A DNA stretch of 45,836 nt. It comes from Microbacteriaceae bacterium. GTDB lineage: Bacteria > Actinomycetota > Actinomycetes > Actinomycetales > Microbacteriaceae. Position numbers and translations under genes: made by a program. How positions within the stretch are numbered: the stretch's first letter is position 1; every line of letters begins with the position of its first letter. Positions 1 to 45,836 of the stretch are shown here, piece after piece. The DNA lies in assembly GCA_947447395.1 (NCBI GenBank), contig CANFJH010000005.1:1-45836 (forward strand), in the 5' to 3' direction. Under the pieces are notes generated by a model. That model was not told where the DNA came from. It saw only the letters and a program-made list of their open reading frames with translations, and made no database searches.

Positions 1-2
1 GG

Positions 3-266
3 AATTCCCCAGAAACTCGAATCATCCAAAGGCTAAATGAAAACCTCGACGATGCGGGCAACCGAAACCTCACTCTGCTAGTCATAAACGGCTCGGGTCA
101 GGAAGCCCAGCTGACGATGCCAAGTTGGGAAACGGCTTCAAAGTATGAACTGCTCTGGAATAGCTCGGACGACGCCCCAACCACAAGTTCGGCCCAATTT
201 GATGCCGGCGATAATGTTGCCATTTCGGAATGTTCGGTGATGCTTTTCCGTGCTCTTGCTTCCTAA
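3..266 (+). CDS. glgX: C-terminal part of a glycogen debranching enzyme (GlgX/isoamylase-type), truncated by window edge
   Basis: Open frame from window start to TAA at 264-266 (...LLVINGSGQEAQLTMPSWETASKYELLWNSSDD...MLFRALAS*). Resembles the C-terminal beta domain of GlgX and lies directly upstream of glgE-glgB. Confidence 0.65.
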   Translation, partial: NSPETRIIQRLNENLDDAGNRNLTLLVINGSGQEAQLTMPSWETASKYELLWNSSDDAPTTSSAQFDAGDNVAISECSVMLFRALAS

Positions 267-285
267 CAATCGCTAAGTTTGTTAT

Positions 286-2307
286 GTGAGCCACACCATC
301 GCGTACCGTCATAACTCACCATTTGGTCGTTTACCGATCGAGCAGGTGTCCCCCGTCGTTGAGGGCGGCCGATTTGCCGCCAAGGGCTTTGCCGGAGAAA
401 TGATCACCTTCTCCGCTGTTGTCTACCGCGAAGGTCATGACAGCCTGGGCGTTGAGCTTCTTCTTACTTCCCCATCAGGAAAAACCACAACCACTCGAAT
501 GACCGAAGGCGCGCCTGGCAGCGACAGTTGGCACGCCAAGGCGCTCGTTGATTCTGTGGGCACCTGGACGTTCCGAATCCAGGCTTTTAGCGATGAATAC
601 GCAACCTGGCACCACAACACCGAAGTCAAACTCGATGCCGGTATCGACCAAGACCTAATGATGCTCGAGGGCATTCGGCTATTCACAAATGCGGCTAGCG
701 AAAACGGTCGAAGTTCCGCAGAAGCCAAGAAACTGGTTGCCCTGGCTGAAATTTTGAGCGACGAGACGCTCACTCATGCCGAGCGTCTTCACGCAGCCGA
801 AACCGAAGCGATTACCGCAGTCCTGGCCAAATCCCCAATTCGTGCTCTAGTCACTCACGGCGATGTCTACAAAATTCAGGTTGAGAGAAAACTTGCTGGC
901 TCGGGTGCCTGGTACGAGTTTTTCCCACGAAGCGAAGGGGCAAAATTCAACCCTAAAACTGGTGAGTGGAAATCAGGCACCTTCAAAACTGCGGCCAAAA
1001 GACTTCCAGCTGTGGCAGCCATGGGTTTTGAAGTTCTTTATTTGCCGCCAATTCACCCAATCGGGAACGCCCACCGCAAGGGCCCGAACAACACTCTCGA
1101 TGCTGCAGCCGGGGATCCTGGTTCGCCATGGGCAATTGGCTCATCAGCAGGTGGGCACGATACCGTTCACCCAGACCTTGGCACTGTGAAGGACTTCGAA
1201 AGATTCGTAAAGGAAGCCAACGCTCTCGGATTGGAAATAGCGCTCGACTTTGCGCTGCAGGCTTCACCAGATCACCCTTGGGTGCAAAGTAACCCGGAGT
1301 GGTTCACCACCCGCGCTGACGGCACTGTGGCCTACGCCGAGAACCCGCCGAAGAAATACCAGGACATCTACCCCATCAACTTCGATAACGACCGCGACGG
1401 AATTTATTCGGAAGCCTTGGCGCTCGTGCGCTTGTGGATTTCTCGCGGAGTAAAGATTTTCCGAGTGGATAACCCGCACACCAAACCAGTCAACTTCTGG
1501 GAGTGGTTAATCGGAGAGGTAAATGCAGAATTCCCCGAGGTTATCTTCCTAGCCGAAGCATTTACTCGCCCGGCAATGATGCACGCACTTGGTAAGGCTG
1601 GCTTTCAGCAGTCATACACCTACTTCACTTGGCGAAACACAAAATATGAACTCTCCGAGTATTTCAATGAAGTTGCCCATGCATCATCGCCGTTTTTCCG
1701 ACCAAACTTCTGGGTTAGCACTCCCGATATTCTCACTCCATACCTTTCCTACGGCGGCAAGAACGCTCACATGATTCGTGCAGCCTTGGCCGCTTTGGGA
1801 GGAAGCAGCTGGGGAATGTATGCCGGCTATGAGCTAATCGAGTCCACTCCTCGTCCGGGCGCAGAAGAGCACATCGATTCGGAAAAATATCAGTACAAGC
1901 CTCGTGATTGGGCCGCAGCCGACAAGGCCGGAACCAGCATCGCCCCATACATTACTGCCCTAAATGCAATTCGAACAGCGCACCCCGCGATTGGACAAAT
2001 TCGCACGCTGGAAACTCACAACAGCACCGACGACGGCCTGTTCGTGTTCAGTAAACACGTGAGCGCTGGGCAATCTAGCACTGGGAAAACCGACACCGTC
2101 ATTGTTGTAGTGAACCTTGACCCAAACAATGTGCGCGAAGGCGATATTAACCTCGACCTCTGGAAACTTGACCTGGGCTATGACAAACCCTTCAAGGTAA
2201 CCGACCTAATGACCGGCGACAGTCGAAGCATTAGCGCTAAGAGCTATGTACGCATTGACCCGCACATTCAGCCCGCAATGGTACTCAGAGTAGATCGAGA
2301 GAAATAG
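286..2307 (+). CDS. glgE: alpha-1,4-glucan:maltose-1-phosphate maltosyltransferase (GlgE, GH13_3)
   Basis: 673 aa with motifs FRVDNPHTKP and FLAEAFTRP typical of GlgE; GTG start; 1 nt before glgB. Confidence 0.95.
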   Translation: MSHTIAYRHNSPFGRLPIEQVSPVVEGGRFAAKGFAGEMITFSAVVYREGHDSLGVELLLTSPSGKTTTTRMTEGAPGSDSWHAKALVDSVGTWTFRIQAFSDEYATWHHNTEVKLDAGIDQDLMMLEGIRLFTNAASENGRSSAEAKKLVALAEILSDETLTHAERLHAAETEAITAVLAKSPIRALVTHGDVYKIQVERKLAGSGAWYEFFPRSEGAKFNPKTGEWKSGTFKTAAKRLPAVAAMGFEVLYLPPIHPIGNAHRKGPNNTLDAAAGDPGSPWAIGSSAGGHDTVHPDLGTVKDFERFVKEANALGLEIALDFALQASPDHPWVQSNPEWFTTRADGTVAYAENPPKKYQDIYPINFDNDRDGIYSEALALVRLWISRGVKIFRVDNPHTKPVNFWEWLIGEVNAEFPEVIFLAEAFTRPAMMHALGKAGFQQSYTYFTWRNTKYELSEYFNEVAHASSPFFRPNFWVSTPDILTPYLSYGGKNAHMIRAALAALGGSSWGMYAGYELIESTPRPGAEEHIDSEKYQYKPRDWAAADKAGTSIAPYITALNAIRTAHPAIGQIRTLETHNSTDDGLFVFSKHVSAGQSSTGKTDTVIVVVNLDPNNVREGDINLDLWKLDLGYDKPFKVTDLMTGDSRSISAKSYVRIDPHIQPAMVLRVDREK

Positions 2308-2308
2308 C

Positions 2309-4486
2309 ATGGCCAAGGTCGTAAGCCTAGAACTTCCAAAACTCGATTCCGAGCTTCTGGATAAGGTCAGCAATGGTAAGTATCACGACCCACATTCCGT
2401 GCTCGGTGTGCACCCAATTGATGGGGGTTGGGTAATTCGAGCCCTAAGACCACTGGCCAAAAGCGTGACGGCCATTGTTGGCAAGTCAAGGCTTGAGCTC
2501 AGCCACAGCTTCAACGGCATTTTTGAGGGTGCCGTGGCTGGAAAAACCGTGCCAAGCTACCAAATTGAAGCAAGTTACGAAGATGGTGAGTGGCTTGGAG
2601 ACGACGCGTATCGCCATCTACCATCCCTCGGCGAACTCGACCTTCACCTAATCAAGGAAGGGCGCCATGAAGAGCTTTGGAAGGCTCTCGGAGCCAACCT
2701 AAAGCCAGAAGGTGTGGCATTTGCAGTTTGGGCACCCAACGCCCAAGCCGTTCGTGTAGTCGGCGATTTCAATGGGTGGAATGGTCTGACTCACTCCATG
2801 CGCGTAATGGGTTCCAGCGGTGTTTGGGAGCTATTTGTTCCCGGACTAAAAGCTGGAACAAAGTACAAGTTTGAAATTTTGACTAAAGCTGGAGATTGGA
2901 TTACCAAGATTGATCCGCTTGCAAAATTTTCTGAGATTCCCCCGCACACCGCGTCCGTCGTTGTTGAATCCACGTACAAGTGGAAAGACAAGACTTGGCT
3001 TACGACCAGAACGAAACGCGATGCCCTTAAAGCCCCAATGAGCATTTACGAACTTCATGTTGGGTCTTGGCGTCTCGGGCTTGACTATCGCACCCTTGCC
3101 GATGAACTTATCGACTACGTAACCGAGCTCGGCTTTACACACGTTGAATTCATGCCAATTGCTGAACACCCGTACGCACCGTCATGGGGATATCAGGTCA
3201 CAGGCTACTACGCACCCACTTCACGATTTGGGAACCCAGACGACCTTCGCTACCTAATCGACCGACTACACCAAGCCGGTATCGGTGTAATTCTCGACTG
3301 GGTGCCTGCTCACTTCCCGAAGGATGTCTGGGCACTTGGCCGCTTTGATGGCGAACCTCTTTACGAACACGCTGACCCGAGACGAGGCGAGCACCCCGAC
3401 TGGGGCACTTACATCTTTGACTTCGGACGCACCGAAGTTCGAAACTTCTTGGTGGCTAACGCGCTGTACTGGTTGGAAGAATTCCACATCGATGGCCTGA
3501 GAGTCGACGCAGTTGCGTCCATGTTGTACCTTGACTACTCACGCGAGGGTAACGACTGGCTACCGAATGTGCATGGCGGTCGTGAGAACCTCGACGCAAT
3601 TGCCTTTATGCAGGAAGCCAATGCCACGGCTTATCGCCGCAACCCGGGAATCATGATGATCGCTGAAGAGTCAACCAGCTGGGGCGGGGTTAGCGCCCCA
3701 ACTGACGGAGGAGGCCTGGGCTTCGGCTTCAAATGGAACATGGGCTGGATGAATGACAGCCTAAAGTACATTGAAAAAGACCCAATGTACCGCTCGCACC
3801 ATCACGGAGAGATCACCTTCTCCATGCTCTACGCATACGACGAGAAATTTATACTCCCAATTAGCCACGACGAAGTTGTTCACGGCAAAGGATCACTGCT
3901 GGCGAAAATGCCAGGCGACCGCTGGCAGCAACTTGCAAATGTTCGAGCCTATTTGGCTTTCATGTGGTCTCACCCTGGCAAACAACTTTTGTTTATGGGA
4001 AGTGAATTCGGCCAGCTCGGTGAATGGAACCAGGAGCACGGTCTCGATTGGTGGATTTTGGGTCAAGAACCTCACCAGAAACTTCAAAAATTGGTGAGCG
4101 AACTAAATCGCATTTATCTTGCGAACCCTGCGATGTGGGAGTTAGATCACCAGCGCGAAGGCTTTCAGTGGATTGACGGCGGAAATGCAACCCAGAACGT
4201 TCTGACCTACCTGAGATACGATGGCCAGGGTAATCCCCTAGCTTGCGTGATTAACTTTGCCGGCAACCCTCACTTCGATTTCCAACTTGGCTTGCCTTTG
4301 GGCGGGGTTTGGGAAGAGGTTCTCAATACCGACTCAGAGATTTTTGGTGGATCCGGCGTTGGAAACCTCGGCAAGGTTGAGGCTTCCGGAACTTGCACTC
4401 ACGGCCAACCGCACACTGCGTCGATTCAGGTTCCACCGCTTGGTGCGGTCTGGTTCAAGCCGGCAAAGGTTAGTAAAGCAAAGTAG
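2309..4486 (+). CDS. glgB: 1,4-alpha-glucan branching enzyme
   Basis: 725 aa; motifs VGDFNGWNG, GLRVDAVASMLYLDYSR, ISHDEVVHGKGSL. Confidence 0.97.
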   Translation: MAKVVSLELPKLDSELLDKVSNGKYHDPHSVLGVHPIDGGWVIRALRPLAKSVTAIVGKSRLELSHSFNGIFEGAVAGKTVPSYQIEASYEDGEWLGDDAYRHLPSLGELDLHLIKEGRHEELWKALGANLKPEGVAFAVWAPNAQAVRVVGDFNGWNGLTHSMRVMGSSGVWELFVPGLKAGTKYKFEILTKAGDWITKIDPLAKFSEIPPHTASVVVESTYKWKDKTWLTTRTKRDALKAPMSIYELHVGSWRLGLDYRTLADELIDYVTELGFTHVEFMPIAEHPYAPSWGYQVTGYYAPTSRFGNPDDLRYLIDRLHQAGIGVILDWVPAHFPKDVWALGRFDGEPLYEHADPRRGEHPDWGTYIFDFGRTEVRNFLVANALYWLEEFHIDGLRVDAVASMLYLDYSREGNDWLPNVHGGRENLDAIAFMQEANATAYRRNPGIMMIAEESTSWGGVSAPTDGGGLGFGFKWNMGWMNDSLKYIEKDPMYRSHHHGEITFSMLYAYDEKFILPISHDEVVHGKGSLLAKMPGDRWQQLANVRAYLAFMWSHPGKQLLFMGSEFGQLGEWNQEHGLDWWILGQEPHQKLQKLVSELNRIYLANPAMWELDHQREGFQWIDGGNATQNVLTYLRYDGQGNPLACVINFAGNPHFDFQLGLPLGGVWEEVLNTDSEIFGGSGVGNLGKVEASGTCTHGQPHTASIQVPPLGAVWFKPAKVSKAK

Positions 4487-5324
4487 CTAATTTAGCTCTA
4501 GCACTCTTTACTGAATCATTGGACGAGCCTGCAATCTCAAAGTACTCGAGCAAACGCGCCTTGATTATTTCTTTGTTTTCAGGTTGGACCTGCGGGTAAA
4601 GCGAGAGCAAAATATCGAAGCAGGACTGAAAATCACCAATAGCCGCCAGGACGTCGGCCAAAACGGTAGCTTCGCTGAAGGTGGTTGGCTGACTCTCTAA
4701 AATTTCTTCGTGTTTCAAATCCATGGTGCGTTTCATGAGATTCACCTGAGCCAGCAATGCCGAAGTTCGTAAGTCCTTTGGATTTTCAGCCTTTAGCTTG
4801 GTCAGCAACGCCAAAGCTTGATCAATCTGACCGGAGTCAACCAACTCAAGTGCTTCTTGAAGTGGCTTTGGAAGCTCGGGAATGGCATCTTCGGTGCCGC
4901 CTTCAACCAGTAATCCAGCAACACCTTGGGCGCTGGCTCCGGCAAGTAACTGGTTCACTATGGCTAGGTACTGGCTTTCAGTCAATGGGCCTTCAGCCAC
5001 GGGTAGCGGCTGCCCCTTAACTAAGGCAAACAATGACGGGCTCGTATTTACTCCAAATGCCTGGGCTACGCGAGCGTCTACCACGGAATTGACCCGAGCC
5101 AACATTAGCTTTCCGTTTTGTGAACGAACTACCTGCTCGAGAACCTGATCTGGTGAAGTTTCGAAAAATTCAAGAATTACCGGAACAGTGCCGGAAATCT
5201 TTACCAGAGTTGGCAGCGTCTTTTCGGTCACCTCGGCGACAAAGCTCGGCACTTTTAAGGTGTCAACAACTACCTGAGTTGGTGATTTAAGTTTTGATAA
5301 GTCCATTCCACCGGCGAGAGACAT
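4470..5324 (-). CDS. thioredoxin-fold plus TPR-like protein, YbbN/CnoX family, without a CXXC motif
   Basis: N-terminal thioredoxin-like region (VPVILEFFETSPDQ...VNTSPSLFALVKGQPL) followed by helical TPR-like repeats. Confidence 0.75.
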   Translation of the reverse strand: MSLAGGMDLSKLKSPTQVVVDTLKVPSFVAEVTEKTLPTLVKISGTVPVILEFFETSPDQVLEQVVRSQNGKLMLARVNSVVDARVAQAFGVNTSPSLFALVKGQPLPVAEGPLTESQYLAIVNQLLAGASAQGVAGLLVEGGTEDAIPELPKPLQEALELVDSGQIDQALALLTKLKAENPKDLRTSALLAQVNLMKRTMDLKHEEILESQPTTFSEATVLADVLAAIGDFQSCFDILLSLYPQVQPENKEIIKARLLEYFEIAGSSNDSVKSARAKLATLLY

Positions 5325-7021
5325 TAGAGCGACTTAACTTTCAACAGCCCAGCCTGCCAGCCGAGCAATTTGATCTTGCTGGCTTGGCCAATTGAAGGAA
5401 CATAAAACAACAACATGTCGCCGTAGGTTGAAACGACGCCCTTGATTGAGCCCTTTGCTCCTAAAGCAACCTGCTCCAATGCGTTCACAGTGATACCGCT
5501 ATTTTTCTTGGTTGGCTTAATCGTGGTGATGTCTTTCATGTAAACGGCTACGAGTGCACCGCCGTCAGCGGTTGCCAGGCCAAGCGGTTCAGGGTCGCTC
5601 AGTAGGTGCTGATAAGTCAGAGTCGCATTTGTCAAAGAGCGCTGCTGGTCACCCTGAATCTTTGAAATTTGAGAGTAGAAACTGTCGTTCGTCAGATTGA
5701 ACTTTCTATAGGAGGTTGATGCCGAACCCTGGTTGATGACATCCCCGTAAACGGTAGGTAGGTTTTGCGGAAGCTCAGCAAGGTAAGCAGAGTCTGGTGT
5801 TACAGGAACGCTGCCGTCTGTGGCCACTGGAACGTTTGGGAGTTTGACACTAGAAACCAGCGTGGTTGTATACCAAACCTGGTACTGCTGACGCGGAGTC
5901 ATCTGCCTAAAGACTAAAAGGTTCGGTAAGTGCTTCTTCTGAACGCCGGTAACGACCATGAGTGTCCTTGGCCATAGGTCGGTTGCAGCGGGAAGGCTTA
6001 GCGTTAGCGGAGAAGAGTAAATGGTCTCCAATGCCGGAGCCTTCTTAGATTTCTTTTGAAGCGCATAGGCGGCCTCGCGCATCTCCAGCGCTGGACCTGC
6101 GAACCGAGGCAACAACTGCGAACCATTGGCACTCGTGTCAGCATTTTTCGCCAGTGCAGCAACCGAAGTCACGATACGGCGAATTTGCCCTAGTTGTAGC
6201 GCGGCAGGCTTAGCAACCGTGCTCGACTTCGGGGTTGGCGTTGGAGTTGGTGAGGTTGCCGCTGGTGCACAGCCAGCAACCAGGCCAACCAAAACCAGTG
6301 ACGCCGGCAAAAGTGCATAGTTTCTTCCAGCGACACGGCGTCCGCGCCTAGGAACAGCAGACTCACGGCGCTTGGGGCGAGATCTTGGCCCCTGCGGCGC
6401 CTTTGGCAATCGGCGTCGAGGGCGTCTCGAATTACGAATATTTCTGAAGAGGAAAATGTTGTAGATAAGAGTGGCCAGAAGTAATCCCTCACCGCTGTAT
6501 AGCAAAACATTTGACGGCGTGAGGTCGTAGTTGCGCTGCCACTCAATCGTTACTCGGTTTGGGCCCGCAGCCAGGCCATCGCTCGCCAAAATAACGGCCG
6601 CCTCAGCCGAGGTGTCAACTTTGGCTGAGACCTTCCCGTTGGCCACACGTTCGGTGCGCCAAAGATCGGAGCCGGATGGATCGGCTGTTGGATCGATTCC
6701 ATCAACCGATGCGTAGGTAAGTTTCTTGGTTTTAGTATCAAAATCAATTGTTGTCTTCGATGAACCGCCCACCCAGGCGTTCAAATCGGCTTCGCGCCCG
6801 GTAGCCACGAAGACTCGGGCAGTACCGGCGGCCTGAATCACCGGAGTTCCACGATGAAGCCCCAAAATCGAGTGAGGAATAACAATAAGTGGCCTAGTTG
6901 AATCCATAACAATGGACATGGCCTTGGTCTCTTCAGGTGCCCAAACCGTTCGCTCAGCGATTCCAGCCAGTATTAACGCCAGCGAAAGGAAAAACATTGC
7001 AATCGCGATGATAATTCGCAT
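5324..7021 (-). CDS. conserved actinobacterial-type membrane protein with a second, internal lipoprotein-like module
   Basis: 565 aa: N-terminal TM, exported-looking domain, second TM, Arg/Pro-rich segment, third hydrophobic segment ending in VAGC, Pro/Thr linker and a second exported-looking domain. Confidence 0.6.
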   Translation of the reverse strand: MRIIIAIAMFFLSLALILAGIAERTVWAPEETKAMSIVMDSTRPLIVIPHSILGLHRGTPVIQAAGTARVFVATGREADLNAWVGGSSKTTIDFDTKTKKLTYASVDGIDPTADPSGSDLWRTERVANGKVSAKVDTSAEAAVILASDGLAAGPNRVTIEWQRNYDLTPSNVLLYSGEGLLLATLIYNIFLFRNIRNSRRPRRRLPKAPQGPRSRPKRRESAVPRRGRRVAGRNYALLPASLVLVGLVAGCAPAATSPTPTPTPKSSTVAKPAALQLGQIRRIVTSVAALAKNADTSANGSQLLPRFAGPALEMREAAYALQKKSKKAPALETIYSSPLTLSLPAATDLWPRTLMVVTGVQKKHLPNLLVFRQMTPRQQYQVWYTTTLVSSVKLPNVPVATDGSVPVTPDSAYLAELPQNLPTVYGDVINQGSASTSYRKFNLTNDSFYSQISKIQGDQQRSLTNATLTYQHLLSDPEPLGLATADGGALVAVYMKDITTIKPTKKNSGITVNALEQVALGAKGSIKGVVSTYGDMLLFYVPSIGQASKIKLLGWQAGLLKVKSL

Positions 7022-7093
7022 GACAATCCAATCGGGGTAAACTTGTGGCTTGGGGCAGGCCTTTCAGTCTACCAAAACACCTAGGAGTAACTT

Positions 7094-8185
7094 TTGAGCG
7101 TCGACGGGAACGAATTCGCAATTGCCATGCGCGGTTACGACCGCGACGGCGTTGATGAAGCCCTTCGCCTACTTAGAAAAGAGCTCCTGCAGGTAAACGC
7201 TCAGAACTCGCAGTTGGCCGCCGAACTTCGAGAGAAAAACGCTCTTGCAAGCGAATTACAGGCAAAACTTGCCGAGAGTGAAGCTCCGAACTACGCTTCG
7301 GTTGGAACCAGAGCCGCACTTATTTTGAGCACCGCCGAGGAACAGTCCCTCAGGATTGTTGCCGATGCCGAAGCTGAACGAGACCGAATTCTGGCAGACC
7401 TTGAAGGCGAACTAACCGAACTTCGCGAAGAAGCCAAGTCTTATTACGATTCCCTAGTTTCTGAGGCTCAAAGGCGCTCAGAGCGCCTTCAGTCACAGGC
7501 AAAAGCCGACTACGACGCTTCGATTCGCGCGGCTCAAAATGCCGCAACCGAAATTGTGGACGAAGCAACGCGTGAAGCTGGATCCATTCGCGGAAACATT
7601 GCCACAGAGGCAGCAAGATTGCGTGCAACCACGAAGCGTGAAACCGAACTCATGAAGTCCGAGGCCGCCCGAAAGATTAGCGAGCAGAGACTAATCGAAT
7701 TCAAGAAGCTAAATAAAGAGGTAAACATTTCTGCAGCAGAAGAGCTTGTTAGCGAACAGTTCCGAATCGATTTGGAACTTGAACTGACCGGCCGCAGAGC
7801 AGAAGGCGAAGCGGAGTACCTGCGCAAGCACCAGGAAGCCGTAGCTGCGACACAGAAGTACCTGGACGACGCTCAGGCATCACTCGCCACTGCCAAGGTT
7901 CGCGCTAACGCCGCCAGGCTTGAAGCTGAAACTCTCGAGGCCGCTGCAAAGTCGGTAAATAAGCGAACCCGTGATGAAGCCAAGGAGCAAGCAGAAATCA
8001 CTCTCGTTAACGCCGAAGCCGAAGCCAGAGCAATCATTGCCGAAGCTGAGAATAAAGCCAGAAACGAAGTTCGTCGATTGAAGGCTGCCATTGCGAAACT
8101 CAACAATGAGCGAGATGCCGTTGCAATTTATCTGAGAAATCTTCGCTCGGTGGTCATAGCCGCCGAAGAGTCGATTGCCGAATAG
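7094..8185 (+). CDS. DivIVA-domain N-terminus with long coiled coil
   Basis: MRGYDRDGVDEAL motif at N-terminus, then Ala/Glu-rich heptad-like coiled coil; TTG start with AGGAGT SD. Confidence 0.75.
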   Translation: MSVDGNEFAIAMRGYDRDGVDEALRLLRKELLQVNAQNSQLAAELREKNALASELQAKLAESEAPNYASVGTRAALILSTAEEQSLRIVADAEAERDRILADLEGELTELREEAKSYYDSLVSEAQRRSERLQSQAKADYDASIRAAQNAATEIVDEATREAGSIRGNIATEAARLRATTKRETELMKSEAARKISEQRLIEFKKLNKEVNISAAEELVSEQFRIDLELELTGRRAEGEAEYLRKHQEAVAATQKYLDDAQASLATAKVRANAARLEAETLEAAAKSVNKRTRDEAKEQAEITLVNAEAEARAIIAEAENKARNEVRRLKAAIAKLNNERDAVAIYLRNLRSVVIAAEESIAE

Positions 8186-8188
8186 CCG

Positions 8189-9274
8189 ATGGCCGAGAAA
8201 AAGCTAACCACCAAAGTCGAATCGGGGCCTCGCCTGAAAATCGCTAACGCCTTTGAATTTGGTTTCCTAGGTGGCCTTGGAGTCCTGGCTGCCATCATGG
8301 TTGGCCAATCTCTAACCACGCTCGCCACGGTTTTGACTTACATGGCGGCGGCAATCTTCATTGCTCTTGGTTTGGATCCCCTAGTTAGAAAACTTGAACG
8401 GCGAGGACTAAATCGAAGTTCGTCGATTCTGATTGTGGTGCTATCGATCTTGGCAATCGCAACCGCACTGCTCGTTGCTGTTATCCCGACTGCCATCGAA
8501 GAGACCGGGATCTTGGTTAAATCGGCTCCAAGCCTTTTGAAAAATGTGAACAATCTTCCAATCGTGGAAACCCTAGATGGTCAATTTAATGGGGCAATTT
8601 CGAATGCCATTTCGGGTGTTGCCAGCTACCTAGCCGATGCCAAAAACTGGCCGCTGATGCTTGGCGGCGTTGTCCAGGTTGGGCTAAGCCTGGTGAACGG
8701 AATAGTTGGCTTCATCGTTATCGTGACTCTAAGCCTTTACTTCATGGCTTCACTGGGCAGGTTCAAGAAATTTGTCTATGCTCTAGTGCCAGCCACCCGT
8801 AGGTCCAGGTTCGAAGAGATATCCGAAGAAGTCGCCTCCTCAGTGGGGCGTTACGTAGGCGGTCAGGCAACTATTGCCAGCATCAACGCCGGCCTTGGAT
8901 TTGTGATGATGAGCATCATGGGTGTGCCTTACTCTATTGTTTTGGCTTTTTTCTGTTTCTTGCTGGCTCTAATCCCACTCGTAGGCGCAGTTTCTGGTGC
9001 CGCCTTGGTTACCTTAGTGTCCCTCACGGTCAGCCCAACCACCGCACTAATCGTAGGAATCTACTACCTCATCTACATGCAGGTTGAAGCCTATGTGATT
9101 AGCCCTCGGGTCATGAAGAAGGCAGTGGCTGTGCCAGGCGGCGTCGTAGTGGTTGCAGCAATGGCTGGCGGTGCTTTGCTCGGCATAATGGGCGCACTGG
9201 TTGCAATTCCAGTTGCTGCGTCTGTGATTTTAATTCTTCGCCAGGTTTGGATGCCTCGGCAGAACAAACTCTAA
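8189..9274 (+). CDS. AI-2E family transporter (PF01594-type permease)
   Basis: Multiple TM segments; characteristic PLVGAVSGAALVTLVSL and YVISPRVMKKAVAVPGGVVV regions. Confidence 0.85.
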   Translation: MAEKKLTTKVESGPRLKIANAFEFGFLGGLGVLAAIMVGQSLTTLATVLTYMAAAIFIALGLDPLVRKLERRGLNRSSSILIVVLSILAIATALLVAVIPTAIEETGILVKSAPSLLKNVNNLPIVETLDGQFNGAISNAISGVASYLADAKNWPLMLGGVVQVGLSLVNGIVGFIVIVTLSLYFMASLGRFKKFVYALVPATRRSRFEEISEEVASSVGRYVGGQATIASINAGLGFVMMSIMGVPYSIVLAFFCFLLALIPLVGAVSGAALVTLVSLTVSPTTALIVGIYYLIYMQVEAYVISPRVMKKAVAVPGGVVVVAAMAGGALLGIMGALVAIPVAASVILILRQVWMPRQNKL

Positions 9275-9993
9275 AGAGTTATAACTTCAGGCAGTGGGTA
9301 GCTGCCCGGATTAACGGCCCTGACGATTTCGTTCAAGACTCTTTTTGTAGCGGTTTCTCCAACCCAAAGATGCTTGGCGTCTTCGACGCCGATCACCTCG
9401 GCCTGAGCGATTACCGAAAAACGAACTTTCGCCTGATCTGGCTTCAGATAATCATCGAATTCGGGAACCAGAGCAATTACCCGTTTTCCGTTACCGGACC
9501 AACGTGCAAGCTCGGCTTCACTAGTTCGGTGAAGGGGCGGCGATAAAAGAATTGCACCGACAACAGGTTTATCAAAGCCGTACTTCAAAGTGATTTCCGT
9601 ACCGAAACTCCAACCCACAAGCCAAATATTCGGCAGGTTTCTAGAAATTGCGAAATCGATGGCGGCTTCCACATCTGCTTGCTCGGTGATACCTTCACCA
9701 AAAACGCCATCGCTGGTTCCCCGCGGTGAACTGGTGCCTCGAGTGTTGAAGCGAAGAACTGCCAAATCGGCAAGTTCCGGTAACCGGTTTGAAGCTTTTC
9801 TATAGATGTGTGAATCCATGAAGCCGCCGTGCGTTGGCAAGGGGTGAAAGGTTACCAAAGTAGCAACCGGTTCTCGCCCCGCCGGAAGCGCCAATTCACC
9901 GACCAGCGTCAGCCCATCGGAAGTTACAAAAGACACTTCTTCGCGGATCGCGGGTAATTCCACGCCGGATCGTATCTCGACGGTTTGATTCAA
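9271..9993 (-). CDS. alpha/beta hydrolase
   Basis: VGWSFGTEI nucleophile elbow (GxSxG), HPLPTHGG oxyanion region, DAKHLW catalytic His region. Confidence 0.85.
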   Translation of the reverse strand: MNQTVEIRSGVELPAIREEVSFVTSDGLTLVGELALPAGREPVATLVTFHPLPTHGGFMDSHIYRKASNRLPELADLAVLRFNTRGTSSPRGTSDGVFGEGITEQADVEAAIDFAISRNLPNIWLVGWSFGTEITLKYGFDKPVVGAILLSPPLHRTSEAELARWSGNGKRVIALVPEFDDYLKPDQAKVRFSVIAQAEVIGVEDAKHLWVGETATKRVLNEIVRAVNPGSYPLPEVITL

Positions 9994-10286
9994 AGCAGTG
10001 TTCCTTGGAATTTAGACCAGCAGGTGGTGTGAAAATGACGCCGGGTGTCAACGCCGCGCACTTCGTCCCAAGCAACTAGGTGGCTGGTGCCTTGCAAAAT
10101 GCTTAGATGACAGTTTGGACAAATCCAGGACTTGTCTTCTTCCGCATTCCTGCCGGTAGTCGGTTGAACCACATAAACTGTGCCTCGTTTGCTTTCAGTG
10201 CGCCTTGAACCGAAACGTACCGATGCGATATTCAATTCTTCTGGCTCATCACGTTTTGAGCGCTTAGGGCGATTGGAACGAGGCAT
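9990..10286 (-). CDS. small zinc-finger-like actinobacterial protein
   Basis: Internal start MPRSNRPKRSK at 10286 avoids overlap with the upstream gene; CPNC...HFHTTC putative metal ligands. Confidence 0.6.
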   Translation of the reverse strand: MPRSNRPKRSKRDEPEELNIASVRFGSRRTESKRGTVYVVQPTTGRNAEEDKSWICPNCHLSILQGTSHLVAWDEVRGVDTRRHFHTTCWSKFQGTLL

Positions 10287-10924
10287 TAGTACCAGTTGAG
10301 TTGATCTGAATGAGCCAATGCGCCGCAAGGAGCACTGTATCTACCGTGGATGTAGTTGAGTCCCCACACGATTTGAGTTTCCGGGTTTGTTAGCCAGTCA
10401 GGGCCAGCAGTTGCCATCTTGTTGCCAGGAAGAGCCTGCGGAATGCCATAGGCACCGGAGGAGGCGTTGTAGGCGTTAATTCGCCAGTTGGATTCGCGGT
10501 TCCATAGTTTGACGAGGCAAGAGTATTGATCCAGCCCCCAGCCGAAGGCTTTCATCTTGCTGTAGGCAATAGCCTGCACGGTGTCTTTTGCCGGAACCGA
10601 GGCAGCTTCAACGAACACCTTGCTGACTTCGGAACCACTGAGGACGTTGTATCCTCCGCGCGTAATTTGCACAGTCGCAACGGGTTGCTGGCCAGAATCA
10701 AAGTAATTCACGTAATCGGTTTCGGCTGCGTTCGCTGCCAAGGTTCCTGAATAGGGATCAACCACCGTTACTAATACCAAAGCAGCGCTTAGAGCCAAGC
10801 CCCAAGCTCGCTTAGTTGGAACACTGTCCAAGATGTTTGAAATGCCAGATTTTTGAGCGAAGTTACTTAAAGGCGAAGCGATATGGCTTCCGAGAGTCTG
10901 ACGATCAGCCGCGTGACGACCCAT
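10286..10924 (-). CDS. secreted lytic-transglycosylase-like (Rpf/SLT-like) domain protein
   Basis: Hydrophobic export segment, then CLVKLWNRESNWRINAYNASSGAYGIPQALPGNKM...GLNYIHGRY with catalytic-Glu-type motif. Confidence 0.8.
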   Translation of the reverse strand: MGRHAADRQTLGSHIASPLSNFAQKSGISNILDSVPTKRAWGLALSAALVLVTVVDPYSGTLAANAAETDYVNYFDSGQQPVATVQITRGGYNVLSGSEVSKVFVEAASVPAKDTVQAIAYSKMKAFGWGLDQYSCLVKLWNRESNWRINAYNASSGAYGIPQALPGNKMATAGPDWLTNPETQIVWGLNYIHGRYSAPCGALAHSDQLNWY

Positions 10925-11000
10925 CTGACACCTCCAAGCTCAAATTCACAACAACTATCAAGTTTAGTTTGCGGGATGATGTAAAACTAGCCCCCAAAAT

Positions 11001-11735
11001 CTAAGGCAGGGCCTCCTTTGGGCAGGTTCCAAGGACTCTCAAAATCGATGATTTCTCTGTAGCAGTTACCCAAAGGCGGTACTTTCGCTTTACCGAGAGT
11101 TGACGCGCAACGTATTTGCACTGGTATGCGGTTCTTGGAAGAAAACTCGCGGCATCGCCATCGCTTTTCGATTCATTGGTGGGCCCATCAACGGCCAATA
11201 GGTTCAAAGGGTCGTTTGCCAGCTGAAAGCGGGCGGTAGGGCTTAACTTTTGCGCTCCAGTGACCCAGGCGTTACTTAGAGCCACAACATGGTCAATTTG
11301 AACCGCCAGCGACGTCTTTACTCCTCTGACGAAATGGATGGTAGCACCCGTATATGGATCGGAGAGAGTTCCCGTTGCTACCAGGCACCAACTACTGGAC
11401 TTTCTGGAGATGTTGGTTAAATCGCGCATCAGAATGTAGTTCCGAAGATCGCAAGAATGTCCGCTAACTCTGATCTTCCCCCAGCCAGCTGAAAACTTTG
11501 ACCTAGTATAGCCCTTGTGGCTCACCCAAGCCTTTGGCACTAGTTTCTTGGCGTATACCAAGGCATTGGTGCTAGAACTCGCTGTAAGGGTTGTGTGAGT
11601 CGGCTGGTTGGCTACGGCTGTTGTCGTTGAAGCCATACTGAGGAATAGGGTTGACGATAACAGGAGGCCCAAAACGACGCGTTTGCAGGTACTCCACCAA
11701 CCGTTCGATATAAGAATCGACCTGTGATTCAACAT
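11001..11735 (-). CDS. secreted HNH endonuclease family protein (DUF1524/GmrSD C-terminal-like)
   Basis: VQIDHVVALSNAW...NDPLNLLAVDGPTNESKSDGDAASFLP is HNH/DUF1524-like; N-terminal signal peptide VVLGLLLSSTLFLSMASTTTAVA. Start ATG 11735 or the adjacent TTG 11732, inside the upstream gene. Confidence 0.75.
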   Translation of the reverse strand: MLNHRSILISNGWWSTCKRVVLGLLLSSTLFLSMASTTTAVANQPTHTTLTASSSTNALVYAKKLVPKAWVSHKGYTRSKFSAGWGKIRVSGHSCDLRNYILMRDLTNISRKSSSWCLVATGTLSDPYTGATIHFVRGVKTSLAVQIDHVVALSNAWVTGAQKLSPTARFQLANDPLNLLAVDGPTNESKSDGDAASFLPRTAYQCKYVARQLSVKRKYRLWVTATEKSSILRVLGTCPKEALP

Positions 11736-12210
11736 AGCCTCCCCGCTTGACTTTGAAGGTAATCGATCGAACTTGATCGATGAACAAAGATTCTTGACCC
11801 TCAAGAAATTCTTGAATGAGCAGCATCAAGACATCTACCTCTTGGCGAGAGTAACCCACGCCTGCGACACCCATGCGACTGAAGCGACGATTATTCGGAC
11901 GATGTACTCGACCAAGCAGCAAAGTCCGCAAATCGGCAAGGCTGGTGCCTGAAAGCGATGCACCGGAATTCAAGTCACGGTTCAATTCACGCTCAGCAAA
12001 TGAATCCTGAAGCTTGTCGATTGCCGAATCCACAGCCGCCGGGTCATAACCACCCTTGACCATGGTGAATTTTTGAGTGGTAATCCCCCGCCAGTCAAGA
12101 ATCCGAGACGACAGATTGTTGTATTGGTCCCTCGCTAAAACAATGAATGCATCAACTTCTTCTGGCGCATAACCAAGTTTGCGTTTTCCAACATTCTCAA
12201 AGGCTGACAT
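11572..12210 (-). CDS. DivIVA-domain repeat protein (four DivIVA-like GYxxxxVD motifs)
   Basis: KLGYAPEEVDAFI, KGGYDPAAVDSAI, GVGYSRQEVDVLM, RGGYVESQVDSYI; SD AAGGAG upstream of ATG. Confidence 0.75.
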   Translation of the reverse strand: MSAFENVGKRKLGYAPEEVDAFIVLARDQYNNLSSRILDWRGITTQKFTMVKGGYDPAAVDSAIDKLQDSFAERELNRDLNSGASLSGTSLADLRTLLLGRVHRPNNRRFSRMGVAGVGYSRQEVDVLMLLIQEFLEGQESLFIDQVRSITFKVKRGGYVESQVDSYIERLVEYLQTRRFGPPVIVNPIPQYGFNDNSRSQPADSHNPYSEF

Positions 12211-12218
12211 GGTTCTCC

Positions 12219-13067
12219 TTAGAATCCAAAAATGGTTACGAAGACGTAGGTAACTAGAGCCGCAGGTAGCAACGAATCCAGGCGATCCATAATTCCACCA
12301 TGACCAGGCAACAGCGATGACATGTCCTTGATGCCGAGGTCTCGTTTGATCAAAGATTCGGCCAGGTCACCGAACACGGCAGCGAGAATTAGAATCGCGG
12401 CCAAAATGAGCCCCGCCCACCACGGCTTGTGAGCCACTAAAACCACAAGACCAACGCTCGACGTCACACCAGCAATAATCGACGCAAGCAACCCCTCCCA
12501 GGTCTTTTTAGGGCTAACGCCAGGCGCCAACTTGTGCTTGCCCAGCTTCCGACCAACCAAATAGCCAGACGTATCGATCAGGGCGACCGGAACCACAAAA
12601 CAAAGAACCCAAGCCGAATCGTGTTTCAGAAGAAGAATAGAAAACGAGAGAGTCAGCGGGAGGTAAATAATGAGAAATGCGGCTGCGGCTAGATCTCGAA
12701 TTGTGTCAGAGAAAGTCTGCTCAACGCTTCGTCGCTTCTCCCAGAGAATGTGAACCAACCGCCAAACCATGAGAGCCAAGGAAGTTGCCAGAGTGAAGCC
12801 CCACTGACCAACGACGCCCCAGTAGTAGGTGGCCGGCATGATTAATACCGATCCCACGACGGCTGGAACTCTAGGCACATACCAGTCCTTCTGGCGAAGC
12901 GCAGTTGAAAGTTCCCAAGCGCCAAAACCAATCGCTGTGGCTACGAGAACGATGAAGAGTTCTTTAACAATCAGAATCGAGAGTAAAAATGCGACACCCA
13001 AAAGTAGCCCGTAGAAAACGGACTTGGAGAGACTGCGCCCTGCCTCTTGACCCTGATTGGTAGCCAC
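12219..13067 (-). CDS. cdsA: phosphatidate cytidylyltransferase
   Basis: C-terminal signature SLIKRDLGIKDMSSLLPGHGGIMDRLDSLLPAA. Confidence 0.95.
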   Translation of the reverse strand: MATNQGQEAGRSLSKSVFYGLLLGVAFLLSILIVKELFIVLVATAIGFGAWELSTALRQKDWYVPRVPAVVGSVLIMPATYYWGVVGQWGFTLATSLALMVWRLVHILWEKRRSVEQTFSDTIRDLAAAAFLIIYLPLTLSFSILLLKHDSAWVLCFVVPVALIDTSGYLVGRKLGKHKLAPGVSPKKTWEGLLASIIAGVTSSVGLVVLVAHKPWWAGLILAAILILAAVFGDLAESLIKRDLGIKDMSSLLPGHGGIMDRLDSLLPAALVTYVFVTIFGF

Positions 13068-13627
13068 TAGACCTCGAGGAGCTCTGCTTCTTTGCGCTTC
13101 AACGCTTCGTCGATTGCATCAACGTGCGCCTTAGTAAGTGCGTCAAGTTCCTTTTCAGCGCGAGCAAGGTCGTCTTCGCCAGCTCCGCCGTCCTTCTTCA
13201 AGGCAGACAGGTCATCGTTGCCCTTGCGACGAATGTTACGAATCGAAACGCGAGCGTCCTCGGCCTTAGCCTTAACTAACTTCACGTACTCTTTGCGACG
13301 CTCTTCGGTTAGGTCTGGAAGAGAAGCACGGATGCTGTTGCCGTCATTGTTCACGGTTGCACCAAGATTAGGCTCGTCGCGAATGGCCTTTTCGATAGCG
13401 ATTAGTGCACTCTTATCGTATGGAGTGATGTTTAGAGTACGAGCTTCTAGGTTCTGCATCGAGCAAAGCTGACCCAGCGGGGTTCCGGTGCCGTAGTAGT
13501 CGACCACTATCTTTTGGAACATTGCAGGGTTTGCGCGACCGGTACGAACCGACGAAAAGTCATCCTTGGCTGCTTCGACAGCTTTATCCATCTTGTCTTT
13601 GGTGGTCGCAATAATTTCCGAAATCAT
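13067..13627 (-). CDS. frr: ribosome recycling factor
   Basis: [45 protein letters not shown]. Confidence 0.98.
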
Positions 13628-13654
13628 GGTTTCTCCTCGATTATTAAAAAGTTT

Positions 13655-14362
13655 TTAGGCCGAAACGAAAGTTCCGATGGCCTTGCCCTTAATGGCGTCG
13701 GTGATGTTGTTTTTACCCTGCATACCGAAGACACGCATTGGCATTTTGTTATCCATGCACAGGCTAAAAGCGGTAGCGTCAACGACTTTGAGCCCCTGAA
13801 CCAGAGCTTCCTGGTAGCTTATCTTTTCAAGGCGCTTGGCCTTAGGGTCTTTCTTTGGGTCCGCCGAATAAACGCCGTCGACACCGTTCTTGGCAACCAA
13901 AACTTCATCCGCCTTGATTTCCAATGCGCGCTGGGCTGCAACTGTGTCGGTTGAGAAGTAAGGCATGCCAGCACCGGCGCCGAAAATAACCACACGACCC
14001 TTTTCTAGATGGCGAATTGCACGAAGTGGAATATAAGGCTCGGTAACCTGAGCCATGGTGATAGCTGACTGCACGCGAGTGTCAACACCTGCCTGCTCTA
14101 GGAAGTCCTGCAAGGCCAGAGCATTCATGACGGTACCGAGCATACCCATGTAGTCTGCGCGCGAACGGTCCATTCCTCGCTGTGAAAGTTCTGCACCACG
14201 AAAGAAGTTTCCGCCACCAACAACGATTGCAATTTCGGTGGTTTTTGCACCTTCGGCAATTTCTTTCGCGAAGGCGGCTACATAATCGGGATTCACTCCA
14301 AGAGTGCCTCCACCGAACGCCTCACCCGAAAGTTTCAATAAAACTCGACGCTTGTGTGCCAT
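13655..14362 (-). CDS. pyrH: UMP kinase
   Basis: [38 protein letters not shown]. Confidence 0.98.
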
Positions 14363-14398
14363 GGCTTCCTCCTACATCCATACTAGGCGGGCAAAGGA

Positions 14399-14427
14399 AA
14401 AGGCCCGACCGTTTTGGCCGAGCCTTT
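14399..14427 (-). terminator. intrinsic terminator after tsf
   Basis: Minus-strand RNA AAAGGCUCGGCCAAAACGGUCGGGCCUUUUCCUUU: GC-rich stem with two G-U pairs, then a U-rich tract; lies between tsf and pyrH. Confidence 0.75.
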
Positions 14428-14441
14428 CCAGAAATTTTGCT

Positions 14442-15269
14442 TTATGCGCCTACGCGGAAACGTACGAACGCAGCAACCTCTAGACCGGCGTTCTCAAGCA
14501 CCTTGGCAACCGACAACTTGTTGTCCTTTGCGAAGTCCTGCTCAAGTAGAACGTTTTCCTTGAAGAAGCCAGTCACGCGGCCTTCCACGATCTTCGAAAG
14601 GGCAGCTTCTGGCTTTCCTTCGTTACGTGCGGTCTCTTCAGCGATGCGACGCTCAGTTGCAACAACATCTGCATCCACGTCGTCACGGGTTAGGTGAGCT
14701 GGTGAGAAAGCAGCGATGTGAACTGCAACGTCGTGAGCGGTTTCGTCGTCGTTACCTGAGTAAGCAACTAGCACGCCAACCTGTGGAGGTAGATCCTTGC
14801 TGGTGCGGTGTAGGTAAGCGTCAACCTTTGCGCCCTCAACAGTAGCCACGCGGCGAAGTTCAACCTTCTCGCCCATGATTGCTGCTTCGTCGTTGATTGC
14901 ATCGGCAACTGACTTGCCGCCCAGGTTGGCAGCAAGTGCGGCCTCTAGGTCCTTGGCGCCAGCAGCAGAAATTGCGTCAGCGATCGACTCTGAAAGTGCA
15001 ACGAACTTTTCTGCCTTAGCAACGAAGTCGGTCTCACAAGCAAGCTCGATTAGGTAACCGGTTCCGCCAACAACACGAGCAACGATTAGACCGTTGCTGG
15101 TGGTGCGACCTTCACGCTTGGTAACACCCTTTAGACCCTTGAGGCGAAGAACCTCCATGGCCTTGTCGCCGTCGCCATTGGCTTCGTCGAGAGCGTTCTT
15201 GCAGTCCATCATGCCAGCGCCTGAACGCTCGCGTAGGGCCTTTACGTCTGCTGCGGTGTAGTTCGCCAT
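14442..15269 (-). CDS. tsf: translation elongation factor Ts
   Basis: [34 protein letters not shown]. Confidence 0.98.
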
Positions 15270-16087
15270 TACTCTGCGTCCTTCTCTGCTGGAGCGACCT
15301 CGGCAACAACTTCAGCGACTGGCGCTGCTGCTGGCGCATCGGTGCTTAGTAGTTCCTGCTCCCACTCGGCTAGCGGCTCAACCTCTTCAGGCTTAGAGTG
15401 CTTGGCCTTTAGACCCTCAGCAACTGCATCTGCAATCACACGGGTTAGTAGGGCGATTGAACGAATTGCGTCGTCGTTTCCAGGAATACCAATGGTGACC
15501 TCATCTGGGTCACAGTTGGTGTCTAGGATTCCGATAACTGGAATTCCAAGCTTCTTAGCTTCGGTGATTGCTAGGTGTTCCTTATTGGTGTCAACGACCC
15601 ATAGAGCCGAAGGCTGACGAGAAACGTTACGAATACCACCAAGTGACTTCTCTAGCTTGTCCTTTTCACGGCGAAGAATAAGCAGTTCCTTCTTGGTTAG
15701 ACCGGTCTTGGTCGCACCCGAGAAGTCCATGACCTCAAGTTCCTTTAGGCGAGTTAGTCGCTTCTGGATGGTCTGGAAGTTAGTCAAAAGACCACCCAAC
15801 CAACGCTCGTTGATGTATGGCTGGCCAACGCGCTGTGCCTGAGAAGCGATTGCTTCCTGAGCCTGCTTCTTGGTACCAACGAACATGATCGAACCACCGG
15901 CTGCTACTAGGTCCTTAACGAACGAGTAAGCCTGGTCGATGTGGGTTAGAGACTTCTGAAGGTCAATGATGTAGATGCCAGAGCGGTCGGTCAAGATGAA
16001 ACGCTTCATCTTTGGGTTCCAACGACGGGTCTGGTGCCCGAAGTGCACGCCGCTGTCAAGCATTTCGCGCATTGTTACTACTGCCAT
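15269..16087 (-). CDS. rpsB: 30S ribosomal protein S2
   Basis: [26 protein letters not shown]; Ala/Glu/Val-rich C-terminal tail. Confidence 0.98.
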
Positions 16088-16103
16088 GGCAGTTTCTCCT
16101 TAT

Positions 16104-16198
16104 TGGCACTCGAAAGTGCCACTCAGTTAATTGCTTCCGGCGGTTGCCGGTCACACCTGGTGTCGCATCGAAAACGACCAGCAAGCTGGACCGAGTGG
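16104..16198 (-). promoter_or_regulatory. candidate structured rpsB 5' leader
   Basis: Hand-found helices: UGGCACU-UUCG-AGUGCCA next to the SD; CCGGC-AACC-GCCGG; CUG-GUCG...CGAC(ac)CAG; long-range CCACUCGGU:ACUGAGUGG. Confidence 0.45.
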
Positions 16199-16331
16199 TT
16201 ATTCGATGGGATTCGACACGCGAAGTCAACGCCTAAACGTTGCTATCTATAGCCTAACAGCGATATCCAGGAGTTTTCCACCGTTTTGAGTTGGATGCCA
16301 TTATGTGATTCCTTGGCAGCAGGATTGAATA

Positions 16332-16880
16332 ATGAAACTAAATCGCTTGGCGCTAACGCTACTTCTCGTGGCAGCTGGGCTTTTGGTTAATTTTAATCCA
16401 ACCCAAGACACCGCGAGCGCCTCTGACATCTGGATTGCACCGGTAGATCAACCTCAATTAGCTAATGAATTCCGCCAGCCGGCATCGGATTGGTCCGCGG
16501 GCCACCGCGGTGTCGATTACTTCGTTTCGAACCATCAAACCATTTATGCGACTCATTCTGGAACCGTTGCCTTTGCTGGCCGAGTGGTGAATCGATCGAT
16601 CGTTAGCATTCGCCATGAAAACGGATTTGTTACGTCTTATGAGCCGGTTTGCCCAATCGTCAAGGTCAATTCATTAGTAGAAACTGGTCAGCAAATTGGT
16701 TACGTGTGCCCAGATGCCGGTTATCTGTCTCACTGCGGGCTAGAAACCTGTCTTCACTTCTCAATGCGGAATGCGGATGGATATTTATCGCCGCTAATTG
16801 AAATCGGTGGGCTATCACCAAGTAGGCTCAAGCCCTGGGATGGGCTGACTTGTAGCCGTCCTTCAAGCGCTCAATGCTGA
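16332..16880 (+). CDS. secreted M23-family peptidase (LytM-like)
   Basis: Signal peptide; GHRGVDYFV, SGTVAFAGRVVNRSIVSIRHENGFVTSYEPV, HFSMR motifs. Confidence 0.9.
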   Translation: MKLNRLALTLLLVAAGLLVNFNPTQDTASASDIWIAPVDQPQLANEFRQPASDWSAGHRGVDYFVSNHQTIYATHSGTVAFAGRVVNRSIVSIRHENGFVTSYEPVCPIVKVNSLVETGQQIGYVCPDAGYLSHCGLETCLHFSMRNADGYLSPLIEIGGLSPSRLKPWDGLTCSRPSSAQC

Positions 16881-17736
16881 CGTGAGTGTAAATCTGAGTA
16901 GTTCCTAGGCTGGCATGGCCCAATAGTTCCTGTACCGCCCTCAAATCTGCTCCCCCATCTAGCAAATGGGTTGCGGCAGTGTGCCTAAGAGTGTGCGGGC
17001 CTGCAACGCCAACCGCGGTTCCGACTAAAGCCTGGGCTACCACTTCGTATATTTGACGGGTTCCAAGACGTTTGCCCTGTGAGTTGATCAGTAATTCAAA
17101 CGAGGTCTTGGAGGTAACCATTGATGGCCGCCCACGCTCAAGCCAATTCTTCAGCGCAGATTCGGCTGGAACCCCATATGGGATCATTCGCTGCTTATTA
17201 CCCTTACCCGTGACTATTAGCAATCTGCGGCTTTCGTCGACGTCTGAAAGGTTCAATCCGGCGAGTTCGCTGACACGAGCGCCGGTTGCGTACAACAGCT
17301 CAACCACTAGCAAGTCTCGAAGTGCAACTGGGCTTCCTTCAACGGCAGCAGCCTCTAGCGAGGCGAAAATCTCGGACATGGCCTCTCTGGTAGCCACTTT
17401 GGGTAGCGTGCGGGTCGCCTTAGGTGTTCTAAGTCTCAGACCGGGGTCGTTTGCCAGTTGTCCGTGCTCAAACAACCAAGCCGTGAAAGACCTAGCAGAA
17501 GCGGTTTTTCTAGCCATGGAAGACTTGGCTAGGTTTCGCTCGCTAAGCGTATACAGCCAGGCTCTAAGTAATTCGAGGTCGATTTCTGCAGGTGTCGAAA
17601 TGCCTTGAACTTCCAGGTAGTCAACCAGATCTTCGAGGTCGGTTAGATAACCCTTGACGGTGTGCTTTGAATAACCGCGACCAGCCTCTAGGTGGGTTCG
17701 GTAACTTTCTAAAGCCAAAGCGAAACTAGCGAGCAC
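16828..17736 (-). CDS. xerC: tyrosine recombinase XerC
   Basis: YATGARVSEL, HTLRHTAATHLLDGG, LGHASLGTTQIYTHV catalytic motifs. Confidence 0.93.
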   Translation of the reverse strand: MLASFALALESYRTHLEAGRGYSKHTVKGYLTDLEDLVDYLEVQGISTPAEIDLELLRAWLYTLSERNLAKSSMARKTASARSFTAWLFEHGQLANDPGLRLRTPKATRTLPKVATREAMSEIFASLEAAAVEGSPVALRDLLVVELLYATGARVSELAGLNLSDVDESRRLLIVTGKGNKQRMIPYGVPAESALKNWLERGRPSMVTSKTSFELLINSQGKRLGTRQIYEVVAQALVGTAVGVAGPHTLRHTAATHLLDGGADLRAVQELLGHASLGTTQIYTHVSIERLKDGYKSAHPRA

Positions 17737-17752
17737 CTAAATAGGCTAAGTG

Positions 17753-18727
17753 TTATTCGGGGAAATGGCAGGCAACTTCTGCCTGGCCAACCTTTTGAAG
17801 CAATGGCTCAACTTCGAAACACTTGGTTGTCGCCTTCCAGCAGCGAGTGCTAAATACGCAACCAGTTGGTGGCTTCATTGGGCTAGGCAGTTCCCCAGTC
17901 AAAACGATTTGTTCGCGCTTGCGCTCGAGCACGGGGTCTGGAATCGGAACGGCTGACAGTAGAGCTTTGGTGTAAGGGTGGTGAGGCGTGGAGTAGATCG
18001 ACTCGGTAGGTGCGATCTCCATCATCTTGCCCAAATACATCACACCGACTCGGTCAGAAATGTGCTGAACAACCGAAAGGTCGTGAGCGATGAAAAGGTA
18101 TGACATACCGAATTCATCGCGAATATCGCTAAGTAGGTTCACAACCTGAGCCTGAATCGAAACGTCTAGCGCCGATACCGGCTCGTCACAAACAATGAAC
18201 TTTGGGTTGAGGGCAAGCGCTCGAGCAATACCGATGCGCTGACGTTGCCCACCCGAGAATTCGTGAGGGTAACGGTCATAGTGCTCCGCGTTTAGACCAA
18301 CACGCTCAAGTAGGTCTTGCACAGCCCGCTTCACGCCGCCTTCAGGCTTTATGCCGTGCACTTCATAGGAAGCACCAACAATTGCGCCAACCGACTGACG
18401 TGGATTTAGCGAAGACTGAGGGTCTTGGAAAATCATCTGCATTTTGGTGCGCAGCGGCTTCATCTGGGAATTCGAATAGCCCGAAATTTCCTCGCCCTCG
18501 AACTTGATAGAACCAGAGGTTGGGTCGTAAAGCTTCAAAATGGTACGACCGGCCGTCGACTTTCCACAACCCGATTCACCAACTAGACCCAAGGTCTCGC
18601 CGGCGTGGAGCCTAAAACTCAAACCATTGACGGCCTTGTTGACTCCACGTTCACGAGAAAAAATTCCTGCTCCAGCCACAGGGAAGAATTTCTCCAGGTT
18701 GGTCACTTCGAGTAGCGGCGCGTTCAC
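17753..18727 (-). CDS. oligo/dipeptide ABC transporter ATP-binding protein (OppF/DppF-type)
   Basis: GESGCGKST, LSGGQRQRIGIARAL-type signature (FSGGQRQRIG), CVFSTRC C-terminus; likely GTG start at 18727 (GTGA overlap with upstream stop). Confidence 0.93.
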   Translation of the reverse strand: MNAPLLEVTNLEKFFPVAGAGIFSRERGVNKAVNGLSFRLHAGETLGLVGESGCGKSTAGRTILKLYDPTSGSIKFEGEEISGYSNSQMKPLRTKMQMIFQDPQSSLNPRQSVGAIVGASYEVHGIKPEGGVKRAVQDLLERVGLNAEHYDRYPHEFSGGQRQRIGIARALALNPKFIVCDEPVSALDVSIQAQVVNLLSDIRDEFGMSYLFIAHDLSVVQHISDRVGVMYLGKMMEIAPTESIYSTPHHPYTKALLSAVPIPDPVLERKREQIVLTGELPSPMKPPTGCVFSTRCWKATTKCFEVEPLLQKVGQAEVACHFPE

Positions 18728-19725
18728 TTTGCAGCTCCCTTGCTGTCGTAGAGGTGGCATCGCACTAGGTGACCTGCCTTGACCTCGTTTAGTTCTGGAG
18801 AGACGTCGCAGCGCCCCTCTGGAAGTTCAGATTTGCGCTCACAACGGGCAGCGAATGCACAGCCCTCACCGAGTTTGATTAGTGAAGGTGGTTGGCCAGG
18901 AATGGCACGAAGGCGCTTTCCATGCCCCTGATCCATTCGAGGGATTGAGTCGAGTAGACCTACGGTGTATGGCATCAAAGGGTTCTTGTAAAGCTCGTTA
19001 ACCCCTGTGCTCTCAACCAAGCGGCCACCATACATAACATTGACGCGGTCAGCAGCACCGGCAACTACACCAAGGTCGTGGGTAATCAGGATTACAGCCA
19101 TCTTGAATTGCTTTTGGAGGTCGCGAAGTAGAGCCAAGATTTGAGCCTGAACCGTAACATCCAGTGCGGTGGTCGGCTCGTCTGCGATCAAAACCTTTGG
19201 GTTGTTCATGAGCGCCATAGCGATCATCACGCGTTGACGCATACCACCAGAGAACTGGTGCGGATAGGCGGCCAATCGCTCTTCAGGGTTGGCAACACCA
19301 ACCAGCGAGAGTAACTCAATCGCCCGCTTGCGACTAGCCGACTTATCAACGCTATTGTGAACCTGATGCGCCTCAATAAGTTGGTCGCCGATGGTGTAAA
19401 AAGGGTGGAGCGCAGACATCGGGTCTTGGAAAATCATGGCAATGTCCTTGCCGCGAATCTTCCGAAGTCGATCGTTGTCCATTCCGATTAGGTCAACTTC
19501 GCCTTCATCGGTTTTCAAAATAACCGAACCGGTGATAGTGGTTCTAGAAGCCGGCAACAACCCCATGTAGGCCAGGTTGCTTACCGACTTCCCAGAACCA
19601 GACTCACCTACAATGGCTACAGTTTCACCTTCGTTGATGTCAAAAGACACACCAGCGACGGCCTTAACAATTCCGTCTGGCGTTTTGAATTCAACGCGGA
19701 GATCGCGCACAGAAAGTAAAGACAT
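18724..19725 (-). CDS. oligo/dipeptide ABC transporter ATP-binding protein (OppD/DppD-type)
   Basis: GESGSGKSV, FSGGMRQRVMIAMAL, CAFAARC. Confidence 0.94.
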   Translation of the reverse strand: MSLLSVRDLRVEFKTPDGIVKAVAGVSFDINEGETVAIVGESGSGKSVSNLAYMGLLPASRTTITGSVILKTDEGEVDLIGMDNDRLRKIRGKDIAMIFQDPMSALHPFYTIGDQLIEAHQVHNSVDKSASRKRAIELLSLVGVANPEERLAAYPHQFSGGMRQRVMIAMALMNNPKVLIADEPTTALDVTVQAQILALLRDLQKQFKMAVILITHDLGVVAGAADRVNVMYGGRLVESTGVNELYKNPLMPYTVGLLDSIPRMDQGHGKRLRAIPGQPPSLIKLGEGCAFAARCERKSELPEGRCDVSPELNEVKAGHLVRCHLYDSKGAAK

Positions 19726-20732
19726 TAGACCCTCACTCTCGGATCGATGAATGCATAGGCGATGTCGAGAATCATGTTCATGACCACGACTATTGCAGCA
19801 GCCACAATTGTTGTGGCCACAATTACTGGCAAGTCGATATCTACGACGGCAGTCAATGACAAGCGTCCCATGCCTGGCAAGTTAAACACTGCTTCGGTGA
19901 GGATAGCTCCACCAAGTAGGCCAGCAAAGTCGAGCCCAGCCATGGTCACAATTGGCGCGAGAGCTGCGCGCAGGGTGTGCTTCCCGAGGATGACGCCATC
20001 GCTTAGGCCCTTAGCTTTGGCGGTACGAATGTAGTCTTCGGTGGAAATTTCAAGAATTTGGCTACGCACGAATCGGGTGTAAATAGCAGCATAAGCAAAA
20101 GCCAAAGTAATCCAAGGTAAGACCATGCTCAGTAAAAACTGTCCGAAATCTTCTTCAGGTGCTGTATACCCATCAGATGGAAATGGCGATCCGTCCCACT
20201 TGATTACGAGGAAGATAATCAACATCAAACCGGTCAGGAAGGTAGGAAGCGAAGTACCGACTAGCACGAAAGCGGTAGAAAGTGTGTCCCAAATTTTGCC
20301 CTTGAACTTGGCCGATACGATACCTAAACCAACGCCAACGATGAGCCAAAGTACAAGTGCACCAACAGCAAGGTAAATGGTAACTGGAAGTGCGTCGCCA
20401 AGAAGGCTGGTGACACAGGCGTGCTGTTGGAAGGAATATCCAAATGCTGGCGCTGGGCAAAAAATAGCGGCGGCACCGGTACCAAAATTGCGACCTACAA
20501 ATAGCCCCGAAAGGAACAGCCAATACTGAACCCAAAACGGCTTGTCATAGCCCAAACGCACTCGGTTGGCTGCGATTATTCCAGGATCATTACAGCTCTT
20601 GCCGCAAGTAAGAGCCGCTGGGTCGTAAGGAAGTAGCGAAAAGATTACGTAAACGGCAAAGCTAACCGCAAGCAGAATAAGAACCGTCAGGCCCAATCTG
20701 CGTGTGATGTAAGTCACTAGACCGTTCATCAT
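19725..20732 (-). CDS. oligo/dipeptide ABC transporter permease (OppB/DppB-type)
   Basis: Polytopic membrane protein; EDYIRTAKAKGLSDGVILGKHTLRAALAP EAA-type loop. Confidence 0.93.
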   Translation of the reverse strand: MMNGLVTYITRRLGLTVLILLAVSFAVYVIFSLLPYDPAALTCGKSCNDPGIIAANRVRLGYDKPFWVQYWLFLSGLFVGRNFGTGAAAIFCPAPAFGYSFQQHACVTSLLGDALPVTIYLAVGALVLWLIVGVGLGIVSAKFKGKIWDTLSTAFVLVGTSLPTFLTGLMLIIFLVIKWDGSPFPSDGYTAPEEDFGQFLLSMVLPWITLAFAYAAIYTRFVRSQILEISTEDYIRTAKAKGLSDGVILGKHTLRAALAPIVTMAGLDFAGLLGGAILTEAVFNLPGMGRLSLTAVVDIDLPVIVATTIVAAAIVVVMNMILDIAYAFIDPRVRV

Positions 20733-20767
20733 TACCTCTCAAAAATAAGTTTGTGGATTGTGTGAGC

Positions 20768-20801
20768 CTGTGGTGCCGAAGCGTAAGTTTCGGCACCACA
20801 G
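20768..20801 (-). promoter_or_regulatory. 13-bp perfect intercistronic hairpin downstream of the substrate-binding-protein gene
   Basis: CTGTGGTGCCGAA - 8 nt loop - TTCGGCACCACAG; no adjacent U-tract on the minus-strand RNA. Confidence 0.75.
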
Positions 20802-20815
20802 AACACAACTAGTTG

Positions 20816-22579
20816 TTACTTGGTGTAAAGGTCACCGAAGGACAATGAGCCCTGTGGTTCCCAGAAGAAGGCTCCACCGATCTTCGAGCCCCAGATTTCC
20901 TGGGTCTTCGAGAATACGTTTGGAATTACCCACATCTGCTGCATTGCGTAGGTGTTTAGAGCTGCCCATTCTGCACCCTGCTTCTTACGGTCAGCCTGCG
21001 AAAGGTTGGCAACTACACGCTGCTTGAATGCTGCGTAGGCAGGGTCGTCCCAGTTCTGTGACATTGGGAAACCACCCTCCTTGGTGAACAGTTCAGGGAT
21101 AACGGTCGAAGCGTTTGCCCAGTCTGGAGCCCAACCGGCACGCGATAGGTCTCCCTGTTTGGTTGCGTCAAGAACTACTGCGTAGTACTTTCCAGCTTCG
21201 ATGAAGTTGAACTTCACGGTTACACCGATTCGAGCCAAGGCAGCAATCCAGATTGCAGATGCGTTCTTGTTCGATGGGCTGTCAGGAGCGTCGTAAACGA
21301 GTCCCTGCTTTGGATCGGTTACACGTGCGTAAAGTGCAGGACACTCAGACTTGGCCTGGTCCATTAGGGTCTTTGCCTTGTCGACGTTACCCTCTGGCTT
21401 CCAGTCCTTGTCTTCTGAAGCAAAACCAGTCTTTGCGTAGTCAAGACCCATTAGAGGCTTGATTACACCATCGGCTGGGTCACCAGCAAGTGCCTGGCCA
21501 CCAAGAAGGGTGATTAGGCCCTTGAAATCCTTGGCGTAGTAAATTGCCTGACGAATTGGTAGACAGTTCAGCTTCTTTACGTTTACGGCTGTGTAAGTCA
21601 CGTATGGGTCGTAAACGTTGATTGCGCGATCTGCGTACTTCTTAACAGGCTTGCCATCGGCACCGAACACAGCGGTTAGGTTAGTTGGCTGAAGCGAGTC
21701 AAGCGAAACGGCAGTCTTGTTCTTGTCAGTTAGCAACGTCTGGTCTAGAACTTCAGAAGCAACACCAAACTTGACAACAATCTTGTCTGGGAATGCGCGC
21801 TTCGCACGAAGTGGGTCAGAGTCAGCCTTCCAGTTAGTGTTACGAACTAGAACCATCTGGTCCTTGGCCTTGTACGACTTGATCTTGTATGGACCGGTCG
21901 AAACTGGCTTTAGGTCGTACTGGTCACCGGTGTCCTTGGCCTTCGGTACTGGACCAAAAGATAGGTAGGTGGTGGTGTAGTTGAAGTCACCAACAGAACG
22001 CTTCAAGTTGAAGGTAATGGTCTTGTGGTCAGCCGAGCAAGTAATTGCCTTGTCGAAAGAAGCAGTGTCGTTTGCTGCATCAGTTGAGTAAGGACCCTTG
22101 TAGGTCGAGCTGCCGTCTGCTGCAGAAGGAATGTCAAGCATTCCGATTGCATAGGTAGGACCATCGGTGATTACATCGGTAGCGAAGGTGCGTGAAACAC
22201 CGTACTTGATGTCTTCACAGGTGATTGCGCTGCCGTCTTCGAAGGTAACGCCATCACGAAGAGTGAAGGTCCAAGTCTTGTTGTCGTTCGATGCCTTACC
22301 GGTGTCGGTGGCGAGGTCTGGAACAACTGCCGAACCAGCAGCACCAGGTGCGCGGTCATATGCGGTTAGCGTGCGGTTTAGGTATGAACCAAACCATGCG
22401 ATGTCGCGACCGGTGTAGTTACGCTGTGGGTCAGCGTGAGTCCAGGAATCCTGAACTGTCAGGTACGTGATGGTGCCTGCGCTTGCGCCTGCAGAACAGC
22501 CCGTAAGCAGTCCGCTGGCAAGCGTAGTCGCCGCGATAGCAGCTAGTGCTACTTTCAACGTCTTTTTGCCTTTCAACAT
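20816..22579 (-). CDS. ABC transporter substrate-binding lipoprotein (SBP_bac_5, oligopeptide type)
   Basis: Lipobox LLTGC; FTLRDGVTFEDGSAITCEDIKYGVSR; VSTGPYKIKSYKAKDQMVLVRNTNW; strong SD AGGAGGGTGAA. Confidence 0.95.
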   Translation of the reverse strand: MLKGKKTLKVALAAIAATTLASGLLTGCSAGASAGTITYLTVQDSWTHADPQRNYTGRDIAWFGSYLNRTLTAYDRAPGAAGSAVVPDLATDTGKASNDNKTWTFTLRDGVTFEDGSAITCEDIKYGVSRTFATDVITDGPTYAIGMLDIPSAADGSSTYKGPYSTDAANDTASFDKAITCSADHKTITFNLKRSVGDFNYTTTYLSFGPVPKAKDTGDQYDLKPVSTGPYKIKSYKAKDQMVLVRNTNWKADSDPLRAKRAFPDKIVVKFGVASEVLDQTLLTDKNKTAVSLDSLQPTNLTAVFGADGKPVKKYADRAINVYDPYVTYTAVNVKKLNCLPIRQAIYYAKDFKGLITLLGGQALAGDPADGVIKPLMGLDYAKTGFASEDKDWKPEGNVDKAKTLMDQAKSECPALYARVTDPKQGLVYDAPDSPSNKNASAIWIAALARIGVTVKFNFIEAGKYYAVVLDATKQGDLSRAGWAPDWANASTVIPELFTKEGGFPMSQNWDDPAYAAFKQRVVANLSQADRKKQGAEWAALNTYAMQQMWVIPNVFSKTQEIWGSKIGGAFFWEPQGSLSFGDLYTK

Positions 22580-22633
22580 TTCACCCTCCTAAGGTGTTGA
22601 TGTTTATTTGTATTACTCCGATTGAAGTAAGTC

Positions 22634-23587
22634 TTATGTCTCGCTCTTTGGATCAAGCGCATCTCGCAATGCATCTCCGAGCAAGTTGAATACCAACACC
22701 AGCAAAATAAGGCTGATCGAGGGGATAAAGAAGTATGTTGCATCGTTCATCATGAAGTGTGTCGAATCGGCAATAATCACACCAAGTGTTGGCATTGGAG
22801 GCTGAACGCCAACGCCTAGGTATGAGAAGACCGCTTCTGCACTCAGATACCCAGGAAGAGACAATGAAACGAAGATGATGATTGGCGTCCAGACGTTTGG
22901 AAGCACTTCCTTCATAAGAATTCGAGTGTTAGAAGCACCGAGTGCTCTGGCAGACAAAACGAAATCTCGTTCGCGAATTGATATAACTTGCGAGCGAATA
23001 ATGCGGCTTAGATATGGCCAACCGAAAACTGAAAAGATGATGATGAGGTACAAAATGCGCGCCTCGTTGTCGTGAGCAATTCCGGATCGCTGGATTCGGT
23101 CAACCAAAGGTGCGCTCAGGGCCAAAATCATAAAGAACTGTGGGAATGCAAGTAGGAAGTCTGTAAAACGACCGATTACGCCATCTACTTTTCCGCGGAA
23201 ATAGCCGCCCAAGATGCCGAACAGCAAACCAAGAACAACAGTGACAAAAGTTGCTGATACGGCAATCAAGAATGAAACTCTGGCACCAAAAAGCATTCGA
23301 GCTAGGGTGTCATAACCAATACCTGGAACTACTCCAAATGGGTGCTTCCAGCTAATTCCACCGAAATCTCCAATGATTTCGCCACGGTTATCAATTGCAT
23401 TGGCATCGCGGGCTTCTGGGTCAATTCCAAGAATGGAGTAAATCACAGGCGCGAGGACAACAGCGAGAATAATAAAGACGGCAATGACAAGCGCAGGCAG
23501 CGCAACCTTGTTGCTCTTGAATCTACGCCATGCGAGTTCACGTGGGCTGTGACCAGTGATCTTCTGTTCGGCTTCCTTGCTAAACAC
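22634..23587 (-). CDS. oligo/dipeptide ABC transporter permease (OppC/DppC-type)
   Basis: HPFGVVPGIGYDTLARMLFGARVS; RERDFVLSARALGASNTRILMKEVLPN. Confidence 0.94.
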   Translation of the reverse strand: MFSKEAEQKITGHSPRELAWRRFKSNKVALPALVIAVFIILAVVLAPVIYSILGIDPEARDANAIDNRGEIIGDFGGISWKHPFGVVPGIGYDTLARMLFGARVSFLIAVSATFVTVVLGLLFGILGGYFRGKVDGVIGRFTDFLLAFPQFFMILALSAPLVDRIQRSGIAHDNEARILYLIIIFSVFGWPYLSRIIRSQVISIRERDFVLSARALGASNTRILMKEVLPNVWTPIIIFVSLSLPGYLSAEAVFSYLGVGVQPPMPTLGVIIADSTHFMMNDATYFFIPSISLILLVLVFNLLGDALRDALDPKSET

Positions 23588-23668
23588 TCCCCTAATCTAC
23601 AGGGAAGACCAAAAGTCTGCTCGCGCTGTGCGGCCTTACAAAGTAACGAATTGGTAAACTCGCGATGT

Positions 23669-24796
23669 TCATCGTGTTTCCGACCGCTTCCAACCGCCTT
23701 TCAGGCCTAATTCAGCTCGACCCATGAGCCTCAAACTGCCCAGTGCGATCCGCAGTTCGCCAATGTCGAGGCCACTGTCGATCAAAAGTGTTTGTAAATC
23801 CTGCTCTTTGCTGGTCAGCGAGTCCAATGCGCGCAATTCCAAGCTTCCAAAGACCTCATTCGTTTCATCGCTTTCTGAGCGCCAATTCAACTCGGCTGGC
23901 AGTTCTGAAACTTCAAGTAAAAGTGTTGCCTTGCCTTCTCGAATTAGGCGATTACAACCGGCGGAAGCTGGGTTTGAAATTGGACCTGGAACTGCAAACA
24001 CCGGCCGACCAAGTTCGCCGGCATGATTCACGGTGTTTATAGAGCCGGAACGCCATCCTGCTTCCGTAACTACTATGGCTTGTGAGAGCGCCGCAATTAG
24101 GCGATTGCGTTGCAGAAACCGCCACCGCGTTGGCCTAGCATTCGGTGTCATCTCGCTGATTAGTAGACCACTTTGACCTATTTCATCAAATAGTTGGCCA
24201 TTTGCTGCTGGATACAGGGAATCGAGCGCCCCAGCCATGATTGCGGTGGTCAAACCGCGAAGTTGAAGTGTAGTTCTATGCGCAACCGAATCGATACCTA
24301 AGGCTCCGCCAGAAATCACGGTTGCCCCTTCTTGAACAGCCATGACTGCCAGGTCCGAGGTTACCCGCTGACCATATTGGGTGGCATTTCTGGATCCAAC
24401 CACACCAAGTGCTCTATTGATTTTCTGAAAGTTCTCAAGTGCTCCTCGATACCAAAGCAAAGTGGGGGCGTGGAAACCTAAGTCAACGAGAGCCTTGGGC
24501 CAATAGGCATCGGTTGGTAGCAATAGTTTCATGCCGTACCTGGCAGCCAAGGCGATTTTTTCATCGGCTAGAGCTGATGAGTAGCGTGGTGCCCAGCGTT
24601 CAAAAGCCTGAGTTACTTGTGCATCGGTTGAGGCTCGGGTCAAAAAGACCTCTAGGGCTTTGACCGGACCGTATGTACCCAACAATTCCCCGGCTATTCG
24701 ATCCCCCGGTTCAACGAGTGCATTCCAAGTAATAAGCGCCCTGGCTTGTCGGTAGTCGGTTTCCTTGAAGTCACTTCTGATGGATGCGCTGCTCAT
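23669..24796 (-). CDS. dprA: DNA-processing protein DprA
   Basis: AVVGSRNATQYG-like motif (GVVGSRNATQYGQRV), ISGGALGIDSVAHR, LIAALSQAIVVTEAGWRSGSINTVNHAGELGRPVFAVPGP. Confidence 0.95.
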   Translation of the reverse strand: MSSASIRSDFKETDYRQARALITWNALVEPGDRIAGELLGTYGPVKALEVFLTRASTDAQVTQAFERWAPRYSSALADEKIALAARYGMKLLLPTDAYWPKALVDLGFHAPTLLWYRGALENFQKINRALGVVGSRNATQYGQRVTSDLAVMAVQEGATVISGGALGIDSVAHRTTLQLRGLTTAIMAGALDSLYPAANGQLFDEIGQSGLLISEMTPNARPTRWRFLQRNRLIAALSQAIVVTEAGWRSGSINTVNHAGELGRPVFAVPGPISNPASAGCNRLIREGKATLLLEVSELPAELNWRSESDETNEVFGSLELRALDSLTSKEQDLQTLLIDSGLDIGELRIALGSLRLMGRAELGLKGGWKRSETR

Positions 24797-26316
24797 AACT
24801 CGGAACCTCGCAAATACATGGCCATCGCTAAATCTTGCCGATTTGGTGTTACCCGACCCGCCAGATCAGCCACACTCCAGGCAACTCTTAGGCATCGGTC
24901 ATAACCGCGCATCGATATGAGGTTTCGATCAAGAGCAGAATCAAGCTGAGCGGTGACCGTTCTGCCTAACCTAAGTTCTCGCCTGAGATATGACCCTGGA
25001 ACCTGACCATTCACAGTCCAAGGCGTTCGAACCAATCGCTCTTTTGTTGCTCCTCGAGCAGCACGCACCAAACCTCTCAATTCGGCCGAGGTTGCTCCTA
25101 CCCCCATAGTTCCCGAAGTAACCAATGACGCATTAACCGGATTCAGCTCAAGTCGAAGATCCAGGCGATCACTAAGAGGTCCAGAAATTCGGTTCTTATA
25201 GCGAAGCTTGGCAGTTGCAGTGCAAGTGCATTCTTTTCCAGAACCTATTGCGTGCCCACACGGGCAAGGGTTCGCGGCGAGCACCAGTTGAAACTGCGCG
25301 GGAAACTCTGCATTCCCGGCAGCTCTCGAAATCGTAATTTTCCCCGATTCGAGCGGTTGCCTCAAAGCCTCCAAGACGCTTGATTGGAATTCGGGGGCTT
25401 CATCCATGAATAAGACCCCTCGATGCGCGAGGGAAATCAAACCGGGTCGTGGCTGAACTCCACCACCTCCAACCATGGCTACCTGTGAAGCGGTGTGATG
25501 TGGCGCTTGAAATGGTGCAACTTTGGGTAAGTCATTCACCTCAAGTTTTGCTATGGACCTGATGGCACAAACTTCGATTGACTCACTCTCAAGGAGCTCC
25601 GGCAAAATGCTCGGCAAGCGACTTGCCAGCATCGTTTTACCGGCTCCTGGCGGTCCATACATAAGCAAATGATGTGAACCTGTTGCCGCGACTTTCATTG
25701 CCTCAATAGCTTCGGGCTGCCCAAGCACTTCGCTAAAACACAGTTCGGGAAAGACTTTGAGTTCGGAGATCGTTTCCGGCGTTGAAACGGCGCGCACCGG
25801 CACATCCGCACCAAATGCCGAAGCAACCTGACTCAAATGGTCGTATCCCATAATTTCTAGACCCGAAATTAGCTTTGCTTCGGAAAGGTTTACAAGGGGA
25901 ACCACCACTCGATCGACCTGAAAGTTTCGAGCTGCAATAACCGCAGCCAAGATTCCAGAAATTGGCTTTAGGCTGCCATCGAGAGCTAGCTCCCCTAAAA
26001 ATACTGTGCTGACTAATTTAGTTTTATCTATTAGGGAGGCCGCTCCCAGAACTGCCATGGCAATTGCCAAATCAAATCCGGAGCCCTGCTTGGGGACAGA
26101 TGCCGGCGAAAGGTTGACCGTGATTCGACGGCCTGGAAGATTCAATTTTGAATTGGAGGTAGCCGCGCGAACTCTAGACGCGGCTTCGGAAACCGAAGCA
26201 TCTGGAAGCCCCACCAAATTGAATGCAGGTAAATTACTTGAAATATCAGCTTCTACTTCGATCAGGCGACCGGTAAGACCAAACAGGCCTACGCAAAGGG
26301 TTTTTGCCAGAGCCAC
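24793..26316 (-). CDS. comM: YifB/ComM family Mg chelatase-like AAA ATPase
   Basis: MYGPPGAGKTMLASRLPSILP, HHTASQVAMVGGG, HRGVLFMDEAPEF, ANPCPCG. Confidence 0.94.
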   Translation of the reverse strand: MALAKTLCVGLFGLTGRLIEVEADISSNLPAFNLVGLPDASVSEAASRVRAATSNSKLNLPGRRITVNLSPASVPKQGSGFDLAIAMAVLGAASLIDKTKLVSTVFLGELALDGSLKPISGILAAVIAARNFQVDRVVVPLVNLSEAKLISGLEIMGYDHLSQVASAFGADVPVRAVSTPETISELKVFPELCFSEVLGQPEAIEAMKVAATGSHHLLMYGPPGAGKTMLASRLPSILPELLESESIEVCAIRSIAKLEVNDLPKVAPFQAPHHTASQVAMVGGGGVQPRPGLISLAHRGVLFMDEAPEFQSSVLEALRQPLESGKITISRAAGNAEFPAQFQLVLAANPCPCGHAIGSGKECTCTATAKLRYKNRISGPLSDRLDLRLELNPVNASLVTSGTMGVGATSAELRGLVRAARGATKERLVRTPWTVNGQVPGSYLRRELRLGRTVTAQLDSALDRNLISMRGYDRCLRVAWSVADLAGRVTPNRQDLAMAMYLRGSEL

Positions 26317-26317
26317 G

Positions 26318-26701
26318 CTAGAAAACCTGCTTCAAATGCTCTAGCTGTACCTTCCCTCGGTCAACCAAAACCGAGACGGCGTCAATGCGCACATCTATGC
26401 CAGTGAGTTGCCTTAGCCGGCACCATTCACTGACCAGTTTTCGTAACCTGGCTAATTTCGCATCGGTGATCGCCTCGAGAGGATGGCCAAACCCGTTTCC
26501 ATTTCTAGTCTTCACTTCTACGAAGACATACCGAGCCTTATCGCGAACAATCAGGTCGATTTCCCCGAGATTGCAACGCCAGTTTCTCTCGAGAATTTCA
26601 TAGCCGAGCGATTTCAAATAATTCCCGGCAAGGCGTTCACCATAAAGGCCAAGAATGTGCCGACGATTGGGCGGATTTGTCATGGCACAAGACTGCGCCA
26701 A
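26318..26701 (-). CDS. YraN (UPF0102) nuclease-like protein
   Basis: GLYGERLAGNYLKSLGYEILERNWRCNLGEIDLIVRDKARYVFVEVKTRNG; true start may be 26683. Confidence 0.9.
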   Translation of the reverse strand: MAQSCAMTNPPNRRHILGLYGERLAGNYLKSLGYEILERNWRCNLGEIDLIVRDKARYVFVEVKTRNGNGFGHPLEAITDAKLARLRKLVSEWCRLRQLTGIDVRIDAVSVLVDRGKVQLEHLKQVF

Positions 26702-26741
26702 AATTGTGGTGAAAAACGAGGCTATTTAAACCTGTGGAAAA

Positions 26742-27065
26742 CTACTCGCCAACTGCCAGTTCCTTTGGCAGTTCAAAAGCCTTGCCAGAAAGTTCCTCAA
26801 CGTTTACGTCCTTAAATGTGAGCACTCTAACCGAGGACACAAACCGGTCGGTTCGATAAATGTCCCACACCCAGACGTCCTTCATTTCTAACTCAAAATA
26901 GAAATCGTTTCCGGCGTCTACTCGTTGCAGTGAAACTTCATTGGCGAGATAGAAACGCCGTTCGGTTTCGATGACGTATTTGAAGGTGTCAACCAAATCT
27001 CGGTATTCGCGATAAAGCGATAACTCGGCGTTTCGCTCGTAATCCTCGAAGTCGTTCTCTTCCAT
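26742..27065 (-). CDS. DUF2469 family protein
   Basis: MEENDFEDYERNAELSLYREYRDLVDTFKYVIETERRFYLANEV, a conserved actinobacterial sequence next to rnhB/yraN. Confidence 0.9.
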   Translation of the reverse strand: MEENDFEDYERNAELSLYREYRDLVDTFKYVIETERRFYLANEVSLQRVDAGNDFYFELEMKDVWVWDIYRTDRFVSSVRVLTFKDVNVEELSGKAFELPKELAVGE

Positions 27066-27095
27066 GTCCCGATTCTATTCCTTGGTTAATTACTA

Positions 27096-27767
27096 CTATT
27101 CACTGCTCAAAATTTTTGTCAGCCATGACACGCGATGAATTCCGCTAGGACCGAATTCCCTCAGCGCCTCGATGTGACTGGCAGAGGCGTAACCCTTGTG
27201 GCCGTCAAGTTGGTAATTGGGGTATCTTGCCGACATTTCCACCATCAGACGATCGCGTGTGACCTTGGCAAGACAAGCAGCGGCAGCAACCGAAACGCAG
27301 TCTCGGTCTGCTTTTGCCCTAACCGTGACGGGAATTCTAGATACAACGTTTTCTAGCCAGTTGTGCGTGCCATCTAGCAAGATGTGAACCTGCTTGTCGG
27401 CAATTGCCTGCTGAATAATTTCGTTCTCGGCTAGCTTCTGCAAAGCCCGCACGGCAGACTGAGCCAAGGACGCAACGATTCCATGCGAGTCGATTTCAGA
27501 AGCTTCGACCATGCCCACGGCATAGCCGGGCTGCCAGGTTACCAACTCTTCAAAGACCGCTTCCCTGGCTTTTTCAGTCATGAGTTTGGAATCTTGGAGT
27601 TTCGTAGGAATCTTGCCGACGTCTAAGGTTTTCAAATCTAGGACGAAAGCGCCAACTGCAACCGGCCCTGCAACTGCACCGCGCCCCACCTCGTCGATGC
27701 CGAATATGTATCGGTAGTTGCCGAGGCTGCGCTCAACCTCAGTTGTTGGGTACGGCTTTGAAGACAT
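27096..27767 (-). CDS. rnhB: ribonuclease HII
   Basis: GIDEVGRGAVAGPVAVGAFVL; start lies in the 3' end of lepB. Confidence 0.96.
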   Translation of the reverse strand: MSSKPYPTTEVERSLGNYRYIFGIDEVGRGAVAGPVAVGAFVLDLKTLDVGKIPTKLQDSKLMTEKAREAVFEELVTWQPGYAVGMVEASEIDSHGIVASLAQSAVRALQKLAENEIIQQAIADKQVHILLDGTHNWLENVVSRIPVTVRAKADRDCVSVAAAACLAKVTRDRLMVEMSARYPNYQLDGHKGYASASHIEALREFGPSGIHRVSWLTKILSSE

Positions 27768-28473
27768 TTGGATAATTGTCTAACCACTTCCAGTGGGTTT
27801 GTGGCCAACTGACCACAAACGCTCGTCCAACGATGAATTTCTTATTCACGAAACCCTTACTTGGAAGTTCCTCGTGGAAACGAGAATCTTCGCTATTGCC
27901 ACGGTTATCTCCCATTACCCAGTAAGAGTTTGCAGGAACCCTAACGTCGAAGTTTTTATCGCTCGGGTTCGAACCAGGTGAAACATATGGTTCGGTAATT
28001 TGAACTCCATTTATGACCAGTTTGCCACTTGGTGAGCAGCAGACCACATGGTCGCCAGGCTTTCCAATTACGCGCTTGACTAAGTGCTGTGAAGAGTCTG
28101 GTGCGATAAGCCCAAACGCCGATAGGAAGAAATCTACCCCCTGTTCGAAGGCTGGCTTGTTTGATAACTCCGGTGTTGAATTTAGCCAACCACCCGGGTC
28201 TTTGAAAACTACAACGTCCCCACGCTCCGGGCTGACCACATTAGGGACCAGTTCATTGACGAAAATTCGATCGTTGATTTGGAGAGTTTCCAACATTGAG
28301 CCAGATGGAATGAAAAATGACCGCAAGAGGAAAGTCTTTATTAGCAGGCTCAGAATAAGCGCTGCCCCGACCACGGTTACAAAGTCAAAAAGTAGCGATA
28401 CGAAGGCATTCTTTTGGGCGTTACGCAAAAAACGCCCCAGAGCCGTCTTCGGCTCGGGACGTTCTTTACGCAT
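27739..28473 (-). CDS. lepB: signal peptidase I
   Basis: FIPSGSMLETL, HLVKRVIGKPGDHV, YWVMGDNRGNSEDSR. Confidence 0.96.
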   Translation of the reverse strand: MRKERPEPKTALGRFLRNAQKNAFVSLLFDFVTVVGAALILSLLIKTFLLRSFFIPSGSMLETLQINDRIFVNELVPNVVSPERGDVVVFKDPGGWLNSTPELSNKPAFEQGVDFFLSAFGLIAPDSSQHLVKRVIGKPGDHVVCCSPSGKLVINGVQITEPYVSPGSNPSDKNFDVRVPANSYWVMGDNRGNSEDSRFHEELPSKGFVNKKFIVGRAFVVSWPQTHWKWLDNYPNVFKAVPNN

Positions 28474-28481
28474 AAAAGTTT

Positions 28482-28844
28482 TTACTTCTTGCCAGGTACG
28501 TTGACGCGCTTTTCGCGAATCTTCGCCTTCTTGCCGCGTAGATCGCGCATGTAGTAAAGCTTGGCACGACGAACGTCTCCGCGCTGAATTACTTCGATCG
28601 ACTCGATGATTGGCGAGTGAAGTGGGAAGGTACGCTCAACACCGAAACCGCCGGCGTCTTTACGAACGGTGAAGGTCTCGCGAACTCCGTGACCCGAGCG
28701 ACGAATTGCGTAGCCTTGGAAAGCCTGAACACGGCTACGGCTACCTTCGATGATGTTTACGTTTACCTTGATGGTGTCTCCCACGCGGAATTCCGGAATG
28801 TCGGTACGGAGGTTTGGTGCATCAACGCTGTCGAGAATGTGCAT
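28482..28844 (-). CDS. rplS: 50S ribosomal protein L19
   Basis: [31 protein letters not shown]...[20 protein letters not shown]. Confidence 0.98.
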
Positions 28845-28868
28845 TTTGTATCGCTCTCTGTTTTCGCA

Positions 28869-28919
28869 CGCAGGTCAAAAACGAATGGGTTTAGTATTTC
28901 GCTCATTCGCTCCCCTGCG
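28869..28919 (-). promoter_or_regulatory. candidate structured rplS (L19) 5' leader
   Basis: Minus-strand nested helices CGCAGG-ggag-CGAATG-...-CATTCG-tttttga-CCTGCG, ~25 nt upstream of the rplS start. Confidence 0.5.
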
Positions 28920-28977
28920 GCAGAGACTACAAGGAATGAGCAACCTGTCTATTCTGCCACATGGTCATGGCTTATTG

Positions 28978-29667
28978 CTAGTCGCTGAGTAAATCTGGGC
29001 GTACTGCTTTGGTGCGCTCGACCTGCTGTTCATGGCGCCAGGCGGCAATAGCAGCGTGGTTTCCACTGGTTAGAACCTCAGGAACATCAAATCCCCGCCA
29101 GGATGCAGGCTTTGTAAAGCTTGGGTACTCCAAAAGGCCCGACTCGTTGTGCGATTCCTCGGTAAGAGAATCGGCATTGCCAATCACGCCTGGAATGAGT
29201 CTGGCGATGGACTCAATCATGGCAATCGCAGCTACTTCACCACCATTGAGGATGTAGTCGCCAATGCTCACTAGGCGAACTTTGGCTTTCGTTTTCGCAT
29301 AATCAATAACGCGCTGGTCAATGCCTTCGTATCGGCCGCAAGCAAAAACAATGTGTTTGGCATCAGCTAGTTCATGGGCAGTCGCCTGCTTGAAAACCTC
29401 ACCTGCAGGGTTGGTGAAAATTACGATGGTTTCGCCATCTGGATCGAGTAGTTCATCGAAAGCCAATCCCCATGGTTCTGGTTTCATCAACATGCCGGCG
29501 CCACCGCCGTACGGCGAATCGTCCACGGTTTTGTGCTTGTCGAAAGTCCAGTCGCGTAGATTGTGACCAGTGAACTGGATTAGGTTCTTGTCGCGGGCCT
29601 TACCAAGCAGCGAAAGGTTTAGCGCATCGAAGTACTCCGGGAAGATGGTCACCGCATCGATGCGCAT
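28978..29667 (-). CDS. trmD: tRNA (guanine-N1)-methyltransferase
   Basis: [63 protein letters not shown]. Confidence 0.98.
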
Positions 29668-30230
29668 TAGTCTTCTTCGATCTCTTCGAATAGGCCAAGC
29701 GGTGGAGTGACAATCACTTTCCCGGCAACGACGTCAACTTCAGGGACTATGGCCTTAACGAATGGAACCAACACCTCTGAATCGCCAACCTTGACAACCA
29801 AAAGGTCTTGAGCTGGGAAGTGTTCGACACGAACTACTTCACCGAGTTCTTGATCGGCACGGAAAACCTTCAGGCCTACCAACTGGTGGTCGTACCAGGC
29901 ATCGGCTTCTTTAGGAAGTTCTTCCACATTGGCGTGAACTAACAGAATGGCTCGAATAAGAGTTTCGGCAATGTTTCGATCAGTAACTCCCTCGAGAAAA
30001 ATTACCGGCGATTGGTTGTACCAGCGAAGCTCGGTCACGGTTACTGTTTTTCCAAACCATGGGGAATCTTGTGGAACCTGAAGCTCTAGAACTGCACCTG
30101 GTACAAACCGCTCATTGGGGCTGTCGGTATATAGTTCGAGCTTTATTGCTCCCTTTAGGCCATGCGCTTTGAGAAGGCGGCCAACCCGGAGCTGAGTTTG
30201 ATTAGAAATCTGTGTCCACCACGTCAACAC
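29667..30230 (-). CDS. rimM: ribosome maturation factor RimM
   Basis: [34 protein letters not shown]. Non-ATG start (GTG 30230 or TTG 30227) in the 3' end of khpA. Confidence 0.93.
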
Positions 30231-30441
30231 GGACTTTTTTGCCGTCAGCTAGAGCCTTTACGACGGTTCTTAGCGACTTAGCAGTGCGACCGCCGCGCCC
30301 GATCACTCGGCCAAGGTCCTCCGGGTGCACGTTGATCTCCAGCAGCTCTTCGCCACGGTTGGTCTTGCGTGCAGTAACGGTGGCGTCTTCCGGGTGGTCG
30401 ACGATTCCCTTGACTAGGTGTTCGAGCGCAGCAGCTAACAC
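30202..30441 (-). CDS. khpA: KH-domain RNA-binding protein KhpA
   Basis: EINVHPEDLGRVIGRGGRTAKSLRTVVKAL. Confidence 0.93.
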   Translation of the reverse strand: MLAAALEHLVKGIVDHPEDATVTARKTNRGEELLEINVHPEDLGRVIGRGGRTAKSLRTVVKALADGKKVRVDVVDTDF

Positions 30442-30447
30442 TTTTGC

Positions 30448-30615
30448 TTACGCTTCTTCTGCTGGAGCTTCGGCTGCAGGTGCTTCTTCAGCAACTACTT
30501 CCTCGGCTGGTGCTTCTGCTACGGCTTCTTCGGCAGCTACTTCTTCAGCAACTGCAGCTTCTGCTGCGACTTCAACAACCTCTGCAGCTGCTTCTGCAAC
30601 TGGAGCTTCTTCAGC
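30448..30615 (-). repeat. low-complexity coding tract of rpsP C-terminal tail
   Basis: 55 codons encoding 24 A, 18 E, 9 V, 4 P (hand count). Confidence 0.85.
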
Positions 30616-30975
30616 CTTGGCCTTCTTCTCTTCCTTTGGAAGTAGAACTGGCTTCTTCTTTGTGTCGATTACGAACTCAGCCTTGGCTTCCTTGACGAGA
30701 ACCTTGTTCTCAGCCTTTTCGCCCTTGCTTGCCTGGAAGTCACCGGTGAGCTTGAGTAGCGCTGCTACCTGCTCGGTTGGCTGTGCACCAACGCTTAGCC
30801 AGTACTGAGCACGCTCAGAGTTGACCTCGATGATCGAAGGGTGCTCGGTTGGTACGTAACGGCCAATTTCCTCGATTGCACGGCCATCGCGCTTGGTGCG
30901 CGAGTCGGCAACGACGATACGGTAGTGAGGCGAACGGGTCTTACCCAAACGCTTTAGGCGGATTTTTACAGCCAC
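30448..30975 (-). CDS. rpsP: 30S ribosomal protein S16 with long A/E/V/P C-terminal extension
   Basis: [29 protein letters not shown] start; residues 121-175 consist only of A, E, V and P. Confidence 0.97.
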
Positions 30976-31007
30976 AATGCTCCTGATATTTGTATTGGGG
31001 CGAACGT

Positions 31008-31040
31008 TTCACCGTGAGCGTGGGGTGCACACTCGGTGAA
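31008..31040 (-). promoter_or_regulatory. candidate rpsP 5' leader hairpin
   Basis: UUCACCG-AGUGUG-cacCC-CACGCU-ca-CGGUGAA: 13 pairs (one G-U) with a 2-nt bulge, 32 nt upstream of the start codon. Confidence 0.5.
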
Positions 31041-31131
31041 GAAGCTCTATGGGTAGCCAATAAGTTTGGTTAGAGGGTCAAACTCTTGGCAACCTCTCTA
31101 TTTTAGGGGTAAAGCTAAAGTTTTCAAAGCC

Positions 31132-32628
31132 TTAGAGTCCAAATGCTGAACCGGATCCGCCTTGGGTAGGTGTGACACCGAGATTTTCGGCAGCACGTTT
31201 TGCGGGATTTCCAGACTTGGAACCCTTTTTCTTTTTGTCGTTCTTCTTGGATTTACTGCCCGCAACATAACCGCCACCAATGTTTGGCATGCCAGGCATT
31301 TGCCCACCAAGTTGCGGCATTCCACCCTTGGCTACGGTCTTCATCATCTTGGCAGCCTGCTCGAAGCGGTTGACCAGTGAGTTCACTTCGGTAACGGTGG
31401 TTCCGGATCCCTTGGCAATTCGAAGCCTTCTTGATCCGTTCAAAACCTTTGGCTGATGACGTTCGCCAGGAGTCATCGAGCGAATGATGGCTTCGGTGCG
31501 ATCGACTTCCTTTTCATCAAAGTTTTCCAACTGGTTCTTCATTTGACCCGCACCAGGCAATTTCGCCAGCAGGTCTTTCATCGAGCCCATTTTCTTTAGT
31601 TGCTGCATTTGCTCAAGGAAATCTTCGAGCGTGAATTCGTTCTTGGCGATTTTCTCGGCCATCTTGGCGGCTTCGACTTCATCGAACTGCTTTTGAGCCT
31701 GCTCGATCAGAGTGAGGATGTCACCCATATCTAGGATGCGACGTGCCATGCGGTCTGGGTAGAACGGCTCGAAGGCATCCAAACCTTCACCTGTCGAAGC
31801 AAAGATGATTGGCTTACCGGTAACGGACGATACCGAAAGAGCTGCACCACCGCGAGCATCGCCGTCGAGTTTGGTGAGCACGACACCGGTAATGCCAACG
31901 CCGTCCTCGAATGCCTTGGCAACGTTTACGGCGTCTTGACCGATCATCGAATCGATTACAAAAAGAACTTCATCTGGATCTACTGCCTTGCGAATGTCTC
32001 GGGCTTGCGACATCAGCTCTTCATCGATTCCGAGTCGGCCGGCGGTGTCAACGATTACAACCGAAAATTGCTTCTTTTGGGCAAACTTAATTGCTTCCTT
32101 GGAAACCTTTACCGGGTCACCTTTACCGTTTCCCGGTTCAGGTGCGAAAACCTCAACTCCGGCGCGCTCACCGACAACCTGTAGTTGGTTTACGGCATTT
32201 GGGCGCTGTAGGTCGGCAGCAACAAGAACCGGGGTTTGCCCCTGGTCCTTCAGCCACTTAGCTAGTTTTCCAGCGAGGGTGGTTTTACCTGAACCCTGCA
32301 AACCGGCGAGCATGATGACTGTAGGTCCGGTCTTTGCAAAGGTTAGCTTTCGCTGCTGGCCACCGAGAATCGCAACAAGCTCATCGTTCACGATTTGAAC
32401 AACCTGCTGAGCCGGGTTCAAAGCCTTATTGACCTCGTCTCCGAGAGCGCGGTCGCGAACTGCGTTGATGAAGTTTTTCACCACGTCTAGAGCAACGTCG
32501 GCTTCTAGGAGCGCCCTACGGATTTCACGAAGCGTGGCATCGATGTCGGCTGCACTCAGTTTGCCCTTCGTGCGAAGGTTCTTGAATGTTTCGACCAACC
32601 GGTCGGAGAGATTGCCGAACAAGGCCAC
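31132..32628 (-). CDS. ffh: signal recognition particle protein Ffh
   Basis: GLQGSGKTTLAGKLAKWL, VDTAGRLGID, LTKLDGDARGGAALS, Met-rich C-terminus. Confidence 0.98.
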   Translation of the reverse strand: MALFGNLSDRLVETFKNLRTKGKLSAADIDATLREIRRALLEADVALDVVKNFINAVRDRALGDEVNKALNPAQQVVQIVNDELVAILGGQQRKLTFAKTGPTVIMLAGLQGSGKTTLAGKLAKWLKDQGQTPVLVAADLQRPNAVNQLQVVGERAGVEVFAPEPGNGKGDPVKVSKEAIKFAQKKQFSVVIVDTAGRLGIDEELMSQARDIRKAVDPDEVLFVIDSMIGQDAVNVAKAFEDGVGITGVVLTKLDGDARGGAALSVSSVTGKPIIFASTGEGLDAFEPFYPDRMARRILDMGDILTLIEQAQKQFDEVEAAKMAEKIAKNEFTLEDFLEQMQQLKKMGSMKDLLAKLPGAGQMKNQLENFDEKEVDRTEAIIRSMTPGERHQPKVLNGSRRLRIAKGSGTTVTEVNSLVNRFEQAAKMMKTVAKGGMPQLGGQMPGMPNIGGGYVAGSKSKKNDKKKKGSKSGNPAKRAAENLGVTPTQGGSGSAFGL

Positions 32629-32630
32629 TC

Positions 32631-33686
32631 CTAACTAACTAAACCGCGAGCAAACTCGCTAGCTTCAAAAAACGCAAAATCGGCAATACCTTCGCCGACA
32701 CCTACAAGTTTCACAGGGATACCCAATTCGCGTTGGATTGCGTAGACAATTCCACCCTTAGCGGTTCCATCGAGTTTGGTTAGAGCCACCCCGGTAACCT
32801 TGGCCACCTCGGCAAATGCCTTGGCCTGAACCATACCGTTTTGGCCAGTTGTGGCGTCAATCACCAATAACACTTCGGCAATTACACAGTTCTTTTCCAC
32901 GACGCGACGAATCTTGTCGAGTTCATTCATGAGATCGACCTTGTTTTGTAATCTGCCCGCGGTATCGATGATCAAAACGTCAGCGTTTTGAGCAATTGCA
33001 ACTTCGGTTCCTTCGAAAGCCACCGACGCTGGGTCTTGCCCTTCAGACTTCGGGCGAACCAGGGTTGCGCCGGAACGCTCTGCCCAGGTAGCAATTTGCT
33101 CGACGGCAGCAGCGCGGAAAGTATCGGCGGCGGCGATTACAACCTTCGAACCGGCTTCACTCAAGTACTTTGCCAGTTTGCCGATGGTGGTGGTCTTTCC
33201 AACACCGTTTACCCCGACAACCAGGACAACGTATGGCAACTGACCCGATGAAAGGTTTAGTTCTTGATCGTCACGCGTTAGGTTTTCGGTGATTAGATCG
33301 GTTAGGACGGCTTTTAGTTCGGCCTCTGTGGAGGCTCCAGATTTCTTGGCACGAGCCTTTACTTCAACAACAATTTGCTCGGATGCATCGACACCGAAGT
33401 CGGCTTGAATTAGCACGTCTTCAAGCTCGTCCAAGTTTTCCGGATCAAACTTTACGCGAGTGAAAAGGCTTTTGATTCCCTTGGCAAATGTGCGTTTTGG
33501 AAGTGAAACTTCAACTTTTTCGGGCTCAACTATCGGCTGTGGCTCTGGCTCCGACTCGATATCCGCGAGCGATACGGACGTTTCCACGACTATGCCAGGC
33601 TCTGGCTCCGAATTTAGTTCGGCAACAACTTCAACCGCTGTCGCAGGTGTTTCTTTGTCCTTCTTTTTCCAGAACAAAAAGCCCAT
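32631..33686 (-). CDS. ftsY: signal recognition particle receptor FtsY
   Basis: VGVNGVGKTTTIGKLAKYL, AADTFRAAAVEQ, LTKLDGTAKGGIVYAI; acidic N-terminus. Confidence 0.97.
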   Translation of the reverse strand: MGFLFWKKKDKETPATAVEVVAELNSEPEPGIVVETSVSLADIESEPEPQPIVEPEKVEVSLPKRTFAKGIKSLFTRVKFDPENLDELEDVLIQADFGVDASEQIVVEVKARAKKSGASTEAELKAVLTDLITENLTRDDQELNLSSGQLPYVVLVVGVNGVGKTTTIGKLAKYLSEAGSKVVIAAADTFRAAAVEQIATWAERSGATLVRPKSEGQDPASVAFEGTEVAIAQNADVLIIDTAGRLQNKVDLMNELDKIRRVVEKNCVIAEVLLVIDATTGQNGMVQAKAFAEVAKVTGVALTKLDGTAKGGIVYAIQRELGIPVKLVGVGEGIADFAFFEASEFARGLVS

Positions 33687-33687
33687 G

Positions 33688-36600
33688 TTAGGCCTGCTCC
33701 CCTAGACGCTGACCGACCACGGCAGAGACTCCGTCCTGTCGCATCGAAACACCGTAAAGTGCGTCGGCAATTTCCATGGTTCGCTTTTGGTGGGTCACAA
33801 TGATCAGCTGAGAACTCTCGCGCAGGTCTTGGAAAATCTGCAACAGGCGGCCAAGGTTGGCATCGTCTAGCGCGGCTTCAACTTCGTCCATGACGTAGAA
33901 CGGCGACGGGCGCGCCTTGAAGATGGCAATCAGTAGCGCCACTGCCGCCAGCGAACGCTCACCACCCGAAAGCAACGAAAGGCGTTCAATGCGCTTGCCA
34001 ACCGGCTTCACCGTAACTTCGATACCGGTTGTGAGCATGTTCTCCGGATCGGTTAAGAAGATCGAACCGGTACCGCCTGGGAAAAGCACCGGGAATACCT
34101 TTTCAAAGGCTGCCTTGGTGTCAGCAAAGGCTTCGGCGAAGATGGTCTGCATCTTGAGATCTAGCTCTTCAATGATTTGGAGCAGGTCTTTTCGAGTCTG
34201 AGTGAGGTCGTTCAGCTGCTCGGTAAGGAACTTGTGACGCTGCTCGAGTGCGGCGAACTCTTCAAGAGCCAGCGGGTTCACTCGACCAAGACGTTCCATT
34301 AGTCGCTCAGCGTCCTTGAGACGCTTTTGCTGCTCTTCACGGTTGTACGGCTTTAGTCCGCCATCAACGTTGTCGTCTGGCACCAATTGCTCAGGTCCGT
34401 ATTCGGCTACGAGAACTGCTTGCTCGAGACCGAGTTCGTCGTAGGCGCGGCTAACCAGGTTCGCGAGATTGAGTTTCTTCTCGTGATTTATGAGTTCAAT
34501 GTCATGAACGCTCTGGGTGAGAGTTGACAGACGCATTTGAATTTCAGCTGTTTCGCCACGAAGCTTCACAAGCTCTTGGTGCTGGCCGCTGCGAGCGTTT
34601 TCGAGTTCGCCAAGCTTCACCTTGACCGAGGTGGTGGCCGCCGAAATGTGATCAAGGATGTTTGGAAGAACATCTAGGACGAGCTGAGCTGAACGCAACT
34701 GCTTGGCTTGGGCCTCAGCCGCAATTCGTGAACGCTCCAAAGCCTCCTTGGCTTCTGCAACCTGGGACCGCAAGGTTTCGGCTCGCTGCTTTTCAACGCG
34801 CAAACGCTCGACGGCTGCACCTAGGTCTACTCGAACTTCAAGTTCACTCTGACGTTCTTGCTCGAGGTTATCGACAAGAGTTGGGCGCTCGGAAGCATCA
34901 ACCGAAGGGCGTTCCTGCGAAGCAAAGTCATCGTGAACCTTGATTGCATTGGCAAGTGCGTTTTCCGCTTCGGCGATTTTTTCAGTCGCCTGGGCGGCAA
35001 CACTAGCCAGACGCTCAACTTCGTTGGTGGCAGCCTCAACAGCAACTCGAAGTCGTCCTAGTTTTTCAGCGTTTGACGCAAGTTGTGAGTCGTGTTGACT
35101 CAACGCTGCGTGAGCCTCTTTGGCTGATGCCTTGGCGGCTTCCTCGGTGGCACGAGCCTGAACTAGTTCACCCTTGGTGTTTTCGATTTGATCGTTTACC
35201 TTCGAAAGGCGCTTTTCGGCAGCATCGCGCTCGGCAACAAGTTCCACTTTCGAAGGCTTCTTGTTTGAACCACCGCGAATGACGTTTTCGGTTAGAACGT
35301 CGCCATCGAGCGTGATCAGAGTTTTAGTTAGCGAGTTTTTGTCGCTTCGGTAGAGCTCTCGAGCGGCATCGAGGTCATCAACAATGACCACACCCTGTAG
35401 CAGGTTCAGGATTCCTGCTGCGGCCGAAACTACTTCGGCAGCGTTTCGAGCTCCTCCAACTTTTATTTCACCGGTCGACTGTGTTTTGGAATCAACGTCA
35501 GCGACAACTAGCTCGACTCGGCCGCCATCTTGAGTCTTCAGGTGGGCAATTGCTTCGAGCCCAGCTTCACGGTTATCAGCAACCAGAGCGTCTGCCAATG
35601 GACCAAGCGCTGCAGCGATTGCAGCTTCGAAGCCAGGAGCAATCTGCATGTGCGAAGCAACCAGCCCGCGAATTCCGCGAAGCCCTGCATTCGACAGAAC
35701 CGATGCGCCGTCTTTTTGGTCGAGTGTAAGGTTTAGCGCCGATCGCTTGGCCGATAGTGAATCTCGTTCACGTTCGGCTTCATGCAAACTCTCGCGCAGA
35801 GTTTCAATTTTGGTACCGGCCTCGGAGACTGCCTTTTGCGCCGCCTCATATCGTTGCTCAAGTGCATTGTCGCCTTGGTTACCATCGGTTTGTAGTTGAC
35901 CTTCAAGCGAAGCGTATTCGTCTTTGGTGGTGGTCAAACGCTCTTTGGCTTCAGCCAGAGCCGATTCGTGACGCACCACTTCCTCGCGAAGCGAAGCGAG
36001 ACGCGATTCAGCTACAGCAGCTTCATTTGCGAGTCGAGACTTTTCCAAATCGAAGGCAGAGATGAGCGAATTTTGCTCGGCAAGTTGATTGTCGAAAACT
36101 TCTAGTGCGTCGCGAGCCGAGTTGCGTTTAGTCTCAGCATCCGAAAGTTTTGCCTTGAGTTCTTCAACGGCCTGGGCCAGCTGGGTAGCAGACTGGTCGG
36201 CATGATCTGCCTCGGCATCGATTTGCGCTGGGTCAATAACCGCACCGTTTACCTCGGCCTGCTGGGTAAGCATTGCAACGCGTTGATTGGCCATTGACAG
36301 CAATGACCGGAATCGCTCCGAAGCCGAGTCGAATTCGTATCCGAGGGCTCGAGTTTGATCTAGTTCGGTTGAAACCTGAGCAGCTTCGAGCACCCCAAGT
36401 CTGGCTGTGTTCTCCCCCAAAACCTCTTGAAGAATGTTGCGTTCGGCGCGGCGATCAGATTCGTTTTTGGCGGTTTCTTCCAATGTCGTGTGAAGCACCT
36501 GAATGTCTTCGGCCATAATTCGAGACTTGGCATCTCGAACCACTTGAGCAATTCCCTGAGCTTCCCTGGCAACCTCGGCTTGCTGGCCAAGTGGCTTTAG

Positions 36601-37203
36601 TTGACGACGCACCTCACCCGCTAAATCGTTAAGGCGAGTCAAATTGGCCTGCATGGCATCGAGCTTTCGCACTGTCTTTTCTTTTCGACGTCGGTGCTTC
36701 AAAATTCCGGCAGCTTCTTCGATGAACCCACGACGTTCCTCAGGCGTAGCCTTTAGAACTCCATCGAGTTGCCCCTGACCCACGATGACGTGCATCTCAC
36801 GGCCGAGACCGGAGTCGGAAAGAAGTTCTTGAACATCGAGCAATCGACAGGCGTCGCCGTTGATTGCATATTCACTTCCGCCGTTACGAAAGAGAGTGCG
36901 ACTAATGGTGACCTCGGCGTACTCAATTGGCAGTGCGCCGTCTGAGTTGTCGATGGTCAGTTGAACTTCGGCTCGACCAAGTGGTCCCTTAGTTGAAGTG
37001 CCGGCAAAGATAACATCTTCCATTTTGCCGCCGCGAAGTGTCTTTGCGCCCTGCTCACCCATTACCCAAGCTAGTGCGTCAACGACGTTAGATTTTCCGG
37101 AACCGTTAGGGCCGACCACTGCGGTAACACCTGGTTCGAAATTGAAAGTTGTTGGTTGGGCAAAGGACTTAAAACCTTTGAGGGTGAGGCTTTTCAGATA
37201 CAA
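33688..37203 (-). CDS. smc: chromosome segregation protein SMC
   Basis: 1171 aa; MYLKSLTLKGFKSFA, VGPNGSGKSNVVDAL, LLSGGERSLAAVALL, MDEVEAALDDANLGRL. Confidence 0.98.
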   Translation of the reverse strand: MYLKSLTLKGFKSFAQPTTFNFEPGVTAVVGPNGSGKSNVVDALAWVMGEQGAKTLRGGKMEDVIFAGTSTKGPLGRAEVQLTIDNSDGALPIEYAEVTISRTLFRNGGSEYAINGDACRLLDVQELLSDSGLGREMHVIVGQGQLDGVLKATPEERRGFIEEAAGILKHRRRKEKTVRKLDAMQANLTRLNDLAGEVRRQLKPLGQQAEVAREAQGIAQVVRDAKSRIMAEDIQVLHTTLEETAKNESDRRAERNILQEVLGENTARLGVLEAAQVSTELDQTRALGYEFDSASERFRSLLSMANQRVAMLTQQAEVNGAVIDPAQIDAEADHADQSATQLAQAVEELKAKLSDAETKRNSARDALEVFDNQLAEQNSLISAFDLEKSRLANEAAVAESRLASLREEVVRHESALAEAKERLTTTKDEYASLEGQLQTDGNQGDNALEQRYEAAQKAVSEAGTKIETLRESLHEAERERDSLSAKRSALNLTLDQKDGASVLSNAGLRGIRGLVASHMQIAPGFEAAIAAALGPLADALVADNREAGLEAIAHLKTQDGGRVELVVADVDSKTQSTGEIKVGGARNAAEVVSAAAGILNLLQGVVIVDDLDAARELYRSDKNSLTKTLITLDGDVLTENVIRGGSNKKPSKVELVAERDAAEKRLSKVNDQIENTKGELVQARATEEAAKASAKEAHAALSQHDSQLASNAEKLGRLRVAVEAATNEVERLASVAAQATEKIAEAENALANAIKVHDDFASQERPSVDASERPTLVDNLEQERQSELEVRVDLGAAVERLRVEKQRAETLRSQVAEAKEALERSRIAAEAQAKQLRSAQLVLDVLPNILDHISAATTSVKVKLGELENARSGQHQELVKLRGETAEIQMRLSTLTQSVHDIELINHEKKLNLANLVSRAYDELGLEQAVLVAEYGPEQLVPDDNVDGGLKPYNREEQQKRLKDAERLMERLGRVNPLALEEFAALEQRHKFLTEQLNDLTQTRKDLLQIIEELDLKMQTIFAEAFADTKAAFEKVFPVLFPGGTGSIFLTDPENMLTTGIEVTVKPVGKRIERLSLLSGGERSLAAVALLIAIFKARPSPFYVMDEVEAALDDANLGRLLQIFQDLRESSQLIIVTHQKRTMEIADALYGVSMRQDGVSAVVGQRLGEQA

Positions 37204-37267
37204 GCGCTACTCACTCTCCTAGTGTTATTTTGGGTCGCCCAGATTACTTCTAAACTCCAAAAATACC

Positions 37268-38140
37268 CTATGAAACAGAGCGTTTTTGACACTTTGGGCA
37301 GAAGTGCGAACCGCGATTCATCCAGTTTTCGCGAACGATTGCAGAGCCGCAACGCGCACAAGGACGACCGGTCATTCCGTATGCATTGAGCGACACCTCG
37401 AAATACCCAGATTGGCCATTTACGTTCTTGTACTGCTCGTCAAAGCTTGTTCCACCAACCTTGACGGCTGCCGCAAGAATTTCTCGAACGTGAGCCATAA
37501 GTTCTTTGGCTTTTGGCACGCTGATGGTGTTGGCCGGCTGGTCGTAGTGCAACTTCGCTCTCCAGAGAGTTTCATCGGCGTAAATATTTCCAACGCCACT
37601 GAGCACACCCTGGTCTAACAAAACTTTCTTGATTCCAGTTTTTCGACTTCGAAGCTTTTGAATTGTCGCTGATTCATCGAAATTTGGATCCAACGGATCG
37701 CGAGCAATGTGGGTCACGCTGGTGGGCAGGTGCTCGTCGTGGTCAATCAAAACCAAGTCATCGATGGCAAGTGAACCAAAGATTCTTTGGTCGACAAACC
37801 GTAATTCCAATTTCTTGCCAGACGGCGTCTCGGTATGAAGCACCACTCTGGTTAATTTGTCTGGTTCACTTCCAGCTTCGCGCACCAACATTTGGCCGCT
37901 CATTCCAAGATGCCCAACCATCGCAAGTCCGCCTTTATCCAGGGGAATCCAGAGGAATTTCCCGCGACGGGAAAAGTGCTTTAGCGTAGCGCCAGTCATT
38001 ACGTTGACAAAATCTTGGACGCCAGGCTGATGACGCTTCAAGCTTCGAATATCTAGGACTTCGACTGAAGTGACTTTTGCTCCGGTCAGATATTCGGCAA
38101 GCCCGGCACGGACGGTTTCAACCTCTGGTAACTCGGGCAT
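37268..38140 (-). CDS. mutM: formamidopyrimidine-DNA glycosylase
   Basis: MPELPEVETVRAGL; C-terminal zinc finger CARCGSAIV...CPKCQ. Confidence 0.97.
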   Translation of the reverse strand: MPELPEVETVRAGLAEYLTGAKVTSVEVLDIRSLKRHQPGVQDFVNVMTGATLKHFSRRGKFLWIPLDKGGLAMVGHLGMSGQMLVREAGSEPDKLTRVVLHTETPSGKKLELRFVDQRIFGSLAIDDLVLIDHDEHLPTSVTHIARDPLDPNFDESATIQKLRSRKTGIKKVLLDQGVLSGVGNIYADETLWRAKLHYDQPANTISVPKAKELMAHVREILAAAVKVGGTSFDEQYKNVNGQSGYFEVSLNAYGMTGRPCARCGSAIVRENWMNRGSHFCPKCQKRSVS

Positions 38141-38142
38141 TG

Positions 38143-38811
38143 CTAGGAGAGTTTTGCCAGTGCGGCAAGAGCTGCTTCGGTTTCGGCATCACGCTTACTT
38201 CTGGCAGATCCCATGAACACTCGGCCTTTCAAGACAACGCTTGCAGTAAAGGTGCGATTGTGATCAGGGCCGTCGTGGGTGATGTTGTATTCCGGTGCCG
38301 AAAGCCCAAGTTTTGAAGCAAGTTCCTGCAACTTGGTCTTTGGCTCGGAGGCGTCAAGAAGCGCCTGAGGATCAACTAAAAGCGGGAACACCTGTGCGCT
38401 CACAAACTGAGATGCACCATCAATGCCTGCAGAAACATAGATTGCACCGAGAACTGCCTCGAAGGCATCAGCCAAAAGATTTGCCTTGGTGCGACCACCG
38501 GTGCGCTCTTCGCCTACTCCGAGTTTGAGGTGCTCGCCAAGACCAAGCTGCTCTGCAAGCGGCGCCAATGCCTTGGCAGAAACAACTGCATTTTTGATGC
38601 GACTTAGTTCGCCCTCTGCCAGGTCGGTGAACTTTTCGGTGATATGCGCGGATACGACAAAACCCAGTACTGAATCCCCGAGAAATTCGAGGCGTTCGTT
38701 ACTGGGTTGGTTGCCGTTCTCGTAAGCGTACGAGGTGTGGGTGAGTGCAAGTTCGAGTAGTGCTGGTTCGATGTGAACACCGAGCCTAGCCTCGAGCTCG
38801 CTAAGACTCAT
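38143..38811 (-). CDS. rnc: ribonuclease III
   Basis: NERLEFLGDSVLG; C-terminal dsRBD. Confidence 0.97.
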   Translation of the reverse strand: MSLSELEARLGVHIEPALLELALTHTSYAYENGNQPSNERLEFLGDSVLGFVVSAHITEKFTDLAEGELSRIKNAVVSAKALAPLAEQLGLGEHLKLGVGEERTGGRTKANLLADAFEAVLGAIYVSAGIDGASQFVSAQVFPLLVDPQALLDASEPKTKLQELASKLGLSAPEYNITHDGPDHNRTFTASVVLKGRVFMGSARSKRDAETEAALAALAKLS

Positions 38812-38815
38812 GTCT

Positions 38816-39019
38816 TTAGGCGTCTGCGACCTTGCGGCCCTTGTACTCCATGAATAGAGCGTTGCCAGCAGAGTCTTCTACAACCTTTGCGCGGTGAGGC
38901 AGGCTGTAGACGGTCTTGCCGTTAACAACGGTCTTCACTAGGGTCTGCTCTGCAGCTTTCCACTGTGAACGACGTGCGTGGGTACGTGCGCGGGATAGTC
39001 GGCGTTTTGGTACTGGCAT
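38816..39019 (-). CDS. rpmF: 50S ribosomal protein L32
   Basis: [22 protein letters not shown]; Cys-free paralogue type. Confidence 0.95.
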
Positions 39020-39022
39020 TTT

Positions 39023-39526
39023 TTACTCCATTAAGTTCTTTAGGGCATTCCACCTCGGGTCAACCGGGGCTTCGTGCACATGCTGCGGGCTATCTTTTAG
39101 TTTCATTCCGCAATCCACGCAAAGACCTTCACAGTCTTCACTACAAATTGGTTGGAACGGAAGCGAAAGAACTACCGCGTCTCGGACAACCTGTTCCAGA
39201 TCAATTGATTCATCTGAAATGACTAGGTCGTCTTCGTCTGTTAAAGAATAGGCGAAAAGCTCCTGAAATTCCACATCAACATCTAGTTTGAGTGGATCTA
39301 GGCAACGAGAACACTCGGATTCGGCCTCTCCTTGAACGTTTGCCGTGACTAAAATTCCTTCGTGGACGGATTCGAGGCGTCCGTCGATGATGATTTGCGA
39401 ACCAGCTTTGATTCCCGCGATGGAGTTGTCGAGCGCTTCTGGAGCTGGAAACTCGATGTCGATTCTGCGAAGCGTGCCGGCCTTGTGCATTAGGTCGTGG
39501 ACTGGGATTAGGTATGGGTTACTCAC
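39023..39526 (-). CDS. YceD family protein (DUF177)
   Basis: CSRCLDPL...PICSEDCEGLCVDCGMKL...VDPRWNALKNL. Confidence 0.93.
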   Translation of the reverse strand: MSNPYLIPVHDLMHKAGTLRRIDIEFPAPEALDNSIAGIKAGSQIIIDGRLESVHEGILVTANVQGEAESECSRCLDPLKLDVDVEFQELFAYSLTDEDDLVISDESIDLEQVVRDAVVLSLPFQPICSEDCEGLCVDCGMKLKDSPQHVHEAPVDPRWNALKNLME

Positions 39527-39527
39527 T

Positions 39528-40013
39528 TTAGGCCTTTGCCTTGAAGCCGCGAATCACCGCGGCAGGAACGTACTTGGTGATTTCTCCACCAAGCGATGCA
39601 ACCTGTTTGACCAGGCTGGAAGAAATGTGGGTGTTGGCAGGATCAGATGGCAAAAAGATTGTTTCGATTCCGGTTAGGTCGCGGTTTACTTTTGCCATTG
39701 GCAATTCGTATTCGATGTCGACGCCGGTGCGGAAACCCTTGATGAGCACATTTGCACCAAGTTTGGCGGCGTAAGAAGTGAGAAGTCCTGACTCCAGCGA
39801 GTCGACCGTGACAGGGCCTATTAGTCCGCGTTCGATTAGTGCGTCGGTAACCATTTGAACACGCTCAGGCAAAGTGAAAAATGGCTGCTTGCTTGGATTG
39901 TGAACCACAACGACCTGCAAACGCGGGGCGACATCTAGGGCGCGCTCGATGATGTCGAGGTGTCCGAGAGTGATTGGGTCGAATGAGCCGGGATAAACGG
40001 CAAGCTTGCTCAT
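39528..40013 (-). CDS. coaD: pantetheine-phosphate adenylyltransferase
   Basis: YPGSFDPITLGHLDIIERA; ISSSLVKQVASLGG. Confidence 0.97.
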   Translation of the reverse strand: MSKLAVYPGSFDPITLGHLDIIERALDVAPRLQVVVVHNPSKQPFFTLPERVQMVTDALIERGLIGPVTVDSLESGLLTSYAAKLGANVLIKGFRTGVDIEYELPMAKVNRDLTGIETIFLPSDPANTHISSSLVKQVASLGGEITKYVPAAVIRGFKAKA

Positions 40014-40035
40014 GCCTCTAGGTTACTTGAGTTGC

Positions 40036-42171
40036 CTAAGCCTTGGCTATGTTGGCTTTTGCCTGTTCATCGAGACGTTCAAGGGTTTCCGCCAAAGTTG
40101 GGTGCTTCTCGAGCGTAGGGTCCGCGCTCAACACCTCGCTGGCAGCAATTCTCATGCGACCAATCAGATCAGCATCCTGAATTACACGAAGCAGTTTCAG
40201 GCTCGAGCGAGTTCCAGACTGGTTCGCTCCAAGCACATCTCCTTCACCTCGAAGTTCTAGGTCTATTTCACTTAGGCGGAAGCCATCGAGTGTCGCGGCA
40301 ACGGCTCGAACGCGCTCTAACGCAAGCGAACCTTCCTCGGCAGTTGTAAGGAGCAAACATAGACCAGCGTGCCCGCCACGACCGACTCGTCCGCGCAATT
40401 GGTGCAGTTGCGAGACACCGAATCGATCGGCATCTAAAACAACCATGACGGTGGCATTCGGAACATCGACGCCAACCTCGATGACGGTGGTTGAAACCAA
40501 CACATCAATTTCACGAGCAGCAAATTTTGCCATGACTGAAGCCTTGTCTTCACTAGACATTCGACCGTGAAGAAGACCAATCTTTACACTTGCAAATACT
40601 GGCATCTCCGATAGATTCTTGGCGATCGTTTTGGCGGCTGCCATCGGAATTCCCGGTTCGGATTCAACGTCGTCACCCTCTTCGGTTTCCGATTCATCAA
40701 TTCGCGGGCAGACCACAAATGCTTGCCGGCCGGCCGCCACCTCTTCGGCAATTCGAGCCCAAGTTCTGGAAACTAACGCAGCCTGTTCGAAACGAACCAC
40801 GTGGCTCTGAATTTCCTTACGCCCTGCCGGTAGTTGATCGAGGGTCGAAATATCGAGATCTCCAAAAACCGTCACTGCAACTGTGCGAGGAATGGGAGTG
40901 GCAGTCATGGTTAGAACGTGCGGCGGGAGTTTTCCCTTCAGTCGCAGAGTTTCGCGCTGGTCAACTCCAAAGCGATGTTGCTCGTCAACGACTACCAAGC
41001 CCAGATCATAAAACTCAACCTTGTCGCCAAGTAACGCGTGGGTGCCGACCACGATTCGGGCCTTGCCAGAAACAATCTGAAGCAGCGATCGTTTGCGATC
41101 GGCGGTATTCATCTGCCCAGTCAACAGGGTTAAGCCCAAATCCTTTGCGAGGTCCTCCCCCAAGGTTTTTGCTATCGATTCAAAATGCTGAGATGCCAAA
41201 ACCTCGGTTGGGGCCAACATCGCCGACTGACCTTGGCTGTCTGCAACCGCCAGCATCGCCCGGAGTGCAACCAACGTCTTTCCCGAACCAACCTCTCCTT
41301 GGAGAAGCCTGTTCATGGGGTGGGGCCTTCCAAGATCTTCGGCAATTTCGTTGCCAACCTTGATCTGGCCGTCGGTCAAAGTGAATGGCAAAGTTTGGTC
41401 GAAACGGCTCTGCACCCCGCCCGCCATCGAAATTCTGGGTGTCGAGTTTTGATGCGCATTCTCAGCTCGCCTCTTTAGCAAAGAAGATTGCAAAACGAAT
41501 GCTTCGTGAACTCGAAGAGTTTCGCGAGCAGCTTGCCACTGGTCTTTCACCTTCGGTTGGTGAATCTGATGCATTGCTTGGCTAAGAGTCAGAATCGATT
41601 CATCTCGGACGACCTGCGCTGGAAGCTCATCTTCCAATTCACCCAAAGTGTCCAAGACCACACCGATTGCACGGCCGATTGCCCAAGTGGTTGCAGACGA
41701 GGCAGCCGGGTAAATCGGAATTGGAAGATCTGCCCAGGCTTTAGCGACTTCATCGGTAAGTTCTTCTGGGAATAACTCGTAGTCCGGGTGCGCCAATTGA
41801 ATGTTGTTGTTAAACAGCGACGTCTTTCCGGCAAATAAGCCACGCATGCCTGGTTTCAAATCTTTTTGCCGCCAACCCTGGTTGAAAAAGCTGAGGCTCA
41901 TTTTGGCTTGTCCGTCGGTAATTCGAACCTCAAGAATTGAGCCCTTGCGACCGGCCATAAATCGCTCGCGAACGTCCAAGATTTCGGCGACCACTGTCAC
42001 CGCCTCGCCAATCGGAAGCTGTGCGATTGGCGTAAGTTCGCCGCGTGACGAATAGCGACGTGGATAGTGCTGAAGCAAATCAGAAACTGTTTTTAGCCCC
42101 AAATGTTTTGCGAAAGACTTCGCCGTGCGGTCGCCAAGAAGGCGATCTAACGTGGTCAAAGGCAAAAGCAT
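40036..42171 (-). CDS. recG: ATP-dependent DNA helicase RecG
   Basis: LLQGEVGSGKTLVAL, VDEQHRFGV, MTATPIPRT, QLHQLRGRVGRG. Confidence 0.97.
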   Translation of the reverse strand: MLLPLTTLDRLLGDRTAKSFAKHLGLKTVSDLLQHYPRRYSSRGELTPIAQLPIGEAVTVVAEILDVRERFMAGRKGSILEVRITDGQAKMSLSFFNQGWRQKDLKPGMRGLFAGKTSLFNNNIQLAHPDYELFPEELTDEVAKAWADLPIPIYPAASSATTWAIGRAIGVVLDTLGELEDELPAQVVRDESILTLSQAMHQIHQPKVKDQWQAARETLRVHEAFVLQSSLLKRRAENAHQNSTPRISMAGGVQSRFDQTLPFTLTDGQIKVGNEIAEDLGRPHPMNRLLQGEVGSGKTLVALRAMLAVADSQGQSAMLAPTEVLASQHFESIAKTLGEDLAKDLGLTLLTGQMNTADRKRSLLQIVSGKARIVVGTHALLGDKVEFYDLGLVVVDEQHRFGVDQRETLRLKGKLPPHVLTMTATPIPRTVAVTVFGDLDISTLDQLPAGRKEIQSHVVRFEQAALVSRTWARIAEEVAAGRQAFVVCPRIDESETEEGDDVESEPGIPMAAAKTIAKNLSEMPVFASVKIGLLHGRMSSEDKASVMAKFAAREIDVLVSTTVIEVGVDVPNATVMVVLDADRFGVSQLHQLRGRVGRGGHAGLCLLLTTAEEGSLALERVRAVAATLDGFRLSEIDLELRGEGDVLGANQSGTRSSLKLLRVIQDADLIGRMRIAASEVLSADPTLEKHPTLAETLERLDEQAKANIAKA

Positions 42172-42177
42172 GGTTCA

Positions 42178-42753
42178 ATGCTAATCATGACCCGTATCAT
42201 CGCCGGTGTAGCTGGCTCCCTAAAACTGGCCAGCCCGGCCAAGACCACCCGCCCAACCTCCGACCGAATTCGCGAGAGTATCTTTTCGCGATTGGAAGCG
42301 CGAGACCTAATCGAAGGCGCGCGTGTTCTAGATCTTTATGCAGGAACCGGCGCTCTGGCGCTCGAATCTGCTAGCCGGGGCGCTGCTCTCGCTTGGATGG
42401 TAGAGCGCGATGGTAAGGCTGCAGCAGTCTGTGTGGCCAACCTTAAGTCTGTTGCCAAGGCACTTTATAAAGAAGAAATTGAATTCGACGGAAAAGTCAT
42501 AAATAAGTCAGTGACCGCATTTTTAGCATCGCCTGGCCTAGATGAATTAAACCTGGTCTTTATCGACCCACCATACGAAATCGGTAATGAAGAAGTTCAG
42601 GAAAATCTGGAAGCCCTAAAGCCGTTTTTGAAAGACGCCACAATTGTGGTTGAACGTTCCAGCAGAACTGAATCACCTGTTTGGCCAGTTGGCTACACCC
42701 TTGACGACACCAAGTCGTACGGCGATACGGTAACTTACTGGCTCAGCGCCTAA
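42178..42753 (+). CDS. rsmD: 16S rRNA (guanine(966)-N(2))-methyltransferase RsmD
   Basis: MTRIIAGVAGSLKL, RPTSDRIRESIFSRLE, VLDLYAGTGALALESASRGA, LVFIDPPYE; start possibly ATG 42187. Confidence 0.94.
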   Translation: MLIMTRIIAGVAGSLKLASPAKTTRPTSDRIRESIFSRLEARDLIEGARVLDLYAGTGALALESASRGAALAWMVERDGKAAAVCVANLKSVAKALYKEEIEFDGKVINKSVTAFLASPGLDELNLVFIDPPYEIGNEEVQENLEALKPFLKDATIVVERSSRTESPVWPVGYTLDDTKSYGDTVTYWLSA

Positions 42754-44021
42754 ATGTGACGTTCGGCTGGGCCGGTGTAAACCTGCTGCGGACGTCCGAT
42801 CTTGGTCGCCTGGTCAAGGTTCAGTTCGCGCCAGTGAGCAATCCAGCCCGGCAGGCGTCCTAGTGCAAATAACACGGTGAACATGCGGGTAGGGAAACCC
42901 ATCGCCTTGTAAATTACGCCGGTGTAGAAATCAACATTCGGGTAAAGTTTGCGTTCCACGAAGTAATCGTCTGAAAGTGCAGCCGCCTCAAGCTCTTTCG
43001 CGATGTCAAGTAGCGGGTCATTCACACCCAACTCGGCAAGAACGCGGTCTGCGGTTGCCTTAACAATCTTGGCCCGAGGGTCGAAGCTCTTGTAGACGCG
43101 GTGACCAAAGCCCATCAGACGAATGCCGTCTTCTTTGTTCTTCACTCGCTCAACGTAACGCTGAACCGAATCTCCAGAATCGCGAATGCTGTTCAACATT
43201 TCTAGGACGGCTTCGTTGGCACCACCGTGAAGCGGACCAAACAGTGCGTTCACACCGGCCGAAATCGATGCAAAAAGGTTTGCCTGGCTCGAACCAACCA
43301 AACGCACAGTGGCGGTCGAACAGTTCTGTTCGTGGTCGGCGTGAAGAGTTAGCAACGTGTCGAGAGCATTCACAATTACCGGGTTTTGGGTGTATTCCTC
43401 GGCCATGGTTCCAAAGGTTAAGCGAAGGAAGTTTTCAACCATCGACAAGGAGTTGTCTGGGTAAAGCAGCGCCTGACCCTGTGAGTTCTTGTGTGCGTAG
43501 GCAGCCAAGACCGGCATTTTTGCTAGTAGGCGAATGGTCGAAAGTTCGACCTGCTCTTGATCGTGAACGTTTAGCGAATCTTGGTAGAAAGTCGACAGCG
43601 CTGAAACACCGGCAGCCAAAACTGGCATTGGGTGTGCATTGGTCGGCATGGCGTGGAACAGGTTTTTTAGGTCTTCGTGAATGAGAGTGTGGCGGCGAAT
43701 TCGCTCGTCGAAGTCTGAGAATTCAGAAGCCGTTGGTAGGTTTCCGTAAATCAAAAGGTAGGCAACCTCGAGGAAGCTCTTGCCCGAAGCCAACTGCTCG
43801 ATTGGGTAGCCGCGGTAACGAAGAATGCCCTGGTCGCCGTCGATGTAAGTGATCGAGGAGCGGGTAGCTGCTGTGTTCACGAAACCGGTGTCAAAAGAAT
43901 TTAGACCGGTCGATGCGTTTAGCTTCGAGAAGTCGATGGCATTTGCACCATCAACGGCTGAAACGATCGGGAACTCGGCGGAGCCTCCCGGATAGTTGAG
44001 CGTGACTTTTTCGTCGGACAA
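42750..44021 (-). CDS. gltA: citrate synthase
   Basis: GPLHGGANEAVLEML, GFGHRVYKSFDPRAKIVK, YPNVDFYTGVIYKAMGFPTRMFTVLFALGR. Confidence 0.97.
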   Translation of the reverse strand: MSDEKVTLNYPGGSAEFPIVSAVDGANAIDFSKLNASTGLNSFDTGFVNTAATRSSITYIDGDQGILRYRGYPIEQLASGKSFLEVAYLLIYGNLPTASEFSDFDERIRRHTLIHEDLKNLFHAMPTNAHPMPVLAAGVSALSTFYQDSLNVHDQEQVELSTIRLLAKMPVLAAYAHKNSQGQALLYPDNSLSMVENFLRLTFGTMAEEYTQNPVIVNALDTLLTLHADHEQNCSTATVRLVGSSQANLFASISAGVNALFGPLHGGANEAVLEMLNSIRDSGDSVQRYVERVKNKEDGIRLMGFGHRVYKSFDPRAKIVKATADRVLAELGVNDPLLDIAKELEAAALSDDYFVERKLYPNVDFYTGVIYKAMGFPTRMFTVLFALGRLPGWIAHWRELNLDQATKIGRPQQVYTGPAERHI

Positions 44022-44039
44022 CTTTTCTCCCTGATTTTT

Positions 44040-45155
44040 CTACTTCGTAAAGTCTATGGCTTCGCGCAACCGGCGAGCACCCTCGGCAATATCGACATCG
44101 GTAGCGGTGATCGAGAATCGAACATACTGACTCTTGCCCAAAACATAAAAGTCTCCAGGAACAACAACAATTCCGAGTTCTGCCATTCGATCAACAGTTT
44201 TCCAGCAGTCTTCGCCCAGAGTCGCCCAAAGATAAAGACCCGCTTCGCTTTCGGCCACCTGAAAGCCGTAGTCCTGAACGGCTGTAAGAAGTACTTCACG
44301 GCGAGCGCGGTAGATTGCCTTCTGCGCGGTCACATGCGAGTGATCGTTCAAAGCAGCGATCATGGCCTTTTGTGCCGGAGCTGGGGTGTTCAAACCGGAA
44401 TGCATGCGTAGATTTACGAGACCCTTGATGAGGTCGCTAGAACCCGCGGCAAAGGCCGCACGGTAACCGGCCATGTTGCTTTGCTTGGAAAGCGAGTAAA
44501 CCGCAAGCACACCATCGGCTGAAGACCCGCAAACCTCTGGGTCGAGAATGCAAGGAGTCGTTTGACCTTCCCATTTACCCCAACCGAGTTCTGCATAGCA
44601 TTCGTCAGAGGCAATGAGTGCGCCCAATTCGCGACCGCGATCTACGGCGGCCTTTAGCTCTTGTTTCGAAAGCACTCGACCATCCGGGTTGCCAGGCGAG
44701 TTCAGCCAAACCAACTTGGTGTTTGCTGGCCATTTCTGCGGGTCGTCCTCGGAAATAATTTCGGCCCCACACAACGCCGCACCAACCACATAAGCGGTGT
44801 AAGCCACAGTCGGTTGAACCACAACGTCGCCTGGCCCTAACCCCATAAGAAGTGGCAACCAGCTGATTAGCTCTTTCGAACCCATGGTTGGCATTACCTG
44901 AGAAACCTCTAGCCCCGAGACACCTCGGCGGCGTTCAAACCAGGACACGACCGCTTGGCGAAATTCAATGGAACCGGCGGTGGATGGATAGCCGGGTGAG
45001 TTAGACGCGGCATCCAAGGCATCTTGAATGATCTGAGGAGTTGAATCGACCGGCGAACCTACCGAAAGGTCGACCTTGCCACCGCTGTGCTGATTAGCCT
45101 TCTCAGCGAATGGCTTGAGGCTTTCCCACGGATACTCCGGCAGGCCGTTGAACAC
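44040..45155 (-). CDS. dapC: succinyldiaminopimelate transaminase (DapC-type aminotransferase)
   Basis: PLP fold-type I; LSKQSNMAGYRAAF; downstream of fdxA as usual in actinobacteria. Confidence 0.88.
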   Translation of the reverse strand: MFNGLPEYPWESLKPFAEKANQHSGGKVDLSVGSPVDSTPQIIQDALDAASNSPGYPSTAGSIEFRQAVVSWFERRRGVSGLEVSQVMPTMGSKELISWLPLLMGLGPGDVVVQPTVAYTAYVVGAALCGAEIISEDDPQKWPANTKLVWLNSPGNPDGRVLSKQELKAAVDRGRELGALIASDECYAELGWGKWEGQTTPCILDPEVCGSSADGVLAVYSLSKQSNMAGYRAAFAAGSSDLIKGLVNLRMHSGLNTPAPAQKAMIAALNDHSHVTAQKAIYRARREVLLTAVQDYGFQVAESEAGLYLWATLGEDCWKTVDRMAELGIVVVPGDFYVLGKSQYVRFSITATDVDIAEGARRLREAIDFTK

Positions 45156-45158
45156 GTG

Positions 45159-45479
45159 CTACTGAACCTGGGGTGGTAGCGCGGTGATTACCGCGTGGTC
45201 ACCAGGAACCTTGCCCATCTTGGCAGCGCCGCCAGGAGAACCAATGGTTTCAAAAAATTCAACGTTCGCCTTGTAGTACTCAGACCACTGCGAAGGCAGG
45301 TCGTCCTCGTAATAGATGGCCTCAACCGGACAAACTGGCTCGCAGGCACCACAGTCGACACACTCGTCTGGGTGAATGTAAAGCATGCGGTCGCCCTCGT
45401 AGATACAGTCGACAGGGCATTCCTCGATACAGGCTTTGTCTTTCACGTCTACACATGGCAGAGCGATTACGTAAGTCAC
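45159..45479 (-). CDS. fdxA: 7Fe-type ferredoxin
   Basis: CVDVKDKACIEECPVDCIY...CVDCGACEPVCPVEAIYYEDD. Confidence 0.95.
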   Translation of the reverse strand: MTYVIALPCVDVKDKACIEECPVDCIYEGDRMLYIHPDECVDCGACEPVCPVEAIYYEDDLPSQWSEYYKANVEFFETIGSPGGAAKMGKVPGDHAVITALPPQVQ

Positions 45480-45507
45480 TGTTTCTCCTTTTGGGCTTTT
45501 CTAAATT

Positions 45508-45825
45508 TTAACGGTGACCGGAGGCGTTCTTGCGCCAGACACCAGGACGAATTCTTGGGAATAGGATCACAAGACCGCAGGCAATCAGCGAACCATAGAC
45601 CCACCAGGTGCCAACATCATTTCCTAGGATGGCAACCGAACCGCCACCATGGCGCTGAGACAGCCAAAGCAGAGTGGCCCAGAGCGATAGCGTCATGAGG
45701 TACAGCGCCCCGCGAGAGTTGCGCAGAAGTCGAAGTGCAAGAGCTAGCGCGAACGTCATCGACAACGCAATCCAGAGCCCAATTGGCCAGTGCTCAGCGT
45801 TTGAGGCGCGAATCGAGTGAATCAT
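45508..45825 (-). CDS. small membrane protein, 5' end possibly outside the window
   Basis: Hydrophobic segments WIALSMTFALALALRLL, LMTLSLWATLLWL, WWVYGSLIACGLVILF; frame stays open to the window edge. Confidence 0.5.
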   Translation of the reverse strand: MIHSIRASNAEHWPIGLWIALSMTFALALALRLLRNSRGALYLMTLSLWATLLWLSQRHGGGSVAILGNDVGTWWVYGSLIACGLVILFPRIRPGVWRKNASGHR

Positions 45826-45836
45826 GGTTCCAACAA

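Follow-up and report, generated by a model that had tools for sequence, protein, structure and literature searches.

A probable same-strand overlap in a Rhodoluna clade that places a predicted nuclease signal peptide within the 3′ end of a DivIVA-repeat gene

Analysis of a 45,836-nucleotide stretch of DNA (the window) from a genome that appears to belong to Rhodoluna (Microbacteriaceae), together with its relatives, points to a pair of minus-strand genes that share far more than their ends: a DivIVA-repeat open reading frame (ORF, 12210–11572) is overlapped on the same strand by an ORF for a GmrSD_C/HNH nuclease with its stop at 11001. We consider it highly probable, on comparative sequence evidence, that this overlap is genuine, that it formed when the DivIVA stop codon was lost in the ancestor of one small clade of freshwater Rhodoluna, that the nuclease is initiated independently of DivIVA, and that constraint is handed over from one protein to the other along the shared bases. 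Both genes have conserved homologues, and the overlap is kept in relatives at the same place and in the same frame.

RESULTS

Layout of the gene pair

The ORFs, stops, coordinates and translations given in the initial annotation of this DNA all proved correct on re-reading the sequence, and the overlap, which it had put at about 160 nt, amounts to 161 nt counted from TTG 11732 or 164 nt counted from ATG 11735 (Table 1). The Shine-Dalgarno (SD)-like GGGGAGG that it had described in the RGGY codons ahead of these two starts is also present, at 11744–11738 in the codons CGG GGA GGC TAT, with a spacing of 2 nt to the ATG and 5 nt to the TTG. In its longest form the nuclease ORF runs from TTG 11804, and both ATG 11735 and TTG 11732 lie inside the DivIVA ORF, so that the entire predicted signal peptide is contained in DNA common to the two ORFs. 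On the minus strand tsf, pyrH, frr and a presumed cdsA are followed by the DivIVA-repeat gene, the nuclease gene and a lytic-transglycosylase-like gene; the gene directly upstream of DivIVA we take to be cdsA from its sequence and from its position after tsf, pyrH and frr. Promoter and terminator patterns around the locus were no more frequent than expected by chance.

Table 1. Features of the overlapping gene pair and its neighbours (positions in the window)
Feature	Position	Strand	Description
DivIVA-domain-repeat gene	11572..12210	-	212 aa, three DivIVA motifs; stop TAG 11574-11572
Putative secreted GmrSD_C (His-Me/HNH) nuclease gene	11001..11732	-	From conserved TTG; alternative start ATG 11735
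Overlap	11572..11732	-	161 nt from TTG 11732; nuclease frame +1 relative to DivIVA
SD-like GGGGAGG	11738..11744	-	DivIVA codons CGG GGA GGC TAT of third (last) RGGY motif
Probable start codon TTG	11730..11732	-	Out of DivIVA codons GTT GAA; NTT GAR in 5/5 clade genomes
Overlap part A	11667..11732	-	DivIVA domain end over nuclease n-region; DivIVA constraint
Overlap part B	11575..11666	-	Clade-specific DivIVA C-terminal tail over hydrophobic core, cleavage region and mature nuclease start; nuclease constraint
Predicted signal peptide	11610..11732	-	41 codons, AVA at end, then NQ; read from sequence
GmrSD_C nuclease domain	11037..11426	-	Residues 104-233 of 244-aa form
SLT/aggregation-promoting-factor-like lytic transglycosylase gene, downstream	10286..10924	-	Directly behind DivIVA in the four relatives without the nuclease
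Gene upstream of DivIVA, presumed cdsA (phosphatidate cytidylyltransferase)	12219..13067	-	ORF list

Identity of the two proteins

The DivIVA ORF matches TIGR03544 with 65.6 bits (cut-off 22) in three stretches and PF05103 with 33.2 bits, and it aligns with 174 of 178 positions of TIGR03543 (the DivIVA domain repeat family) at 124 bits, which is below the cut-off of 154.2. We know of no function for the DivIVA-repeat family at this locus.

The second ORF matches PF07510 (GmrSD_C, a His-Me finger/HNH domain; 3.1e-14, 53.8 bits, cut-off 23), as do all of its 17 or 18 aligned relatives, whose alignment shows no variation at residues D148-H149, N187 and K190. The GmrD (DUF1524) nuclease domain is held in common with the GmrSD type IV restriction enzymes (PMC4619093); unlike these, the Rhodoluna ORF has no GmrS (DUF262) domain, GmrSD_C being the sole domain found, and carries a predicted secretion signal. 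With the GmrS part missing, it does not qualify as a GmrSD type IV enzyme. A sequence search found no solved structure for the nuclease, and a fold search with its predicted model (pLDDT 66.8) returned only meaningless matches. In a crude scan the predicted N-terminus shows a clear hydrophobic core and an AxA site, and by crude scan a signal-like N-terminus is likewise seen in 55 of 58 homologues outside the genus, which supports the original proposal that the DivIVA ORF contains the signal peptide of a secreted nuclease. Domain, motif and, by the crude scan, a signal-peptide-like N-terminus are shared with the secreted GmrSD_C (DUF1524/PF07510) HNH nucleases of actinobacteria, but in the other genera examined the nuclease gene, unlike that of Rhodoluna, is not located beside a DivIVA-repeat gene. 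As R. lacicola takes up DNA naturally (PMC11577799), one guess at the role of the nuclease would be the use or processing of extracellular DNA.

Close homologues of the nuclease (46–50% identity) also occur in Saccharibacteria/Patescibacteria (L184, L188, L190, L191, L204 and L206), several of them with a signal-like N-terminus, and an exchange of the gene between these bacteria and Actinobacteria is possible. More distant copies of the nuclease domain (∼33% identity) are found in a few members of the genus, away from DivIVA, at G052:C28:11603-12073, G062:C88:256-795 and G027:C112:110-595.

The neighbourhood appears specific to Rhodoluna

Our comparison set comprised 67 genomes of the genus, 62 of which carry the DivIVA-repeat gene; in the family it is present in 250 of 250 genomes. 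The nuclease was matched in 60 of the 67, two of these having only distant paralogues, and the two genes lie side by side in 58. In the four genomes where no nuclease follows DivIVA (loci L019, L030, L072 and L080 of G058, G045, G062 and G040), the transglycosylase-like gene comes directly after it. Among the loci fetched from outside the genus 52 had DivIVA alone, 92 the nuclease alone and none both, which makes the neighbourhood look like a feature of this genus alone.

The nuclease probably starts inside the DivIVA gene

In 47 of the 58 gene pairs the open nuclease frame extends upstream as far as the Tyr of DivIVA's last RGGY motif. Ten of the remaining 11 have their first start codon 17–53 nt before the DivIVA stop. 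The last, G006 (L068/L088), has its nuclease in the other frame with a start 5 nt behind that stop, and no further pair without an overlap was seen in the genus. Judged from these reading frames, most of Rhodoluna starts the nuclease inside DivIVA. Two arrangements in relatives had been named at the outset as evidence against the overlap: a nuclease that starts behind the DivIVA stop, which is seen in G006 alone, and a DivIVA frame that ends earlier, which is indeed the rule, although the nuclease of these relatives still starts inside DivIVA.

From the RGGY site to the mature domain G025 contains no ATG, GTG or TTG, and unless an uncommon start codon is used its nuclease must be initiated at RGGY or immediately ahead of it. 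Within the clade of the source genome, GGGGAGG (CGG GGA GG[CT]) and the TTG 5 nt behind it are invariant in five of five genomes. Of the two start codons originally put forward it is thus TTG 11732 that is conserved, while ATG 11735 is private to the source genome among the five.

DivIVA codons at RGGY are skewed towards a putative ribosome-binding site

The Arg codon of RGGY has the form NGG in 40 of the 47 open-frame genomes as opposed to one of 15 controls (Fisher 5e-8, treating genomes as independent), the controls being the 11 genomes that start the nuclease elsewhere and the four without it. These NGG codons are AGG or CGG, with TGG (Trp) in two genomes, and among the other Arg codons of the same genes 145 of 1008 end in GG. 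Similarly, the Tyr following RGG is encoded by TAT in 44 of 47 open-frame genomes and in 5 of 15 controls (kinship ignored), and the Tyr of the first repeat by TAT in 27 of 46. All four genomes without a nuclease beside DivIVA use CGT or CGC for the Arg. Two of them, G045 and G040, are closely related to G051, a genome with both the nuclease and CGG. The synonymous codons of DivIVA at RGGY are, on these counts, skewed towards what would be a ribosome-binding site and start. In a tree-aware sign test 3.5 of 4 supported independent pairs agree on average and none opposes (p 0.125), and with only four such contrasts the test is unable to reach significance.

Measured as hybridisation energy, the SD is stronger than synonymous codons would predict in the focal clade (p 0.03–0.09 per genome) and not in the rest of the open genomes (median p 0.34); as RGGY always yields GGNGG, this measure is uninformative genus-wide. 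The informative SD signals are accordingly only the identity of the Arg and Tyr codons, and the focal clade. In genomes lacking the upstream open frame, the SD before the TTG at –17 was not above null either.

Constraint is handed over along the overlap

Constraint on the shared bases was judged by hand-made substitution counts and by draws of synonymous codons. In the first 66 nt, differences amount to 0.21, 0.08 and 0.52 per DivIVA codon position, i.e. they fall on third positions, and in the tail region to 0.48, 0.51 and 0.44, without pattern; here it is the third position of the nuclease codons that is most variable, and identity in the DivIVA frame is 0.31. The two closest pairs of genomes divide in the same manner: part A contains 7 and 8 changes that are nonsynonymous for the nuclease and synonymous for DivIVA (2.2 and 3.0 expected), and part B contains 12 and 16 of the opposite kind, synonymous for the nuclease and nonsynonymous for DivIVA (7.0 and 10.0 expected). 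In the more distant pairs with G000 only the first part shows the split. Simultaneous purifying selection on the two frames was therefore not found, as constraint is split along the overlap, with the exception of the SD and start bases in the RGGY codons. The dual-frame constraint that the initial annotation had suggested looking for is thus largely missing, since by the substitution counts DivIVA governs the first part of the overlap and the nuclease the second.

When the DivIVA protein was fixed and its synonymous codons were drawn, a nuclease frame that is open and has an equally strong hydrophobic core arose in 27, 13, 1, 0 and 6 of 5000 draws for the five clade genomes. When instead the nuclease protein was fixed, the DivIVA tail was open by chance in 0.31–0.53 of draws per genome. 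An open signal-peptide frame is thus rare by chance and an open tail common, which argues that the signal peptide is the selected message there. The DivIVA tail, predicted to be disordered (pLDDT below 50 for residues 184–212), would then be mostly a passenger. The tails of three of the five clade members end in NPYSEF or NPYSEYE (11592–11572 in the window), and the middle of the tail is not conserved; the shared NPYSE[FY] hints at some selection on the tail.

The long overlap probably arose by loss of the DivIVA stop

The genomes with a long DivIVA (G000, G056, G018, G005 and G033) form one clade with 100/100 support, so that a single change on the tree accounts for them. Elsewhere in the genus the DivIVA stop lies at +69 to +87 from the RGGY Tyr, just before the hydrophobic core of the nuclease, and in the five-species clade at +156 to +177, i.e. 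28–35 codons further on. As the next in-frame stop behind the DivIVA stop of the relatives is 9–318 nt away, an extension by 84–105 nt needs no special cause. Such an extension by stop loss also agrees with simulations in which lengthening of the 3′ end of the upstream gene is the commoner origin of same-strand overlaps (PMC3887535).

In the scenario that we favour, the ancestral DivIVA stop would have been situated just upstream of the signal-peptide core of the nuclease and would have been lost in the ancestor of the five-species clade. The DivIVA frame would then have continued through signal peptide and cleavage site until it met a stop, and the protein would have gained about 31 disordered and mostly unconstrained residues. 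Within the DivIVA message, ribosomes would begin the nuclease independently at GGGGAGG-N5-TTG (11732), and the 41-residue signal peptide would be made and the His-Me-finger nuclease exported. DivIVA would constrain the first 66 nt of the overlap and the nuclease the remainder. The C-terminal tail of DivIVA thus seems to have been added over an already existing signal peptide. The description of the signal peptide as overprinted on DivIVA stands in that the overlap is real, but its polarity is partly reversed, as it is DivIVA that was lengthened over the signal-peptide core.

DISCUSSION

Annotated co-directional overlaps of more than 60 bp are usually due to a mis-set start or a sequencing artefact (PMC2478687), in which case the nuclease would really start after the DivIVA stop or the tail would stem from a frameshift error. 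However, the arrangement is common to five separately assembled genomes that form one clade, a start behind the DivIVA stop (only TTG 11562 is available here) would delete all of a signal peptide that the clade conserves and that homologues elsewhere also carry, and the substitutions seen in the tail keep to the nuclease frame. We regard an artefact as very unlikely. True dual coding, in which a functional DivIVA tail selected in its own right is overprinted on the signal peptide, would fit a tail that is open in all five species and ends alike in three; it is rendered improbable by the frequency with which the tail is open by chance given the nuclease protein, by the low identity and missing codon-position pattern in the DivIVA frame, and by the predicted disorder. 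Also unlikely is a genus-wide version of the story, in which the ribosome-binding site and start of the nuclease sit in RGGY, DivIVA codon choice sets nuclease output, and the clade's tail was born on the signal peptide and is now used, as NPYSE[FY] might suggest. Fusion of the two proteins by programmed frameshifting seems less likely, as the locus has a conserved SD and start codon.

It had further been proposed that the overlap could couple a cell-pole/envelope protein to the secreted nuclease. Coupling at the level of translation would mean that synthesis of the nuclease needs ribosomes translating the DivIVA-like protein. The order and overlap of the genes are kept genus-wide, and short overlaps do couple translation in other bacteria (PMC10666635). 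Termination-reinitiation is, however, almost abolished at distances of ∼20 nt (PMC10666635), and with the nuclease start ∼160 nt upstream of the DivIVA stop it is unlikely to operate here. Moreover, a search for a conserved hairpin masking the nuclease SD found none, and several relatives that keep DivIVA lack the nuclease gene or start it elsewhere. With genes that are neighbours only in this genus, the proposal found no direct support, and we consider coupling doubtful relative to independent initiation of the nuclease.

Among 338 surveyed genomes no co-directional overlap of more than 60 bp proved real, the longest real one measuring 56 bp (PMC2478687). By our reading of the sequences, the Rhodoluna pair is a real and unusually long terminal overlap that exceeds this record. 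A close counterpart is holD-rimI of Enterobacteria (PMC2478687), which is likewise a same-strand overlap of a gene end with the next start, conserved across species; such co-directional terminal overlaps arise by stop loss, as probably here, or by a new start. The holD-rimI overlap measures at most 56 bp, in contrast to ∼160 nt in the Rhodoluna clade and an open frame of 71–86 nt in most of the genus, and the clade's overlap spans a whole predicted signal peptide. In rnpA-rpmH of Thermus (PMC9841429) two frames are also read from one message, and a GGAGG Shine-Dalgarno sets the start; there, however, one gene lies entirely within the other and a single SD serves both starts, whereas here the overlap is terminal and the internal SD would serve the downstream gene only.

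Long same-strand overlaps in bacteria are generally dismissed, and the present case offers a genus-wide comparison with built-in controls, as the ribosome-binding-site codons in DivIVA are mostly missing from relatives that have no nuclease or whose nuclease starts elsewhere. The overlap may be tolerated because the constrained end of the domain coincides with a loosely constrained n-region, and the constrained core with a tail that is not constrained. Automatic annotation with a penalty on overlaps would probably cut the signal peptide off and thereby hide the predicted secretion of the nuclease.
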